64,000 nucleotides of DNA, from positions 21,738-85,737 of the forward strand of contig JAGFNJ010000018.1 in assembly GCA_017592775.1 (NCBI GenBank), written 5' to 3'. Origin of the DNA: Candidatus Accumulibacter conexus (GTDB lineage: Bacteria; Pseudomonadota; Gammaproteobacteria; Burkholderiales; Rhodocyclaceae). This document shows, piece after piece, positions 1 through 64,000 of this stretch. A program made the translations under genes and the position numbers. How positions within the stretch are numbered: position 1 is the stretch's first letter; each line of letters opens with the position of its first letter. Below the pieces are notes generated by a model that saw only the letters and a list, made by a program, of their open reading frames with translations, made no database searches and had not been told where the DNA came from.

Positions 1-1
1 C

Positions 2-1498
2 GTCACCGTGAATCCGGGCGAGACCTTCGTCGATCGGATGATCGCCATGGTCGAGACGGCGAAGCGGCAAAAGACACCGAACGAAATCGCGCTGGCGATC
101 CTGCTGGCGGCCCTGACCATCGTCTTCCTCGGCGTCACCGCGACCCTGCTGCCGTTCTCGCAGTTCAGCGTCGCGGTGGCCGGGTCGGGTTCGCCAGTCA
201 GCATCACCGTCCTCATCGCGCTGCTGGTGTGCCTGATTCCGACCACCATCGCCGGCCTGCTTTCGGCCGTCGGCGTCGCCGGCATGAGCCGCATGATGCA
301 GGCCAACGTCATCGCCACATCCGGCCGCGCGGTCGAAGCCGCCGGCGACGTCGACGTGCTGCTGCTCGACAAGACCGGCACGATCACGCTGGGCAATCGC
401 CAGGCCGCGGCCTTCCTGCCCGCCGACGGGGTCAGCGAGGCCGAACTCGCCGACGCAGCGCAACTGGCGTCACTCGCCGACGAAACTCCGGAGGGGCGCA
501 GCATCGTCGTTCTCGCCAAGCAGCGCTTCAATCTGCGCGAGCGCGATGTGCATGCGCTCGAAGCGCAGTTCGTGCACTTCTCGGCGCAAACCCGGATGAG
601 CGGCGTCGATGTGCCCGGTCGGCAGATTCGCAAGGGGGCCACCGATGCCATCCGCCAGCATGTCGAGGCCCTCGGTGGCGCCATGCCGCCGTCCGTGCTG
701 ACGGCCGTAGACGCGGCGGCACGCCGCGGCAGCACGCCGTTGGTCGTGGCCGATGACACACGCGTACTCGGCGTCGTCGAACTGAAGGACGTCGTCAAGG
801 GCGGCATCAAGGAACGCTTCGCCGAACTGCGGCAGATGGGGATCAAGACGGTGATGATCACCGGCGACAACCGCCTGACGGCGGCAGCAATCGCCGCCGA
901 GGCCGGCGTCGATGACTTTCTTTCCGAAGCGACGCCAGAAGCCAAGCTGGCGCTGATCCGCAAGTACCAAGGCGAGGGCCGCCTGGTGGCGATGACCGGC
1001 GACGGCACCAATGACGCACCGGCCTTGGCCCAGGCCGACGTCGCCGTGGCGATGAATACCGGCACGCAGGCCGCCAAGGAAGCCGGCAACATGGTCGACC
1101 TCGACTCGAATCCGACCAAGCTGATCGAAGTCGTCGAGACCGGCAAGCAGATGTTGATGACGCGCGGCGCGCTGACCACCTTCAGCGTCGCCAACGACGT
1201 CGCCAAGTATTTCGCAATCGTTCCGGCCGCCTTCGTCAGCACCTACCCGGCGCTTGCGGCACTCAACGTGATGGGGCTCGCCAGCCCGGCCTCGGCGATC
1301 CTCTCGGCGGTCATCTTCAACGCCCTGATCATCATCGCGCTGATTCCGCTGGCCCTCAAGGGTATCCGCTACCACGCCGTCGGCGCCGCCAGCCTGCTGC
1401 GTCGCAATCTGGCGATCTACGGCCTCGGTGGCCTGGTCGCCCCCTTCGTCGGCATCAAGCTGATCGACATGGCATTGGCCGCCGCCGGTCTTGCCTGA
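2..1498 (+). CDS. kdpB: KdpB, potassium-transporting P-type ATPase catalytic subunit (5' truncated by window)
   Basis: ATP-hydrolysing subunit of the high-affinity inner-membrane K+ pump KdpFABC. The visible 498 codons carry the P-type phosphorylation motif DKTGTIT (Asp codon at 368-370), the hinge motif [11 protein letters not shown], and C-terminal membrane segments. KdpB is normally about 680-700 residues, so roughly 190 N-terminal residues, including the actuator TGES region, lie before the window. The frame is open to base 2; a GTG at 8 is internal, because VNPGETF is a conserved internal stretch. The stop is 10 bases before the kdpC start, so the two are one transcript. Very sure of the identity. 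Confidence 0.97.
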
Positions 1499-1508
1499 GG
1501 AGATATCA

Positions 1509-2084
1509 ATGAAAAAGCTGCTGCGTCCTGCCGTTTCCCTGTTCGTATTCCTTTCGGTCGTGACCGGTCTCCTCTATCCGATGCTGGTCACCGGCGTGGC
1601 GCGGATCGCCTTTCCCGATGCCGCCGCCGGCAGCCTGATCATCCGGGACGGGAAGCCGATCGGCTCGGCGCTCATCGGCCAGGATTTCAGCGACCCGAAG
1701 TACTTCTGGGGCCGCCCGTCCGCAACGGCGCCGCAGCCCTACAACGCTGGCGCATCATCGGGCTCGAACCAGGGACCCTTGAACCCGGCCCTCGTCGACG
1801 CTGTCAAGGCTCGGGTCGCGGCGCTGCACGCCGCCGGCCCGGGCAACCGGCGACCCGTACCGATCGACCTGGTCACGGCTTCGGCCAGCGGTCTCGACCC
1901 GCACATCAGCCCGGCCGCTGCCGACTACCAGGTCGAGCGCGTCGCCCGCACCCGGCACCTTGAGGTGAAGACCGTACGACAGCTCCTCGCCGAGAATACC
2001 GAGGGTCGCGACCTCGGCGTCTTCGGCGAACCGCGCGTCCATGTCCTCAAGCTCAACATCGCGCTCGACGCGCACCCGCGTTGA
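1509..2084 (+). CDS. kdpC: KdpC, potassium-transporting ATPase accessory subunit
   Basis: Single-span subunit that stabilises the KdpFABC complex. The 191-residue length fits the family. One N-terminal hydrophobic helix follows the MKKLLRPAV start, and the periplasmic part has family motifs such as [23 protein letters not shown] and [11 protein letters not shown] chose the ATG at 1509 because a GAGGAGAT ribosome-binding site overlaps the kdpB stop just upstream; an in-frame TTG at 1491 is less likely. A 155-bp gap without a gene separates it from kdpD. Confidence 0.96.
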
Positions 2085-2239
2085 GCGCGCACGGCGCGAA
2101 GGGACGGCCGCTTGCGCACGGGTTCCGGTACGTGGGCAACGCCACGCTGCTGTGCCGGCAGCCGCACCCTCCATCTTGCGGGCGGTCGCGCCGCGCCCTT
2201 TGCCGACAGCAACCCGGCTCTTGAAGAGCAGCAAGTGAA

Positions 2240-4966
2240 ATGAAGGACATCCGCCCCGATCCCGATCTGATCCTCGACAGGATCAAGGAAGAGGAGATGC
2301 GCGCCGCCCGCGGCAAACTGAAGATTTTCTTCGGCGCCTCAGCGGGTGTCGGCAAGACCTACGCCATGCTGTCGGCTGCGCGCCAGCAGACCGAGCAAGG
2401 CACGGACGTCGTCATCGGTGTCGTGGAAACCCACGGCCGCAAGGAGACGGAAGCCTTGCTGACGGGACTGGAGCGTCTGCCGCTGAAGGCGGTGGCCTAC
2501 CGTGACAGGGTGTTGCAGGAGTTCCACATCGACGCGGCGCTGGCGCGCAAGCCTGCCCTTCTCCTGGTCGACGAACTCGCCCATTCCAACGTGCCGGGTT
2601 CGCGCCACGCCAAGCGCTGGCAGGATGTCGAGGAACTGCAGTCGTCCGGTATCGACGTCTATTCGACCGTCAACGTGCAGCACCTGGAGACCCTCAATGA
2701 CGTTGTCGGTGGGATTACCGGCATCCGGGTGTGGGAGACCGTTCCTGACCATGTCTTCGATGCCGCCGATGAAGTCGTTCTCGTCGACCTGACGCCGGAC
2801 GAACTGCTGCAGCGCCTCAAGGAAGGCAAGGTCTATCTGCCGCAGCAGGCCGAGCGCGCGATCCAGAATTTCTTCCGCAAGGGCAACCTGATCGCGCTGC
2901 GCGAACTCGCACTGCGCCGCACCGCCGACCGCGTTGACAGCGAGATGATCCAGTATCGGCGCGACAAGTCGGTCACGCGCGCCTGGCAGACCAGTGAGTC
3001 GCTTCTCGCCTGCATCGGCCCGGGAGATGGCAGCGGCCGCATCGTCCGCAGCGCCGCCCGCATTGCCGCAAGGCTCGACGTGCCGTGGCACGTGATCTAC
3101 GTCGAGACGCCGAAACTGCGACATCTCTCGGAAAAGCGGCGCTTGCAGACCCTCAAGAGTCTCAAGCTGGCGCAGGAGATGGGGTCAGAAACGGCCAGCC
3201 TCTCCGGCAGCGACGCGATTGCGACCATCATCGACTATGCACGCGACCACAACCTCTCGAAGGTCATTGTCGGCCGCGATCATGCGCAGTCCTGGCGACC
3301 CTGGAAGCGCTCCTTCGCTGACCGTGTCGGCAAGCTTGCACCCGATCTCGACATCATCCAGGTCGCACGCGAGGACACACCGGCCGACAGGCGGCAGGAG
3401 GAGAAATCAACCAGCGAGTCGCTGCTCGACCGGCTGCGCGCCCCCTGGCAGTCTTTCGCGATGAGTTCGGTCTTCTGTGCGCTGGTGACGCTCATTGCCA
3501 TGCCGCTGCACACGGTGTTCGACCGTGCCAACATCGCCATGCTCTTCCTGATGGCGGTCGTCCTTTCTGCAGTTCGCTACGGTCTCGGCCCGGCAGTCGC
3601 GGCGGCCTTCCTCAACGTGGCGGCCTTCGATTTCTTCTTCGTGCCGCCGCGATTTTCGTTCGCAGTCGGCGACGTCCAATACCTGATGACTTTCGCCGTC
3701 ATGCTTGCCGTCGGCCTGGTCACCGCCAAGCTGACCGCGGACCTCAAGTTCCAGGCCCGCGTCGCCAGTCGCCGCGAACAGCGGGTCAGGGCACTCTATG
3801 AGATGTCGCGCGATCTGTCCGGCGCGCTGATCGCGGAGCAGATCGCCGAAATCAGCCAGCGTTTCGCCGCTACCGGATTCGGCGCCCGCGCCGCCATCAT
3901 GCTGGCCGACGAGCGAGACCGGCTGCACGAACCGATTCAGGTGCCCGGTGGCGTGCCAACGGTAGACGTGGGCATCAGCCAGTGGGCCTTCGACCACTGT
4001 GCGGAGGCCGGTTGGGGCACCGACACCCTCGCCGGTAGTCCACTTCTCTATGTTCCCCTCAAGGCGCCGATGCGCACGCGCGGCGTGCTGGTTCTGGAGC
4101 CGAGCCCCTCGCGGCGGCTGATGGCCCCCGAGCAGCGTCGCCTCCTCGATACCTTCGCCCGGCTGGTCGCCATTTCCCTCGAACGCGTCCATTACGTCGA
4201 TGTGGCGCGGGCAACCACGGTGCAGATGGAGTCGGAGCGCCTGCGCAATTCACTGCTGTCAGCCATCTCGCATGACCTGCGCACACCACTCGCGGCGCTG
4301 GTCGGCCTGGCCGACTCGATGTCCATGACGCAGCCACCGCCGACGGGACAGCAATGCGACATCGCGGCGTCGATGCGGGAAGAGGCGCTGCGCATGAATT
4401 CCCTGGTCAACAACCTGCTCGACATGGCTCGCCTGCAGGCCGGTGCGGTCAAGCTCAATCGCCAGTGGCAACCGCTGGAGGAAGTGGTTGGCAGCGCCAT
4501 CAAGGCCATGCGATCGACCATGGCGGGCCATCGCGTTGGCGTCAACCTGCCGGCCGAATTGCCTTTGCTGGAGTTTGACGCGGTACTGGTCGAACGGGTG
4601 CTGTGCAATCTCCTGGAGAATGCCGCCACATACACCCCGCCGGGAAGCACGATTGAAATCGGCGCAGCGCCGGCTGCCCGCGACCAGATAGACATCTGGG
4701 TCGAGGATGACGGACCCGGTCTGCCGGCTGGAAAAGAGGAACTCATCTTCAACAAATTCGAGCGTGGCCGGAAGGAAAGCGCAACGTCGGGCGTGGGTCT
4801 CGGACTGGCGATCTGCCGCGCCATAGTCGCCGCGCATGGTGGCACCATTCGGGCCGAGAACCGCCATGGTCGAGGAGCGCGCTTCGTGTTCTCCCTGCCG
4901 TGCGGCAATCCTCCTTCCCTCGATGGCGCCGAGAAGGATCTTCCGGAGGAGGAGAGCCCGAAGTGA
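2240..4966 (+). CDS. kdpD: KdpD, osmosensitive K+ channel sensor histidine kinase
   Basis: Membrane sensor kinase that controls kdp expression in response to K+ limitation and osmotic stress. The 908 residues contain, in order: an N-terminal KdpD domain with Walker A GASAGVGKT (residues 32-40), a universal-stress-protein-like domain (about 250-375), a cluster of transmembrane helices (about 405-500), a GAF-like region, a HisKA domain with phospho-acceptor His678 in SHDLRTPL, and a HATPase domain with an N box (NLLENAATY) and DDGPGLP. The length is normal. It overlaps kdpE by 4 bases (GTGA), which indicates translational coupling with its response regulator. Confidence 0.97.
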   Translation: MKDIRPDPDLILDRIKEEEMRAARGKLKIFFGASAGVGKTYAMLSAARQQTEQGTDVVIGVVETHGRKETEALLTGLERLPLKAVAYRDRVLQEFHIDAALARKPALLLVDELAHSNVPGSRHAKRWQDVEELQSSGIDVYSTVNVQHLETLNDVVGGITGIRVWETVPDHVFDAADEVVLVDLTPDELLQRLKEGKVYLPQQAERAIQNFFRKGNLIALRELALRRTADRVDSEMIQYRRDKSVTRAWQTSESLLACIGPGDGSGRIVRSAARIAARLDVPWHVIYVETPKLRHLSEKRRLQTLKSLKLAQEMGSETASLSGSDAIATIIDYARDHNLSKVIVGRDHAQSWRPWKRSFADRVGKLAPDLDIIQVAREDTPADRRQEEKSTSESLLDRLRAPWQSFAMSSVFCALVTLIAMPLHTVFDRANIAMLFLMAVVLSAVRYGLGPAVAAAFLNVAAFDFFFVPPRFSFAVGDVQYLMTFAVMLAVGLVTAKLTADLKFQARVASRREQRVRALYEMSRDLSGALIAEQIAEISQRFAATGFGARAAIMLADERDRLHEPIQVPGGVPTVDVGISQWAFDHCAEAGWGTDTLAGSPLLYVPLKAPMRTRGVLVLEPSPSRRLMAPEQRRLLDTFARLVAISLERVHYVDVARATTVQMESERLRNSLLSAISHDLRTPLAALVGLADSMSMTQPPPTGQQCDIAASMREEALRMNSLVNNLLDMARLQAGAVKLNRQWQPLEEVVGSAIKAMRSTMAGHRVGVNLPAELPLLEFDAVLVERVLCNLLENAATYTPPGSTIEIGAAPAARDQIDIWVEDDGPGLPAGKEELIFNKFERGRKESATSGVGLGLAICRAIVAAHGGTIRAENRHGRGARFVFSLPCGNPPSLDGAEKDLPEEESPK

Positions 4967-5658
4967 GCGAACCGCGGCCCGCAGTTCTCGTCATTGAAGA
5001 CGAGCCCAACATCAGGCGCTTCATCAGGATGTCGCTGGAAGCAGAAGGCTGCCAGGTCTACGAGACCGACTCCATGCAGCGCGGCCTGATCGCGGCCGGA
5101 ACCCGCCGACCGGACATGGTCGTGCTCGACCTTGGCCTGCCTGACGGTGACGGCGTGGATTTCATCCGCGACCTGCGCGCCTGGTCCGATATTCCCATCA
5201 TCGTGCTGTCGGCACGGACGACCGAAGCGGACAAGGTGGGTGCTCTGGACTCGGGTGCCGACGACTACCTGACGAAGCCTTTTGGGGCAGCGGAACTGCT
5301 GGCTCGCGTTCGTGCCCAACTGCGGCGCCGGTCAAGTGCCAGCGCCAGCGGGTCTGCGGTCCTGGAATTCGGCAGGATGCGTGTCGATCTCGGCAAACGA
5401 CTGGTCGAGCGAGCAGGCGAGCCGTTGCACCTGACACCCATCGAGTACCGGCTTCTCGCCTTCCTGATCACCCATCCGGACAGTGTTCTGACCCATCGCC
5501 AACTGCTCAAGGCGGTGTGGGGGCCATCCCATGCCGACGACAGCCATTACATCCGGGTCTATATGGGGCTGCTGCGCAAGAAGATCGAAGAGGATCCGTC
5601 GCAGCCGAGACACATCATCACGGAAGCGGGCGTAGGTTACCGTTTTGTTGCCGCATGA
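4963..5658 (+). CDS. kdpE: KdpE, response regulator of the kdp operon
   Basis: OmpR-type response regulator, the partner of KdpD. The 231 residues have a receiver domain with an acidic pocket (IEDE), phospho-acceptor Asp56 (VVLDLGLPDGDG), the conserved TKPF Lys, and a C-terminal winged helix with a recognition-helix region ending YIRVYMGLLRKKI. The GTG start at 4963 overlaps the kdpD stop and is preceded by GGAGGAGGAG, so I prefer it to the in-frame ATG at 4900, which lies inside kdpD. The 213 bp that follow show no gene or clear terminator. Confidence 0.96.
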   Translation: MSEPRPAVLVIEDEPNIRRFIRMSLEAEGCQVYETDSMQRGLIAAGTRRPDMVVLDLGLPDGDGVDFIRDLRAWSDIPIIVLSARTTEADKVGALDSGADDYLTKPFGAAELLARVRAQLRRRSSASASGSAVLEFGRMRVDLGKRLVERAGEPLHLTPIEYRLLAFLITHPDSVLTHRQLLKAVWGPSHADDSHYIRVYMGLLRKKIEEDPSQPRHIITEAGVGYRFVAA

Positions 5659-5871
5659 AGTGCCAGTGCCGTTCGTGGCACCGCAGCGCAACATGTGCGG
5701 TTGCCAGGCCCATCGCCAAGTGCAAGGGCAGCCCGGCTATGGCAACATGAGATGTCGTGCAGCCATTCAGCCGGCAACGGGCGCGCCGCCGCGGCGGGTC
5801 CTGACGGCGATCAGCATGTGGACCGCCTGCCCGATGGCAAGCGGCAAGTCTGGAACAGCAGGGAGTCGGCA

Positions 5872-6606
5872 ATGAAGAAACTGGTCCTGGCGCTTTCTCT
5901 CGCGCTGCAGGCGGCGGCGCTGGCGCATGCAGAGCCGTCCCCAGCCGGGTCTGAGGGCGTCCCGGTCAAGGATTACCCATGGCAGGCTCTGCCGGGCGAG
6001 ACAAACGAAGCGCTGGAACGGAAGGGCGACCGCAAGCGCGGTGAACGGCTCTATGCGCTGTGCCGCAGCTGCCACATGGCGTCGGCAGGCGGAAGTCCCG
6101 ACGGCGGTGTTCCGCGACTCGCAGGCCAGCACAGGAGCGTGCTGATCAAGCAGATGGCCGACATCCGCAGCGGTGCACGGCACAACCCGACGATGTACCC
6201 CTTTGCCGTAGTACTGGCCGATCCGCAGGATCTGGCCGATCTTGCCGCCTATCTCGAAGGGCTGTGCATCCAGGCCAACCCCCGCCGTTACGACGCTCCG
6301 GATGCCGGCCAGCAAGTGGCTGCCGGCAGGGCGCTGTACGACAGGGCCTGCAGGGCATGCCACGGCCCGAGCGGCGAGGGTTCGATGCACAAGGGCTATC
6401 CGGCGCTTGCCGGGCAGCACCACAGGTACCTGCTGCGCCAGATGAGCGAGATCCGGGACGGCCGACGTTCCAGCGCCCACCGCGAGATGGTCGCGATCAT
6501 CGGCAGCTACAGTGACGATCAACTGCTCGCGGTCGCTGCCTACCAGTCGAGCCTGGTGATGCCCGGGAAAGTGTGCGCGGTCAAGGCGCCGAGCGGCAAG
6601 CGCTAG
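5872..6606 (+). CDS. Diheme cytochrome c (c4/c553-like), periplasmic
   Basis: Predicted electron-transfer protein exported by Sec. Residues 1-20 form a signal peptide (MKKLVLALSLALQ... cleaved after AHA). Two c-type haem sites follow, CRSCH at 64-68 and CRACH about 95 residues later, each at the start of a cytochrome c domain. The duplicated-domain layout and sequences such as PRLAGQH and YPALAGQHHRYL resemble cytochrome c4 proteins, which donate electrons to terminal oxidases. The start is the ATG that opens the signal peptide; the open frame extends upstream without coding character. It is a lone gene, so its redox partner is unknown. Confidence 0.9.
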   Translation: MKKLVLALSLALQAAALAHAEPSPAGSEGVPVKDYPWQALPGETNEALERKGDRKRGERLYALCRSCHMASAGGSPDGGVPRLAGQHRSVLIKQMADIRSGARHNPTMYPFAVVLADPQDLADLAAYLEGLCIQANPRRYDAPDAGQQVAAGRALYDRACRACHGPSGEGSMHKGYPALAGQHHRYLLRQMSEIRDGRRSSAHREMVAIIGSYSDDQLLAVAAYQSSLVMPGKVCAVKAPSGKR

Positions 6607-6861
6607 GCCGCGAAGGACGTCGTTCTGCTGCCGGCCCCGTTGCGCAACCAGCACCGTCGCGCGGCCCATTCTGTCGTCTGACCCAGCCGGAGCCCGCGCA
6701 CAAGCCGCCGCGGCTGTGCGCGTCGGGGACCGCTGATCCGGCACCCGCCGCCCCAACCGCCGGAGTGGCACGGACCCCGCCGCCGGCGATGGTGCTGCAG
6801 CAGACCTTGAACGAGCCTCGCCGGGAGGCCGGTCAGCAGTCATCAAGGGAGCGTGCGTCCT

Positions 6862-8016
6862 TCAATTGACCGTCGGCCGGTGGTTGGCGACTTCCTTCTC
6901 CGCTGTGGCCCAGTCGTCTGCCGGTTCGCCACCCTGAAACCGGCGCTGCTCGGCGATGTAGTATGCCCTCTCACGAATCGCCTGCTCTCGATTTCGGCTG
7001 TCGGACACTTCCTCGCCCACCGTCATTGCCACCGCCCTGTCGGCGTTCGCAACTCCCCCATCAACGTCGGCGCAGCCTGTTGGCTCGGGCGGGTCGACTT
7101 CGGGCTGCTCGCCCGGACGCTCCGATGTGTCCCGGTGAACGGGTGATCGGCCCGGGTTCGCATCAATCGCACCACGCCCTGCGGGTGCTTCGTTCGCGGG
7201 GATCGATACCCCGATTGGCTCTGCCCGGGCAACGGTCACTGGACTTGGCACCGCCTCCGCCAAACCAAGCGGCGTCGCCGGCAGTGGCTCTGTCAGCTTG
7301 TCGGCTCGCCCGGCAACGGCCGCCAATGCCTGCCGCTCCAGTGCCCGTGCCTCCCAGAGGAAGTTGCCGGCAACGAGAAGCGCGATTGCGAGGGGGTCGA
7401 ACACGAAGATGATGACCAGGATCACGTACTTGACCGCCTGCTCCAGGGACACGTCGAACGCCTGTGAGACGTAGACAATCGGCCCGGCATGGGTGTGGAT
7501 GGCGATCTCCTCGACGCGCAATCTTGGTAGTTCCACGTCCAGTTGCCGCAGGCGCCGGTTGATCCGGTCCGCCTCAACCTTGAAGGCAGCCATCAGCTTC
7601 TGCCGCCCCTGCACGACGTTTGCGGGAAGGTTGGCAATCTGGGCGTCGATCTCCTTCTTGCGCGCCTCCAGTTTCGCCTTCTCCTCGACGAATGCCGCGA
7701 CCAGAATCTGTTGCTGCTTGGTATCCTGGATCGCCCCCTGGAAAGCGGCCGACAGGTAGCCAAACGCACCCGCAGAGGTGATGATCATCAACACCGCCGT
7801 CGCCAGAATCAGGTATGCGCGCAGCAGCCAGGGTACGGTGGTCCACCGCTTGTAGAGGAACGAGACGGTCACCACCTTGCCGACGTCGAGCGCCGCCGCC
7901 AATGCAATGATGATCGGATCGGCGCTGAAGAGACTCGAGAGACCAATGATCGAGATCCAGGTTCCGAGCCCCTCGATCAGGAACGCCGAGGCAAAGGTAA
8001 ACAGGATCAGGACCAT
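6862..8016 (-). CDS. Membrane protein with central coiled coil and C-terminal DUF2934-like segment
   Basis: Function unknown. From the ATG at 8016 the protein has 384 residues. Three hydrophobic helices occupy roughly residues 1-95 (MVLILFTFASAFLIEG..., then a WLLRAYLI...MIITSAGAFGYL pair). A charged heptad-like stretch of about 100 residues (VEEKAKLEARKKEIDAQI) probably forms a coiled coil, followed by a fourth helix (VILVIIFVFDPLAIALLVAG). A Pro/Glu-rich linker leads to a C-terminal segment (IRERAYYIAEQRRF) that resembles DUF2934. Helical pairs plus a coiled coil of this kind also occur in phage-encoded membrane proteins. The frame is open 95 codons further upstream, but that stretch looks non-coding. 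No strong RBS is seen. Confidence 0.6.
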   Translation of the reverse strand: MVLILFTFASAFLIEGLGTWISIIGLSSLFSADPIIIALAAALDVGKVVTVSFLYKRWTTVPWLLRAYLILATAVLMIITSAGAFGYLSAAFQGAIQDTKQQQILVAAFVEEKAKLEARKKEIDAQIANLPANVVQGRQKLMAAFKVEADRINRRLRQLDVELPRLRVEEIAIHTHAGPIVYVSQAFDVSLEQAVKYVILVIIFVFDPLAIALLVAGNFLWEARALERQALAAVAGRADKLTEPLPATPLGLAEAVPSPVTVARAEPIGVSIPANEAPAGRGAIDANPGRSPVHRDTSERPGEQPEVDPPEPTGCADVDGGVANADRAVAMTVGEEVSDSRNREQAIRERAYYIAEQRRFQGGEPADDWATAEKEVANHRPTVN

Positions 8017-8356
8017 GGGACGCAGACGAGTTCGGCGATCTGCCGAAGTGCAGCGTCGCAGCAGGCACGGTCCGTCCTGCCTGGCACTGCGGCGGCAGCG
8101 CACGACAGGGGCCCACTGCGCGCACCGCCGAGTCGGTCTCGCAACCGCAGTTGGCCGCTGCATGCCGCTTGCCACCGCCGCAGACGACAGGTTGAAAAGC
8201 GGGACCACCGCGATGGCTGCCGGTAGCCGCCGGCGGCGGCAGTGAATCCCGGGCATCCGGGGCACCCCATCGTCGCATGGTCGTGCGTGCCCGGCCGCCA
8301 AGGCCGGTCACGCACGGCATGTCCGAGGGCGGCTTCGCGGCAGTCCTCGCGCAGCA
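8017..8356. other. Intergenic stretch with no gene called
   Basis: This lies between the start of the DUF2934-like gene and the stop of glgB, both on the minus strand. The minus-strand frame stays open to 8301, but its translation is Arg/Cys-rich and lacks domain character, so I did not extend the downstream gene. It may carry the promoter of that gene; no consensus -35/-10 pair is clear. Confidence 0.4.
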
Positions 8357-10528
8357 TCAGGCCCTCAGAGCCAGGACGACGCCGGCAAGCGGCGGCACGG
8401 TGATGGACAGTGAGTACGGGCGGCCCATCCACGGCACATCCTCGGCAACGAGTTGCCGATCGCTGTTGCCCACATCGCCGCCGCCGTAGAAATGCGAATC
8501 CGAGTTGAGGACCTCCCGGTAGCTGCCCGGTTGCGGCACGCCGATGCGGTAATCCATACGCGGGACAGGCGTGAAGTTGATGATCACCACGACGAACTCG
8601 TCGCCAGCCTTGCGGACAAAACTCAGGATCGACTGTTGCGAATCGTGGCAATCGATCCACTCGAATCCCTGCCACTCGAACTCGTTTCCATGCAGGGCCG
8701 ACGAGCCGCGATACAGCTGATTGAGATCCTTCACCAGCGTCTGCATGCCGAGATGCAACGGAAACTCCAGCACATACCAGTCGAGAACCCCGGCGCTGTT
8801 CCACTCCAGACCTTGGCCGAACTCGGTGCCCATGAACAGGAGCTTCTTGCCCGGATGCGTGAACATGTAGGTGTAGAGCAGTCGGAGATTGGCGAAACGC
8901 TGCCATTCGTCGCCGGGCATGCGGTTGATCATCGAGCCCTTGCCATGCACCACTTCGTCATGCGAGAAAGGCAGCATGAAGTTCTCTGAAAACGCGTAGA
9001 GCATGCTGAAGGTGAGCAGGTCATGATGGTACTGGCGGTAGATCGGCTCCTGCCCCATGTAGCGCAGGGTATCGTTCATCCAGCCCATGTTCCACTTGAT
9101 GTCGAAACCCAGTCCGCCAATGTAGGTCGGGCGCGTCACCTGCGGCCAGGACGTCGATTCCTCGGCGATGACCAGCGTGCCGGGAGCTTCCGTGTGGGTC
9201 GTGGCGTTGAGTTGGCGCAGGAAGTCGATCGCTTCGATGTTCTCCCGGCCGCCGTATTCATTCGGCACCCATTCGGTGCGCGAATAATCGAGATAGAGCA
9301 TCGAAGCGACGGCATCGACGCGCAAACCGTCGAGATGGAACTCGTCAAGCCAGTAAACGGCGCTGGAAATGAGGAAGTTCTTCACCTCGTTGCGACCGAA
9401 ATTGAAGATCAGCGTCGACCAGTCCAGATGTTCGCCCTTGCGCGGATCCTCGTGCTCATAGAGCGCCGTGCCGTCGAAGCGCGCCAGTGCATGGGCATCC
9501 TTGGGAAAATGGGCGGGAACCCAGTCGAGAATCACGCCGATATCGTTCTGGTGGCAGAGATCGACGAAATGGCGAAAGTCGTCGGGGGTGCCGAAACGGC
9601 TGGTCGGCGCAAAATAGCCGGTGACCTGGTAGCCCCACGACTGATCGAACGGATGCTCGGTGACCGGCAGGAGCTCGATATGGGTGAAGCCCATCCGGTT
9701 CACATACTCGACCAGTTGTCTCGCCAACTCGCGGTAGTTGAGGAATTCCCCTTCATATCCACGCTGCCAGGAGCCGAGATGGACCTCATAGGTGGACATC
9801 GGCGCATGCTGCCAGTCGGCCGCCGCGCGCCGCTCCATCCAGGCGGCGTCCTGCCAGACGTAGGTCGAGCGAGGACTGACGATCGATGCATTGCCCGGCC
9901 GCATCTCGAAGCGCCGGCCGTAGGGATCGGATTTGGTCAGCACCTCGCCGCTGTTCCGGTTCCTGATCTCGAAGCGATAGAAGATGCCGGGGGCGATATC
10001 GGGAATGAACAGCTCCCATACCCCGCTTCCCGGACGCACGCGCATCGGGTGGCGACGACCGTCCCAGTGATTGAAGTCGCCGAGGACGCTCACACGCTCT
10101 GCATTGGGCGCCCAGACGGCGAACAGGATGCCGGCGACGCCGTCAATCTCCTGTTCGTTTGCCCCCAGGAAGTTGTAGGCGTGGCTGTGCCTGCCCTCGC
10201 CGAAGAGGTGCAGATCGAAATCCGTCAGCTGCGGCAGGTAGGTATAGGGGTCGTGGGCAATATGGTCGTGATGCCAGGTATCGCGCCAGATCAGGCGGTA
10301 GTGTTCCGGAAGGTTCTTGCCGGAACCCTGCCATTCGAAAAAGTCGGAACCCGGAATACGTGCCAGCGGCAAATTGCCTTCGGCGATGGACACTTCAGTC
10401 GCGTGCGGGATGTAGGCCCGCACGACGACGCCTGCAGCACAAGGATGCCTGCCCAGGACCGAAAACGGATCGTGGTGGCGCGCTTCGGCGATGCGGATCA
10501 GTTCGTCATTCAACCTGGTTTCTAACAT
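8357..10528 (-). CDS. glgB: GlgB, 1,4-alpha-glucan branching enzyme
   Basis: Creates alpha-1,6 branch points in glycogen. The 723 residues match the usual length (about 725-730). An N-terminal CBM48-type region (FSVLGRH..., [11 protein letters not shown]) precedes a GH13 catalytic barrel with [10 protein letters not shown] (region I), [18 protein letters not shown] (nucleophile Asp), AEEST (acid/base Glu) and [14 protein letters not shown] (region IV), then the C-terminal all-beta domain. The ATG at 10528 follows a GAAGGAAGA site. It lies 79 bp downstream of the glgX-treZ fusion gene on the same strand and is probably co-transcribed. In a polyphosphate-accumulating organism this pathway would serve anaerobic/aerobic glycogen cycling. 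Confidence 0.97.
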
Positions 10529-10607
10529 GATTCTTCCTTCCCTTGGTCAGGGTCAATCGGTGGTGAAATGGATAAGACTTCAGCGGCATGGACTGTGGTG
10601 ACTGGCA

Positions 10608-13600
10608 TCAGGCAGCGCTCCGCAGCAACCACACGACCGACCATGGCAGCAGGCGCCCTTGCGTCAGCGCATGATCGGCCTCTCCCGGCTCGGCCCAGAG
10701 GACTGCACCAGCCGGCCGTTGCAGGCCCTCAAGTGGAACGCCGCTGTAGTTCGCCAACAGGGTCAGGAGCGAGTCGTCGCCGAGCGTCCACCGGATCGAC
10801 AGGCCGCGCCCCCCGATCAAGCTATGCCGAACGGTCTCTTCATGCATGCCAGTCAACCGCGGACAGATCTCGCGGCGGCGAACGGCCAGTAGCCGGCGAT
10901 GGAAATCGAGCCAGTCAGCATGCGGTGACTGGCGAACGCTGTTCCAGTCGAGTTTGCAGCGCTGAAATGTGGCCGGATCCGTTGGGTCCGGAATGCGCGC
11001 CCGCGTCCTGGCCGTGCGAAACCCCTGCAGATGGGCAAAGGACTTGCGCCGGTTGGCTGCGAGGTTCTTGACCAGATCCGGGTTGAAGTCGCAAAAATAC
11101 AGGAACGGCTGCGCGGCGGCGAACTCTTCGCCCATGAACAGCGCCGGCGGCATGGGTGCCAACAGAGAGGTCGCCACCAGCGCGCCCAGCGGCCGCGCTG
11201 GGGTCAACTGGTGTAGACGTTCGCCGAGTGCCCGGTCGCCGATTCGCGCGTAGTCCTGCAGGAAGGTCACGAAAGCGGTGGGCAACAGGCGATCCGGACC
11301 GCCGTCGACAAACCCACGGCTCAGGCAGGCGCCCAACTGGTCAAGCGGCCGGGCGGTGCCGACCGCACCTGCCGATGCACCGGTCAACACTTCCTGCATC
11401 GCCTGCTGGGCGGCGTCATTCCAGACGGCTTCATAACGGCGCGGAGCGCTGTGATCATGCCAATGGAGATAGCGGGCAGCCCGCTGATCATGGCCCAGCA
11501 GCAGGTGGCAATGGCGGTGCTTGCCGGGCCCCTCACGAACCGCGTCGGCGAGCGCCTCCAGCAGATCGAGCTCACCCGCGTTTTCCTGCAGCAAGGCCGC
11601 ATTCAGGCGGAGACCATCGAGATGGAACTCCTCCAGCCAGTACAGTGCATTGTGGATGAGGAATTCGCCGGCGACCGCCAGCAAGACGTCGATGCTCCTG
11701 CCGGCGAGATCGGTCGTGCGTGGGGCGAAGAACGCCGGCGCGTAAACAGACAGGTAATTGCCCTCTGGCCCGAAGTAGTGACAGGCGAGATCAAGCAGGA
11801 CCATCAGTCCCTTGTGGTGGGCGGTCTGAACCAGATCCTTCAGCTCGTCCGGGTGGCCATAGCTGGCGGCAGGGGCAAATGGCAACACGCCGTCGTAACC
11901 CCAGTTGTGTGCCCCGGCAAAGGCACCGACCGGCAGCAGTTGAATCGCCGTCACGCCCAGTTCCACCAGATGATCCAGTCGTTCCCTGACTGCCGCGAAG
12001 GTACCCTGCACGGTAAAGGCGCCAACATGCAGCTGATAGATGATCGCTTCCTCCCAGGGCCGGCCCCGCCAGTTGCGGTCGGTCCAGACGAACCGACCCG
12101 GCTCGATCACCTGGCTGGCGCCATGTACACCCTGGGGATTGTAACGGGAGGCCGGATCGGGGACTTCACCAAGACCATCGATCCGATAGCGGTAGAGGTC
12201 ATCCACCGTCGCCTCATCGCTCGTCAGTTCGTACCAGCCCGCTTCCCTGGCTTCCATCGGCAGGAGGACGGCGCCAGCCCCCGCTTTCTGCAGTGCAACG
12301 TCCACCCGTTCGGCCGCTGGCGCCCAGAGGCGAAAGCGCACCCGCCCACCTTCGAGCACTTGCGCACCGAAGGGCATGAAATAGCGCCGGCGCAGTAGCG
12401 GCTCCGCCACTTGGCCGGCCTGGCGCCGCTGTGTCAGCAGCGCCAGCGAACGGCCCTGCAGTCGATAGGAGGGGTCGCTGACCCGCCGCAGCTCGCCGCA
12501 TTCGACCAGAGCGGTATCGACCACTAACTCGCTGTCGCCCTTCCACGGCAGCGTGAAGCGAATCGGCTCGTGGTGGCCATTCAGCAGCAGCAGGAAATCA
12601 TCGTCCTTGGCCCACTGCCCGCGTTCATCCTGCTCTTCCAGGGCCTCGCCGATCAGGTACAGGCCGAAGCAACGGGCATGATGATGATCCCAGTCCTGAT
12701 CGCTGATCTCGGCTGCGTCCGGATGCAGCCAGATGATGTCCCGGACGCCTGCGCCGCGGATACGCTGCCCCTGGAAGAAGTGCCGCCGCCGCAGAGCCGG
12801 GTGCTTCCTGCGCAATTCGATCAGGCGGCGGGCAAACTCGAAAAGCTCCCGGTTGTCCGCCATCCCGGCCAGATCCCAATCGACCCAGCTCAGTTCGTTG
12901 TCCTGACAGTAGGCGTTGTTGTTGCCGCGCTGGGTGCGTCCCATTTCATCGCCCGCCAACAGCATCGGCACGCCTTGCGAGAGCAGCAGCGTCGCCAGCA
13001 GATTGCGTCGCTGCCGCTGCCTCAGCCGCAGCACCTCGGGGTCCGCCGTCTCGCCTTCGGCGCCGCAGTTCCAGCTGCGGTTGTGCGCGTCGCCATCGCG
13101 GTTGTCTTCCCCATTCGCCGCGTTGTGCTTTTCGTTGTGGCTGACCAGATCGTAGAGCGTAAAACCATCATGGGCGGTGATGAAGTTGATGCTGGCATAG
13201 GGTCGGCGGCCACTGTGCTGGTACAGATCGCTGGAACCGGTGAGACGGTAGGCGAGCTGGCCCATCAGCCCGCCCTGACCGCGCCAGTAATCGCGCACGA
13301 CGTCCCGGTACTTGCCGTTCCACTCGGTCCAACCAACCGGAAAGTTGCCCACCTGATAGCCGCCATCGCCCAGATCCCAGGGCTCGGCAATCAACTTCAC
13401 CTGCGACAGTACCGGGTCCTGATGAATGATGTCCATGAAGGCGCCGAGCTGATCCACTTCGTGCAGCTCCCTGGCCAGGGCGGCTGCCAGATCGAAGCGG
13501 AAACCATCGACGTGCATCTCGATGACCCAATACCGCAGGCTGTCCATGATCAGCTGCAGCACCCGCGGATGCATCATGTTCAGGGTATTGCCACAGCCGG

Positions 13601-14552
13601 TGTAGTCCATGTAGTAACGGGGAGCGCCGGCCACCAGACGATAGTAGGCGGCATTGTCAATGCCGCGGAAGCACAGCGTCGGCCCCAGATGGTTGCCTTC
13701 GGCGGTGTGGTTGTAGACCACATCCATGATGACTTCGATACCGGCTGCGTGCAGGGTCTTGACCAGATGCTTGAATTCGTCGAGACGACCGCTGGCGGAA
13801 TAGCGCGGGTCAGGGGCGAAGTAGCCGATTGAATTGTAGCCCCAGTAATTCTTCAGCCCCCGTTCCAGGAGATGGCGGTCGTCGACAAAGGTCTGTATCG
13901 GCAGGAACTCCACCGCGGTGATGCCCAGACGCTTGAGATGGTCGATGACCGGCGGGGTGCTCAGCCCGGCATAGGTGCCGCGCAGCTCGGGCGGCACATG
14001 CGGGTGCAGGCGGGTGAAGCCCTTGACGTGCAGCTCGTAGATGACGCTTTGGTGCCAGGGAACATTGGGGCGGCGGTCCCCGTCCCAGTCGAAAGCGGGA
14101 TCGATCACCTGGCACTTGAACATGCGGGGTGCGCTGTCGCGCCGGCTGAAGCTCAAGTCCTCGCGCGGACTGCCGATGCGGTAACCGAACTGGGCATCGC
14201 TCCATTCGATGGCGCCGACAATCCCTTTGGCGTAGGGGTCGAGCAGCAGCTTGTGGGGGTTGAAGCGGTGCCCTTCCTCTGGCCGATAGGGCCCATGGAC
14301 GCGGTAGCCGTACAGTTGCCCCGGGCGCACTGCAGGCAGATACGCATGCCAGATCTGGTCGGTCTTCTCGGCCAGCTCGATGCGCTGCTGTTCCTGTCGC
14401 CCGCTGTCGTCGAACAGGCACAACTCGACCTTGTCCGCGTGCTCCGCGAAGATTGCGAAATTGACCCCTTCCCCGTCCCAGGTGGCGCCCAGGGGATACG
14501 GTCTGCCAGGCCAGACTGCCGTCAGCGCTTCAGACATGGCCGCAGGCACCAT
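10608..14552 (-). CDS. glgX: GlgX glycogen debranching enzyme fused to a degenerate TreZ (maltooligosyltrehalose trehalohydrolase-like) module
   Basis: A single 1314-residue frame. Residues 1 to about 715 are a complete GlgX/isoamylase: CBM48-like N-terminus, DVVYNHT (region I), FRFDLA with nucleophile Asp354, LIAEPWD with Glu390, and TAHDGFT with His461/Asp462. All catalytic residues are present, so alpha-1,6 debranching is expected. From about Met726 to the end, the sequence tracks TreZ closely ([50 protein letters not shown]). Its active site is lost: region I has His925-Tyr926 where Asn-His is usual, the nucleophile Asp is Asn984 (LDGLRLNA), the acid/base Glu is Gly1020, and the region IV His-Asp pair is Tyr1101-Ala1102. 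The second half is therefore read as a pseudoenzyme, perhaps a glucan-binding or scaffolding module. It sits 79 bp upstream of glgB. Confidence 0.93.
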
Positions 14553-15007
14553 GAGCCGGCGAAGCCGGAAGCAGACGGGCGGTGCCGCTCAGGGGGAGCG
14601 GCTGATCCAGGCACATGCAGGCAAGTCCCTGACCAACGTTCTGAGCAACCCCGGCACGGGACCGGCGCACTCTCGACACTCTTTCCATCACCATCCGAAC
14701 CAGTTTCCGGGGCATCGACGCCAACGCGCGGCGGTTCCAGCGAGCAACCCGGTCGTTTGTCCTGCGCGCCCGCCCGAACGACCGGCTCGCAGCCGACACC
14801 AGTCCGCCCGCGAGCAACGCAGCGAAGACGAAATCCCTGATGCCAATGGGTGAGATTGTACCAGCGCCCGACGCCCGTGCCCACAGGAGCTCTTCTTTCG
14901 ACCTGTTGCATCATCGTCCAGAACGTGATTTTCGACACCTGGCGGACGGCTGAGCCGTGCGAAGATCAAACCCGTAGTCAGTCCATGCACAGACGAGGGA
15001 GTTGGCG
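14553..15007. other. Intergenic stretch upstream of the glycogen genes
   Basis: These 455 bp separate the minus-strand glgX-treZ gene from a plus-strand DUF4124 gene. No convincing gene is seen; open frames here are Arg-rich shadows. A minus-strand TACAAT at 14860-14855, preceded by TGG, could be an extended -10 for the glycogen operon, which would give a leader of about 300 nt. This is inference only. Confidence 0.35.
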
Positions 15008-15340
15008 ATGAAGTTGCGGGGTCTCTTCGTGGTATTCCTGGGTTTGCAGATTTGCCAACCAGCACATGCCGATTCGTTGTTCAGATGCGAGGTCAATGGC
15101 CGTGTCGAGTTCTCCGATCGACGCTGCCAGCCGGCGAAGCCGAACTGTTCCGAAAGGGACGGCAAGGAACCGCAGCGCGGGCAGTGCGCCACGTCAGCGT
15201 CGGCGACGGACAGGCCCCCGGTCCAGTCCCCCGCCGCTCAGGCACGCACCGGCCACGGCGCCGACTTGCCGGCCCGGCTGGCTTTCAATGACACGGCAAA
15301 CCGCACCGGGAGCATGCCGCGGGCACTCGATGCGCGGTAG
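15008..15340 (+). CDS. Small secreted DUF4124-like protein
   Basis: A 110-residue protein of unknown function. MKLRGLFVVFLGLQICQPAHA is a Sec signal peptide. The mature N-terminus DSLFRCEVNGRVEFSDRRCQ matches the DUF4124 pattern, a short beta unit with Cys residues common in periplasmic proteins of beta- and gammaproteobacteria. The tail is Pro/Ala-rich and of low complexity. The ATG at 15008 is preceded by GAGGGA at a good distance; the TTG two codons earlier is less likely. Confidence 0.7.
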   Translation: MKLRGLFVVFLGLQICQPAHADSLFRCEVNGRVEFSDRRCQPAKPNCSERDGKEPQRGQCATSASATDRPPVQSPAAQARTGHGADLPARLAFNDTANRTGSMPRALDAR

Positions 15341-15627
15341 TACGGCGCCCGCTTCCAGAAAATGCGGACGACACCCGCGGAGTGAAACAGGGGCATCGGC
15401 GAGCGTATTGCCGCTTTGCTCGCGGGGACGCGAACCGCAAGGCTTGAGCCCCACAGCCCAAGGGGCATGACGAGGACCGCGGTCGCCTTCAGGGTAACGC
15501 CGCTGTCGTCATGGCGCACCGGTCCGTCGACCGGCTGCTCCGCAGCGCCCGGACCCGTCGCGGCAGAAGCACTTGCTTCCGCCAGCCGGATCACTGGACA
15601 ATGACGGCGCCACCCTGCCACCCGACC

Positions 15628-15933
15628 ATGAACAGAATCGTCGCCCTCGCACTGCTGCTTGCTCTCGCCACGCCGACCGCCGGCAGCGGCCCCTGGCGGG
15701 CAAGCGAAACGAATACCCGCGGCTGGCAACTGATGACGCCGGAAGAGCGCATCGAGCATCAGGCGAGGATTCGCGGCTTCCGCAGCTACGCCGAATGCCG
15801 CAACTATCAGCTCGAGCATCACCGGCTGATGGAGGAACGTGCGCGGCAGCGCGGGCTCGAGCTGCCACGCGGCCGGCGCGACATCTGCGAGCACCTGCAG
15901 CCCCCAGCCGAGCCCCGCCCGCGTGCCGACTGA
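15628..15933 (+). CDS. Small secreted hypothetical protein
   Basis: A 101-residue protein that I do not recognise. MNRIVALALLLALATPTAGS is a signal peptide. The mature part is charged and helical, with MTPEERIEHQARIRGFRSYAECRNYQLEHHRLMEERARQRG shortened here to its pattern: many Glu/Arg/His and two Cys. The start was chosen for the signal peptide; an in-frame ATG at 15601 exists. It lies 15 bp upstream of the ferric-reductase-like gene and may be co-transcribed, so a role in a redox or metal-handling membrane system is possible but not shown. Confidence 0.6.
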   Translation: MNRIVALALLLALATPTAGSGPWRASETNTRGWQLMTPEERIEHQARIRGFRSYAECRNYQLEHHRLMEERARQRGLELPRGRRDICEHLQPPAEPRPRAD

Positions 15934-15948
15934 TCGCTGCCACCCGGG

Positions 15949-17208
15949 ATGGTGAGCGCCACCCGGTTCCGGCTGACGATCCCGCTGCTCCTGCTGGCAT
16001 CGGCAGCGGGTCCGGTATGCTGGGCGCTGCCCTCGGGACTGTCGCCGCTGCGCAGCCTCGGCATCATCCTCGGCTGGGCAGGCTGCGGCCTGCTCCTCGG
16101 CAGCCTGCTGCTGATGCTGCGCGAAACCTGGCTGTCGCGCTGGCTTGGCGGTCTCGAAGACATGTATCGCTGGCATCACCGCGCCGGCATCGTCGCCTAC
16201 GTCGCGCTGCTCGCGCACCCGTTGGCGCTCGCTGTCGATTCCTGGCCGGAGTTCCCGGCCGTCGCCTGGCAGACGCTGTCGCCCTTCGGCAACGGCTGGG
16301 CGGTGCGCCTCGGCTGGCTGTCGCTGCTGCTGCTGATGTTCGGACTGGCCACCACCTTCGCCACCCGGCTTCCGTACCGACGCTGGCGCTGGCTGCACGC
16401 CTCGCTCGGCATCGGCGTCCTCCTCGGCCTCGGCCACCTGTTGCAACTGGGAATCGAGGAACCGGTGCTGCCGCTGCTGGCACTGGCGACGCTGCTGCTC
16501 GGCTGGCGCTTCATCCGCGACGACGCCGGGCTCGCGGCCCGGCCTTACATCGTCCGCTCGGCGACTCCGGTCGCCGACGGTGTCGTCGAGATCGGCCTGC
16601 AGCCGCTCGCCGAAGCGGTCGTTGCCGACCCCGGACAGTTCGTCCTTGTCGCCTTCTTCACCGGCCCGGGATTCCGTGGCTGCGGCCAGTTCCACCCGTT
16701 CACCGTCAGCTCGATCGGCACCGGTGGCGAGATCCGGGTCGGCGTCAAGGCCCTGGGCGACTGCACCCGACACCTGCAGTCGATCGCAGTTGGTGTCCCG
16801 GCAAGGGTGCATGGCGCCTTCGGCAGCTTTCTCGCCGACCGGCCGGCAACGACACAGCTCTGGCTGGCTGGGGGCATCGGCGTCACGCCCTTCCTTGCCC
16901 TGCTGCGCGCCGGCCCGCTGAGCCAGCCGACGACCCTGGTCTACCTCTACCGCGGCGCGGCCGATGCCGCCTATCTGCCCGAGCTGCGCGCGCTCGCTGC
17001 TGCCGATCGGCTGTTGTCGCTGCAGGCGCACGCCACCGGCGAACGGCCACCGGACATGGCATCGCTGCTGCCGGCCAGCCCCGACCTCGCCAGCCGCGAG
17101 TGCTATCTTTGCGGTCCGCCGGCAATGGTCGCCGCCGTCCGCGAGGTGCTGCGCCGGCGCGGCGTCACCCCCCGCCACATTCACTTCGAGAACTTCGACT
17201 TCCGCTGA
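15949..17208 (+). CDS. Ferric-reductase-like transmembrane flavoprotein (FRE/NOX-type)
   Basis: Predicted membrane oxidoreductase moving electrons from NAD(P)H through FAD to haem in the membrane. The 419 residues begin with several hydrophobic helices (about 1-185) containing histidines suited to bind haem (RWHHRAGIVAY, LLAHPLAL, WRWLHASLG, GLGHLLQLG). A cytosolic FNR-like half follows: the FAD motif HPFTVSS (249-255), the nucleotide-binding Gly motif GGIGVTPF (308-315), and CGPPAM (388-393) near the C-terminus. The stop overlaps the start of the cytochrome b5 gene (TGATG), so the two are translationally coupled and likely form one redox chain. The substrate is unknown; iron or copper reduction is one possibility. 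Confidence 0.85.
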   Translation: MVSATRFRLTIPLLLLASAAGPVCWALPSGLSPLRSLGIILGWAGCGLLLGSLLLMLRETWLSRWLGGLEDMYRWHHRAGIVAYVALLAHPLALAVDSWPEFPAVAWQTLSPFGNGWAVRLGWLSLLLLMFGLATTFATRLPYRRWRWLHASLGIGVLLGLGHLLQLGIEEPVLPLLALATLLLGWRFIRDDAGLAARPYIVRSATPVADGVVEIGLQPLAEAVVADPGQFVLVAFFTGPGFRGCGQFHPFTVSSIGTGGEIRVGVKALGDCTRHLQSIAVGVPARVHGAFGSFLADRPATTQLWLAGGIGVTPFLALLRAGPLSQPTTLVYLYRGAADAAYLPELRALAAADRLLSLQAHATGERPPDMASLLPASPDLASRECYLCGPPAMVAAVREVLRRRGVTPRHIHFENFDFR

Positions 17209-17576
17209 TGCGCCGACTGTACGCCTGCACCACTGCTGTCTTCTGGCTCCTGGTCGCCACCGTGGCGATCGTCGGCCACTGGTCGCCGGCCGCAGACCCG
17301 GCCAGTCCCGCCGCCGCCGAGCGGCTGATCCCGGTCGCGGAGCTCGCCCGGCATGCACTGCCCGACGACTGCTGGATGGCCATCCGCGGTGGCGTCCATG
17401 ATGTCAGCGCCTATCTGCCAGAGCACCCGTCGCGTCCGGATGTTGTCGTGCCGTGGTGCGGCCGGGAGGCGACCGAAGCCTATGAGACCAAGACCCGGGG
17501 ACGCCCGCATTCGGCGCAGGCGGATGAACTGCTCGCCAGATACCGCATCGGTCGTCTCGCCGCGGAAAAGCCGTAA
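17208..17576 (+). CDS. Membrane-anchored cytochrome b5-like haem-binding protein
   Basis: A 122-residue protein with an N-terminal hydrophobic helix (about residues 7-23) and a cytochrome b5 fold. LIPVAELARHALPDDCWMAI is followed by GGVHDVSAYLPEHPS, where the His occupies the first axial-ligand position of the HPGG motif, although the GG is replaced by SR. GREATEAYE and a later RPHSAQ give the second candidate ligand. The helix should tether the haem domain to the membrane. The gene overlaps the upstream flavoprotein by one base, which suggests that it is the electron acceptor or donor of that reductase. Confidence 0.78.
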   Translation: MRRLYACTTAVFWLLVATVAIVGHWSPAADPASPAAAERLIPVAELARHALPDDCWMAIRGGVHDVSAYLPEHPSRPDVVVPWCGREATEAYETKTRGRPHSAQADELLARYRIGRLAAEKP

Positions 17577-17664
17577 GCGACATGAAGACGGCCGAACCGC
17601 CGGCCGAACCGGCCTGGCGGCGCTCCGGCAGGCAGCACCACGCCTGCGCAGCGTACGAGTGCCG

Positions 17665-17670
17665 TATGAT
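17665..17670 (+). promoter_or_regulatory. Possible -10 box upstream of the GT2 gene
   Basis: TATGAT matches the sigma-70 -10 consensus in 5 of 6 positions. A strong GGAGGGG site and an ATG at 17713 follow about 40 bp downstream. No good -35 is visible. Confidence 0.35.
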
Positions 17671-17874
17671 GGCGTCCGACCGCCGCTGACGGGAGCGGAA
17701 CACGGAGGGGGAATGTCTCGTGGCAACGGCAATGAATCCGGATGGCGGACAGGAGCAACTCAAGCAGCCGGATCGCTGGCTGCGCTGCCGGCGCAGTGCG
17801 CCATCGACTGCGGCCACGTGCCGTGCGAAACGGCGGCCGGCGGCAGCCGGCGCGGGTGTCGGTGCGTGAAGGCA

Positions 17875-19230
17875 ATGCAGGTTTCGGTCCTGATGCCGTC
17901 GCTGAATCAAGCCGCTTTCATCGAAGCTGCCGCGCGCAGCGTCCTGCAGCAGGACTACCCCGCGGTCGAACTGCTGGTGGCCGACGGCGGCTCGACCGAC
18001 GGTACACATGCGATACTGGAGCGTCTGTCGCGCGAGTTCGGCGACCGCCTGCGCTGGCGTGCGGCTCCCGATTCCGGACCGGCGAACGCGGTCAACAAGG
18101 CGCTGGCGCTGGCTCGCGGCGACATCGTCGGCTGGCTGAACGCGGATGATCTCTACACGCCCGGAGCGGTTGCGGTGGCCGTTGCGCTGCTGCAGGCCAA
18201 TCCTTCACTGATGATGGTGTTCGGCGAAGCCGACCACATCGACGAAACGGACCGCATCCTCGATCGCTATCCGACACTGCCGGCGACGACACCGCTGGCG
18301 TCCTTCCAGGGCGGCTGTTTCATCTGCCAACCAAGCGCCTTTCTCCGCCGACGCGTCTTTGACGAGATCGGTGCGCTCGACGAGAGGCTGTCGACCGCAT
18401 TCGATTTCGATCTCTGGCTGCGCGTCTTTCGCGCCTTTCCCGGGCGGATCGCCAACCTGCCCCGCGTGCAGGCGAAATCCCGCCTGCACGCGACGTGCAT
18501 CACGCGGCGCATGCGACGAACGATCGCAGCCGAGAGCGTGCGCGTCCTCGCCCGCCACCTCGGCGACGCCGATCCGCACTGGCTGCTGACCTATGTCGAG
18601 GAACAGTGCGCGTCCTACCCGCATGGGGATTCCCCCGCCGATCTCCGCCAGGATGTCGATCTGCTGGCGGCGGAACTGGCCGGCTGCTTTTCGGCAGACA
18701 GTCGCGAGTTCCTGCGCCAACGGCTGGCGATGGATGCGCGCCTGCGGCTCGCCTTGCCCGAAGCCTTTGCCACCGTCACTGCGGATGGTTGGGCGACTGG
18801 ATCGTTGCGGATCAGACTGCGCCAAGTTGAACCCGTCCCCGGCCGGCAACGCACCCGCAGCTTCCGGCCGGTTGTCGCCGAGACGAGCCTTGCTGGTACT
18901 GCGCTGACCCTCCTCGTCCGTCTGCGCAGCCGGCTGCGTCGCTGCCTGCTCGGCAGCGCTCGTTCGTACCTGCACCTGGCCTGCCGCCATGCGGCGCCGC
19001 TGCCGTCGCCATTGTCACTCACCGTTCGCACCGGGCAGCAGGCCGAGCGGCACTGCATCGTCGCCAAGCAGGGCCGGTTCTCACTGTTCGTGCCACTGGC
19101 CGCTGCCGCCAGGCCGTGCGCGGAGATCGAGATCATCGCGGAGCAGGTGTTCGTCCCGGGGCTCGTCGATGAGCGCTCGTCGGACATGCGCGAGCTGTCG
19201 TTTCGCGTCGAAGCCATGACGCTCATCTGA
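17875..19230 (+). CDS. Family 2 glycosyltransferase
   Basis: Transfers a sugar from a nucleotide donor, probably in exopolysaccharide assembly given the export gene downstream. From the ATG at 17875 the 451 residues start directly with the GT-A fold (VSVLMPSLNQAAFIEAA), then VADGGSTDGT, GWLNADDLY (the DxD-type metal site) and a C-terminal part of about 200 residues without a recognised domain. The start is uncertain. A perfect SD and ATG at 17713, with a -10 box before it, would add 54 residues of Ala/Cys/Arg-rich sequence that do not look like a GT2 N-terminus. The stop codon lies inside the terminal repeat of a MITE-like element. Confidence 0.85.
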   Translation: MQVSVLMPSLNQAAFIEAAARSVLQQDYPAVELLVADGGSTDGTHAILERLSREFGDRLRWRAAPDSGPANAVNKALALARGDIVGWLNADDLYTPGAVAVAVALLQANPSLMMVFGEADHIDETDRILDRYPTLPATTPLASFQGGCFICQPSAFLRRRVFDEIGALDERLSTAFDFDLWLRVFRAFPGRIANLPRVQAKSRLHATCITRRMRRTIAAESVRVLARHLGDADPHWLLTYVEEQCASYPHGDSPADLRQDVDLLAAELAGCFSADSREFLRQRLAMDARLRLALPEAFATVTADGWATGSLRIRLRQVEPVPGRQRTRSFRPVVAETSLAGTALTLLVRLRSRLRRCLLGSARSYLHLACRHAAPLPSPLSLTVRTGQQAERHCIVAKQGRFSLFVPLAAAARPCAEIEIIAEQVFVPGLVDERSSDMRELSFRVEAMTLI

Positions 19231-19378
19231 GAGGCTGTGAAGAAATCGTCGCGAGCAGGCCGAGATGCAAGGCGCGAGCGAGCGAACGACGAGACATATC
19301 AGATGGATAGGCGAGGAGTGAGCGAGTGAGCAACGCCGCAGATCGGTCGCGCAGTAGATTTGTTCACAACCTCTGAGA
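19226..19378. repeat. MITE-like element with terminal inverted repeats
   Basis: A 153-bp non-coding unit. Its left end TCTGAGAGGCTGTGAA (19226-19241) is the reverse complement of its right end TTCACAACCTCTGAGA (19363-19378) at 14 of 16 positions. The interior is made of GCGAGC/GAGTGAGC-type short motifs and has no open frame. The left repeat contains the stop codon of the upstream glycosyltransferase. This layout is typical of small non-autonomous mobile elements, but no transposase with matching ends is in the window. Confidence 0.6.
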
Positions 19379-19640
19379 CAAGCCCGTCAGCGGCGTGCAT
19401 ATGCCGGGGAACTCAAGCGGCGGCAACAGTGGCGTCGCGCCCGGCGCCGCCGAGCCTTCGCGGGCAGCACCAGCATCGCTTCGTGGCGGCGGGAGCAACG
19501 GTCACGCCGCCACGTCCGGGCAGCGGGCTGAACTGCTCCTTCTTCCCGGCGGGCAGCCGAAGGCAAGCAAATGCTGATATATTTGCAGGATTTGGCAGCA
19601 TCGGCGGCCGGCATTTCGTTCCTGTCGCAGCCGCGGCCAG

Positions 19641-20852
19641 ATGGCGATTGGTGAGGAAAAGGTCTTGGCTACAACTACTTGTTGCAGAGCTTCGAGAGTG
19701 CTGACGGTGTCTGCGGGCGTTGCCGCGGCACTCCTTGCCGGCTGTTCGACCTTCCCCGACTGGCTCCCGTCGACCGGACCGAGCCGACAGCAGGTGATCG
19801 AGGTCCAGGAGAGGCAGCCGGATTCGCTGATCCAGGTCGTCGGCGTCACCGACCGCGTCGCGCGACGGCTCGTCGCGAGCCAGCAGCAGCAACTGTTTTC
19901 GCAGGTTCTGGCGAGCAAGGCCCCGTTCAGTTACACGATCGGGCCGGGCGATGTGCTCGAGGTCTCCGTCTGGGAGGCGCCGCCAGCGGTCCTCTTCGGC
20001 GCACCTGCCCTCGACCCGCGCGCTGGCGTCGCCGCCGCGCGGCCGACTGCCTTCCCCGAGCAGATGGTCAGCAGCGAGGGGACGCTCAACATCCCCTTTG
20101 CCGGATCGCTGCAGGTCGCCGGCAAGACACCGCAGCAGGTGGAGAACGAGGTCGTTCGCCGTCTCGCGGGCAAAGCCAATCAGCCGCAGGTGCTTGTTCG
20201 TGTCATCCGCAATGCGACATCGAATGTGACGGTGGTCGGCGAGGTGGCAGCAAGCACACGCATGCCGCTCACCGCGCGCGGCGAGCGACTGCTCGACGCA
20301 CTGGCCGCGGCCGGCGGCGTCCGGCAGCCGGTGGGAAAGGTGACGCTGCAACTGACACGCGGCGAGCAGGTGCATGCCCTCGCCCTGGACACGATCATTC
20401 GCGACCCGAAGCAGAACATCGCCCTGCAGCCGGGAGACGTCGTCACGGCACTCTTCCAGCCGCTGAGCTTCATCGTTCTCGGCGCCACGGCAAAGAATGA
20501 GGAACTCAACTTCGAGGCGCAGGGAATCACGCTGGCACAGGCGCTGGCGCGCGTCGGCGGCGTCCAGGACCGGCTGGCGGATGCCCGCGCCGTCTTCATT
20601 TTCCGCTTCGAGGACCCCGCGGTGCTTGACTTGCGTGTCCCACCGCGGACGACGCCGGAGGGCAAGGTGCCCGTCGTTTATGAAGTCAATCTCAAGAATC
20701 CGGAAACCTTCTTCGTCGCCCAGGGGTTCCCGGTACTCAACAGGGATGTCCTCTACGTGGCCAACTCCCCGGGCGCCGAGTTGCAGAAGTTCCTCGGAAT
20801 CATCATGCCGGCCGCGTACTCGGTACTCAATACCTACAACGTGACGAAGTGA
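19641..20852 (+). CDS. Wza-type polysaccharide export lipoprotein
   Basis: Outer-membrane polysaccharide secretin. A lipoprotein signal with lipobox LLAGC (Cys35 from this start) is followed by the export domain (FSYTIGPGDVLEVSVWE...), a beta-grasp/SLBB-like repeat region (TVVGEVAASTRMPL, TLLDALAAAGGV-type) and a second SLBB-like region (FIVLGATAKNEELNFEAQGITLAQAL). It ends in a short amphipathic stretch that could be the membrane helix of Wza. The start is uncertain: the ATG at 19641 has no clear RBS, whereas a TTG at 19665 has GAGGAAAAGG just before it and gives a more standard signal peptide. The flanking glycosyltransferases indicate an exopolysaccharide locus. Confidence 0.9.
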   Translation: MAIGEEKVLATTTCCRASRVLTVSAGVAAALLAGCSTFPDWLPSTGPSRQQVIEVQERQPDSLIQVVGVTDRVARRLVASQQQQLFSQVLASKAPFSYTIGPGDVLEVSVWEAPPAVLFGAPALDPRAGVAAARPTAFPEQMVSSEGTLNIPFAGSLQVAGKTPQQVENEVVRRLAGKANQPQVLVRVIRNATSNVTVVGEVAASTRMPLTARGERLLDALAAAGGVRQPVGKVTLQLTRGEQVHALALDTIIRDPKQNIALQPGDVVTALFQPLSFIVLGATAKNEELNFEAQGITLAQALARVGGVQDRLADARAVFIFRFEDPAVLDLRVPPRTTPEGKVPVVYEVNLKNPETFFVAQGFPVLNRDVLYVANSPGAELQKFLGIIMPAAYSVLNTYNVTK

Positions 20853-20931
20853 CGGGCAGCAGCGCCAGCGGTAGCCGCTGCCGCCACCCGGCAGCAGGCT
20901 GCCAGCACGTGACGGCCGCAGCGAGCGGTGC

Positions 20932-22107
20932 ATGAAGTCGACGCTGCTCGACGTCAGCCGCCTTCTCGACCGGCGGCTGCAGCGGCGCTTGCCGACCGGC
21001 ATCGATCGCGTCAGCCTGGAGTACGTGCGGCACTTCGGCCCCCACTCCACGGCGCTCGTGCACGCTGCCGGACAATGGATCGAACTGTCCACGGGCGACT
21101 CGACGCGCCTGTTCACTGGCCTGCTCGCCGAACCAGCCGACTCGCGACGTTTCAACGCGCTGATCGCGTGGCTGGTGGCCAAGGCACTGCCACGCAGCAT
21201 CGGCGCACGCTTCACCTCGCGCCGGCTGCTCCTCAATACCGGACACACCGGACTCGACCAGCCCGGGTATGCACACTCGCTGCATCGCTCGGCGTTGCGA
21301 CCGGTCTTCTTCGTCCACGATCTCATTCCGCTGAGCTACCCGGAGTATTGCCGTCCAGGCGAGTCCACACGCCACCGCATCCGCATGCAGACCGTGCTGT
21401 CGACCGGGCAAGGGGTCATCGTCAACTCGCAGGCGACCCTCGATGCGATGCAGCAATACGCGGCAGAGCACCACCAGCCGATGCCGCCCGCTGTCGTCGC
21501 ACCGCTGGCGCCGCCGCAGTGGCCCGAGGCAGGCAGCCAGCCGCCCTTGCCGCCACCCTACTTCGTCATGCTTGGCACGATCGAACCGCGCAAGAATCAC
21601 TGGCTGATCCTGCACGTCTGGCGGCAGCTGATCGCGAAGATGGGCGCCAGCACGCCGCGCCTTCTCGTCATCGGTCAGCACGGCTGGGAGAGCGAGAACG
21701 TCGTCGATCTGCTCGAGCGCTGCGAAGCCCTGCAGGGCTTCGTCTTCGAGCGATCCGGCTGTTCCGATGCCGAACTCGCAACCTGCATGCAGCATGCGCA
21801 GGCGTTGCTGTTCCCGTCGTTCGCCGAAGGCTACGGCATGCCGCTCGTCGAGGCGCTGGCTCTGGGCCTGCCGGTGATCGCGAGTGACCTGCCCGCTTTC
21901 CGTGAAGTGGGCGGCCCGGTTCCGGAGTACCTCGATCCCCTCGATGGCCGGCGGTGGACGGACCTGATCGTCGACTACGCGTTGCCCGAGAGCCCGTGCC
22001 GCCGGGCTCAGGTGCAGCGGCTCGAGGGTTTCGTCGCGCCGACCTGGCCGGCGCACTTCGCGCGCGTGGAAGCCCTGCTGGACCGCTTGGACCCGGCCAG
22101 CGCCTGA
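20932..22107 (+). CDS. Family 4 (GT-B) glycosyltransferase
   Basis: A 391-residue GT-B enzyme. The C-terminal donor-binding half has MLGTIEPRKNH, VIGQHGWESENV, and the FPSFAEGYGMPLVEALALGLPVIASD motif, where the two Glu define the EX7E signature of GT4 mannosyl- or related transferases. The N-terminal acceptor half includes FVHDLIPLSYPEYCRPG, common in O-antigen and capsule mannosyltransferases. It starts 79 bp after the export lipoprotein gene, so it probably shares its transcript. The exact sugar is not predictable. Confidence 0.88.
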   Translation: MKSTLLDVSRLLDRRLQRRLPTGIDRVSLEYVRHFGPHSTALVHAAGQWIELSTGDSTRLFTGLLAEPADSRRFNALIAWLVAKALPRSIGARFTSRRLLLNTGHTGLDQPGYAHSLHRSALRPVFFVHDLIPLSYPEYCRPGESTRHRIRMQTVLSTGQGVIVNSQATLDAMQQYAAEHHQPMPPAVVAPLAPPQWPEAGSQPPLPPPYFVMLGTIEPRKNHWLILHVWRQLIAKMGASTPRLLVIGQHGWESENVVDLLERCEALQGFVFERSGCSDAELATCMQHAQALLFPSFAEGYGMPLVEALALGLPVIASDLPAFREVGGPVPEYLDPLDGRRWTDLIVDYALPESPCRRAQVQRLEGFVAPTWPAHFARVEALLDRLDPASA

Positions 22108-22233
22108 TCGGCCTGCACCGGCCTGGTTCGCCGCCGTCGATTCGCCCTATGGTCCCTGGTGCTGCCGAACCCAAGGGCGAAGCGGCCGCCAGCGGCCAGG
22201 CAGCGGTCGTCACGGCACCCCCGCGGCCCCGGA

Positions 22234-23379
22234 TCAGGACCTGAGACGCGCCGGACCGAGCCGCTCGGCGGTCAGGCCATGTGCTGCGACGTGCGCGGGT
22301 AACGGCAGCCCACGAACCAGTGCCGCGCAGCTTGCGCCCATCGCCGGTGCGGTCTGGATGCCGTAACCACCCTGGGCAGCGACCCAGAAGAATCCGGCGC
22401 CCCCCGGGTCGAAGCCGCCAACGAGGTCACCGTCGGTGACGAAGGAGCGCAAACCGGCCCAGGTGTGAGTCGGACGGCGGATGCTCAGGGTGGTCATTTC
22501 TGCCAGACGGTGGATTCCCAACGCGATGTCCAGCTCCTCGGGCTGCACGTCCTGCGGCTCGACCGGATCGGCATTGGCCGGCGAGCCGAGCAGTACACCC
22601 GCGTCAGGCTTGAAGTACCAGTCTTCAGCGATGCCGATCGTCAGCGGCCAGCGCGCCACATCGACGCCTTCGGGTGGCGGAAAGACGAAGACCGATCGAC
22701 GTCTGGGCTGCAGGCCGATGGGCGCAACCGCTGCCAGTTGCGCGATCCTGTCGGCCCAGGCGCCTGCCGCGTTGAGCACCGTTTGTGCAGCGTAATCGCG
22801 CCCCCCGGCGGACACCCGCCAGCCGCGATCGCTTCGGGACAGGGTCGTCACTTCGGCATCGCAGACAAGCCTGCCGCCGTGCTGGCGCAGGCCGCGCAGG
22901 TAGCCCTGATGCAGGGCGTTGACATCGACGTCGGCAGCCGCCGGGTCGAAGACCGCGCCGATCACCCTGTCGGCTCGCAGGACGGGCACCATGGCGCAGG
23001 CCTGCTGTGGACCGAGGAGCTGCATGCGGCCGTTCACCCTGCACAGGGCCTGCCAGCTCTGCTGCAACAGCGCCTCCTGCCCCTGGGTGGCGACGAGCAG
23101 GGCGCCGCGGGCTGCCAGCAGCGGATGCTCGGCAAAACCTGGCGGCGGGCACTCGAGGAAGGCCCGGCTGGCCATCGTCAGCGCGCGGACCTGCGCGCTG
23201 CCATAGCTCTCGGCGAAGAGCGCCGCCGAGCGACCGGTCGAGTGATAGCCCGGCTGCGATTCACGTTCGAGGACAATGACGCGGCCCCAGGGTGCGAGGT
23301 GCCAGGCGACGGACGCGCCGGCAATGCCACCCCCGATGACGATGAAGTCTGCCTGCTCGGGCGGCTGCAGGTTGGTCAT
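22234..23379 (-). CDS. FAD-dependent oxidoreductase of the DAO (glycine/D-amino acid oxidase) family
   Basis: A 381-residue flavoprotein. The N-terminus ADFIVIGGGIAGASVAWHLA is an FAD-binding Rossmann motif (GxGxxG). Further family marks are STGRSAALFAESYGS, LNAAGAWADRIA and a C-terminal FVTDGDLVGGFDPGGAGFFWVAAQGGYGIQTAPAMG, the second dinucleotide contact. Members oxidise amines of small amino acids and derivatives; the substrate here is not determinable. The ATG has a GAGGAGCG site. It is separated by 210 bp from the EEP gene and by 126 bp from the convergent GT4 gene. Confidence 0.88.
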   Translation of the reverse strand: MTNLQPPEQADFIVIGGGIAGASVAWHLAPWGRVIVLERESQPGYHSTGRSAALFAESYGSAQVRALTMASRAFLECPPPGFAEHPLLAARGALLVATQGQEALLQQSWQALCRVNGRMQLLGPQQACAMVPVLRADRVIGAVFDPAAADVDVNALHQGYLRGLRQHGGRLVCDAEVTTLSRSDRGWRVSAGGRDYAAQTVLNAAGAWADRIAQLAAVAPIGLQPRRRSVFVFPPPEGVDVARWPLTIGIAEDWYFKPDAGVLLGSPANADPVEPQDVQPEELDIALGIHRLAEMTTLSIRRPTHTWAGLRSFVTDGDLVGGFDPGGAGFFWVAAQGGYGIQTAPAMGASCAALVRGLPLPAHVAAHGLTAERLGPARLRS

Positions 23380-23589
23380 GGCACGCTCCTCTGAGTGGTT
23401 CTGCCAGGCGGGTTGCTGTCCACATCATCGGCGGGGAACGCTGGCTGGGCAGCCTTCTCCGGTCGCGGCGACGATACCGGCGCCAGCCGGCAACCTGGAG
23501 CCTGGCACGGACCCGCCGTGCCCGCGATTGTCGCACGGCAAGCCCGTTCGACCGTCAGGCAGCAGATCAGGGCGCCGCGTGGTTGCCCC

Positions 23590-24444
23590 TTACCGTGCCC
23601 CGGCAGGACGCGGCGGGCGCAGGGCGAGTTCGGCGATCAGCGGCGCATGGTCGGAGCAGCGGGCCCAGGCAATGCCCTTGGGAACATGCATCTCGAGCAC
23701 CTGAAAGCCGCGCACGTAGATGCGGTCGAGCGTCAGCCAGGGAGCAAAGCTGGGGAAGGTGCGGGCAACCTCCACCGGCGTCGCGCGGCCGCTCCGCCAC
23801 GGCAGCAGCCAGTCGAGCAGGCGGCGGTCTGGTGGCTCGGTGGGTGATCCCGCGGTCACCTCGTCGACGCCGAGCCGCTCGCGCAGCACACGGTCGACCC
23901 GCTGCTGCCAGTCGTTGAAGTCGCCGGCTATGATCAGCGGCGCCCTGGCCGGTACCTCGCGGTGAACGAAGTCGGCAAGAAAGGTCGCCTGACGCAGGCG
24001 GCTCCGCTTGATCAGCCCGAAATGCACGCAGATTAGGTGCACATCCTTGCCGCGTCCGCGCCCGAGGCGGATCACCGCATGCAGCAGGCCGCGCTTCTCG
24101 AGCAGGTGGTCCGAAATGTCGTGGTTGGTGTGGGCGACGATGCGGTGGCGCGAGAGGATCGCGTTGCCGTGATGCCCGTGTGGATAGGCCGCATTCATGC
24201 CGTAGGCGCGGTGCTCGTAGGCACCGGTGGCAAGGAAATCAAGCTGCGTTCCGGACGACGGGTAGCCCGGCTGGCGGGCGAGACGCTCGTTGCGGTCCTG
24301 CACCTCCTGCAGGAAGACGATATCGGCATCGATCGCGTCGAGTGCCAGCCGGACATCGTGAATCCGCGGCCGCCCGCGAATCCCGGTCACACCCTTGTGT
24401 ATGTTGTAGGTCGCCACCCTCAGCTTCACGGCCGTGTCCGGCAT
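23590..24444 (-). CDS. Endonuclease/exonuclease/phosphatase (EEP) family hydrolase
   Basis: A 284-residue metal-dependent phosphoesterase. Diagnostic motifs are RVATYNIHKG (N-terminal metal site), FLQEVQDRN (Glu ligand), GDFNDWQ, and the C-terminal SDHAPLIAEL with its Asp-His pair. EEP proteins cleave nucleic acids, phospholipids or inositol phosphates; the substrate is unknown here. It begins 19 bp after the stop of the lipoprotein gene and is the last gene of the MarR-SRPBCC-lipoprotein-EEP unit. There is no signal peptide, so it is cytoplasmic. Confidence 0.85.
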   Translation of the reverse strand: MPDTAVKLRVATYNIHKGVTGIRGRPRIHDVRLALDAIDADIVFLQEVQDRNERLARQPGYPSSGTQLDFLATGAYEHRAYGMNAAYPHGHHGNAILSRHRIVAHTNHDISDHLLEKRGLLHAVIRLGRGRGKDVHLICVHFGLIKRSRLRQATFLADFVHREVPARAPLIIAGDFNDWQQRVDRVLRERLGVDEVTAGSPTEPPDRRLLDWLLPWRSGRATPVEVARTFPSFAPWLTLDRIYVRGFQVLEMHVPKGIAWARCSDHAPLIAELALRPPRPAGAR

Positions 24445-24463
24445 GCTCCCCCCTCATGTGACC

Positions 24464-25924
24464 TCATGGCAGGCGCTCGAAGTAGCGATCGAGCAGTGCC
24501 GGGTCGTCGAAGTGGCGCCGACCGACGAACGCCGTCGCATGCCGACCCCATTGCCGCATCTGACCCGCACTGCGCACGCCCATCGGCCAGAAGAAGAAAC
24601 GCTCCAGCCGTTCGCTACCGGGGAGCAGTCCGTCGGCGGCAAAGACACTGCGCCGGCCACCACCCGGCAACGGCAGCGAGCGCAGTTCGTCGTCGTCACG
24701 CAGCGCCAGCGGTACTCCCGCTGCCGCGGCAGCCGCCTCGACCACGACCTGCTGCAGATAATGCGTGCCGGCTGCCAGCCTGAGGACGACACGCTCGTTC
24801 GCCATCGGCGCCGGCAGCACTTGTGGCGCGAACAGGCCCTCGTCGATGCCGGCCGGCCGTGCTCGGGCGCGCAGCCGTTCGCCGGGAAAGAACAGGTGGT
24901 AGCAACCGCAGGGGTGAATCGTGTCGTAGACCAGTGGACTGCCATCCTCGGCCAGCGTGACGCGCCAGAGCAGGCCGTCGAAACGCCCTGCCAGCAGATC
25001 AACAGCCCGCTCGGGCGGGCGCTCGGAAAACCATGCAGTGTAACTCAGCTGCAACAGCCAACGGCCCGCCATTTGCGCATGCCCGCTGCGAACGTAGAGC
25101 ACCGGTGCCGCCGTGGCGACCGCCAGCCGCTCGCCGCCGACGCCATCGGCCTGCCAGACGAGCGCTCCGGGTCGGTCCTGGTCGCCGGCAGTCTCGATCT
25201 CCAGCCGGGGAGCATGGCGGACGACGAGTTCGGCGAGTGTCGGGCCGGCAACGCCGGGCAGGCCGAGCTGCGGCAGATCCCTGACTGTCGGCAGGCTCTC
25301 CGGCAGCGGCTCGGGAACGTAGCGCACGCGCTGCCGGCCGCCGGTCGCCCCCTGTGCCTGCGCGGCGAAGATGGCCAGCGTCTCCTGCTGCCAACGCTCG
25401 ACGCCGGCAGCGAAGAGGTAACGGGTCAGCGGATAGAGGCCGAGCGCGCGCAGCGTTGTCGAATAGTCGTCCGGCACCTGTGCCACCGCCCGCAGCTTCG
25501 CCAGCAGCTCCTGGTCGGCCACGCTGAGCGTCTGCCGACATGCAGCCAGTGCCGCGACGGTGGCGGTCGTCGTGCCGGCGGTGTTGGCGAGTTCGAGCGA
25601 GCGGTCGGCGGCATCGAGTTCCGCCAGCGCGCGATACCATGGCGCCGCAGGCTCGTCACCCGACTCCACCGTCGTGGCAGCAGCCAGCCGGGCGAGTACA
25701 CGGTCTGTGCGCAGGTGGGGAAAGCCGGGCACACGCGGCGATTGCGCATCGCGCGTCCCGTCGGCATCGATGCGGCGGTCGACCGCTGCGAACAGGCGCG
25801 CGCAATCGCCGACGGCATCATCGCGCAGGCGGCGTTGCGCCGCTGGATCGTCGGCATGCGGATCGAGTCCGGCACAGCCGAGCAGCACGCAGCAACCGGC
25901 GACGAGCAACGACGCACGCTTCAT
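24464..25924 (-). CDS. Unrecognised 486-residue lipoprotein
   Basis: I do not recognise a family. The N-terminus MKRASLLVAGCCVLLGC has a lipobox with the lipidated Cys at 17. The mature protein is mixed alpha/beta and contains a Cys/His-rich patch, TIHPCGCYHLFFPGE, and a C-terminal aromatic region (FFFWPMGVRSAGQM). An outer-membrane periplasmic-face anchor is likely. Its ATG overlaps the stop of the SRPBCC gene (ATGA, 4 bases), so the two are translationally coupled. The pairing with a secreted SRPBCC protein suggests a lipid- or hydrophobic-ligand-related role; this is inference. Confidence 0.6.
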   Translation of the reverse strand: MKRASLLVAGCCVLLGCAGLDPHADDPAAQRRLRDDAVGDCARLFAAVDRRIDADGTRDAQSPRVPGFPHLRTDRVLARLAAATTVESGDEPAAPWYRALAELDAADRSLELANTAGTTTATVAALAACRQTLSVADQELLAKLRAVAQVPDDYSTTLRALGLYPLTRYLFAAGVERWQQETLAIFAAQAQGATGGRQRVRYVPEPLPESLPTVRDLPQLGLPGVAGPTLAELVVRHAPRLEIETAGDQDRPGALVWQADGVGGERLAVATAAPVLYVRSGHAQMAGRWLLQLSYTAWFSERPPERAVDLLAGRFDGLLWRVTLAEDGSPLVYDTIHPCGCYHLFFPGERLRARARPAGIDEGLFAPQVLPAPMANERVVLRLAAGTHYLQQVVVEAAAAAAGVPLALRDDDELRSLPLPGGGRRSVFAADGLLPGSERLERFFFWPMGVRSAGQMRQWGRHATAFVGRRHFDDPALLDRYFERLP

Positions 25925-26583
25925 CCGGGTTGCTCGCCGCCGGCAAGCGCCTGCTGCCGGCGCTCGATCTCACGCAGCATGGCCTCGAACTGGGCGCGCA
26001 TCGTCTGCCGCACGGCGGCGACTCCGAAAAGCGTACCGACCAGCGGTGGGAGCGGGGTCGCCAGTTCGAAACGCGCGTCGTAGTCGAGCCGCACAACGCC
26101 TGGCGGGAGCCCCCCGCTCCCCTTGCTGATGCGGTAGCGGCCACTGAAGCTGCGCAGCGTCGACGCGTCGCTGGCGCCCACGTCTGCCGGCGCCAGCGAC
26201 GCGTCGACGGTCGTGTACGGGACGTGGAGGACATCGAGACGCAGTTGCACCGGCAGCTCGAAGAACACAACCGTAAAGACGCCTGCCTGCTCCAGCAGCA
26301 GGCGGTTGCCCTGGCGCTCGAGCACGCGCGCGCGCCGGACGCCGGGGACAAACTCGCGCAGGCGCTCATAGTCGGTCAGGGTGTCCCAGACGATTCGCTG
26401 CCCCGCGGCGAGCTGCGCGCTGGCATGCACGCTGTACACCTCGGCGTCACGCCGGACCTCGACCTGCGCCACCGCTCCCCCCGCGGCGACGGCGGCAAGG
26501 CTGGAGGCCAGCGAAGCGATGCCGGCGAGGACTGGCACCCGCCACCGTCGCCAGTGTGGCTGCCGCGCCGCCAGCCCGCTCAT
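25921..26583 (-). CDS. SRPBCC-fold (START/polyketide cyclase-like) protein with N-terminal membrane or export segment
   Basis: A 220-residue protein. The N-terminal hydrophobic stretch (VPVLAGIASLASSLAAVAA) is a signal peptide or anchor. The rest fits the SRPBCC ligand-binding fold: VYSVHASAQLAAGQRIVWDTLTDYERLREFVPGV is the hallmark opening of COQ10/cyclase-type members, followed by alternating strands and a long C-terminal helix. Members bind hydrophobic ligands such as lipids or quinones. I chose the ATG at 26583 because it overlaps the MarR stop (ATGA); the frame is open 18 codons upstream. It is coupled at both ends, to marR and to the lipoprotein gene. Confidence 0.75.
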   Translation of the reverse strand: MSGLAARQPHWRRWRVPVLAGIASLASSLAAVAAGGAVAQVEVRRDAEVYSVHASAQLAAGQRIVWDTLTDYERLREFVPGVRRARVLERQGNRLLLEQAGVFTVVFFELPVQLRLDVLHVPYTTVDASLAPADVGASDASTLRSFSGRYRISKGSGGLPPGVVRLDYDARFELATPLPPLVGTLFGVAAVRQTMRAQFEAMLREIERRQQALAGGEQPG

Positions 26584-27176
26584 GCCTCGCCGCTGGGTGC
26601 CGGCGAGGTCTTGCGATCCGTTGCCACAGCGCTCCACTCACGACAAATCCTGACCGTCTGTTCGGCCGCCAGAGCTTCGCCAGTGAGGCCGCAGCGGTGG
26701 CTGCCGGGCGCACCGAGAAAGTGCGCGCATTCGCGGCACTGACCGAATGCCTGGCGGCCATTGAGTCGCTGCAGACTGCCGAGAACGCCGCGCAGCTGGA
26801 CGGCGAGGTCTTCGCGGTCGGCGCCGCCGGCAGCCAGAAGCTCGTCGAGACGCTGCGGCCAGCTGCCGGCCAGCACCTCCTCGCCCGCCGCAGTCAGCTG
26901 CAGGTGGACGCGGCGACCATGGCGATCGTCGCGGCTCCGACTGATCAACCCCTTGCGCTCGAGCATCGCCAACGTCTGCGAGACCGTGCCGCGGGTGATG
27001 CCGAGGTAGCTCGCGACGGCGATCGGGATATCGCTGTAGCGATTCGCCTGCGCGAGATAGCCGAGCACCTGCAGATGCACCGGCAACAGGCCATGGCGCG
27101 CGGCATCTTCGCGTACCAGTTGCTGGAGCAGTGCCGCCAGGCGCTCGAAAACGAAAACGGTCGGAGTCATCGACAT
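26580..27176 (-). CDS. MarR-family regulator with a C-terminal four-cysteine tail
   Basis: A 198-residue winged-helix repressor or activator. The MarR core (residues 8-140) includes PVHLQVLGYLAQ, ITRGTVSQTLAMLERKGLISR (recognition helix) and DDRHGRRVHLQLT (wing). The tail has Cys147, Cys150, Cys162 and Cys178 (C-x2-C-x11-C-x15-C), arranged as if to bind a metal or Fe-S cluster, so redox or metal sensing is plausible. The start is ATG 27176 or 27170. It is divergent from a CxxC thioredoxin-like gene; two 19-bp palindromes lie between them. It heads a four-gene operon with 4-base overlaps. Confidence 0.82.
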   Translation of the reverse strand: MSMTPTVFVFERLAALLQQLVREDAARHGLLPVHLQVLGYLAQANRYSDIPIAVASYLGITRGTVSQTLAMLERKGLISRSRDDRHGRRVHLQLTAAGEEVLAGSWPQRLDELLAAGGADREDLAVQLRGVLGSLQRLNGRQAFGQCRECAHFLGAPGSHRCGLTGEALAAEQTVRICREWSAVATDRKTSPAPSGEA

Positions 27177-27177
27177 A

Positions 27178-27196
27178 ATGTATCGCCTCGAATCAT
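27178..27196. promoter_or_regulatory. Candidate MarR operator 1 (abutting the marR start)
   Basis: The 19-bp site ATGTATCGCCTCGAATCAT fits ATGNNTCG-N3-CGANNCAT, the same pattern as the second site 57 bp away. It abuts the marR start codon and overlaps a possible minus-strand -10 (TACATT, 27182-27177) that pairs with TTGTCA at 27206-27201. That suits autorepression. The arm match is 6 of 8 bases. Confidence 0.5.
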
Positions 27197-27199
27197 TGC

Positions 27200-27229
27200 T
27201 TGACAAGTCGTTCGTGCCGGCGCTAGTGT
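27200..27229 (+). promoter_or_regulatory. Candidate promoter of the thioredoxin-like gene
   Basis: A perfect TTGACA -35 at 27200-27205 is followed after 18 bp by TAGTGT (27224-27229), a weak -10. It overlaps the opposite-facing -35 of marR, so the two promoters would compete. Confidence 0.4.
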
Positions 27230-27234
27230 ACTCC

Positions 27235-27253
27235 ATGCATCGAGTCGATGCAT
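27235..27253. promoter_or_regulatory. Candidate MarR operator 2 (perfect palindrome)
   Basis: ATGCATCGAGTCGATGCAT is a perfect 9-1-9 palindrome just downstream of the plus-strand -10, between promoter and the thioredoxin-like gene. A bound regulator here would block that promoter. It shares its arm pattern with operator 1. Confidence 0.6.
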
Positions 27254-27287
27254 TCATCGGTCCAACGTTCCGCCAAAGGAGAAAACC

Positions 27288-27521
27288 ATGAGCAGTGCCA
27301 TCTTCTACCACGCCGGCTGCCCGGTCTGTGTCGCCGCCGAACAACAGTTCGCCCAAGCCCTGGATCCCGCTCGTTACGCGGTCGAGGTGGTACACCTCGG
27401 CGAGGATTCGAGCCGCGTTGCCGAGGCTGAAAGCTTCGGCGTGCAATCGGTGCCGGCCCTGGTGATCGACGGGCAGGCATTTCACATCAACTTCGGCGCA
27501 CCGCTCTCGGCGCTGAAATAG
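27288..27521 (+). CDS. Thioredoxin/glutaredoxin-like small protein with CPVC motif
   Basis: A 77-residue thioredoxin-fold protein: SAIFYHAGCPVCVAAEQQFAQAL places the redox pair at Cys11 and Cys14 after the first strand, and SVPALVIDGQAFHINFG contains the cis-Pro loop. It is shorter than classical thioredoxin and near glutaredoxin size. An AGGAGAAAACC site precedes the ATG. It is divergent from the Cys-rich MarR gene, which suggests a thiol-redox circuit. Confidence 0.82.
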   Translation: MSSAIFYHAGCPVCVAAEQQFAQALDPARYAVEVVHLGEDSSRVAEAESFGVQSVPALVIDGQAFHINFGAPLSALK

Positions 27522-27543
27522 GCCACTGGCGCCGCGCGCGGCT

Positions 27544-27585
27544 GGCCGCCCCGGCAGGCGCCTTGCGGCGCCTGCCGGGGCGGCC
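27544..27585 (+). terminator. Perfect 19-bp hairpin, terminator-like
   Basis: Arms GGCCGCCCCGGCAGGCGCC (27544-27562) and its exact complement (27567-27585) enclose a TTGC loop. It begins 22 bp after the thioredoxin-like stop. There is no T-run, so it may act with Rho, protect RNA ends, or be a dispersed repeat. Confidence 0.5.
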
Positions 27586-27593
27586 GGTGGCTC

Positions 27594-27602
27594 TGCTATA
27601 CT
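27594..27602 (+). promoter_or_regulatory. Extended -10 promoter of the MBL hydrolase gene
   Basis: TGCTATACT is a TGn-extended -10 (5 of 6 match to TATAAT) placed 45 bp before the ATG at 27648. No -35 is needed for this class, and none is clear. Confidence 0.5.
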
Positions 27603-27647
27603 GCGCCACCGCTGTCACCCATATCCGCCCGCCCGGCGCCTTCGAGC

Positions 27648-28280
27648 ATGAAATACCAGATCATCCCGGTAACTCCCTTCGAGCAGAACTGCAGCCTGCT
27701 GTGGTGCGAGCAGACCCACCGCGGCGCGGTCGTCGACCCGGGCGGCGACATCGCGCGCATCCTGCGCGCCGTCGAGGCCAATGGCGTCGAACTGGAAAAA
27801 ATCCTGGTCACCCACGGCCACATCGATCACGCGGGTGCCGTTGCCGATCTGGCGGAGCGCCGTTCGCTGCCGATCGAAGGACCACAGCGCGAGGATCAGT
27901 TCTGGATCGATGGCATGCCGTCACAGAGCCGGATGTTCGGCCTGGCAAACGCGCGCAGCTTCACTCCCGACCGCTGGCTCGAGCAGGGTGATACGGTTTC
28001 CGTCGGCAACGTCGAACTCGAGGTCCTGCATTGCCCCGGACACACACCGGGGCACATCGTCTTCTTCGACCGCGCCGGGCGGCTGGCGGTGGTTGGCGAC
28101 GTCCTCTTCCAAGGCTCGATCGGCCGTACCGATTTCCCCAAGGGCGACTACGACACGCTGATTTCGTCCATACGCAACCGGCTGTGGCCGCTCGGCGACG
28201 ATGTCGCCTTCATTCCGGGGCACGGTCCGATGTCGACCTTCGGCAGGGAGCGCCGCAGCAACCCCTTCTGCGGGGACTGA
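27648..28280 (+). CDS. MBL-fold metallohydrolase (glyoxalase II-like, YcbL type)
   Basis: A 210-residue zinc hydrolase. The metal-binding motif THGHIDHAG, the later His in [12 protein letters not shown], the bridging Asp in [17 protein letters not shown] and the C-terminal [20 protein letters not shown] are all present and match short type II glyoxalases (YcbL) that hydrolyse glutathione thioesters. It lacks the C-terminal helical domain of full GloB. It is monocistronic, with its own extended -10. Confidence 0.88.
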
Positions 28281-28377
28281 GCAGCAACCACCGGGTTCTG
28301 CACATTCCACCTGCAATGCAGGAAGGAAGAAGGCGGGGTGCCGGCAGCACCGCGCCCATTCCTTTTTCCTGTCCGGC

Positions 28378-29814
28378 CTAGAAGTGCAGCGGCCGCTTGT
28401 CACAAGCCAGCGCCGCCTCGTGCACCACCTCCGACAGCGTCGGGTGCGCGTGACAGATGCGCGCCAGGTCTTCGGAGGCGGCACCGAATTCCATCGCCAC
28501 GACGCCTTCCGAGATCAGCTCGGAAGCGTTCGCGCCGATGACGTGCACGCCGAGGATGCGGTCGGTCTCGGCGCAGGCCAGGATCTTGACGAAGCCGGAC
28601 GGATCACCCATGCCGAGTGCGCGGCCATTGGCGGCAAAGGGAATCTTGCCGGCCTTGTAGGCGACTCCGGCGGCTTTCAGTTGCTGTTCGGTCCTGCCGA
28701 CCCAGGCGATTTCCGGGCTGGTGTAGATCACCCAGGGAATCGTCTCGAAATTGCAGTGCCCGGCCTGGCCGGCCATCAGCTCGGCGACCATGACGCCCTC
28801 TTCCATCGCCTTGTGGGCCAGCATCGGACCAGCGACGACGTCGCCCACGGCCCACACTCCCGGCAGGTTGGTGCGGCAGTGCGAATCGACTTCGACTTGG
28901 CCGCGCTCGTTCAGCTTGAGGCCCACCTTGTCGGCAGCCAAGCCATCCGTGTTCGGGATGCGACCGATCGAGACGATCAGGCGGTCGGCGTCGAGCCTGT
29001 GCTCGCTCCCATCCTTGTCCGTATAGTCGATCGACACGCCCTTCTGTGAGACCTTGACGTCGCCAATCTCGATGCCGAGGATGATCTGCAGTCCCTGCTT
29101 GGCGAACAGCTTCGCCGCCTCCCTGGCGACATCGACGTCGGCCAGTGCGAGGAACTCCGGCAGCGCCTCGAGGATCGTCACCTCGGCACCGAGCCGGCGC
29201 CAGACGCTGCCCATTTCGAGGCCGATGACGCCGGCGCCGATGACCGCCAGCTTTTTCGGCACGGCGGCGATGTCGAGCGCACCGACGTTGTCGCAGACGA
29301 TCTCGTTGTCTACCGGCACCCCGGGCAGATGCCGTGCCTTCGAACCGGTGGCAACGATCACCTGCTTCGCCTCGACGAGGTCGTCGCCGACCTGCATCTG
29401 CCAGACCTCGCTGCCACCCGCCTGCTTGCGGCCGACGAAGCTGCCATGGCCGTTGAGCAGCGTCACCTTGTTCTTCTTGAACAGACCCTTGATGCCGCTG
29501 GTGAGCTGCTTGACGATGCCGTTCTTGCGCGCCAGCATCTTGCCGACCTCGATCACGGGCGTGCCGACGCCGATTCCCTGCTCGGCGAAGCTATGTCCGG
29601 CTTCCTCGAAGAGGTGCGAGGTGTGCAGGAGTGCTTTCGACGGAATGCAGCCGACGTTCAGGCAGGTGCCGCCGAGCCGCGGCTCGCCTTTCGGGTCGGC
29701 GTAAGCGTTCGATTCGCAGCAGGCGACATTGAAACCGAGCTGAGCGGCGCGGATGGCAGCCACGTAACCACCCGGGCCACCGCCGACGACAAGAAGGTCA
29801 AATTGCTTCGACAT
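28378..29814 (-). CDS. lpdA: Dihydrolipoyl dehydrogenase, E3 of the 2-oxoglutarate dehydrogenase complex
   Basis: Reoxidises the E2 lipoamide, reducing NAD+. The 478 residues start [16 protein letters not shown] (FAD site). The redox disulfide lies in [16 protein letters not shown], the NAD site is [16 protein letters not shown], and the C-terminal interface has [13 protein letters not shown] with the catalytic His-Glu pair. The ATG at 29814 is preceded by GGAAAGGGAA; ten upstream codons are not needed. It lies downstream of sucB, 90 bp away with a hairpin between, so it belongs to the sucAB-lpdA operon. Confidence 0.96.
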
Positions 29815-29847
29815 GATGGATTCCCTTTCCAACCGCAGAGACACGAA

Positions 29848-29890
29848 GGCACGGAGTGGGCACAGGGAACTGCCCCTGTGCCTCCGTGCC
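29848..29890 (-). repeat. Hairpin in the sucB-lpdA spacer
   Basis: GGCACGGAG plus GGCACAGGG (29848-29867) pair with CCCTGTGCC plus TCCGTGCC (29874-29890), with a small bulge. The neighbouring text CGCAGAGACACGAAGGCACGG looks like a family of dispersed intergenic repeats. It may modulate lpdA expression or mRNA decay. Confidence 0.45.
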
Positions 29891-29904
29891 CGGGTGATGA
29901 GCGC

Positions 29905-31188
29905 CTAGACGCCGAGCAGCAGGCGAGCCGGATCTTCCAGCGCTTCCTTCATCGTCACCAGACCGAGGACGGCTTCACGGCCGTCGATGATGCGGTGATC
30001 GTAGGACATCGCCAGATAGTTGATCGGCCGCACGACGACCTGACCATTCTCGACCACCGGCCGATCCTTGGTGGCATGAATGCCGAGGATCGCCGACTGC
30101 GGCGGGTTGATGATCGGCGTCGACAGCATCGAACCGAAGACGCCGCCGTTGGAGATCGAGAAGGTGCCGCCGGTGAGTTCTTCCATCGACAGCTTGCCGT
30201 CCTTGGCCTTGACGCCATACTCGCCGATCTTCTTCTCGATGTCGGCAAACGACATCTGGTCGGCATCGCGCAGGATCGGCACGACCAGGCCGCGCGGACT
30301 GCCGACGGCGATGCCGATGTCGATGTAGCCGTGGTAGACGATGTCGTTGCCATCGACCGAAGCATTCAGCACCGGGAATCTCTGCAGCGCAGCGACCGCC
30401 GCCTTGACGAAGAAGGCCATGAAACCGAGGCGAACCCCGTGCGTCTTCTCGAAGCGATCGCCGTACTGCTTGCGCAGCGCCATGATCGGTCCCATGTTCA
30501 CCTCGTTGAAGGTGGTCAGGATGGCGTTGCTCGATTGCGACTGCAGCAGGCGCTCGGCGACGCGCGCCCGCAGGCGTGACATCGGTACCCGCTGCTCCGG
30601 CCGTTCGCCGAGCGGCACGCTGACGCTGGGCGCTGGCGGCAGCGCCGGCGCTGCGGTGACGAAGGGACTCGCCGGCTTGGCGGCCGGTGGCTTGGCCGCC
30701 GGCTCCGGAGGCGCCGCAGCGGGCGCCGGCGCCGCCAGCGCATCGGCCTTGGTGACGCGGCCACCGCGGCCACTGCCCGCCACGTCGCCGACTGCGACAC
30801 CCTTCTCTTCGAGGATCTTGCGCGCCGCCGGCAACGCGACGCCGGCGCCAGCCGCCGCCGGTGCAGCACTCGCTTCGGCTCGCACCGGCGCCGCCGCAGC
30901 CGCAGCAGCCGCCGCCGGTGCCGCCACGGCAGCCACTGTACCGGCCTGGGCAGCGGTATCGATGCGCGCAATCACCTCGCCGGCGACGACGGTATCACCA
31001 TCACCCTTGACGATTTCGACCAATACCCCGCTGTCGGGTGCGGGCAACTCGAGAACGACCTTGTCGGTCTCGATGTCGATCAGGTTCTCGTCACGGGCGA
31101 CCGCCTCGCCGGCCTTCTTGTGCCACGACACCAGCGTCGCTTCGGCGACCGATTCGGAAAGCTGTGGAACTTTGACGTCGATGATCAT
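29905..31188 (-). CDS. sucB: Dihydrolipoyllysine succinyltransferase, E2 of the 2-oxoglutarate dehydrogenase complex
   Basis: Core acyltransferase of OGDH. The N-terminal lipoyl domain has the lipoylated Lys43 in [10 protein letters not shown]. Ala/Pro-rich linkers flank a peripheral-subunit-binding domain ([31 protein letters not shown] region). The catalytic domain carries the active-site motif [13 protein letters not shown]. Length 427 is typical. The start follows a GGAGAG site, 12 bp after the sucA stop, so the pair is co-transcribed. Confidence 0.97.
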
Positions 31189-31200
31189 GTTCTCTCCGTT

Positions 31201-34041
31201 CTAGGGCAGTTTGTAATACTCGATCTCACCCAGTGCGGAGTCGATCAGAGCCTTCTGTTGGGCGTTGTGCTTGCTCGCGTAACCAACCGCCGGCGAGGCC
31301 GACGCCGGGCGCGAGACGAGCAGCAGGTGCTGCCTGTCGCTCAGCGAGCGCGACAGGTGCTGGCGCGAGGCGATCCAGTACCAGGCGCCCTGGTTGCGCG
31401 GTTCTTCCTGGCACCAGACGACCTCGGTCGCCTTCGGGTACTTCGCCAGTTCTTCCTGGAATGCCTCCTGCGGGAACGGGTAGAACTGCTCCAGGCGGGC
31501 AATCGCGATGTGCGCGATCTTGCGCTCGTGGCGCGCGGCCACCAGCTCATAGTACACCTTGCCGGAGCAGAAGACGACGCGTGTCACCTTCTTCGCATTG
31601 ATCGGCTCGACCTCGCCGATCACCGGCTGGAACTCCCCTTCGCTCAGGTCCTCGAGCGAGGATGTCGCATCCTTGTGCCGCAGCAGCGACTTCGGCGAAA
31701 AGACGACCAACGGCTTGCGCTGGTTGCGCACCGCCTGCCGCCGCAGCATGTGGAACACCTGCGCCGGCGTCGACGGTTGGCAGACCTCCATGTTCATCTC
31801 CGCACAGAGCTGCATGTAGCGTTCGATGCGCGCCGACGAGTGTTCCGGCCCCTGACCTTCGTAGCCGTGCGGCAGCAGCAGCACCAAGCCGCTGGCGCGC
31901 CCCCACTTCGCTTCGCCGGAAGCGATGAACTGGTCGATCACCACCTGCGCGCCGTTCGCGAAGTCGCCGAACTGCGCTTCCCAGACGACCAGCTCGAAGG
32001 GGTTGGCCGTCGAGTAGCCGTACTCGAAGGCGAGCACGGCTTCCTCCGAAAGCACCGAGTCGAAGCACTGGAAACCGCCCTGCCGATCCTGCAGGTTGGC
32101 CAGCGGATAGTAGGTGCCGCGATCCCAATGTTCGCGATTCTGGTCGTGCAGGGCGGCGTGGCGGTGGAAGAAGGTGCTGCGGCCGACATCCTCACCCGAA
32201 ATCCGTACGCCGTAGCCCGAGACGAGCAGCGAAGCGTAGGCCAGATTCTCGGCCATTCCCCAGTCGACCGGCAGCTTGCCCTCGCCCATCAGCCGCCGGT
32301 CGTCGATGATCTTGCGGACCCGGCTGTGCAGCGTGAAGTTGGGCGGAATCGTCGTCAACCGCTCGGCCAGACGGCGCAAATCGGCGACCGGCACCTTGGT
32401 ATCGCAGTTCTCGATGTAGCTCGGCGAGAGGAAAGGCGTCCAGTCGATCGTCAACGGTTGCTTGTAGCCGGCGATCACCGGGTTGTAGAGCAGTTCGCCA
32501 CGGTCGAGGTGGGCGCGATAGTCGGCAATCATCTCGTCCGGACCCTCCGGACCCAGAACGCCCTCGGCGACGAGCTTGTCGGCGTAGAGCTTGCGCGTTC
32601 CTGGATGTTGCTGGATCTTCTTGTACATCAACGGCTGCGTGACCATCGGCTCGTCCTGCTCGTTGTGTCCGAGCTTGCGATAGCAGACGATGTCGATCAC
32701 GACGTCCTTCTTGAAGGTCTTGCGGTACTGCACGGCGATGCCGGTGACCAGCGCCACGGCCTCGGGGTCGTCGCCATTGACGTGGAAGATCGGCGCCTCG
32801 GCCATCTTGAAGATGTCGGTGCAGTACAGCGACGAACGATAGTCGCGTGGATCGGAAGTCGTGAAGCCGATCTGGTTGTTGATGACGACGTGGATGGTGC
32901 CGCCGACGCCATAGCCACGCGTCTGCGCAAAGTTGAGCATTTCCTGGTTGACGCCCTGCCCGGCGACCGCCGCATCACCGTGCAGCAGCACCGCCAGCAC
33001 CTTGTCCTGGCCATCGGCGCCGCGCCGACGCTGGCGCGAATAGACCGAGCCGACGACCACCGGGTTGACGATCTCGAGGTGCGAGGGATTGAAGGCCAGC
33101 GTCAGATGACACGGGCCACCCGGTGTCGACACGTCCGACGAGTAGCCCATGTGGTACTTCACGTCGCCGGCGGTCAGTACCTGCGCCTTCTTGCCCTCGA
33201 ACTCCTCGAAGAGCATCGCCGGCGCCTTGCCGAGGGTGTTCACCAGGACGTTCAGCCGCCCGCGGTGCGCCATGCCGACGACAATCTCGTCGACCCCACC
33301 GGCACCGGCAACCCGGATCAGTTCGTCCATCGCGACAATCGCCGACTCGCCACCCTCGAGCGAGAATCGCTTCTGGCCGACGTAGCGGGTATGCAGGTAG
33401 CGCTCGAGGGTCTCGGCCGCGGTCAGCCGCTCGAGCATCCGCCTGCGCTCGTCGGCAGTGTAGTTCGGCTTGGAGTGGATGCGCTCGAGGCGATCCTGAA
33501 TCCAGCGCTTTTCCGCCACTGTGCTGATGTACATGTACTCGACGCCGATCGAGCCGCAGTAGGTGGCTTTCAGCGCATCGTAGATCTGGCCGAAGGTGGC
33601 GTGATCGGGAGTGCCCTTGAACGAGCCGGCGTTGAAGACGGTGTGCAGATCGGCGTCGGAGAAGCCGTAATAGGCCGGATCGAGTTGCGGCACCTCGGGA
33701 CGCACGATGCGCTTGAGTGGATCGAGGTTCGCCCAGCGATCGCCAATGAAGCGGTACGAGGTGATCATCTGCAGCACACCGACCTGCTTCCTGTCGTCGA
33801 CCGGCGCCGCCGCCGCCGCCCGGTAGCCTCCCTTCCGCGCCTGCTCGGCAAAAGCATTGATGACCGGCAGATGCGGAACATCGCGCGCGACGTAGCCCGG
33901 CAGTTGCGCCAGCTTGTCGAAATAGTCGCGCCATTGCTCGGAGACGGAGCCCGGGTTGTCGAGGTAGTTCTCGTACAACTCCTCGACAAAGGGTGCGTTA
34001 CCGCCAAAGAGGAGAGAGTTACCAAAAAGCTGATTCATCAT
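31201..34041 (-). CDS. sucA: 2-oxoglutarate dehydrogenase E1 component
   Basis: ThDP-dependent decarboxylase of the TCA cycle. The 946 residues begin NSLLFGGNAPFVEELYENYLDNPGSV, the peptide that recruits E1 to the complex. The ThDP-binding GDAAVAGQGVNQEMLNFAQ...NNQIGFTT motif and VVWEAQFGDFANGAQVVIDQF lie in the expected places, and the end is the usual E1o C-terminus (SPAVGYASKHNAQQ). Either of two adjacent ATG codons (34041, 34038) may start. The gene is separated from gltA by a terminator, so it should have its own promoter in the 110-bp gap. Confidence 0.97.
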   Translation of the reverse strand: MMNQLFGNSLLFGGNAPFVEELYENYLDNPGSVSEQWRDYFDKLAQLPGYVARDVPHLPVINAFAEQARKGGYRAAAAAPVDDRKQVGVLQMITSYRFIGDRWANLDPLKRIVRPEVPQLDPAYYGFSDADLHTVFNAGSFKGTPDHATFGQIYDALKATYCGSIGVEYMYISTVAEKRWIQDRLERIHSKPNYTADERRRMLERLTAAETLERYLHTRYVGQKRFSLEGGESAIVAMDELIRVAGAGGVDEIVVGMAHRGRLNVLVNTLGKAPAMLFEEFEGKKAQVLTAGDVKYHMGYSSDVSTPGGPCHLTLAFNPSHLEIVNPVVVGSVYSRQRRRGADGQDKVLAVLLHGDAAVAGQGVNQEMLNFAQTRGYGVGGTIHVVINNQIGFTTSDPRDYRSSLYCTDIFKMAEAPIFHVNGDDPEAVALVTGIAVQYRKTFKKDVVIDIVCYRKLGHNEQDEPMVTQPLMYKKIQQHPGTRKLYADKLVAEGVLGPEGPDEMIADYRAHLDRGELLYNPVIAGYKQPLTIDWTPFLSPSYIENCDTKVPVADLRRLAERLTTIPPNFTLHSRVRKIIDDRRLMGEGKLPVDWGMAENLAYASLLVSGYGVRISGEDVGRSTFFHRHAALHDQNREHWDRGTYYPLANLQDRQGGFQCFDSVLSEEAVLAFEYGYSTANPFELVVWEAQFGDFANGAQVVIDQFIASGEAKWGRASGLVLLLPHGYEGQGPEHSSARIERYMQLCAEMNMEVCQPSTPAQVFHMLRRQAVRNQRKPLVVFSPKSLLRHKDATSSLEDLSEGEFQPVIGEVEPINAKKVTRVVFCSGKVYYELVAARHERKIAHIAIARLEQFYPFPQEAFQEELAKYPKATEVVWCQEEPRNQGAWYWIASRQHLSRSLSDRQHLLLVSRPASASPAVGYASKHNAQQKALIDSALGEIEYYKLP

Positions 34042-34111
34042 GGCAGTTACCTGTCTTCACCGTTCTGGTTCGGATTGAGAAAAGCTGTGACGGAAAGACC
34101 ACAGCATGAAA

Positions 34112-34139
34112 AAAGGGCGGCTACTGCCTGCCGCCCTTT
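34112..34139 (-). terminator. Intrinsic terminator of gltA
   Basis: On the minus strand, AAAGGGCGGC pairs with GCCGCCCTTT around an 8-nt loop and is followed by TTTTTT. It lies 13 bp past the gltA stop and before sucA, so it ends the sdh-gltA transcript. Confidence 0.85.
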
Positions 34140-34152
34140 CTACCCTGTCGTT

Positions 34153-35448
34153 CTAGCGCTGAGCGACGGGCACGACATCGCGCCTGGCGGCGCCGATGTA
34201 AAGCTGACGCGGGCGACCGATCTTGTACTCCGGATCGTTGATCATTTCCTCCCACTGCGTCATCCAGCCCACGGTACGCGCCAGCGCGAAGATGCAGGTG
34301 AACATCGAGGTCGGGATACCAAGCGCCTTCTGGACGATGCCCGAATAGAAATCGACGTTCGGGTACAGCTTCTTGTCGATGAAGTATTCGTCTTCCAGGG
34401 CGATCTTCTCGAGTTCCATCGCCAACTTGAACAGGCGGTCGTTCTGCAGCCCGAGTTCGCTGAGGACGTCGCTGCACACGGTGCGCATCAGCTTGGCGCG
34501 CGGATCGAAGTTCTTGTAAACGCGGTGGCCGAAGCCCATCAGCTTGAAGTCGTCGTTCTTGTCCTTCGCCCGGGCAATGTACTTGCCGACGCGCGAGACG
34601 TCGTGGATTTCCTCGAGCATCTGCAGGCACGCCTCGTTGGCACCACCATGCGCCGGCCCCCAGAGACAGGCGATGCCCGCCGAGATGCAGGCGTAGGGGT
34701 TGGCGCCCGACGATCCGGAGAGGCGAACCGTCGAGGTCGATGCATTCTGCTCGTGGTCGGCGTGCAGCGTGAAGATCGTGTCAAGCGCATGCACCAGAAC
34801 CGGATTCGGAACGTACTTCTCGCACGGCGTCGCGAACATCATGTGCATGAAGTTCGCCGTGTAGTCGAGATCGTTGCGCGGATACATGAACGGTTCGCCG
34901 CGGTGATACTTGTAAGCCATGGCGACGATCGTCGGCAGCTTGGCGATGATGCGGTTGAAGCTGATGTTCTGGTGCTCGAGATCCGAGAAATCCTCGGCTT
35001 CATGGTAGAACGCGGACAACGCGCCGACGACGCCGACCAGGACGGCCATCGGGTGGGCATCACGGCGGAAACCCTGGTAGAACTTCACCAGTTGCTCGTG
35101 CACCATGGTGTGTTCCTTGATGTTCAGTTCGAACTTCGCCTTCTGCGTCGCATCCGGCAGTTCGCCGTGCCAGAGCAGGTAGGCGACCTCAAGGAAGTTG
35201 CACTGTTCGGCAAGTTGCTCGATCGGATAGCCGCGGTACAGCAACTCTCCCTTGTCGCCGTCGATGAAGGTGACTGTCGACCGGCAGCTCGCCGTCGACA
35301 GGTAGCCGGAATCGTAGGTAAACAGGCCGGTCTTGGCACCCAGGGTGCGAATGTCGATGCAATCATTGCCGTGTGTCGGCGTCATGATTGGAAACTCGAC
35401 GGGCGGCCGTCCTTCGATGATCAGAGTTGCTTTACGCTCGGTCGTCAT
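34153..35448 (-). CDS. gltA: Citrate synthase
   Basis: Condenses acetyl-CoA with oxaloacetate. The 431 residues are the hexameric type II form of Gram-negatives. Active-site marks are [15 protein letters not shown] (His), [15 protein letters not shown] (His) and the catalytic Asp region ([20 protein letters not shown]). The gene follows sdhE after 70 bp that hold only a short hairpin, and ends at a clear terminator. Confidence 0.97.
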
Positions 35449-35490
35449 TATCTTAATCCCCGTTCAGGTGTTGAGGTCACAGCTACGAAC

Positions 35491-35519
35491 AGGAAGCTCT
35501 GAGACTAGGGCAGCTTCCT
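35491..35519 (-). other. Short hairpin after sdhE
   Basis: AGGAAGCT and AGCTTCCT form a perfect 8-bp stem with a 13-nt loop directly after the sdhE stop. There is no U-run, so it is more likely an mRNA-processing or attenuation element than a full terminator. Confidence 0.35.
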
Positions 35520-35773
35520 TACTTAACTCTTACGTTGCGCAACAAGGCGAGCACTTCGGCCTGTACCGGATCGTCGGGCTCGCGGTTGCCATTGACCAGC
35601 GGCCACAGCTCCAGATCCTCCATGTCGGCCATGGTGACGAAGGCATCCGCCTGCGCTGGACTCAGGGTCGGGTAGACCCGCTCGAGGAACTCGCCGAGCA
35701 GCAGATCCATCTCCAGCATCGCGCGCCGGGTGCAGCGCCAGCGCAGGCGGTTGAGCTTCTCCCGGTCGTCCAT
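35519..35773 (-). CDS. sdhE: SdhE, succinate dehydrogenase flavinylation factor
   Basis: Small cytoplasmic protein that promotes covalent FAD attachment to SdhA. The 84 residues carry the family signature KLNRLRWRCTRRAMLEMDLLLGEF, including the RGxxE-type RRAMLE, and DMEDLELWPL. The ATG at 35773 shares one base with the sdhB stop (TGATG), which supports translational coupling and rules out the longer upstream frame. Confidence 0.92.
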   Translation of the reverse strand: MDDREKLNRLRWRCTRRAMLEMDLLLGEFLERVYPTLSPAQADAFVTMADMEDLELWPLVNGNREPDDPVQAEVLALLRNVRVK

Positions 35774-36486
35774 CAGATGGCGCGACGAACCATCATTTCC
35801 TTGATCTTGCCGATCGCCCGCGTCGGGTTCAGCCCCTTCGGGCAGACGTCGACACAGTTCATGATCGTATGGCAACGGAACAGGCGGTAGGGATCCTCGA
35901 GATCATCGAGACGCTCGTTGGTCGCCTGATCGCGGGTATCGGCGATGAAGCGGTACGCGTTGAGCAGCCCTGCCGGGCCAACGAACTTGTCGGGGTTCCA
36001 CCAGAACGAGGGGCAAGAGGTGGAACAGCAGGCGCAGAGAATGCACTCGTAGAGACCGTTGAGTTCCTCGCGCTCCTCCGGCGACTGCAGCCGCTCGCGC
36101 TCGGGACGTGGTCCCTCGTTGATCAGGTACGGCTTGATCGAGTGGTACTGCTTGAAGAATTGCGTCATGTCGACGATCAGGTCGCGAATCACCGGCAGCC
36201 CCGGCAGCGGCCGCAGGACGACCGGCTGCTTGAGATCCTTGATCTCGGTCAGGCAGGCAAGGCCATTCTTGCCGTTGATGTTCATCGCGTCGGAACCGCA
36301 GATGCCTTCGCGGCACGAGCGGCGATACGACAGGCTGTCATCCTTCGCCTTCAGTCGCGTCAGGACGTCGAGCAACTTGCGGTCGAGCGAGAAATCGACC
36401 TCGACCGACGCATCCTGCATGTACGGCGCGTTGTCCTTGTCAGGATCGTAGCGGTAGATCTTGAACTGCATGGTACTGGTAGCCAT
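35773..36486 (-). CDS. sdhB: Succinate dehydrogenase iron-sulfur subunit
   Basis: Carries electrons from SdhA FAD to quinone through three Fe-S clusters. The 237 residues show the plant-type [2Fe-2S] set (SCREGICGSDAMNINGKNGLAC, given here as C-x4-C-x2-C...C), the [4Fe-4S] motif CILCACCSTSCP, and the [3Fe-4S] motif with CVDVCPKG. An AGGAG site precedes the ATG at 36486. Overlap with sdhE and a 24-bp gap to sdhA indicate one operon. Confidence 0.97.
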   Translation of the reverse strand: MATSTMQFKIYRYDPDKDNAPYMQDASVEVDFSLDRKLLDVLTRLKAKDDSLSYRRSCREGICGSDAMNINGKNGLACLTEIKDLKQPVVLRPLPGLPVIRDLIVDMTQFFKQYHSIKPYLINEGPRPERERLQSPEEREELNGLYECILCACCSTSCPSFWWNPDKFVGPAGLLNAYRFIADTRDQATNERLDDLEDPYRLFRCHTIMNCVDVCPKGLNPTRAIGKIKEMMVRRAI

Positions 36487-36510
36487 TATCTTGCACTCCT
36501 TGGCGCACGA

Positions 36511-38295
36511 TCAGTAGGAACGCGTCTTCAGCGCGATGGTTTCGACGGACAGCGGCTTCATGATCACCGGCTTGTAGCTCAGGCGATTGCCCTCGCGGTG
36601 CCAGAGAGTGTGCTTGTGCCAGTTGACGTCGTCGCGCCCGTTCGGATTGGCCGGCGTGTCCGGCGCGTCGTCGCGCACATGTGCGCCCCGTGATTCCTTG
36701 CGGGCTTCGGCGGAAACCATGGTCGCCTTCGCCACCTCGACCAGGTTGTCGAGTTCCAAGGCCTCGACGCGGGCAGTATTCCAGACCTGCGACTTGTCCT
36801 TGATTTCCGTGTGCGCCGCGGCCTTCTCGACCTCGACGATCTTCGCCACGCCCTCGACGAGCATGTCCTTGAAGCGGAAGACGCCGCAGTGCTTCTGCAT
36901 CGTCCGCTGCAGTTCGAGGCGGCATTCATTGACGCTGGCACCACCGGTCTGCGTGTTGAGGCGGTTCAACCGCGCCAGCGTGCGATCGGCAAAATCGGCT
37001 GGCAGGTCCCGCAGGCCGATCTCGCCCGACCGCAGGTCGTCGATCACCGTGTCGCCGGAAGCCTTGCCGAACACCAGCAGGTCGAGCAGCGAATTCGTCC
37101 CCAGGCGATTGGCGCCATGCACCGAAGCACAGGCTACTTCGCCGGCGGCATAGAAACCGCGCACCGGTGCGCCGTCGTCGCCGACGACCTGTCCCTTGTA
37201 GTTGGTCGGCACCCCGCCCATCTGGTAGTGGCAGGTCGGCACGACCGGGATCGGCGCCTTGATCGGGTCGATGCCGGCGAACTGGATCGAGATCTCGCGA
37301 ATCCCCGGTAGCCGCTTCATGATCGTTGCCGGGTCGAGGTGGGTGATGTCGAGCAGCACGAAATCCTTGTTCGGACCGCAGCCGCGGCCCTCGTTGATCT
37401 CGGTGACCATCGCCCGCGAGACCACGTCACGCGACGCGAGATCCTTGGCGTTGGGTGCGTAACGTTCCATGAAGCGTTCGTTGGTCGAATTGCGCAGGAT
37501 GCCGCCTTCGCCGCGAACCCCTTCGGTGATCAGCACCCCGGCACCGGCAACGCCGGTCGGGTGGAACTGCCAGAACTCCATGTCCTCCAGCGCGATGCCG
37601 GCGCGCGCCGCCATCCCGAGACCGTCACCCGTGTTGATGAAGGCGTTGGTCGAAGAGTAGTAGATTCGGCCGGCGCCGCCGGTGGCAAAGACGGTCGCCT
37701 TGCTGTGGAAGGCGACGACCTCGCCGGTCTCCATCTCGAGCGCGATGACACCGAGCACCTGCCCCGACTGGTCGCGGATCAGATCGAGCGCCATCCACTC
37801 GACGAAGAACTGCGTATTGGCACGCACGTTGCGCTGGTACAGCGCATGCAGCATCGCGTGGCCAGTGCGGTCGGCCGCTGCACAGGCGCGGCGAACCGGC
37901 TTCTCGCCGAAGTTCGACATGTGGCCGCCGAACGGACGCTGGTAGATCTTGCCTTCATCGGTACGGTCGAACGGCATGCCGAAATGCTCGAGTTCGACGA
38001 CGACTTCGGGCGCCTTGCGACACATGTACTCAATTGCGTCCTGGTCGCCGAGCCAGTCGGAACCCTTGACGGTGTCGTACATGTGCCAGTGCCAGTGGTC
38101 TTCCTCGGAGTTTCCGAGCGAGGCGGAGACGCCGCCCTGAGCGGCGACGGTGTGCGAACGGGTCGGAAAGACCTTCGACAGCACGGCCGTCTTGAGACCA
38201 GCTTCGGAAAGCTGGATCGCCGCCCGCAGGCCCGAACCACCAGCACCAACGATCACGGCATCGAATTTGCGTACCGGTACGGATAGCTTGCTCAC
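36511..38295 (-). CDS. sdhA: Succinate dehydrogenase flavoprotein subunit
   Basis: Oxidises succinate to fumarate. The 594 residues start with a Rossmann motif (FDAVIVGAGGSGLRAA). The covalent FAD site is RSHTVAAQGG (His), and catalytic regions HPTGVAGAGVLITEGVRGEGG and HYQMGGVPTNYKG are intact. The start is GTG at 38295, immediately after the sdhD stop (TAA at 38298-38296), which suggests tight coupling. Confidence 0.97.
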   Translation of the reverse strand: MSKLSVPVRKFDAVIVGAGGSGLRAAIQLSEAGLKTAVLSKVFPTRSHTVAAQGGVSASLGNSEEDHWHWHMYDTVKGSDWLGDQDAIEYMCRKAPEVVVELEHFGMPFDRTDEGKIYQRPFGGHMSNFGEKPVRRACAAADRTGHAMLHALYQRNVRANTQFFVEWMALDLIRDQSGQVLGVIALEMETGEVVAFHSKATVFATGGAGRIYYSSTNAFINTGDGLGMAARAGIALEDMEFWQFHPTGVAGAGVLITEGVRGEGGILRNSTNERFMERYAPNAKDLASRDVVSRAMVTEINEGRGCGPNKDFVLLDITHLDPATIMKRLPGIREISIQFAGIDPIKAPIPVVPTCHYQMGGVPTNYKGQVVGDDGAPVRGFYAAGEVACASVHGANRLGTNSLLDLLVFGKASGDTVIDDLRSGEIGLRDLPADFADRTLARLNRLNTQTGGASVNECRLELQRTMQKHCGVFRFKDMLVEGVAKIVEVEKAAAHTEIKDKSQVWNTARVEALELDNLVEVAKATMVSAEARKESRGAHVRDDAPDTPANPNGRDDVNWHKHTLWHREGNRLSYKPVIMKPLSVETIALKTRSY

Positions 38296-38643
38296 TTAAA
38301 TTCTCCACAGAATCTGAAACGCCCAGCCGGCGTAGCCGACGAGCACCGTCGCCGTCGCGATCATCAGCAGCAGGCGCAAGCCATCCGGCTTGACGTAGTC
38401 CATCCAGATGTCGCGGATACCGATCCAAGCGTGGTAGAACACGCTGACCAGAAAGAGGAAAGTAGCAAACTTCATGAAGCCGTTGGCAAACACCGCCCGC
38501 CAGGCTTCGAAGGAATCCGGCCCGACAGCGCCGACGACGACCAGGAAGAGCAGCGTGTACACCGCCATGACGATGGCGGTCGCGCGCTGGATGATCCAGT
38601 CCTTGAGGCCGTAATGGGCCCCGACGAGAATGCGATTTACCAT
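38296..38643 (-). CDS. sdhD: Succinate dehydrogenase membrane anchor subunit D
   Basis: A 115-residue three-helix anchor that binds haem b and quinone with SdhC. Sequence marks are GLKDWIIQRATAIVMAVYTL and FYHAWIGIRDIWMDYVKPDGLRL, with the haem-ligand His region in the second helix. It overlaps sdhC by 7 bp and abuts sdhA. Confidence 0.93.
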   Translation of the reverse strand: MVNRILVGAHYGLKDWIIQRATAIVMAVYTLLFLVVVGAVGPDSFEAWRAVFANGFMKFATFLFLVSVFYHAWIGIRDIWMDYVKPDGLRLLLMIATATVLVGYAGWAFQILWRI

Positions 38644-39029
38644 AGCACCTTTGCTCCGATGATCAGCGTCAGGGCGATGCTGACGGCGAAAACGATCTTG
38701 CTCGAGAGGCGCGCCGCCTCGAGTTCAATCCCCTTGTGCAGGTCGAGCAGCAGGTAGCGGATGCCGGCGCAGAAGTGGTGCATGTAGAACCAGATCAGGC
38801 CGAGGAGAACGATCTTCGCCAGCGGATGACTCACCACCGCGCGCGCACCGGCGTAGCTTTCCGGTGACGCGAGGCTGCTCTGCAGCAGCCATAGGAGGAA
38901 GGGCAAGAGGAGAAACAGGGCTGCCCCGCTGATCCGGTGAATGATTGACAGGATACCCGGAAGCGGTAGCCTGATGGTCGGCAGGTCCAAGTTCTTTGGA
39001 CGCCTTTTCTTCACTGCCATCTCTGCCAT
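38637..39029 (-). CDS. sdhC: Succinate dehydrogenase cytochrome b556 subunit
   Basis: A 130-residue membrane subunit with the SdhC signature RPKNLDLPTIRLPLPGILSIIHRISGAALF (Ser/Arg at the quinone site) and HHFCAGIRYLLLDLHKG with the haem-ligand His. The ATG at 39029 is set 7 bases after AGGGGTGAC; a GTG three codons earlier is possible. First gene of sdhCDAB-sdhE-gltA, with a perfect TATAAT upstream. Confidence 0.93.
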   Translation of the reverse strand: MAEMAVKKRRPKNLDLPTIRLPLPGILSIIHRISGAALFLLLPFLLWLLQSSLASPESYAGARAVVSHPLAKIVLLGLIWFYMHHFCAGIRYLLLDLHKGIELEAARLSSKIVFAVSIALTLIIGAKVLW

Positions 39030-39091
39030 GAACGTCACCCCTCATGTGTAATGGGCCGGATGCACCACCCGCCCCCTCGATACCACGCGCG

Positions 39092-39114
39092 ATTATAGAC
39101 CATCGGCACGTGCC
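39092..39114 (-). promoter_or_regulatory. sdh promoter -10 box with adjacent palindrome
   Basis: A perfect TATAAT on the minus strand (39097-39092) lies 63 bp before the sdhC start. No strong -35 is seen. A perfect palindrome, GGCACGTGCC (39105-39114), fills the spacer between -10 and -35, where a bound regulator would block or activate polymerase. The weak -35 suggests that an activator may be needed. Confidence 0.6.
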
Positions 39115-39144
39115 TGACTCTCCCCGAATGCCGGCTGCAAGCCG

Positions 39145-39882
39145 TCAGCCGAGTTCGTTGTGATAGTGATAATTGCGTGTCGAATAGAAACCCCGCCGCC
39201 ACTCGACCGGCCGCGAACCATAGGTGAACGTCACTCGTTCGACGAGCAGCAGTGGGCTCCCCTCACTCACCTGCAGCAGCTCGGCGCTGACCCGGTCGGC
39301 GGCGATCGCGCGCAGGCGCTCGTCGGCGCGGATCATGCGCACGCCATAACGCGTCTCGAACAGGCTGTACAGTGACTCGCCGGAGCGCAGTGCCTCGAGC
39401 GACAGGTCGGGAAAGAGCTCGCTCGACAGATAGATCTCGTCGAAAACCACCGGCTCCTCGCCGAGCCTCAACAGGCGGCGAACGATGGTGATCGGCGCAC
39501 CCGCCTCGAGCGCCAGCGTGCGCGCCACATCAGGACCAGCCTTGGCGCGCCAGCACTCGAGCGGCAAGCTCTGCGCCACCGGCCGCTCCCCCTGATTGGG
39601 GACAAGGCGCAGGAAGCGGAAGGAAGACCCCGGATCACGGTGCGTGGCGACGAAGGTGCCCTTGCCCTGCTGGCGAACGAGCAGATGCTCGGCCGCCATC
39701 TCGTCGATGGCCTTGCGCACGGTGCCCTGGCTGACGCCGAAGCGCGCAGCGAGTTCCGACTCGCTCGGGATCGGGCTGCCGGGGCCCCACTCGCCGGACT
39801 CCAGCTGACGCAGGATCAATTCCTTGATCTGCCGATACAGCGGACTGAAGGTGGGTGAATGCAGTGACGACGACCGGCTCAT
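39145..39882 (-). CDS. GntR-family (HutC subfamily) transcriptional regulator
   Basis: A 245-residue regulator. The N-terminal winged helix ([27 protein letters not shown]...[35 protein letters not shown]) is followed by a UTRA ligand-binding domain ([42 protein letters not shown]). HutC-type members sense small metabolites. It stands between sdh and mdh, divergent from mdh, and is a good candidate regulator of this TCA cluster. The ATG at 39882 was chosen over a GTG at 39900 as the more usual family start. Confidence 0.85.
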
Positions 39883-39933
39883 GGCTTGCCATTTCAGCAC
39901 AAATCGCGGGCTGCGTCCATCCTCTTTGAATCA

Positions 39934-39994
39934 AAACATATCATATATAAGACATAAGATATATTTGACACTGGCGAGCCAGGGATCTTATGAT
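39934..39994 (+). promoter_or_regulatory. mdh promoter with AT-rich operator-like region
   Basis: TTGACA (39965-39970) and TATGAT (39989-39994) are spaced by 18 bp, a near-consensus sigma-70 promoter about 100 bp before mdh. Immediately upstream, an AT-rich block holds a direct repeat ATAAGA-C-ATAAGA flanked by ATATAT on both sides. It stands out sharply from the GC-rich surroundings and lies next to the divergent GntR gene, so it is the likely operator. Confidence 0.65.
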
Positions 39995-40096
39995 TCACGC
40001 GATTTGCTGCCCCACCCGGCCAGAAGCCACTTGCGGGGCAAGGCCGATCGCCTTTTCGTCCACCCACTGCAAATTTCTCTCGACAGGAGCCGCATC

Positions 40097-41083
40097 ATGT
40101 CCAAAGCCCCCATGCGCGTCGCGGTCACCGGCGCCGCCGGCCAGATTGGTTACAGCCTGCTTTTCCGCATCGCCTCCGGCGAAATGCTCGGCCAGGATCA
40201 ACCGGTCATCCTTCAGCTGCTCGACCTGCCGCAAGCCCAGAAGGCCTGCCAGGGCGTGATGATGGAGCTGGAGGACTGCGCCTTCCCGCTGCTCGCCGGC
40301 ATGCTTGCCACCGATGATCCGAACGTCGCCTTCAAGGACGCCGACGTCTGCCTGCTGGTCGGCGCACGGCCACGCGGCCCGGGAATGGAGCGCGCCGACC
40401 TGCTGACCGCCAACGGCGCCATCTTCACCGTCCAGGGCAAGGCGATCGCCGAGAACGCCAACGAGAACGTGCGCGTCCTCGTCGTCGGCAACCCCTGCAA
40501 CACCAATGCACTGATCGCCGGCAGCGCCGCGCGCAAGGTCGGCCGCACCAACCCGGCCAACTATCACGGCATGCTGCGTCTCGACCACAATCGCGCGCTG
40601 TCGCAACTCGCCAACAAGACCGGTCGCCCGGTTGCCAGCTTCAAGCAGCTCGTCGTCTGGGGCAATCACTCGCCGACGATGTATGCCGACTATCGCAACT
40701 GCACCAGCAACGGCGACAACGTCAAGGCACTGATCAACGATCCGGTGTGGAACAACGACACCTTCCTGCCGACGGTCGGCAAGCGTGGCGCGGCGATCAT
40801 CGACGCCCGCGGCCTCTCGTCCGCCGCTTCGGCCGCCAATGCGGCGATCGATCACATGCGTGACTGGGTTCTCGGCTCCGACGAATGGGTGACCATGGGT
40901 GTCCCCTCCGACGGTTCGTACGACATCCCGGCCGGCATCGTCTTCGGCTTCCCCTGCGAATGCAAGGGCGGCGCGTTCAAGATCATCCAGGGACTCGCCA
41001 TCGACGACTACTCGCGCGACAAGCTGAACAAGACGCTCAAGGAACTGACCGAAGAGCGTGACGCGGTCCAGCACATGCTGTAA
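40097..41083 (+). CDS. mdh: Malate dehydrogenase
   Basis: NAD-dependent malate/oxaloacetate interconversion. The 328 residues belong to the cytosolic-like bacterial group: [25 protein letters not shown] (NAD site), [15 protein letters not shown] (active-site loop Arg), [10 protein letters not shown], and the catalytic His in [14 protein letters not shown]. The ATG has a CAGGAG site; the longer open frame upstream is promoter DNA. It is followed by a strong intrinsic terminator. Confidence 0.97.
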
Positions 41084-41105
41084 GCAACAGCCTGCCGACT
41101 GTCAG

Positions 41106-41132
41106 CCGCGGCTTCGGCCGCGGTTTTTTTTT
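41106..41132 (+). terminator. Intrinsic terminator of mdh
   Basis: CCGCGGC, a TTCG tetraloop, GCCGCGG, then nine T residues. A textbook Rho-independent terminator, 22 bp past the mdh stop. Confidence 0.93.
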
Positions 41133-41196
41133 GCGCCTGCGCAGCGCCGCCGCGCGCTAGAATGGCGACTCGCCAACACTGCCCTGCCGACCATCG

Positions 41197-42180
41197 ATGC
41201 GCCACCCGAGCCAGGTTCTCTTCGCGGGCGAGAAGCCCTTCCCGATGCTGCCCGCCGTCGACCACTACGCCGGCTCCGAAAAGCTGATCGCCAAGGCGCT
41301 GCAACTGCAGCGCCAGATCGGCCCGATCTTCGACCTCACCTGCGACTGCGAGGACGGTGCCGTCGCCGGTGCCGACCGCGAGCACGCCGAGATGGTGGCG
41401 CGCGTCATCATGAGCGAGGACAACCGGCACGGCCGCGTCGGCGCCCGCATCCACGACATCCGTCACCCCGCGTGGCAGCAGGACATCGAGATCATCGTCG
41501 GTACGGCCGGCCAGCGGCTGGCCTTCCTGACGCTGCCCAAGGTCGGTGGTCTGGCAGACGTCCGCGAGCAGTTGCGCGTCGTGCAGCGCGTCGCCGCAGC
41601 CGCCGGCCTCGAACGGACGATCCCGCTGCATGTCCTGATCGAGACCCATACGGCGCTGCGTGAGGCATGGCAGATCGCCGCCCTGCCCGCGGTCGAATCG
41701 CTGGACTTCGGCCTGATGGATTTCGTCAGCGCGCACCATGGCGCGATCCCCGGGTCGGCGATGAAGAGCCCCGGCCAGTTCGACCACCCATTGGTCGCGC
41801 GCGCCAAGTGCGAGATCGCCACCGCCGCGCTGGCCAACGGCGTCGTCCCGTCGCACAACGTCACCACCGAGCTGCGCGACCTCGATCTCATCCACCAGGA
41901 CGCACTGCGTGCGCGCACCGAGTTCGGCTACCTGCGGATGTGGAGCATCCACCCGAACCAGATCGTGCCGATCTTCGAGGCGATGTGCCCCGACTTCTCC
42001 GAAGTCGAGGAGGCCACCGCCATCCTCGCTGCCGCGCAGGACGGCGACTGGGGGCCGATCCAGCACCACGGCCGCTTGCACGACCGCGCCTCGTACCGCT
42101 ATTACTGGGAGCTTCTCGCACGCGCCCGCGCCACCGGCATGCAGTTGCCGGAAGCCGCCCGACAGCGCTTCTTCGCCTGA
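41197..42180 (+). CDS. HpcH/HpaI-family CoA-ester lyase (CitE/malyl-CoA lyase-like)
   Basis: A 327-residue TIM-barrel lyase. LTCDCEDGAVAG has the acidic Mg-binding residues, IETHTALREAWQIAAL the catalytic Glu region, and WSIHPNQIVPIFEAM the C-terminal lid common to CitE-like and malyl-CoA lyases. Family members cleave or hydrolyse (S)-citramalyl-, malyl- or citryl-CoA. It sits just after mdh but behind a terminator, so it has separate transcription; a TAGAAT at 41158 could be its -10. The exact substrate is uncertain. Confidence 0.82.
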   Translation: MRHPSQVLFAGEKPFPMLPAVDHYAGSEKLIAKALQLQRQIGPIFDLTCDCEDGAVAGADREHAEMVARVIMSEDNRHGRVGARIHDIRHPAWQQDIEIIVGTAGQRLAFLTLPKVGGLADVREQLRVVQRVAAAAGLERTIPLHVLIETHTALREAWQIAALPAVESLDFGLMDFVSAHHGAIPGSAMKSPGQFDHPLVARAKCEIATAALANGVVPSHNVTTELRDLDLIHQDALRARTEFGYLRMWSIHPNQIVPIFEAMCPDFSEVEEATAILAAAQDGDWGPIQHHGRLHDRASYRYYWELLARARATGMQLPEAARQRFFA

Positions 42181-42184
42181 AGCG

Positions 42185-42595
42185 ATGGGTCTGTCGGCGC
42201 TGACGGCGCAACTGATCGACTTTCGCGAACAGCGAAACTGGGCCCAGTTCCACAGCCTGCGCAACCTCATCGTCTCGCTCAACCTCGAGGCAGCCGAACT
42301 CCTCGAACTGACCCAGTGGAAGAGCGACGCCGAGGTCGCCGCGCTGTCCGCGAGCGCCGCCACCCGCGAGGCGTTGCGCGACGAATGCGCCGACGTGCTG
42401 CTCTACCTGCTGCTGATCGCCGAGCGCGCCGGCATCGACCTCGAGGAAGCGGCACGCGCCAAGCTGCTGAAGAACGCTGCGCGCTACCCGGTCGGGACCA
42501 GCTACGGCAGCAGCCGCAAGTACGACCAGTTGCCGCCCGACGACGGCGGCGACCGGCCCACAGCCGACTTCACGGAGCCTCACCCTCGAGCGTGA
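42185..42595 (+). CDS. MazG-like nucleotide pyrophosphohydrolase
   Basis: A 136-residue all-alpha NTP pyrophosphatase. LNLEAAELLELTQWKSD supplies the EExxE-type metal ligands and RDECADVLLYLLLIAERAGIDL the second ExxD helix. These short members resemble dCTP pyrophosphatases that sanitise nucleotide pools. It starts 4 bp after the lyase stop, so the two are co-transcribed, and its 3' end overlaps the convergent rlmJ by 26 bp. Confidence 0.85.
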   Translation: MGLSALTAQLIDFREQRNWAQFHSLRNLIVSLNLEAAELLELTQWKSDAEVAALSASAATREALRDECADVLLYLLLIAERAGIDLEEAARAKLLKNAARYPVGTSYGSSRKYDQLPPDDGGDRPTADFTEPHPRA

Positions 42596-43415
42596 AGGCG
42601 GCGCCGGCGTCCACCGCCAGCACCTGCCGCAGCCACGGCAGCGACTCCTGCAGCGTCGCCTGCAGCGTCCACGGCGGATTGATCACGAAGAGGCCGCTGC
42701 CGTGCATGCCAAAACCATCGGCAGCCGGCGTCCGCACGCGCAGGCTGACGTGCAGCCACCTCGCGGCCGACAGGCGTTTCAGCCGTGACGGCAGTTCGTG
42801 CGCTTCCAGCTTGCTCAGCAGCGGGTACCAGAGCAGGTAGCTGCCGCCGGGAAAACGCTGCAGGCTGTCCTTGAGCGCCAGCACGACACGCTCGTAATCG
42901 CGCCGTTCCTCGTACGGCGGGTCGATCAGCACCAGCCCCCGCCGCGGCGGGGGCGGCAGCAGCCCCTTCAGGGCGGCGAAGCCGTCCACCTCATCGACCA
43001 GCACCTGCCGGTCGCAATCGCGGAAGTTCTCGCGCAGCCGCAGCACCTCGCGGCTGTGCAGCTCGCACAGCCGCAGCCGGTCGTGCGCGCGCAGCGTCCA
43101 CAGCGCGAAAGTCGGCGACCCCGGGTAAATCTTCAGGCGGCCGTCCGGGTTCGCCCGGCGGACGAGATCGACGTAGTCAGCGACCGCCGGCGGCAGATCC
43201 TTGCGCAGCCAGAGGCGGCCGATGCCGTCACGATGTTCGCCGAGCTTCGTCGCCGCCGGCGAGTCGAGCGCGTAACTGCCGGCGCCGGCGTGCGTATCGA
43301 TGTACCAGAACGCCTTGTCCTTCTGCGCCAGATGGCGAGCCATCTGCACCAGAATCAGGTGTTTGAGGACATCGGCGTGGTTGCCGGCATGAAAGGCGTG
43401 ACGGTAACTCAGCAC
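42570..43415 (-). CDS. rlmJ: RlmJ, 23S rRNA (adenine-2030 N6) methyltransferase
   Basis: A 281-residue SAM-dependent methyltransferase. The N-terminus LSYRHAFHAGNHADVLKH and YIDTHAGAGSYAL (SAM site) are diagnostic of RlmJ, and the catalytic NPPY-type motif appears as IDPPYEER. The start is a GTG, as required by the family N-terminus. It overlaps the convergent MazG-like gene at the 3' end. Confidence 0.93.
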   Translation of the reverse strand: MLSYRHAFHAGNHADVLKHLILVQMARHLAQKDKAFWYIDTHAGAGSYALDSPAATKLGEHRDGIGRLWLRKDLPPAVADYVDLVRRANPDGRLKIYPGSPTFALWTLRAHDRLRLCELHSREVLRLRENFRDCDRQVLVDEVDGFAALKGLLPPPPRRGLVLIDPPYEERRDYERVVLALKDSLQRFPGGSYLLWYPLLSKLEAHELPSRLKRLSAARWLHVSLRVRTPAADGFGMHGSGLFVINPPWTLQATLQESLPWLRQVLAVDAGAAFTLEGEAP

Positions 43416-43468
43416 CGCCTATCGCCCTGATCTGCTGTGAACGACGCCGCCGTGCGCCGGCAACGCGC

Positions 43469-44716
43469 TCACTGGTCAGGAACCCGGACCTGACCGTCGG
43501 TACTGAACTGGTAGTCGCGAAAGATGTGCTCGGCGTCGAGCAACTGGTAGCTGCCGTCCGGCAGACGGCGCGACGTGTCCTTCAGCCGGTAGGCGTAGTG
43601 ACCGCAGGTCCAGCAGTCGAAGTTGCGCATCTGCGTACACAGGCAGGTCTTGTCCTGCACCGAGATGCGCTTGACACCGGGGTTGGCCGCCACCTCGCGG
43701 TTGTAGGCGCTGATGTACGAGCAGTTGCCGGTACTGTCGAGCAGGTAGCCGTAGGCCTCACAGTTCGGCCGGATGCCGTCACCGATCGCCGGGCTGTTGC
43801 TCAGCATGCGCATCGGGTAGCCGGTGGGCGAGATCTGGTTGACCTCGATCTGGTCCTCGCTGGCGGCAAAATAGCGCTGCTTGACATCCTCCGGCAGGCC
43901 GCACTCGCGGGAGACGGTGAAGCGCGTCGCCACCTGCACCGCGGCGGCACCCTGGTCGAGGAACGAGACGGCGTCGCTGCCGGTGAAGATGCCGCCCGCC
44001 GGGATCAGCGGAATGTCCAGTTGCTCCGCCTGCAGGTAGCGATGGATCTCGCTGAAGATCGTCGCCAGGTCGTACTGCGCCCAGTCCATGCCGAAACCGA
44101 GGTGGCCACCGGCCAGCGGTCCCTCGACGATGACGTAGTCGGGCAGGCGGTTGCTGCGCGCCGTCTTGCGCAGGAAGAGCTGCAGCGCGCGCAGCGAGGA
44201 AACGATGATCCCCAGCTTGGCATCACGAAAGCGCGGATGGTCCTCGATCAGCGCGAACGATCCGAGATGCAGGCCGGCGGCCAGGGTGATGCCGTCGATG
44301 CCGGCGTCGAGCGCCGCCGCCATGCGCACGCGCAGCGTTTCGCGCGGCGAGTTCATCGTCAGTTTTTCCATGCAGTTGACGAAGATCAGGCCGTCACCGC
44401 GCTTCGCCTCCATCGTTCGCCCGATGTGCATGTGCGTCGCTTCGGCAAGCTGATCGAGATCGAAGCGGACCACCGACTTGTCGGAATTGGCGACGTTGAA
44501 TTTGTACTGCTGCAGCTTGTCCTTGACGAACTTGGCGTTGAACCGGCGATCGGCGACGGTGTTGACCATCGCATCGGAGATGTGGCCGATGCCGCCCAGC
44601 CGGGCTGCCTCGAGCGCCAGTTCGGCGGTCGAGATGTCGACCCCCATGCCGCCGATCACGATCGGCACCAGTTCCCTCTTGCCGAACCGCAAGCGAAAAT
44701 CATCAACGCGCTTCAT
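43469..44716 (-). CDS. Nitronate monooxygenase-like FMN protein (2-nitropropane dioxygenase family)
   Basis: A 415-residue TIM-barrel flavoprotein. PIVIGGMGVDISTAELALEAARLGGIGHIS is the family N-terminus; VEGPLAGGHLGFG and IPAGGIFTGSDAVSFLDQGAAAVQVATRF form the phosphate-binding loops. A C-terminal insertion is Cys-rich (KTCLCTQMRNFDCWTCGHY), unlike classic nitronate monooxygenases; it may bind metal. The ATG at 44716 follows GGAAGG and removes 11 non-conserved codons. The physiological substrate is unclear. Confidence 0.8.
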   Translation of the reverse strand: MKRVDDFRLRFGKRELVPIVIGGMGVDISTAELALEAARLGGIGHISDAMVNTVADRRFNAKFVKDKLQQYKFNVANSDKSVVRFDLDQLAEATHMHIGRTMEAKRGDGLIFVNCMEKLTMNSPRETLRVRMAAALDAGIDGITLAAGLHLGSFALIEDHPRFRDAKLGIIVSSLRALQLFLRKTARSNRLPDYVIVEGPLAGGHLGFGMDWAQYDLATIFSEIHRYLQAEQLDIPLIPAGGIFTGSDAVSFLDQGAAAVQVATRFTVSRECGLPEDVKQRYFAASEDQIEVNQISPTGYPMRMLSNSPAIGDGIRPNCEAYGYLLDSTGNCSYISAYNREVAANPGVKRISVQDKTCLCTQMRNFDCWTCGHYAYRLKDTSRRLPDGSYQLLDAEHIFRDYQFSTDGQVRVPDQ

Positions 44717-44952
44717 CCACTTCCTTCCCAAGCCGGGCCTGCGCCCCACAGCTCGGACTGCAGGTGATCATCGAAAAGGCTCAAGGCCAGAATTATCGCT
44801 CATCGCGCGCACGTGTGGCGCCCTGCGGCGCGTGAAATCACCGTCTTCACTCCGCCCGTCGCGAATTCGCCACGCACCGGCCGTCGCCATCCGGAGCGGC
44901 AGCCGGCGGCGTGTATCATGATGCCCTCAGCCATGCCGGATGAAAGGCGACG

Positions 44953-45597
44953 ATGACCGACTGCAGCCACCCCGATCCCGCCGGCGCCAGCACCGGCACG
45001 ATCGGCATTCCGCGCCAGCAGCCATTCGATGCAGCGGCCTTCGAAAGAGCGGTCCTCGACCTGCTGCGCGCCTGCGGCATCGCCGCCGCTGCCGAACACA
45101 TGGGACGCACGCCGCAGCGCGTGCGCGAACTCTGGCAGCGTCGCCTGCTCGGCGGCTACGATCTCGATCCGGCGACCGCCCTCGGCGACGGCTTCGCCGA
45201 CCAGCGCAGCGACCTCGTCATCGTCCGCGGCATCGCCGTGCATGGCGTCTGCCCGCACCACCTGCTGCCGTTTCGCGGCGTCGCCCATGTCGCCTACCTG
45301 CCGGGCGGACGCCTGCACGGCTTCGGTCGCATCGCGCGCATGGTCGACGCCATCGGCCACCGCTTCACCTACCAGGAATGGATGACGCGCGACATCGCCG
45401 AGGCGCTGATGCGGCACGGCAGGGCGCGCGGCGCCGCCTGCGTCATCGAGGCCGAGCAGTTGTGCCTGCTGCTCGGCGAGGACCGCCGCGGCGACGAGCG
45501 TGTGATCACGCAGTCCTTCTGCGGCGACTTCGAACACTCGCCGCAGTTGCGCAGCGAGTTCCAGCGCGCCATCGCCGGCAGCCGCCGCCACGACTGA
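44953..45597 (+). CDS. folE: GTP cyclohydrolase I (FolE type)
   Basis: First enzyme of tetrahydrofolate/pterin synthesis, converting GTP to dihydroneopterin triphosphate. The 214 residues have the zinc and substrate motif VHGVCPHHLLPFRG, GRIARMVDAIGHRFTYQE, and the second zinc Cys in AEQLCLLLGE, where Gln replaces the usual His. DERVITQSFCG matches the C-terminal active-site part. The divergence suggests a paralogue rather than the main folate enzyme. A TATCAT at 44914-44919 may be its -10. Confidence 0.85.
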   Translation: MTDCSHPDPAGASTGTIGIPRQQPFDAAAFERAVLDLLRACGIAAAAEHMGRTPQRVRELWQRRLLGGYDLDPATALGDGFADQRSDLVIVRGIAVHGVCPHHLLPFRGVAHVAYLPGGRLHGFGRIARMVDAIGHRFTYQEWMTRDIAEALMRHGRARGAACVIEAEQLCLLLGEDRRGDERVITQSFCGDFEHSPQLRSEFQRAIAGSRRHD

Positions 45598-45615
45598 AGG
45601 CCGCGCCGACGCCGC

Positions 45616-46443
45616 TCAGTCGCGGAAGCGCGGCGGCCGCCGTTCGCGCATCGCCGTCATCGCCTCGTCGAGGTCGGCCGACATCAGCATCGCCGCGTTC
45701 CAGGTCGCGACATGGTTCAGGCCGTCGGCGACCGAATGGTCACGGCCATAGTTCAGCATCTCCTTGGTGCCGCGAATCGCCAGCGGCGACTTGCCGGCGA
45801 TGCTGCGGGCAATCTCGCGCACGCCGGCGAGCAACTCGTCGCGGCCAACGAAAACGCGATTGACGAGACCGATGCGCGCCGCCTCGGCGGCATCGACGCT
45901 GCGGCCGGTGTAGGCCAGCTCGCGCGCGACGCCGTCGGCGATCAGTTTCGGCAGCCGCTGCAGCGTGCCGACGTCCGCGGTCATCCCGACATCGATCTCG
46001 CGCACCGAGAACTGCGCGTCAGCGGCCGCGTAACGCATGTCGCAGCAGGTCACGAGATCGATCGCGCCACCGATGCAGGCACCATGGATCGCCGCCAGCA
46101 CCGGCTTGCGACAGCGCTCGACGCTCGTCAGGCAATCCTGCAGGTCGAGGATCAGCCGCCGCAGCGCCTCGCGGCTGCGCGCCGGGTCGGCGTCGGCAAC
46201 CACCGCCGCGACACTGGCCAGCATCGCCAAGTCGATGCCGGCGCAGAAATTGCGGCCGGCGCCGGCGAGCACGACGACGCGCACCGCCGGCGTCGCATCC
46301 GCCCAATTGCTGGCGATGCGCAACTCCTGCCACATCGCCTCGTTCAGCGCGTTCGAACGTTCGGGACGGTTGAGACGAAGCTCGGCAACGCCCGCGTCCA
46401 GTTCGATCGCCAACGTCGTCAATTGTGGAATGGTCGTACTCAT
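45616..46443 (-). CDS. Enoyl-CoA hydratase/isomerase (crotonase) family protein
   Basis: A 275-residue crotonase. VAELRLNRPERSNALN, the oxyanion-hole motif GRNFCAGIDL, and AIHGACIGGAIDLVTCCDMRYAA are conserved. AQFSVREIDVGMTADVGTLQRLPK has Glu and Asp at the catalytic positions typical of dienoyl-CoA isomerases (ECH1-like) rather than plain hydratases. An AGGAGAAG site precedes the ATG. It is convergent with folE across 18 bp. Confidence 0.88.
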   Translation of the reverse strand: MSTTIPQLTTLAIELDAGVAELRLNRPERSNALNEAMWQELRIASNWADATPAVRVVVLAGAGRNFCAGIDLAMLASVAAVVADADPARSREALRRLILDLQDCLTSVERCRKPVLAAIHGACIGGAIDLVTCCDMRYAAADAQFSVREIDVGMTADVGTLQRLPKLIADGVARELAYTGRSVDAAEAARIGLVNRVFVGRDELLAGVREIARSIAGKSPLAIRGTKEMLNYGRDHSVADGLNHVATWNAAMLMSADLDEAMTAMRERRPPRFRD

Positions 46444-46619
46444 CGCTTCTCCTGAAGATCACGCTGGTGGCTGGCCGGGACGCTGCGCGCGCCGGCGCCG
46501 GACGGCGCGCAACGCCGACGCAGTGTACCCGATCGGCTCGCCGGACTGGCGGCAGCCGCCGCCTGGGGTCGCGGAAAATGCGCGACAATCGCGGCAACTC
46601 CCGCCCTCCCTGCCGCACG

Positions 46620-47306
46620 ATGCCGCAGCACCTGCCCTCGACACTCGCCGCCCTGCCCTACGCGCCGCCAGCCGACGACGGCCTCGACATCGTGTACCGC
46701 GACGCGTCGCTGCTGCTGGTCAACAAGCCGGCTGGCCTGCTCGCCGTACCCGGCCGCGGCGACGGCAAGGACGACTGCCTGCTGCGGCGCGTGCAGGCAG
46801 TCGTCGCCGACGCGCTGATCGTCCATCGCCTCGACCTGCACACCTCCGGCCTGCTGCTCCTGGCGCGCGGCCGCGAGATGCAGCGGCGGCTCGCCGGCGA
46901 CTTCGCCGCACGCCGGGTGCACAAGCGCTACCTGGCGGTGGTCAGCGGGCGCCTGCCGGCGGCGCGCGGCGAGATCGACCTGCCGCTCGCCGCCGACTGG
47001 CCGCGACGGCCACGGCAGCGGGTCGACCGGCTGGCCGGCAAACCCGCGCTGACCCGCTACCAGGTGCTCGGCCACGACCCCGCGAGCAACCGCTCGCGGC
47101 TGGCCCTCTTTCCCGAAACCGGCCGCACCCACCAGTTGCGCGTCCACCTGCAGGCTCTCGGCCATGCCATCGTCGGCGACCTGCTCTATGGCGACGCCAG
47201 CGGCGCGGGCGATGCCGGCCGGCTGCTGCTGCACGCCGACCAGTTGCGCTTCATCCATCCCGCCAGCGGCAGGCTGCTCTGCGTGGACTCGCCGGCGCCG
47301 TTCTGA
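46620..47306 (+). CDS. RluA-family pseudouridine synthase
   Basis: A 228-residue enzyme that isomerises uridine in rRNA and/or tRNA. The catalytic Asp is in VHRLDLHTSGLLLLA; LLLVNKPAGLLAVPGRG is the opening strand, and RLALFPETGRTHQLRVHLQALGHAIVGDLLYG is the C-terminal signature. Its size, without an S4 domain, points to RluA (23S U746 / tRNA U32), but other small members are possible. The ATG at 46620 was chosen by alignment to the family; an upstream in-frame ATG at 46578 exists. Confidence 0.9.
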   Translation: MPQHLPSTLAALPYAPPADDGLDIVYRDASLLLVNKPAGLLAVPGRGDGKDDCLLRRVQAVVADALIVHRLDLHTSGLLLLARGREMQRRLAGDFAARRVHKRYLAVVSGRLPAARGEIDLPLAADWPRRPRQRVDRLAGKPALTRYQVLGHDPASNRSRLALFPETGRTHQLRVHLQALGHAIVGDLLYGDASGAGDAGRLLLHADQLRFIHPASGRLLCVDSPAPF

Positions 47307-47838
47307 CGGCCGGCGCGGCGAACGCGATGGCAGCGGCCCGCAACGGCTTGCGTGCATCGAACTGGTTCTCGAACTCTGCCTCGAACCAGGCGCCGGCCGG
47401 GACATCCGGGTGCACCCACAACTGCAGGACAAACGTGTGCGACAGCCGCGACGGTTGCCACTCGTCGCAGGTGACGCCGGTACCCAGAGTCCGCATGTAT
47501 TGCGAGGTCGCATTCTCGGGCAACGGCTCGACCGCGACGCCGCTCGCCTTGCCCGGCCACCGCGCCGCGTCGCGCTGCGCGCGCGCCGCTGCGGCCGCCT
47601 CGACCGTCTGCCGTTCGCGCTCCGCCCGCTGCCGCGCCTCGTCGACCTGCCGTGGCGTCGGCACTGGCGCACACGGAACCTCGCTCGCCTGCGCGTCCTC
47701 GGCCGGCACATCGGAAAAATGGACCTGGCCCTGCCTGTCCACCCACCGGTAAACCTTCTGCGCCGCCGCCCGGCTATACTGCGCCCTCCCGCGCCCGTAC
47801 CCACACCTTTCCCCTGCCCGATGAACTTCGTGAACCAT
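47251..47838 (-). CDS. DUF4124-type protein without a recognisable signal peptide
   Basis: The frame encodes KVYRWVDRQGQVHFSDVP, a clear DUF4124 opening, then an Ala/Arg/Glu-rich helix and a C-terminal globular part with VTCDEWQPSRLSHTFVLQLWVHPDVPAGAWFEAEFENQFD. Such proteins normally have a signal peptide right before the DUF4124 unit, but the 30 codons upstream (from ATG 47838) are Gly/Arg-rich. The 5' end also overlaps the nnrS start region. It may be N-terminally damaged or start at a position I cannot identify. The 3' end overlaps the rluA-type gene by 56 bp. Confidence 0.5.
   Translation of the reverse strand: MVHEVHRAGERCGYGRGRAQYSRAAAQKVYRWVDRQGQVHFSDVPAEDAQASEVPCAPVPTPRQVDEARQRAERERQTVEAAAAARAQRDAARWPGKASGVAVEPLPENATSQYMRTLGTGVTCDEWQPSRLSHTFVLQLWVHPDVPAGAWFEAEFENQFDARKPLRAAAIAFAAPAVRTAPASPRRAACRWRDG
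47775..47780 (+). promoter_or_regulatory. Possible nnrS -10 box
   Basis: TATACT (5 of 6 to consensus) 40 bp before the nnrS ATG. No convincing -35. Confidence 0.35.
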
Positions 47839-48981
47839 CCCCTCTGGCTGGTCGGCTTCCGCCCCTTCTTCACCCTCGCCTGCCTCGCCGGCCTCAGCCT
47901 GCCGGTCGTCTGGGCGCTGATGCTCGCCGGCACGATCGCGCCGCCACCGGCGCCGTTCTCGCCCAGCCAGTGGCACGCGCACGAGATGTTCTTCGGCTTC
48001 GGCTGGGCGGTTCTCGGCGGCTTCCTGCTCACCGCCAGCAAGAACTGGGTGAAGGTCCGCGGCTACCACGGCCTGCCGCTGATCATCCTCGTCGCCGCCT
48101 GGCTGCTCGAGCGCGCCGGCATGTGGTTTGCCGGCGCGCTGCCGCCGCTCGTCTTCCGCCTCGGCAGCAACCTCTTCCTCACCAGCATCGTCGGCATGCT
48201 GCTGTGGACGCTGCTGCGCCACCGCGACACCGATTCGTTCCGCGACAACCATTTCTTCCTCATCATCCTGCCGCTGTTCCTGGTCGCCAAGAACCTGCTG
48301 CTCGGCAGCGAATCGTTCGCCGCCGGCGCGGCGATGACGCTGGCGCTGTTCCGCGTCGCCTTCCTCGTCATGCTCGAGCGGACCGTCACCCAGTTCATGA
48401 AGAACGCGCTCGGCGCCGACATCCTGCGCAACCCGCTGCTCGACGGGTCGATCAAGCTGCTGGCCCTGCTGCTCGTCGCCGGCAGCCTGCTGCCGCCGGC
48501 CTTCAGCGCGGCGCTGTCGCTGCTGCTGGCGCTGCTGCTCGCCATCCGCTTCGCCTGCTGGCAGCCGCAGCGGGCCCTGCGGCGGCTGGAAATCGGCATC
48601 ATGTACCTCGGCTACCTGGCGATCGTCGCGCAACTCGTGCTGCAGGGCAGCGAACTGCTGGCGCCGCCACCGTGGCTCGGCTCGCTCGCGACGCACGTGT
48701 TCACCTTCGGCGCCATGGGGCTGATCATCCCGGCGATGCTGATCCGCATCTGCAAGGGCCATACCGGCCGGCCGCTGGTCTTCGACCGGCTCGATCGCAG
48801 CGTGCTGTGGATCATGATCGCCGGCTTCGTCATCCGCATCGTCGTGTCGCAGCTCGACCCCGGCCACTACCTGCTCTGGATCCAGCTCGCCGCCGCCTGC
48901 TGGTTCGCCTGCTTCACGCTCCTCGCCTGGCGGTACATCCCCATTCTCGTCAAGCCGCGGGCGGACGGCAGGGAGCACTGA
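47821..48981 (+). CDS. nnrS: NnrS family haem/copper-type membrane protein
   Basis: A 386-residue inner-membrane protein with about 12 hydrophobic helices. NHPLWLVGFRPFFTLA is the usual NnrS N-terminus; the HAHEMFFGFGWAVLGGFLLTA stretch has the conserved His pair thought to bind metal. NnrS is co-regulated with denitrification and relieves nitric-oxide stress. It appears to be a single gene here. Start chosen at ATG 47821; the frame is open upstream only through shadow sequence. Confidence 0.92.
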   Translation: MNFVNHPLWLVGFRPFFTLACLAGLSLPVVWALMLAGTIAPPPAPFSPSQWHAHEMFFGFGWAVLGGFLLTASKNWVKVRGYHGLPLIILVAAWLLERAGMWFAGALPPLVFRLGSNLFLTSIVGMLLWTLLRHRDTDSFRDNHFFLIILPLFLVAKNLLLGSESFAAGAAMTLALFRVAFLVMLERTVTQFMKNALGADILRNPLLDGSIKLLALLLVAGSLLPPAFSAALSLLLALLLAIRFACWQPQRALRRLEIGIMYLGYLAIVAQLVLQGSELLAPPPWLGSLATHVFTFGAMGLIIPAMLIRICKGHTGRPLVFDRLDRSVLWIMIAGFVIRIVVSQLDPGHYLLWIQLAAACWFACFTLLAWRYIPILVKPRADGREH

Positions 48982-49134
48982 ACGACGCTTGCGCCGAGGT
49001 CGGCCCATGCTACACTTTGCCCATGCGCACCACAGGAACTCCGTTGCGTGTCTGCCAGCGAAAAGTTCCCGCCGAAGCCTGTGCCACTTGTCGCGGCCAC
49101 CATTCGCCGCCAACGCCATGCGACCACCACTCTG

Positions 49135-49593
49135 ATGATCCGAGCCAGGGAACAGGGTTTCACGCTTTTTGAAATAGTGATCGCGATGATCATCGTCGGT
49201 GCGCTCGCCGCCATCGCCATCCCGAGCTATCGGGACTATGTCGAGAAGGCAAGGATTTCCAAGGCAAAAATGGAAATCGCCGCGATCGCGGCCAGTCTGA
49301 AGCGCCATTGGGACGACAACAGACAATACCCGGCGAACCTGAACGTCCTCGGCCCCTTGCCGAACGATCCCTGGAACAATCCCTATCAATACCTGGCGAT
49401 CGACATCGTGCCGGCGCCGAACAGGGGAGAACTGCGCAAGGACAAGAACCTGAACCCGCTCAACAGCGACTTCGACCTCTACAGCATGGGCAAGGATGGC
49501 CGAACGGTGAAGCCACTGACCGGTGCGATGGCCCGGGATGACGTCGTGCGCGCGGACAATGGCCGTTTCATTGGCCTGGCGACGGATCACTAG
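49135..49593 (+). CDS. GspG/PilE-like pseudopilin
   Basis: A 152-residue type IV pilin-like protein. MIRAREQG is a short leader cleaved before FTLFEIVIAMIIVGALAAIAIPSY, the N-methylated hydrophobic helix with the conserved Glu5. The globular part has PNDPWNNPYQYL, typical of GspG major pseudopilins. The usual type II secretion or pilus genes are not adjacent. The longer frame upstream is ignored because the leader peptidase site fixes the start. Its 3' end overlaps the next gene, a GGDEF-EAL protein. Confidence 0.88.
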   Translation: MIRAREQGFTLFEIVIAMIIVGALAAIAIPSYRDYVEKARISKAKMEIAAIAASLKRHWDDNRQYPANLNVLGPLPNDPWNNPYQYLAIDIVPAPNRGELRKDKNLNPLNSDFDLYSMGKDGRTVKPLTGAMARDDVVRADNGRFIGLATDH

Positions 49594-52399
49594 GATCGGG
49601 AATCGCCCCGCTCGGGCCATCCCTGGTCTTCCCGGAACGGCCCTGCGCAGTCGCGTGGCGCAGCGGCTGTTGCTGCTGTTCCTGTTCGCGGCCATGCTGC
49701 CGGCGACCGGCCTGGGACTGCTGGTCTACCATCAGGCGAGCGACACCCTGCTCGCGCTCAACTACCGAAGCCTCGAGGCGCACGCGAAAGGTCTCGGCAT
49801 GAGCCTCGTTCAGCGGCTGGTCTGGCGTGCCGAGACGCTCCACCTGCAACTCGCGGCGCAGACCGATGAGGCCAGCCAGAAGCCGGACGACCGCAACCCG
49901 CTGCTGCGGAAAGACAGCAGGATCGAGTCACTCGCAGTCGTCGAGCCGGAAACCCTTCTCAAGCTCCGCCCGGGACAACTCGAGCACCTGAAAAAGTCCG
50001 GCGTACTCCTGCAGCTGACGCCTGCAGGCGACGCCCTGATGACCATCGCGCATGCCGGATCCGCGGACCACTTTCAGGTCATGGTCGCCGGTGAACGTCT
50101 CTGGCAACACGATAACGAAAATGAAACCTACTGCGTCCTGACCCTGGCGGGGCAACCGCTGCATTGCTCGCCCGGGCTCCCGGTGCCGCCCCCGGCGCGC
50201 TGGTCTGTCGACGAGCGACAGGCCAGGCACGCGGGCGTCTTCGCGTGGGAGGTGAACGGCGAAGAACAACTGGCAGCATTCTGGCACGTTCCGCTGACGG
50301 CTACCTTTGCTCACGAAGGGCTGGTCGTGGTCGTCAGCGACAGCCGCGCGAACGCGCTGGCCGCGCTGACGCAGTTCCGCATGCTGTTCCCCGCGGTCGC
50401 CGTCCTTGCCATGGCGATGGCGGTGTGGCTGGCGCTCATCCAGATTCGTCGCCAGATGCGCCCCCTCGAGGATCTGACGCGGCACACCGAGAATCTGGCA
50501 CAAGGAAATTTCGCCAATCGGGTGGAGGTGAGCGGTAACGACGAGTTCTCACGACTGGCTGAGGCATTCAACAGCATGTCGGATCACCTGAACCACAAGT
50601 TCCACCTCCTGCAGGCGCTTGCCGAACTGGATCGAGCGATCCTCAACGTCTCGGAGATGGAGTCGGTCATCCGGCTGCTCTTGCAGCGCACCCCGCAGTG
50701 CCTGCCCTGCGATCTGGCCGGCGTGCTGCGTTTCGACGCCGCCGGTGATCTAGTGGTCTGGGCCATCGACGCCGGGGAGACCGCGCTCGAACAAACGCGT
50801 CGCGTCGGCGGCGACCACGCACTCTGCCGACGCCTCGAGGGCGAGGAGACCGCCCTGCTGCTTGACCTGCGCCAGCCCGATACCCAGGATCTGGCATTCT
50901 TTGCCGATCGCGGCGCCACCCAGGCCGTGCTCTTCCCGGCACATCTCAAAGAACGCTGCGACAGCGTGCTCGTCCTCGCCTATCGCCGGCCACTGCCCGA
51001 CACGGACGAGGTCTGCCAGGCTGGACGCAGCCTGGCAGACCGCCTGGCCTCCGCGGCAGTCAGCATCGCGTGGGGGAACGAACTCTACCGCCAGGCTCAC
51101 TTCGATGCGCTGACGGGTCTGCCCAACCGCACCCTGCTGCGTGACCGTGTCCACCAGTCGCTGCTGCGGGCACAGCGCGGAAAGCTCGCGGTCGCCCTGC
51201 TGCTCATCGACCTCGACAATTTCAAGGATGTCAACGACAGCCTCGGCCACAGCGCCGGTGATGCCCTGCTGGTCTCCTGCGCCGAGAAACTCGCCAAGGT
51301 GGCCCGCCATACCGACACGGTTGCGCGACTCGGCGGCGATGAATTCGTCGTCGTGCTGGTCGATCTGCCCACTCCCGATACCGCGACGATCGTGGACCGC
51401 ATGGCAACCACCCTCAACACCGAACTGGCCCGGCCGGTTGAGCTGCACGCCCGCACCGTCAGCATCGCCGCCAGCATTGGCATCGCCATCTATCCCGACA
51501 ACGGGGCGGACATGGAGGAACTGATGAAGAACGCAGACGCCGCCATGTATCAGTCGAAGCGTGCCGGCCAGGGCGACTACCGCTTCTATTCCGAGCAGCT
51601 CAACGCGGCGGCCAAGGCACGCTTCGAGATGCTGCAGGATCTGCGCAAGGCCTTCGATGACGACGAGTTCTTCCTCGTCTACCAACCCAAGATCGAGGCC
51701 ACGTCCGGCCGTGTCGTCGGCGCCGAGGCGTTGATCCGATGGGCGTCGCCCAGACTGGGGCTGGTTTCTCCGGCGCGCTTCATCCCCCTGATCGACGAGG
51801 TCGGCCTCGATGCCGTCCTTGGCCAGTGGGTCATCGAGACCGCCTGCGCCCAGATGGCGGCATGGGATGCCGACGGGGTGCCGCCGATCTGCGTCTCGGT
51901 CAATGCGTCGCCGGCGCAGTTCCGCTCCAATGCAATCATCTCGCAACTGCGTTCGGCGCTGACGCGAAATGGACTCGAAACGGACCGGCTGGAACTCGAG
52001 ATCCTCGAATCAACGGCCATCGGCAAGGCCGGAGACGTGAATGAAACGCTCGCCGAGTTGCGCGCGATGAACGTCAGCATCGCCCTGGACGACTTCGGCA
52101 CGGGCTATTCTTCGCTGGTCTACCTGACCAATCTGCCGGCCAACGTTCTCAAGATCGATCGCGGCTTCATCACGGACCTGCTGACCGACCAACGCAAACG
52201 GACGATCGTCGGACAGATCATCTCGCTCGCCAAAGCGCTCGGCTTCAAGGTCGTCGCCGAGGGCGTCGAGGAGAGCGAACAGGCGCGCGTGCTCGGCGCC
52301 ATGGGATGCGATCTGTTCCAGGGTTACCTGTTCAGCAAACCGCTTCTGCCGGCTGCCTTCGTCGCCTTCCAGGAGGAACGGGGATCCCGGCTCGTCTAG
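49559..52399 (+). CDS. Membrane GGDEF-EAL protein with HAMP domain
   Basis: Predicted c-di-GMP turnover enzyme and sensor of about 946 residues. A first membrane helix (LLLLFLFAAMLPATGLGLLVY), a periplasmic sensor part of about 230 residues, a second helix (LFPAVAVLAMAMAVWLALI), HAMP, a GAF-like region, then GGDEF (RLGGDEFVVV) and EAL (GAEALIRW, VSVNASPAQF, DDFGTGYSSL, LKIDRGFI, EGVEE, FQGYLFSKPL). Key residues of both enzymatic domains are present. The ATG at 49559 lies inside the pseudopilin gene; TTG 49571 is an alternative. Overlap with the pseudopilin suggests co-expression and a link between pili/secretion and c-di-GMP. Confidence 0.9.
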   Translation: MAVSLAWRRITRIGNRPARAIPGLPGTALRSRVAQRLLLLFLFAAMLPATGLGLLVYHQASDTLLALNYRSLEAHAKGLGMSLVQRLVWRAETLHLQLAAQTDEASQKPDDRNPLLRKDSRIESLAVVEPETLLKLRPGQLEHLKKSGVLLQLTPAGDALMTIAHAGSADHFQVMVAGERLWQHDNENETYCVLTLAGQPLHCSPGLPVPPPARWSVDERQARHAGVFAWEVNGEEQLAAFWHVPLTATFAHEGLVVVVSDSRANALAALTQFRMLFPAVAVLAMAMAVWLALIQIRRQMRPLEDLTRHTENLAQGNFANRVEVSGNDEFSRLAEAFNSMSDHLNHKFHLLQALAELDRAILNVSEMESVIRLLLQRTPQCLPCDLAGVLRFDAAGDLVVWAIDAGETALEQTRRVGGDHALCRRLEGEETALLLDLRQPDTQDLAFFADRGATQAVLFPAHLKERCDSVLVLAYRRPLPDTDEVCQAGRSLADRLASAAVSIAWGNELYRQAHFDALTGLPNRTLLRDRVHQSLLRAQRGKLAVALLLIDLDNFKDVNDSLGHSAGDALLVSCAEKLAKVARHTDTVARLGGDEFVVVLVDLPTPDTATIVDRMATTLNTELARPVELHARTVSIAASIGIAIYPDNGADMEELMKNADAAMYQSKRAGQGDYRFYSEQLNAAAKARFEMLQDLRKAFDDDEFFLVYQPKIEATSGRVVGAEALIRWASPRLGLVSPARFIPLIDEVGLDAVLGQWVIETACAQMAAWDADGVPPICVSVNASPAQFRSNAIISQLRSALTRNGLETDRLELEILESTAIGKAGDVNETLAELRAMNVSIALDDFGTGYSSLVYLTNLPANVLKIDRGFITDLLTDQRKRTIVGQIISLAKALGFKVVAEGVEESEQARVLGAMGCDLFQGYLFSKPLLPAAFVAFQEERGSRLV

Positions 52400-52448
52400 C
52401 CACCAGCAGCGCCGCTCCGAACCCGTCCCGGCATCCGGGCGGTTCGCC

Positions 52449-53627
52449 CTACCCCCGCGGCAGCCGCAGCAGCAGGACGAGCGCCGCCACCCACACCGCC
52501 ACCGGCAGCCATTCGAGCGGCGCTCCCGCGGCGCCGCCGCCGGCAGCCGCCAGGCTCAGCCGCGACATCGCCGCCACCGCCAGCGTCGCCATCAACGCAC
52601 CGGTGTGACGGCCGCTCTGCAGCGGATCGCCACGCTCGGCAGCAACGCCGATCGAGGTGCAGAGGATGCAGCCCCAGAGCGCACCGACGACGAACTGGCT
52701 CGGCAACAGGACGACCAATGAACCGGCGAGCGCTGCGCTGCCGAGTGCCAGCGCGCCGCCGGCCGCCGACAGTTGCAGCACCGCCAGCGCGCCGCGCGCG
52801 CGGACGAGCCGGCCGACCGCCAGCAGCCCGATGCTGAAGCCGGCCCAGAAGACCGGCAGCAGCCACGGCAACAGCGCCGGGTCGGCCAGGCGCCTGAACT
52901 GCGCGGCCGAGTTGATCGCCGTATGCACCTGCTGGCCGAAGGCGAACAACAGCGCGATCAGCAGCAGGACACTCCAGCCGGCGGCATGCGCGCGCCGGCC
53001 GCCGGCGACGTCCGCCACCGGCTGCGGCGGCGGCAGCGCCCGTTCGACGGCGGCCAGCGCCAGCGCCGTCACGCCCACCGCCAGCGCGCTGAGGGCAAAG
53101 GGCAGCGCCGGATCGACCCCCTTGAGGACGATCGCCAGGTACGGCGCCAGCGCCGACGCGACCGCCAGGCCGAGCAACTGGATGCCGGCGAGGCGCGGCA
53201 TCGCCGCGCGCGCGGCGTGCCGCGACAGCAGGACGTAGGGCGGCGCCCGCAGCGCTGCCGAAGCGGCGACCCAGACGGCGGTGGCGAGCAGGAAGACCGC
53301 CGGCGTCGCCGCCAGCCAAGGCAGCAGCAGCATCGCCACCGCCGCCACCGCCGACACCAGGACGAGCATCGCGCCGATCCGCCGCAGCGCGGCGCGCGCC
53401 CGGTCGACGGCAACGCCGATCGACCAGTCGGCGAGCGCGAAAAGCAACTGGTCGGCCGCCAGCAGCCAGGGCAGATGCCCCTTGTCCACCCCGCCGCGCG
53501 CCAGCAGTTCGGGCAGGAAGATGACGTAGACCACCCAGCCGAGCGAGAAGAAGAACTCGACGCCGGCAAGCAGCCAGGCGGCGCGGCTGGCGGCGGAGTC
53601 GCTGGAAGAACAGGTCGGCGTGGGCAT
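52449..53627 (-). CDS. MFS transporter
   Basis: A 392-residue inner-membrane carrier with about 12 predicted helices in two halves of six, separated by a charged loop (ERALPPPQPVADVAGGRRAHA). SLGWVVYVIFLPELLARGGVDKGHLPWLL resembles the first two helices of MFS members. No substrate-specific motif is recognised. The start is uncertain between ATG 53627 and 53636, both near a GAGG site. It is convergent with the GGDEF-EAL gene. Confidence 0.78.
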   Translation of the reverse strand: MPTPTCSSSDSAASRAAWLLAGVEFFFSLGWVVYVIFLPELLARGGVDKGHLPWLLAADQLLFALADWSIGVAVDRARAALRRIGAMLVLVSAVAAVAMLLLPWLAATPAVFLLATAVWVAASAALRAPPYVLLSRHAARAAMPRLAGIQLLGLAVASALAPYLAIVLKGVDPALPFALSALAVGVTALALAAVERALPPPQPVADVAGGRRAHAAGWSVLLLIALLFAFGQQVHTAINSAAQFRRLADPALLPWLLPVFWAGFSIGLLAVGRLVRARGALAVLQLSAAGGALALGSAALAGSLVVLLPSQFVVGALWGCILCTSIGVAAERGDPLQSGRHTGALMATLAVAAMSRLSLAAAGGGAAGAPLEWLPVAVWVAALVLLLRLPRG

Positions 53628-53739
53628 GACCGTCATCCTCGCAGCAAAAGCCCGCGAGGCCAAGAGTCCTGGCAGCGGGTGGCGCGGGGGAGCGGGTTCC
53701 CGACGGGCAACGGATCGGCATCGGTCGCCTGGCGCCGGA

Positions 53740-54040
53740 GCGGAATGATGTCCGGCAAGCGCTGCGCGCGCGGCAGCTTGATCAGACCGGGTGGCGCCCA
53801 GGGCTTTCTCAGCACGTGCTCGTAGTGGAACTTGAGCACGTACAGATCGAGCTTTACCGAACTCCGGGAGTGCGTCTCGCGCAGGTCTGTGAACCGATCA
53901 ACCAGGTCGACCTCGATGGGACCGTCGATCTGATGATGGAAGCAGTTTCCCGCCCGGCGGATGGCGCGCGCATACGCCTCGACCGTCTTCGGCTGCAAGC
54001 CCTTGAGCTTCGGGTACAGCACGCCCTCCTTCTCAAGATC
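53740..54040 (-). pseudogene. N-terminal fragment of a tyrosine recombinase (IS91-associated integrase type)
   Basis: The minus-strand translation KLKGLQPKTVEAYARAIRRAG..., LVDRFTDLRETHS, VKLDLYVLKFHYEHVLRKPW and RAQRLPDII follows the SAM-like core-binding domain of short integrases that accompany IS91-like elements. The frame then loses similarity before the catalytic domain, so only about 100 of some 300 residues remain. No Arg-His-Arg-Tyr catalytic residues are left. It marks an old mobile-element scar next to the toxin-antitoxin remnant. Confidence 0.65.
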
Positions 54041-54112
54041 GGTCGCTGCGACCCTATCGCATGGCGCGACGCTCGCAGTACAATCTTGGCCATAGCTACG
54101 GAGGCATTGGCC

Positions 54113-54337
54113 ATGGGAAATCAACTCGAATTCCTCGAAGCTGAGGCACTGAAGCTAACGGCGGGCGAGCGCGCTGCTTTGGCACGAATCGTACTCGCCA
54201 GTCTCGACGAGGATGCCGACATCGAGGAAGCTTGGGGCCTTGAAACGGAGCGCCGGATTGCTGACATCGAGCGTGGAGCGGCACAGGTCATACCAATTGC
54301 CGACGCGCTTGCTCAGCCCGACTGCCGCCCTGCGTAG
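54113..54337 (+). CDS. Addiction-module antitoxin-like protein
   Basis: A 74-residue protein that resembles short antitoxins of the TIGR02574 type: LEAEALKLTAGERAALARIVLASLDEDADIEEAW, then ERRIADIERGAAQVIPIADAL. These normally end in a VAR/LRKYG-like tail and pair with a RelE/ParE toxin. Here the tail is PDCRPA, and the next frame is an N-truncated PIN toxin, so the 3' end may be a deletion junction. GGAGG lies 8 bases before the ATG. Confidence 0.7.
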   Translation: MGNQLEFLEAEALKLTAGERAALARIVLASLDEDADIEEAWGLETERRIADIERGAAQVIPIADALAQPDCRPA

Positions 54338-54338
54338 A

Positions 54339-54623
54339 TTGGACGCAGTGCGCGAGTTTTCGTCATTGGCTATCAACGAGCAAGCCATTGAGATTGCGGA
54401 ATCACTGCTGGCGCTGAGCATCGTCCCGAAGAAAGCGGCTGAAGATGCCTTGCATATTGCAATTGCTACTGCCCACGGCATGGATTTCTTGCTGACATGG
54501 AACTGCCTCCATATCGCCAATCCGATGATTCAGGCACGAATCGCAGCCCATCTGGAAAGCATTGGCTTGCTGCTACCATTCGTTTGCACACCGGAAGAAC
54601 TGCTGGGAAAAGAAAGTGAATGA
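54339..54623 (+). pseudogene. C-terminal half of a PIN-domain (VapC-like) toxin
   Basis: The frame gives LDAVREFSSLAINEQAIEIAESLLA..., AEDALHIAIATAHGMDFLLTWNCLHIANP and CTPEELLGK, the second half of PIN-domain toxins, with the conserved Asp and TWNCxHIAN stretch. The first 70 or so residues, including the first catalytic Asp, are missing, so it should be inactive. It begins 2 bp after the antitoxin stop, at a TTG codon. It overlaps the following small gene. Confidence 0.65.
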
Positions 54624-54816
54624 CGAGATCATCGTTGAGGTAAGGGCAATCAAGGAGGCGTTGGCCGAAGAATCTGGCTTTGACATCCGGCGCATTGCCG
54701 CGGAGATTCGAAAATCGGAAATTCAAAGCGAAGCGGAGGGCTGGAGACACATCGCTGCCCCGTTACGGCTGTTGCCCAACTCTGCATTCCGGCGGACTCG
54801 CTTCGCTCACCGCTGA
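54616..54816 (+). CDS. Small partner gene of the PIN module
   Basis: From GTG 54616, 66 residues: NDEIIVEVRAIKEALAEESGFDIRRIAAEIRKSE is typical of short proteins encoded just after PIN toxins of this kind. The frame overlaps the PIN stop (GTGAATGA). Its last 20 residues, translated from LLPNSAFRRTRFAHR, come from an attC-like sequence rather than from the gene proper, so the natural C-terminus is probably shorter. Confidence 0.5.
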   Translation: MNDEIIVEVRAIKEALAEESGFDIRRIAAEIRKSEIQSEAEGWRHIAAPLRLLPNSAFRRTRFAHR

Positions 54817-54831
54817 AATTGAACGTTGACC
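54774..54831 (+). repeat. attC-like recombination site (integron cassette end)
   Basis: GCCCAAC (54774-54780) fits the RYYYAAC box. GTTGACC (54825-54831) fits GTTRRRY with one mismatch. The arms between them (AACTCTGCATTCCGGCGG and CCGCTGAAATTGAACGTT) pair imperfectly, as attC sites do. The 58-bp length is at the low end of attC sizes. It lies at the 3' end of a toxin-antitoxin module, a common cassette cargo. No integron integrase is visible. Confidence 0.45.
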
Positions 54832-54847
54832 AGCAAGGAACCGCGGT

Positions 54848-55900
54848 ATGCAAGTGACGCGCTCAGCGATCAGCGAAGCGGTGGCCGGCGGCATTCTGGG
54901 CGACCAACACGCGCGATCGCTGTGGAACTTCCGGACCCAGAGAGAGCGGGAGACGCCCGCGTTCAGGCCGGCCGACATTCTGTACTACCTGGGCGGGCTG
55001 GTCGCGATCGGCGCCATGACGCTGTTCATGACGCTTGGCGGGGAGCGATTTGGTGGTGGTGGCCTGATGCTGATCTCATCGATCTACTGCGTTGTCGCGC
55101 TTGGCCTTGCCGAATTCCTGCTCGCCCGCCGCGACCTCGCAATTCCCGCCGGGATTGCTGCAACACTCGCCGTCGTCATGGTTCCGCTGGCAGTTTACGG
55201 GGGCCACCATTCCCTGGGCTTCTGGCCATCGGATGACGCAAGAGCGTGGGCCTATCGTGACTACCATACACACATCGACTGGCGCTGGCTGATGATGCTC
55301 GCGACACTCGCCGCGGGGGTCGTAGCCCTTTGGCGCTACCGTCTTCCGTTCCTGGTCATGCCGAGTGCGGTAATGCTTTGGTACATGAGCATGGACCTTG
55401 CTCCGTTCCTGTTTGGCGGCGACTCGACCGCATTCTTTTCCGATCGCGGAAAGCTCGTGTCCATGTATTTCGGCCTGGCGATGACCGTGCTCGCGTTGCG
55501 GGCGGATGCTCGCTCCCGCAACTCGAAAGACTTTGCATTTTGGCTGTATGGCTTTACTGTTCTCACGTTCTGGGGTGGATTGAGCAGTATGCGTGCGCAT
55601 GACGAGCTGAACGGATTTCTCTACTGCTGTGTGAATCTGCTCATGATCGCCATTGGTGCAGCGCTGTCCCGTGGAATTTTCGCTGTCTTCGGCGGCCTTG
55701 GCGTCGCGCTCTATCTGGGCCATCTCTCACACACGATCTTCAAGGGCAGCATGCTGTTCCCGGTGGCACTTGCCGCCATCGGGCTGGCCATCATTGCCGT
55801 CGGGGTCTATTGGCAGCGCCACGAGGAAGCCATTGGGCATCGGCTCCGCACCCTGATTCCTGCGCGCGTTCGTGAACTCATTGCGCATCGAGCCGCATGA
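54848..55900 (+). CDS. Polytopic membrane protein (DUF2157-like)
   Basis: A 350-residue protein with about 9-10 hydrophobic helices. The cytosolic N-terminus (ISEAVAGGILGDQHARSLWNF...) and the first helices (ILYYLGGLVAIGAMTLFMTLG) resemble DUF2157-type membrane proteins of unknown function. No enzymatic motif is seen. It starts 16 bp past the attC-like site and is followed by a DUF1254 gene after 70 bp. Confidence 0.7.
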   Translation: MQVTRSAISEAVAGGILGDQHARSLWNFRTQRERETPAFRPADILYYLGGLVAIGAMTLFMTLGGERFGGGGLMLISSIYCVVALGLAEFLLARRDLAIPAGIAATLAVVMVPLAVYGGHHSLGFWPSDDARAWAYRDYHTHIDWRWLMMLATLAAGVVALWRYRLPFLVMPSAVMLWYMSMDLAPFLFGGDSTAFFSDRGKLVSMYFGLAMTVLALRADARSRNSKDFAFWLYGFTVLTFWGGLSSMRAHDELNGFLYCCVNLLMIAIGAALSRGIFAVFGGLGVALYLGHLSHTIFKGSMLFPVALAAIGLAIIAVGVYWQRHEEAIGHRLRTLIPARVRELIAHRAA

Positions 55901-55970
55901 GCCCCCCAGTCGGAATGCGACGTGCTGCCGAGGTCGAGATGATCATGTGCCGAAGAAAGGAGAAGAGGAA

Positions 55971-57482
55971 GTGAAGATATCCTGCAAACCAAGCATGTGG
56001 CTGGCTGTGACAGCCGTTGTCATGGGAGTCGTCACGACGGCTTCGGCCCAGACCTTCAAGATGACGACTCCTGTCGCCCCCGGCGTCGCCGTGCCCGACC
56101 GGATCGAAAGTTCCATTGGCACACTCGACCTCAGCTACGGCTACCCTTCGGCCGGCACCGTTGCGAAGATCTACGACAACCTCGATCGCTCGCGCGCCCT
56201 GCAGGCCTATCTCATGGCCATCCCGATCGTGAACCAGGCCGGCATGCGCGACTCGCTGCGCAAGTTCGGGCCGGACAATCAGACCGATGTCATCTGGGAG
56301 GACCTCGTCGATCCCCGCACCGTCGAACTCACCGCCAACGACAACACGATCTACAACTTCATATGGATCGACAGCAGGAAAGGCCCGCTCGTCCTCGAGG
56401 TTCCGCCAGCAGTGTTGGGTGGCATCAATGACTTCTGGTATCGCTGGGTCGGCGATGTCGGCATCACCGGCGAAGACCGCGGCAAAGGCGGCAAGTATCT
56501 CGTGCTGCCTCCCGCTTGGCAGGGCGAGGTGCCGCCCGGTTACATCGTCCTGCGTCCGAGCACGTATGGCAACTGGTTCTTCTTCCGCGCCTTTCTCGTC
56601 GATGGCTCGACCAGACCCGGCGTCGAATCGGTGAAGAAACACCTCAGGATCCATCAGCTCTCCGACGCCGCCAATCCGCCTGCGATGAAGTTCGTCAATG
56701 CCTCGGGCGTGCCAGCCAACTTCGTCGCCCCGGGTGACTACTCGTTCTGGACCCTGCTGAACCAGGTGATTCAGGAGGAACCGCCGGGGGGCTCCGACCC
56801 CACGACGCTTGGACTGTTCGCTTCGATCGGCATCGTCAAGGGCCAGCCCTTCGCCCCCGACGAGCGGATGAAGAAGATCCTCACCGACGCCGCGAATATC
56901 GGCGCCGTCACCGCCCGCACCATCGCCTTCAAAGTCCGCTCACCGGAAGCCTATTTCTACCCGAACAGCCCGTGGCGCCTGCCGTTCTTCGGCGGTTACA
57001 AGTTCGAGAGCGCTCCCGGCGTCACCAACATGGACGGCTACATCTTCTACTATTACTTCGCCACCGGCATCACGCCCGCGATGGAGATGAAGATGGTCGG
57101 CCAAGGCTCGCAGTATCCGTGGTCCGTGCAAGACTCGAACGGCAACCCCTTCGACGGCGCAAAGACGTACAGGCTGCGCCTGCCGCCCGACGTCCCCGTA
57201 AAGGACTTCTGGTCGGTGATCGTCTACGACAACCAGACGCGCTCGATGCTGCAGACCGACCAGAAGGCACCCAGCGTGAGCAGCCAGGACAAGGGCTTCA
57301 AGACCAATGCCGACGGCTCGGTAGACGTCTGGTTCGGCCCCAAGGCCCCGCCCGGCATGGAGAGGAACTGGGTGCAGACGATTCCAGGCAAGGGCTGGTT
57401 CATGATCCTGCGCCTCTACGGCCCGTTGGAGCCTTGGTTCAACAAGACCTGGCGGCCGGGAGCGATCGAACTCCAGTCGTGA
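55971..57482 (+). CDS. Secreted DUF1254/DUF1214 domain protein
   Basis: A 503-residue exported protein. MKISCKPSMWLAVTAVVMGVVTTASA is a signal peptide. The DUF1254 part (TVAKIYDNLDRSRALQAYLMAIPIVN, DPRTVELTANDNTIYNF) and the C-terminal DUF1214 part (YRLRLPPDVPVKDFWSVIVYDNQTRSMLQTDQ, WFMILRLYGPLEPWFNKTWRPGAIE) are both complete. The family function is unknown. The GTG at 55971 was chosen for AGGAGAAGAGGAA just before it and for the signal peptide. Confidence 0.9.
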   Translation: MKISCKPSMWLAVTAVVMGVVTTASAQTFKMTTPVAPGVAVPDRIESSIGTLDLSYGYPSAGTVAKIYDNLDRSRALQAYLMAIPIVNQAGMRDSLRKFGPDNQTDVIWEDLVDPRTVELTANDNTIYNFIWIDSRKGPLVLEVPPAVLGGINDFWYRWVGDVGITGEDRGKGGKYLVLPPAWQGEVPPGYIVLRPSTYGNWFFFRAFLVDGSTRPGVESVKKHLRIHQLSDAANPPAMKFVNASGVPANFVAPGDYSFWTLLNQVIQEEPPGGSDPTTLGLFASIGIVKGQPFAPDERMKKILTDAANIGAVTARTIAFKVRSPEAYFYPNSPWRLPFFGGYKFESAPGVTNMDGYIFYYYFATGITPAMEMKMVGQGSQYPWSVQDSNGNPFDGAKTYRLRLPPDVPVKDFWSVIVYDNQTRSMLQTDQKAPSVSSQDKGFKTNADGSVDVWFGPKAPPGMERNWVQTIPGKGWFMILRLYGPLEPWFNKTWRPGAIELQS

Positions 57483-57535
57483 TTCATCGGTACTCCTCGT
57501 TTCTCGTGGGGAGCTAACCCGGATGAACGGAAGGG

Positions 57536-57685
57536 CAAGGCCTGTGCGGCACGCTCCGGGCGCCCGGAAGTCGGCCAGCCTGTGACCTTTGAGCTCGAGA
57601 TGACCTCGGATGGCAGAAAGCGCGCCAGGCAGGTAGCAGTCATCCGGTCGAGGCGCCCGGCGACCCGGCTGCGCAACGACAATCC
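57536..57685 (+). repeat. Truncated upstream copy of the cold-shock gene segment
   Basis: This 150-bp stretch matches 57794-57943 at a constant offset of 258 bp, with scattered substitutions. It encodes the second half of a cold-shock domain and linker (ARSGRPEVGQPVTFELEM..., RKRARQVAVIRS) without a proper start. It is a decayed partial duplication. Confidence 0.75.
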
Positions 57686-57698
57686 AGAGCCAGACACC

Positions 57699-58328
57699 AT
57701 GCGAATCGAAGGCACCATCAAGACCTGGAACGATGATCGAGGCTTCGGCTTCATCGAGCCGCGGCACGGCGGGCAGGAGGTCTTCGTGCATATCAAGGCC
57801 TGTGCGGCACGCTCCGGGCGACCCGAAGTCGGCCAGCGTGTGACCTTTGAGGTCGAGATGGGTGCGGATGGAAAGAAGCGCGCCAGACGGGTCGAAGTCA
57901 TCCGGTCGACGCGCCCGGCGACCCGGCAGCGCAACGACAATCCGGCGCGCTGGGGCACCGCCAGTTATTTCGCCATTCCGGCATTCCTGATCGTCTTTGC
58001 CGTGACCGCCTTGGTGTGGCGGGTTCCGGGCTGGGTGGCCGGCGCCTATTGCGTTGCCAGTGTGGTGTGCTTCGTCGTCTACGCCATCGACAAGTCCGCC
58101 GCGGCTGCCGAACGCCGGCGTGTCAGCGAAGCCACGCTGCTGGTCTTGGGACTGGTCGGCGGGTGGCCTGGTGCGATCGTCGCGCAACAGGTCTTGCGCC
58201 ACAAATCGAACAAGGCGTCTTTCCGCGCCAGCTTCTGGCTGACGGTGATCATCAACGCCCTCGTGTTCGTCGCCCTCAGCTCGCCCTTGCAAGCAATGCT
58301 GCTGGCGCCGATCGCAGGTGCTCGGTAG
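57699..58328 (+). CDS. Cold-shock domain protein with DUF1294 membrane domain
   Basis: A 209-residue protein. The N-terminal cold-shock domain (MRIEGTIKTWNDDRGFGFIEPRHGGQEVFVHI) has RNP1 (GFGFI) and RNP2 (VFVHI) nucleic-acid-binding motifs. The C-terminal DUF1294 domain has about three helices and YAIDKSAAAAERRRVSEATLLVLGLVGGWPGA. CSD-DUF1294 fusions are common in proteobacteria and may tether RNA binding to the membrane. The ATG at 57699 begins the domain; the open frame before it is the duplicated fragment. Confidence 0.88.
   Translation: MRIEGTIKTWNDDRGFGFIEPRHGGQEVFVHIKACAARSGRPEVGQRVTFEVEMGADGKKRARRVEVIRSTRPATRQRNDNPARWGTASYFAIPAFLIVFAVTALVWRVPGWVAGAYCVASVVCFVVYAIDKSAAAAERRRVSEATLLVLGLVGGWPGAIVAQQVLRHKSNKASFRASFWLTVIINALVFVALSSPLQAMLLAPIAGAR
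57794..57943 (+). repeat. Second copy of the 150-bp repeat, inside the cold-shock gene
   Basis: Intact counterpart of 57536-57685, covering the end of the cold-shock domain and the linker. Confidence 0.75.
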
Positions 58329-58343
58329 GCACCGCTGCCCATC

Positions 58344-58718
58344 ATGGCGCCAGGAATTGCCGAATCGGACTGGCAACTGTTTCGCAAGCTGCATGCCGTT
58401 GCCCTCGAACGCTTCTGCGCCCGGCTGCTGAACGAGATCGAGACCGCCAGCGCCGACCCGGAAACGGGCTCCCACCAACGTTACCTGGAAATCTGCAGGA
58501 TCATCGAGCGGGGAAACCACGTGCTGTCCGTCACCTTCAGCGATCTTCGCCGTTCCACGGCGTTGCTGCGGATCGTCTCCGTCCACGAGCTTGGTCTGCT
58601 GACCGAAGACGAGTTGAGCGGCTTCAGCCAGGAGGTCGTGCAGGTTGTCAACTCGCTGCCTGGCCCTCGCCAGGGCCAGCATGCGGGTCGGCCAGGAAAC
58701 GGGAAACGTCGCCCTTGA
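58344..58718 (+). CDS. Conserved hypothetical protein
   Basis: A 124-residue soluble, mostly helical protein (SDWQLFRKLHAVALERFCARLLNEIE..., SHQRYLEICRIIERGNHVL, DLRRSTALLRIVSVHELGLLTEDEL). It resembles small proteins of unknown function found in many proteobacteria. There is no signal peptide. The C-terminal 20 residues are Gly/Pro/Arg-rich and may be read-through. It begins 15 bp after the CSD-DUF1294 gene. Confidence 0.6.
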   Translation: MAPGIAESDWQLFRKLHAVALERFCARLLNEIETASADPETGSHQRYLEICRIIERGNHVLSVTFSDLRRSTALLRIVSVHELGLLTEDELSGFSQEVVQVVNSLPGPRQGQHAGRPGNGKRRP

Positions 58719-58946
58719 TCCTTGCCTGCCCTGGCATGAGGACGACGTGCGGCGAGGTGTGAAGATGAAGATCGAAGCGGGGTCAGCGTTGGTCACATGG
58801 CCCATTTCACTCGGTTCCCGCCGCCAAGCCTGGAGTTTGCTGTCCAACCAGACCAGGTTCGCGCAGTCAGGAGGCTTCGAGAGAAACGGCCGCCACGAAC
58901 GCAGAGATGAGATTTGCAGGGCAGGCCAGATCAGGAGGCTGACACG

Positions 58947-58979
58947 AAAAACCCCGCAAGACATGGCGTTCAGTGGGGT
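58947..58979 (-). terminator. tRNA-style intrinsic terminator (minus strand)
   Basis: On the minus strand, ACCCC...GGGGT form a stem around a 20-nt loop, followed by TTTTTCG. Located 38 bp beyond the tRNA-Ser 3'-end match in the same orientation, as expected for the original tRNA transcript end. Confidence 0.5.
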
Positions 58980-59016
58980 CGTCGTTCTTCCTGCAGGGAG
59001 TTTGCGGCCGGTGTCC

Positions 59017-59030
59017 TGGCGGAGAGGGAG
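59017..59030 (-). other. Candidate attachment site: 3' end of a tRNA-Ser gene
   Basis: TGGCGGAGAGGGAG is the complement of CTCCCTCTCCGCCA, a usual tRNA-Ser acceptor and T-stem end with encoded CCA. The rest of a tRNA is absent on the right, so this is the short copy left at one end when an element integrates into the tRNA 3' end. The intact tRNA should lie at the far end of the element, outside the window. Confidence 0.5.
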
Positions 59031-59190
59031 TCTTCCGAATTACCCGTACCACATTGCCCCACCAAGCGTAACAAGCCGCTGATTTCACAGGCTTTGCCGC
59101 CATATCATTGTCCGTCATCGTCCTACAGAGTATTGCAGAATCTCGTTGTTACGTGTAGGATGCATGTAGGACGTGACGGGAGTTGACGAG

Positions 59191-60429
59191 ATGGGACAGC
59201 TTCACCGGCTGACTGCTCTGGCTGTTACCAAGGCCAAAGGCGAGGCCATGCTTTGCGACGGCGGCGGCTTGTGGCTGCAGTGCCGCGCGGCCGGCGGCAA
59301 GTTCTGGATCTTTCGCTACACACTCAACGGGCGGCATCGTTGGATGGGTCTTGGCGCGACGCACTCGACGACGCTGGCAGATGCCCGAGACGCTGCGGCC
59401 GAGGCAAGAAAGCTGCTGCGAGCGGGAGTAGACCCTCTCGATCACCGCCGAATGACCGATGGCCAGGAAGCCGCCGCCGTCGCCGCTGCCGTTGGCCGAT
59501 CATCGATGACCTTTGACGCTGCGTCGACTGCGTACATCGACGCGCATCGCCCGGCGTGGCGCAATGCCAAGCATGCGGCGCAGTGGGCCAGCACGCTACG
59601 GACCTACGCTTCTCCCGTCTTTGGTGACCTGCCCGTTGCGGCGGTCGACACCGCTCTGGTCATGCGGGCCTTGACGCCGATCTGGGGCACGAAGACCGAA
59701 ACGGCAAGCCGCCTGCGCGGCCGGATTGAGTCGGTCCTAAGTTGGACCATCACCATGAAGTACCGCGACGCGCCGAATCCCGCCGCATGGAGGGATCACC
59801 TGGAAAACCTGCTGCCATCGCCCGCGAAGACCAAGCGTGTCGAGCACATGGCAGCGATGCCCTACACCGACCTGCCGCAGTTCTACGCCGACCTGCGCGG
59901 CCGCGACGGCGCCGGAGCCTTGGCGCTGCGATTCCTGATCTTGACCGCCGCCCGATCGGGCGAAGTGCGGCTTGCGCGCTGGCCGGAGATCAATCTCGAT
60001 TCGGCAGTCTGGACGATCGCCGCTGCGCGCATGAAAGCTGGCGTCGAGCATCGCGTCCCGCTCTCAAGGCAGGCGCTCGAACTGCTGGCCGAGCTGCCCC
60101 GTGACGATCTGCTGTTCACCGGGACACGCGCCGGCAAGCCGCTGTCCGACATGACGCTCACCGCCATCCTGCGCCGGCAGAATCTCGATGTGACCGCGCA
60201 CGGATTCCGATCGAGCTTTCGGATATGGGCGGCAGAGCAGACGGCGTTTCCGCGCGAAATCGCCGAGGAGGCCCTCGCACACAAACTGCCTGACCGCGTG
60301 GAAGCCGCCTACCGGCGAACCGATTTTCTCGAACGGCGCCGGCTGCTGATGCAGACGTGGGCAGACTTCGTTTGCTCGCCGAAGCTGCCAGCATCCATCG
60401 TGCCGCTGAGGAGTAGCACCGCCGCCTGA
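59191..60429 (+). CDS. int: P4-type tyrosine integrase
   Basis: A 412-residue site-specific recombinase. The N-terminal arm-binding DUF4102-type domain (LTALAVTKAKGEAMLCDGGGLWLQ) is followed by a SAM-like core-binding domain and the catalytic domain. The latter has ARSGEVRLARW (first Arg), TAHGFRSSFRIWAAE (His/Arg) and AYRRTDFLERRR (nucleophile Tyr). Members integrate into tRNA genes, which fits the tRNA-Ser end 161 bp upstream. The ATG at 59191 follows GGGAG; a GTG at 59173 is possible. Confidence 0.93.
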   Translation: MGQLHRLTALAVTKAKGEAMLCDGGGLWLQCRAAGGKFWIFRYTLNGRHRWMGLGATHSTTLADARDAAAEARKLLRAGVDPLDHRRMTDGQEAAAVAAAVGRSSMTFDAASTAYIDAHRPAWRNAKHAAQWASTLRTYASPVFGDLPVAAVDTALVMRALTPIWGTKTETASRLRGRIESVLSWTITMKYRDAPNPAAWRDHLENLLPSPAKTKRVEHMAAMPYTDLPQFYADLRGRDGAGALALRFLILTAARSGEVRLARWPEINLDSAVWTIAAARMKAGVEHRVPLSRQALELLAELPRDDLLFTGTRAGKPLSDMTLTAILRRQNLDVTAHGFRSSFRIWAAEQTAFPREIAEEALAHKLPDRVEAAYRRTDFLERRRLLMQTWADFVCSPKLPASIVPLRSSTAA

Positions 60430-60446
60430 ACGGTCTTCAGGCAAGC

Positions 60447-60478
60447 GGGCCGGCCGACGCTCCACCGTCGACCGGCCC
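60447..60478 (+). terminator. Hairpin after the integrase gene
   Basis: GGGCCGGCCGACG (60447-60459) pairs with CGTCGACCGGCCC (60466-60478) with one mismatch and a 6-nt loop. It begins 18 bp past the stop. No T-run. Confidence 0.45.
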
Positions 60479-60506
60479 TGACCATCACGTGAAAGGAACT
60501 CACATC

Positions 60507-60761
60507 ATGGCTGACACGAACTCTACAGCACCCGGACCCACCGGCGACGACATCCGACGCGCCACCGCCAAAATCAATAGCGCCGTCGTCACCATCAAGG
60601 CGCTGCACGACCTGATGGTACAGGCAGATGACGCGCTCGAGGTGCAAACCTGCATCGCCGCGGCGATGGCGATGTCGCGCGATACCTGCCGGGAACTTGA
60701 CGATGCACTGGTCGACCTCGGCGACATGCGAAACGGCTTTTTTGACCCTCAACAGGCCTGA
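60507..60761 (+). CDS. Small island protein, paralogue A
   Basis: An 84-residue soluble helical protein that I do not recognise. Motifs GDDIRRATAKI, ALHDLM, AMSRDTCRELDDALVDLGDMRNGFFD recur in the next gene, so the two are tandem paralogues. GAAAGGA precedes the ATG. The conserved NGFFD end and alternating hydrophobic pattern suggest a helical bundle. The context is a mobile element. Confidence 0.6.
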   Translation: MADTNSTAPGPTGDDIRRATAKINSAVVTIKALHDLMVQADDALEVQTCIAAAMAMSRDTCRELDDALVDLGDMRNGFFDPQQA

Positions 60762-60775
60762 GAAGGAGTATCGCA

Positions 60776-61039
60776 ATGGCTGAGAATTATCCTATCACGG
60801 GCGACGACATCACCCGCGCAGCTTGTCAGATCACCGCGGCCGCAATCACCGTCCGGTCGTTGCACGATCTGATTCGCGGATCCTGCCCCGACGACGCCGG
60901 GCGGCTGCTCAACTTGACGGAAGCGGTCGCGCGCGACATCGGCCGGCAGCTTGACTACGTGCTGGCCGCGCTCGGGCGCGTGCCAAACGGCTTTTTTGAC
61001 CAACCAGTCGACTGGAGCATTCAACATGACGACGTTTAG
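60776..61039 (+). CDS. Small island protein, paralogue B
   Basis: An 87-residue protein related to the preceding one: GDDITRAACQI, SLHDLI, AVARDIGRQLDYVLAALGRVPNGFFD. It starts 14 bp after paralogue A with a GAAGGAG site, and its last codons overlap the next gene. The function is unknown. Confidence 0.6.
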   Translation: MAENYPITGDDITRAACQITAAAITVRSLHDLIRGSCPDDAGRLLNLTEAVARDIGRQLDYVLAALGRVPNGFFDQPVDWSIQHDDV

Positions 61040-61193
61040 GGTTTTTGCGAATGCCTGCGACTTCGGCCTGATCGACGCCGATAACGCGCAGGAGGCACGC
61101 GACCTGGCCGCGCAAATGGCCGGATACGACAGCGAGGCCGACCTTGTGGAACGTCTGGGCGAGCCGTCCGAAATCATCGCCGAAGAAGCGTAA
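61026..61193 (+). CDS. Very small island protein
   Basis: A 55-residue acidic protein (TTFRVFANACDFGLIDADNAQEARDLAAQMAGY...). It overlaps paralogue B by 14 bp, so is probably translated from the same message. Not recognised. Confidence 0.5.
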   Translation: MTTFRVFANACDFGLIDADNAQEARDLAAQMAGYDSEADLVERLGEPSEIIAEEA

Positions 61194-61291
61194 CCGCGTT
61201 CTGCCGCGCCTAGATCGGCCAATCGAAAACCGGGCACCTTCACCCGGCTGGCGCGGCACCCCTTCTGAAGGGCGCAGCGAAGGAGCGCGCA

Positions 61292-61981
61292 ATGTCCGAC
61301 CCTGACAAAGAAACCCCGACAGTCAGATCCCGCGAGCGTGCAGCGATGCACCTCACCGACGCATCGGCGATGCTCAACAGGCACCTGCCAGAATGGCCGC
61401 CGACGTTCAAACCGCGCGACCTGGCCGCTCTGCTGGCCGGCGGCTGGCGAGAGAAAGCCGCCTGCGCACAATGGAGGCGCCGCATCGACGACGCTATGCG
61501 CCGCGGCTTGCTGGCCGACGCGCTGCCTGCCGCGGCACCTGCGAAGCCGGCCGCCGGCGATGACTGGCTGCAGACGACGATCGCCCGGGCGAAGCAAGCC
61601 GCCGACATCGCCGGCCGCGCGGAAATATCGAGGGCCGCCGCTGCTCGTTGGCTGCACGCGCTGGGCGAGGATCTGAGCCCCGCCGTCTTGGCCTGGCTTG
61701 GCGACGAGCGGCTGGCGCCGACGCAGACCCCGAAGGCTGTGGACGATTGGAAGTTGCTTGCACGGGAGATCGGCCAAAAATGGATGGCGCAGCGTGAGCG
61801 GGAAACAGGAAAGCGACCGACAGTCGGTGAGATTGCGAAAGCGGTCGAAGGCGAATGCATGCGCCAGAGGATCCAGTCAAACCGCGGGGATAAACTGCTT
61901 GCGGACTACATCGCCCGCGCAGCGCTGACCGGCATAACCGGCCGGAAGCGAGGCGACAACCTCAAGCGGCGCCGGGAGTGA
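61292..61981 (+). CDS. Hypothetical island protein
   Basis: A 229-residue protein. The N-terminal half is Ala/Arg-rich and helical (DLAALLAGGWREKAACAQWRRRIDDAMRRG). The C-terminal half has KRPTVGEIAKAVEGECMRQRIQSNRGDKLLADYI, which could form a helix-turn-helix-like bundle. GAAGGAG precedes the ATG. It may be a regulator or replication accessory of the element; not established. Confidence 0.55.
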   Translation: MSDPDKETPTVRSRERAAMHLTDASAMLNRHLPEWPPTFKPRDLAALLAGGWREKAACAQWRRRIDDAMRRGLLADALPAAAPAKPAAGDDWLQTTIARAKQAADIAGRAEISRAAAARWLHALGEDLSPAVLAWLGDERLAPTQTPKAVDDWKLLAREIGQKWMAQRERETGKRPTVGEIAKAVEGECMRQRIQSNRGDKLLADYIARAALTGITGRKRGDNLKRRRE

Positions 61982-62134
61982 CGACAAGCCGAAGATCGGA
62001 TTTTCCGATCTTGCACCGGCTTTCCTATCTCTGAAACCAGCCTGCATCAAGGCTTTCAGGCATGCGGCCGGAAACTTGCGGTCTACAGTTTCCTTTCCCG
62101 TAATGGAGGGTATTGTCATTTCACACAATGCCCA

Positions 62135-62344
62135 ATGAAAGCTCACAAGATCAGAAACCTTGGCGACCTGCCGGACGTGGCATCAATCCGCGCGCAGGAG
62201 GTTAGCCTGCTCACTTCCTACGCTGTTTCATCGGTCTGGCGCCGCGCCAAGGATGACCCAACATTCCCACAACCCCGCAAGCTCGGCGCGCGGCTGACCG
62301 TCTGGAACCTGGGTGAAGTGCGCCGATGGATGGCGACGAGGTGA
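62135..62344 (+). CDS. AlpA-like helix-turn-helix regulator
   Basis: A 69-residue DNA-binding protein. VSLLTSYAVSSVWRRAKDDPTFPQPRKLGARLTVWNLGEVRRWM is the AlpA/excisionase-type winged helix found in P4-like prophages, where it activates int or excision. The stop overlaps a downstream GTG (GTGA), which suggests coupling with the next small gene. Confidence 0.8.
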   Translation: MKAHKIRNLGDLPDVASIRAQEVSLLTSYAVSSVWRRAKDDPTFPQPRKLGARLTVWNLGEVRRWMATR

Positions 62345-62580
62345 CGGCCGCCGTTCAAACCAGCAATGCCCGCGACATCGACCGCCGGCCGGCATGGCCT
62401 GCCGACACTTCGCCCCGCTCCCCTTTGGTGTTGGACTGCCCGCGGCGCGACGCTTGCGCGCCAATCGTTCGCCCTCTGCACGATGCCAGCAAAGCGGGTC
62501 CTCCCTGGGCCATTTGCTCGCGGGTAATGCGAACCTCGATCGCTCAGAAGTGGGTGACGGAATGGGATAGTGAACGGTGA
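62341..62580 (+). CDS. Small gene between alpA and the primase
   Basis: From GTG 62341, 79 residues with a Cys pair (CPRRDAC) and a later Cys (WAICSRV), perhaps a small zinc-binding protein. It overlaps alpA by GTGA at the 5' end and the primase GTG by GTGA at the 3' end. The two 4-base overlaps argue that it is real. Not recognised. Confidence 0.5.
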   Translation: MTAAVQTSNARDIDRRPAWPADTSPRSPLVLDCPRRDACAPIVRPLHDASKAGPPWAICSRVMRTSIAQKWVTEWDSER

Positions 62581-63874
62581 GCCGGGCCAATCACGATGAC
62601 GTCCTGCTGCAGATGCGCGCAGCCGGGCTGCAGATCGATGCGCCGCCGGGTGGTGCTGACGACCGTGCTGCTGACGACCGTGCTGCTGACGACCGTGCTG
62701 CTGACGACCGTGCTGCTGACGACCGTGCTGCTGACGACCGTGCTGCTGACGACCGTGCTGCTGACGACCGTGCTGCTGACGACCGTGCTGCTGACGACCG
62801 TGCTGCTGACGACCGTGCTGCTGACGACCGTGCTGCTGACGACCGTGCTGCTGACGACCGTGCTGCTGACGACCGTGCTGCTGACGACCGTGCTGCTGAC
62901 GACCGTGCTGCTGACGACCGTGCTGCTGACGACCGTGGTGCTGACGACCGTGGTGCTGACGACCGTGGTGCTGACGACCGTGGTGCTGACGACCGTGCTG
63001 CTGACGACCGTGGTGCTGACGACCGTGGTGCTGACGACCGAGCAAGAGCGGGCCTGCAAGTCGTGACGGCGCAGTACGAGCGCCGCCTGCAGCATCTCGG
63101 TTGGGCGGAGCTGGCCGCGGAAACCCCTATCCCGGCCATTCCATCGGCGCCGGATGCGCGCCAGGCTGCGGCCGATTCGCTCGCTACACGAGGGGGAGGG
63201 GCATCACGGCCGGCGTCGCAATCTATCATGGATATCGACTCGCTCGTCGAGCGCTTCGTCCCGATCGATGACGGTACGGGCAACTATGTTTTCGACATGT
63301 GGAAGCGGAGCGTCGTAAAGCGATCGCAGATGGTCGCGTTGATGCCGGCCGGCTTGCTGTTCGACGACCTGAAGCGGCACGATCGCTGGATCTCCCGCGG
63401 CGCGTGCCACATGGATCAAGTGGGATTCGACCCGGCCGGCACCGACGAGCAGATCAAGCTCAACACCTGGCGCGGATGGCCGCTCAAGCCATCGCCCGGC
63501 CGCTGTGAACGGCTGCTCGACCTCGTTGAATACCTGTGCTCTGGGGACGAGCACGGCGAGCGCGTAGCGCGTTGGCTGCTGCAATGGATGGCTTATCCGT
63601 TGCAGCACCCCGGCGGCAAGATGGCGAGCGCCGTCATCATGCACGGGCCGCAGGGCACCGGCAAAAGCACGCTGTTTCAGGCGTACTCGAAGATCTACGG
63701 CGACTATGCGAGCGTCCTGAATCAGCGCGGACTAGAGGACCGATTCAATGCGGATTGGATCGAGGGCAAGCTTTTCCTCTTGGCAGAGGAAGTGGTTCCA
63801 CGGGCAAATATGTGGCACCTCAAAGGTGAACTGAAGGAGTTGGTTACGGGCGAGTGGGTCCGCATCAACTCTAA
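62577..63874 (+). pseudogene. D5-type phage/plasmid primase-helicase, repeat-expanded and interrupted by an IS
   Basis: Replication protein of the element. The N-terminus SRANHDDVLLQMRAAGL is that of island primases. Residues 26-155 are then 26 pentapeptides (AADDR/GADDR) instead of the usual N-terminal domain. The superfamily 3 helicase part has Walker A GPQGTGKS (about residue 360), Walker B-like KLFLLAEEV, and WVRINSK, after which the sequence changes to foreign DNA and stops. The C-terminal third is missing in this window, so the gene is broken here. The GTG start overlaps the preceding small gene. Confidence 0.8.
62652..63041 (+). repeat. 26 copies of a 15-bp in-frame tandem repeat
   Basis: The unit is GCTGCTGACGACCGT (Ala-Ala-Asp-Asp-Arg). 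Unit 1 has GGT first; units 2-19 are identical; units 20-23, 25 and 26 again have GGT (Gly). One C-to-G change is the main variation. The last Arg codon is CGA. Five of the six reading frames are open across the array. Because 15 is a multiple of 3, copy-number change would alter length without frameshift. Confidence 0.97.
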
Positions 63875-64000
63875 GGCGTTAAGCAAAAATAACTTGAACA
63901 TTTGTGATGATTGGCCTATGGTTTCAGCATGGAGCAGGAGTTAGCCATAGAAGCTAAGTATCAAGCGCTGTGTGGAAGGCTGGATGAGGCCACGCTTCGC
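63875..64000 (+). mobile_element. Left end of an ISAzo13-like insertion sequence (partial)
   Basis: At about 63875 the primase coding sequence gives way to lower-GC DNA beginning near GGCGTTAAGCAAAAATAAC. A transposase start follows 54 bp later. The exact end and any target duplication cannot be fixed without the right end. Confidence 0.65.
63929..64000 (+). CDS. ISAzo13-like transposase, N-terminal 24 codons
   Basis: The frame MEQELAIEAKYQALCGRL then DEATLR continues past the window edge. It resembles the N-terminus of ISAzo13-family transposases (ELAIKAKFEAL...LDERTRRLWAA). Only the first 24 codons are visible, so the family call is provisional. It has the codon style of an AT-richer donor than the surrounding island. 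Confidence 0.6.
   Translation, partial: MEQELAIEAKYQALCGRLDEATLR

Follow-up and report, generated by a model that had tools for sequence, protein, structure and literature searches.

A GlgX-TreZ fusion of Candidatus Accumulibacter with a dismantled TreZ active site, tentatively read as a debranching enzyme carrying a tethered non-catalytic subunit

The product of TreY is the substrate of TreZ, and glycogen turnover is central to the removal of phosphorus from wastewater by Accumulibacter. In the TreZ of Sulfolobus solfataricus KM1, mutagenesis supports the carboxylates D252, E283 and D377 as essential (PMC3716775; papers are cited throughout for their accessible sections). Among debranching enzymes, the plant isoamylase ISA1 has a partner, ISA2, whose catalytic residues vary and whose removal has effects even when ISA1 is inactive; in the accessible text, what non-catalytic partners such as ISA2 do is called not understood (PMC12510319). 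GlgX of Streptomyces venezuelae is under c-di-GMP regulation, and an ExR(X)6R motif has been described for GlgX regulated in this way (PMC9530166). In Accumulibacter, a BLASTp threshold of E<1e-40 was used to credit the genus with conversion of glycogen to trehalose (PMC7778627).

Here we analysed a 64,000-nt stretch of DNA (the window) from contig 13 of a Candidatus Accumulibacter conexus genome of 4.87 Mb. Positions 10608-14552 of the minus strand form a single intact frame of 1314 aa (ATG at 14552, stop at 10608), in which residues 16-707 match the GlgX profile TIGR02100 and residues 738-1268 match the TreZ profile TIGR02402 (Table 1). The frame is next to glgB, as an earlier note on this DNA had claimed; glgB follows on that strand after a gap of 79 bp, and the two genes are likely co-transcribed. 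Close to the glycogen genes, positions 2240-4966 encode a KdpD-type osmosensitive K+ channel sensor kinase.

Table 1. Positions of the glycogen-related features in the window
Feature	Coordinates	Strand	Remarks
GlgX (glycogen debranching) half, aa 1-725	12378..14552	-	catalytic residues intact; TIGR02100 1075.6 bits (cut-off 640.9)
TreZ-derived pseudoenzyme half, aa 726-1314 + stop	10608..12377	-	
CBM48-like N-terminal domain of pseudo-TreZ, aa 726-829	12066..12377	-	Pfam CBM_48 43.7 bits; 26/27 enzyme-conserved positions kept
Rewritten catalytic segment, aa 920-1110	11223..11795	-	HY925-926, A950, N984, G1020, Q1049/Q1050/Q1053, A1063, YA1101-1102
C-terminal domain (DUF3459), aa 1217 to end	10608..10904	-	PF11941 62.7 bits
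glgB branching enzyme	8357..10528	-	Pfam GlgB_N, CBM_48, Alpha-amylase, Alpha-amylase_C

The C-terminal half alone scores 496 bits against TIGR02402, a match that spans 1-536 of the 545 profile positions but stays below the curated cut-off of 538.8, and 77.2 bits against TIGR02100, and is thus derived from TreZ rather than from an isoamylase-family partner. The whole protein reaches 618 bits with TIGR02402 and passes the cut-off because the GlgX half adds score. The earlier note placed the start of a TreZ-like module at Met726; the TreZ homology begins about six residues ahead of that methionine. At the junction, unfused genes read MKR(Q/R)H(S/R)-MPFGA and the fusion reads [11 protein letters not shown]. 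An internal translation start at Met726 was rejected, as inspection by eye found nothing similar to a ribosome-binding site just upstream.

The N-terminal half is a GlgX both by its equivalog profile score and by its catalytic Asp/Glu/Asp. Specifically, Asp354, Glu390 and His461/Asp462, which the earlier note had listed as the complete set of GH13 catalytic residues, are found at these numbers and are invariant in the nine full fused copies aligned. The nearest solved relative of this half is 7u39. Control by c-di-GMP as in the Streptomyces enzyme was considered and rejected, as the two arginines of the ExR(X)6R motif (PMC9530166) are Ala and Trp here when the alignment is read by eye. The same genome encodes a second, unfused GlgX (about 53% identical; G000:C29:57585-59612) near another GH13 frame of 732 aa, and second GlgX copies also occur in other Accumulibacter.

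In the TreZ half, the active site is dismantled. When KM1 TreZ is mapped onto the fusion alignment, D252, E283 and D377 correspond to N984, G1020 and A1102 of the window protein, so that all three carboxylates are gone. Across the ten fused sequences, position 984 is Asn in every case, position 1020 is Gly in nine and Ser in one, and position 1102 is Ala in eight and Ser in two. Furthermore, the −2/−3 tryptophan W215 is replaced by A950, the +2 tyrosine Y325 by A1063 and E447 by S1171, and the +2 loop carrying F352/R353 is missing, each in 10/10. The ligand-contacting H192 (position 926) is Tyr in seven sequences, Cys in one and His in two, and the histidine of the His-Asp pair, Y1101 in the window, is still His in five. 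Positions 925-926 vary among the fused proteins (HY/HC/QH/EH), as do positions 1101-1103, while D887 and R1168 are kept in all ten and Y886 in eight.

The earlier note had stated that every catalytic position of the module is changed, and had proposed an alignment with TreZ as a check. In that alignment, H925-Y926, N984, G1020 and Y1101-A1102, all present at the numbers given, do face N-H, D, E and H-D of unfused TreZ, and no catalytic Asp or Glu stands there. One position needs qualification: phmmer, aligning the module pairwise to 3m07 and to 2bhu, matches the acid/base Glu with His1021 instead of Gly1020, and the module has no Glu in either register. Extended to the whole clade, the claim holds for the three carboxylates and less uniformly for the two histidines.

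The D-E-D triple is lost in 10/10 distinct fused Accumulibacter sequences and in 0/85 other distinct TreZ sequences, which is not chance. This count covers matches that begin by query residue 150 and reach 480, for which 120 loci gave 95 distinct sequences, 85 with D-E-D and the remaining 10 being the Accumulibacter fusion. Outside the count, the partial sequence L062 shows N, G and A; it is a partial dead fusion (92% identity) on a 3336-bp contig titled as a Methylococcaceae MAG (JAJRDJ010000463.1), which is probably mis-binned Accumulibacter. The module has a TreZ fold with neither the Asp/Glu/Asp carboxylates nor the substrate residues (+2 Tyr, loop, −2/−3 Trp), and, judged by its residues, it has almost certainly lost trehalohydrolase catalysis.

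The earlier note had proposed a search for the same fusion in related genomes. Among the 28 Accumulibacter genomes searched, ten have the dead fusion (G000, the window's genome, G010, G013, G014, G016, G020, G022, G024, G026, G027), nine have a split live treZ (G001, G004, G009, G011, G012, G015, G017, G019, G023) and nine have neither (G002, G003, G005-G008, G018, G021, G025, with G003 at 72% and G002 at 87% being incomplete). TreY scores over the cut-off in 0/10, 9/9 and 0/9 of these groups, respectively; the dead fusions form one clade, and the link between the dead state and treY absence counts as a single evolutionary contrast rather than as 19 separate cases. In eight fused genomes searched (all but G026 and G027), TreS is over the cut-off in one (G024) and OtsA in none. 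A 625-aa frame of the window's genome (G000:C53:14546-16027) scores 273.6 bits against TreS (cut-off 678.35), with similar matches in G014, G016, G018 and G024.

The gene order in the split-treZ genome G001 is glgB, treS-mak, glgC, glgX, treZ, malQ-treY; with the Met of MKRQHS taken as the start of treZ, the overlap between glgX and treZ is about 4 bp. In a type I Accumulibacter locus, L039, a MalQ-TreY fusion (1725 aa; 490-5667) and a TreS-maltokinase fusion (1121 aa; 10856-14221) lie in the same cluster, indicating that fusions are common in this pathway. The named carriers of the dead fusion are contiguus SBR_L and vicinus UBA5574 (both IIC) and necessarius UW12-POB (IID), and those of split treZ are regalis (IA), appositus and adiacens (IB), and meliphilus and SBR_S (IC), with clades per PMC9238405; the type I/II contrast compares five named type I with three named type II genomes, none of the latter from IIA, IIB or IIF. 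Two more split-treZ carriers are ACC003 and HK-STAS-PROT-102, whose clade is not given in the accessible text of PMC9238405. Trehalose has been shown to be an osmolyte in a clade I culture (PMC7778627), in agreement with the split live treZ of type I.

Outside the genus, a single-contig genome of another family in the same class (G079, locus L140) encodes GlgX-TreZ in one 1415-aa frame with TreY just downstream. Its TreZ motifs are intact (NHFGPEGN, LRLDA, LENDKN, QNHDQ), and fusion alone therefore does not kill TreZ. This live example is the sole other stop-free match over both halves in 369 class-level genomes (E<=1e-150), and 398 phylum-level genomes (E<=1e-250) gave none besides the window's own; both searches are samples whose thresholds favour GlgX, and several long-open-frame GlgX hits (e.g. 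G180, G198, G438) were left out. The earlier note knew of no GlgX-pseudo-TreZ enzyme. The fusion as such is not unique, given G079, and we found no report of a dead version in the open-access subset of the literature, a weak indication that none has been published.

Origin of the fused gene from the type I Accumulibacter glgX-treZ pair was also considered. An AU test that constrained fused and type I GlgX to group together rejected it (p 1.4e-7, 42 rows) but was confounded by four Propionivibrio/Nitrotoga-type rows that nest with type I. With these four rows included, the type I grouping is still rejected by GlgX (p 0.0012), whereas the TreZ half is compatible with it (p 0.078). The fused gene may thus have a separate history, perhaps via gene transfer, as indicated by GlgX only and with weak deep branches. 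No unfused parent of the fusion was found.

The dead half is nevertheless maintained. No internal stop occurs in the TreZ half across the ten fused sequences, an alignment that left out L098, L129, near-duplicate loci of included genomes and loci matching the first 260 residues only. The median pairwise dN/dS of this half, a check named in the earlier note, is 0.158 (NG86, 45 pairs) or 0.125 (YN00, 43 usable pairs), not near 1. The corresponding values are 0.108 (36 pairs) and 0.066 (35 usable) for the GlgX half in 9/10 fused genomes, and 0.108 (28 pairs) and 0.053 (22 usable) for live split type I TreZ in 8/9 split genomes, G012 being broken by a contig end. By segment, the fused and live TreZ values are 0.189 vs 0.103 in the CBM48-like N-domain, 0.075 vs 0.067 in residues 830-919 (central GlgX part, 0.079), 0.168 vs 0.089 in the old catalytic segment, 0.135 vs 0.113 at the barrel end and 0.189 vs 0.261 in the C-domain. 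Constraint is looser on the dead half than on live TreZ, yet its evolution is far from neutral.

In a tree of the 34 of 64 loci that hold both halves, the stem of the dead clade measures 0.91 substitutions per site in TreZ vs 0.36 in GlgX, with the midpoint root of the TreZ tree on this branch. The median TreZ/GlgX distance ratio is 1.76 for fused vs non-fused, 1.16 for split Accumulibacter vs others and 1.43 within the fused clade. This pattern fits a burst of change after function loss, followed by renewed constraint. The earlier suggestion of selection for a non-catalytic role draws support from the dN/dS values, the absence of stops and the single dead clade that coincides with treY absence, and selection of some kind has very probably retained the TreZ half.

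The changes are not spread evenly over the module. At 181 columns that are at least 85% conserved across 38 TreZ enzymes, the fused clade retains the majority residue at 138, of which 123 (89%) are invariant within the clade, and has lost it at 43. The losses cluster in aa 920-1110, with 34/81 enzyme-conserved columns changed vs 9/100 elsewhere (Fisher p 2.1e-7, a descriptive value because the boundary was picked after viewing the changes), and the CBM48-like domain has lost 1/27. The TreZ fold of the module is predicted with confidence. A two-domain model (aa 161-1314), meant to reveal a GlgX/TreZ interface, reached a mean pLDDT of 61.7 and a pTM of 0.54 and was discarded on these scores.

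We read these data as a TreZ fold retained around an old cleft that appears to have been abandoned, which would favour scaffolding, or binding at another site, over channelling. Among the roles that the earlier note had offered, channelling is disfavoured, as is any binding of sugar within the former cleft, since the −2/−3 Trp, the +2 Tyr and the +2 loop are lost as well, together with the residue equivalent to E447; because the known sugar-binding residues of the cleft are mostly gone, any glucan binding must be outside it. On the sequence evidence, the remaining candidate roles would be a scaffold, glucan binding via the CBM48-like domain, and regulation of the debranching half.

On balance, we favour a GlgX whose complete C-terminal TreZ fold, almost certainly no longer a trehalohydrolase, is kept as a non-catalytic helper in GlgX function (positioning, glucan binding or oligomer geometry) and not for mere foldability. 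In the proposed course of events, adjacent glgX and treZ genes of an ancestor would have fused; TreZ chemistry without TreY would have lacked its substrate, and the active site would have been dismantled; the module would then have been kept because it helps the GlgX half. Most likely, the module would serve as a rigid subunit with no catalysis of its own, holding branched glucan in position or binding it via the CBM48-like domain and/or fixing GlgX oligomer geometry, and would work like the ISA2 partner of ISA1 but covalently attached. We infer this positive role. More tentatively still, a TreZ without its pathway may have been turned under selection into a non-catalytic domain governing the way in which GlgX engages glycogen, that is, a bacterial, covalently tethered pseudoenzyme subunit. 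The low dN/dS could reflect only the need of an attached domain to fold, and the weaker constraint on the dead half than on live TreZ, in both the catalytic segment and the CBM48-like domain, counts against the helper reading.

The strongest rival takes up this point: the dead TreZ would be an inert appendage, useless to GlgX, that must fold and stay soluble, with selection preserving only its core. The raised dN/dS of the CBM48-like domain would be expected under it, as would the fact that the rewritten conserved positions are invariant about as often as enzyme-variable columns (18/43, 42%, vs 208/397, 52%). We consider it rather unlikely, in that truncation after GlgX would be cheap, yet no fusion-type GlgX without the TreZ module is listed at E<=1e-100 in the 28 genomes of the genus, a 151-aa fragment in G020 aside, and segment 830-919 is as constrained as central GlgX. 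The fragment (G020:C76:31023-31475; 88% identity, 236-aa open frame) corresponds to a fusion-type GlgX N-terminus and lies shortly before a GlgB-like match; the whole fusion of G020 is on a separate contig, 77.

Alternatively, the former active site could bind another effector and regulate debranching allosterically. At the 18 invariant changed positions, all ten fused sequences share a new residue (e.g. D984N, H1049Q, H1050Q, H1053Q, W950A, Y1063A), and the c-di-GMP-regulated GlgX of Streptomyces (PMC9530166) offers a regulated relative; the pocket floor, however, varies within the clade at 925-926 and 1101-1103, and conservation at the changed positions does not exceed that at ordinary ones, which makes a repurposed pocket improbable. 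It is highly improbable that the module is still catalytic through non-canonical residues, for although His1021 and Asp1022 near the former acid/base are invariant in nine full copies, none of the ten fused sequences has any of the three GH13 carboxylates or the +2 loop. A decaying pseudogene or an assembly artefact, to which the long stem branch might point, is scarcely credible given intact frames, dN/dS of 0.16 far from that of a pseudogene, and nine whole copies, each in a different genome, of which G010 and G016 consist of a single contig, the tenth copy (G026) ending at a contig end inside GlgX.

The helper reading, if it holds, offers a clean case of an enzyme that lost its pathway and became a retained non-enzyme domain, with natural controls in the split live genes of sister species and in the live fusion of G079. 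If the module alters debranching, the protein would provide a simple system in which to test what non-catalytic partners within GH13, ISA2 among them, do. If the tethered-subunit reading is true, the named type II carriers (IIC, IIC, IID) would be unable to make trehalose from glycogen via TreY-TreZ, and their glycogen handling in phosphorus-removal cycles would differ from that of the named type I genomes (IA, IB, IB, IC, IC). The locus also carries an annotation warning: the whole fusion lies above the NCBI cut-off for TreZ, and with a BLASTp threshold such as E<1e-40 dead fusions would probably be scored as treZ.

Compared with known systems, the window module differs from TreZ (TIGR02402; PDB 2bhu, 1eh9, and 3m07, deposited as a putative alpha amylase) in lacking the carboxylates, the −2/−3 Trp, the +2 Tyr and the loop, and in being joined to GlgX in ten genomes where TreY is absent. 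The N-terminal half is like GlgX/TreX (TIGR02100; 7u39, 2vnc), an intact GlgX by profile and residues, but the protein runs on into a dead TreZ. G079 has the identical domain order in one frame; its TreZ catalytic residues are intact and TreY is adjacent. In plant ISA1/ISA2, an active GH13 debrancher likewise has a GH13 partner with variable catalytic residues (PMC12510319), but that partner, ISA2, is a paralogue of isoamylase and forms a chain of its own, whereas the partner here is TreZ-derived, fused and bacterial, so that the likeness is an analogy of mechanism only and not membership in an ISA2-type family. The chlamydial GlgA-GlgB fusion also joins glycogen enzymes of which one domain (GlgB) is inactive, and by analogy gives the glycogen pathway another precedent for a fusion accompanied by loss; it involves other enzymes, and the accessible text presents it alongside a defective GlgC-GlgA pathway and not as a helper domain that was kept (PMC11046441). 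Set beside these systems, the dead GlgX-TreZ may be a GH13 pseudoenzyme partner of a kind with precedents, itself apparently without a report in the open-access subset searched.
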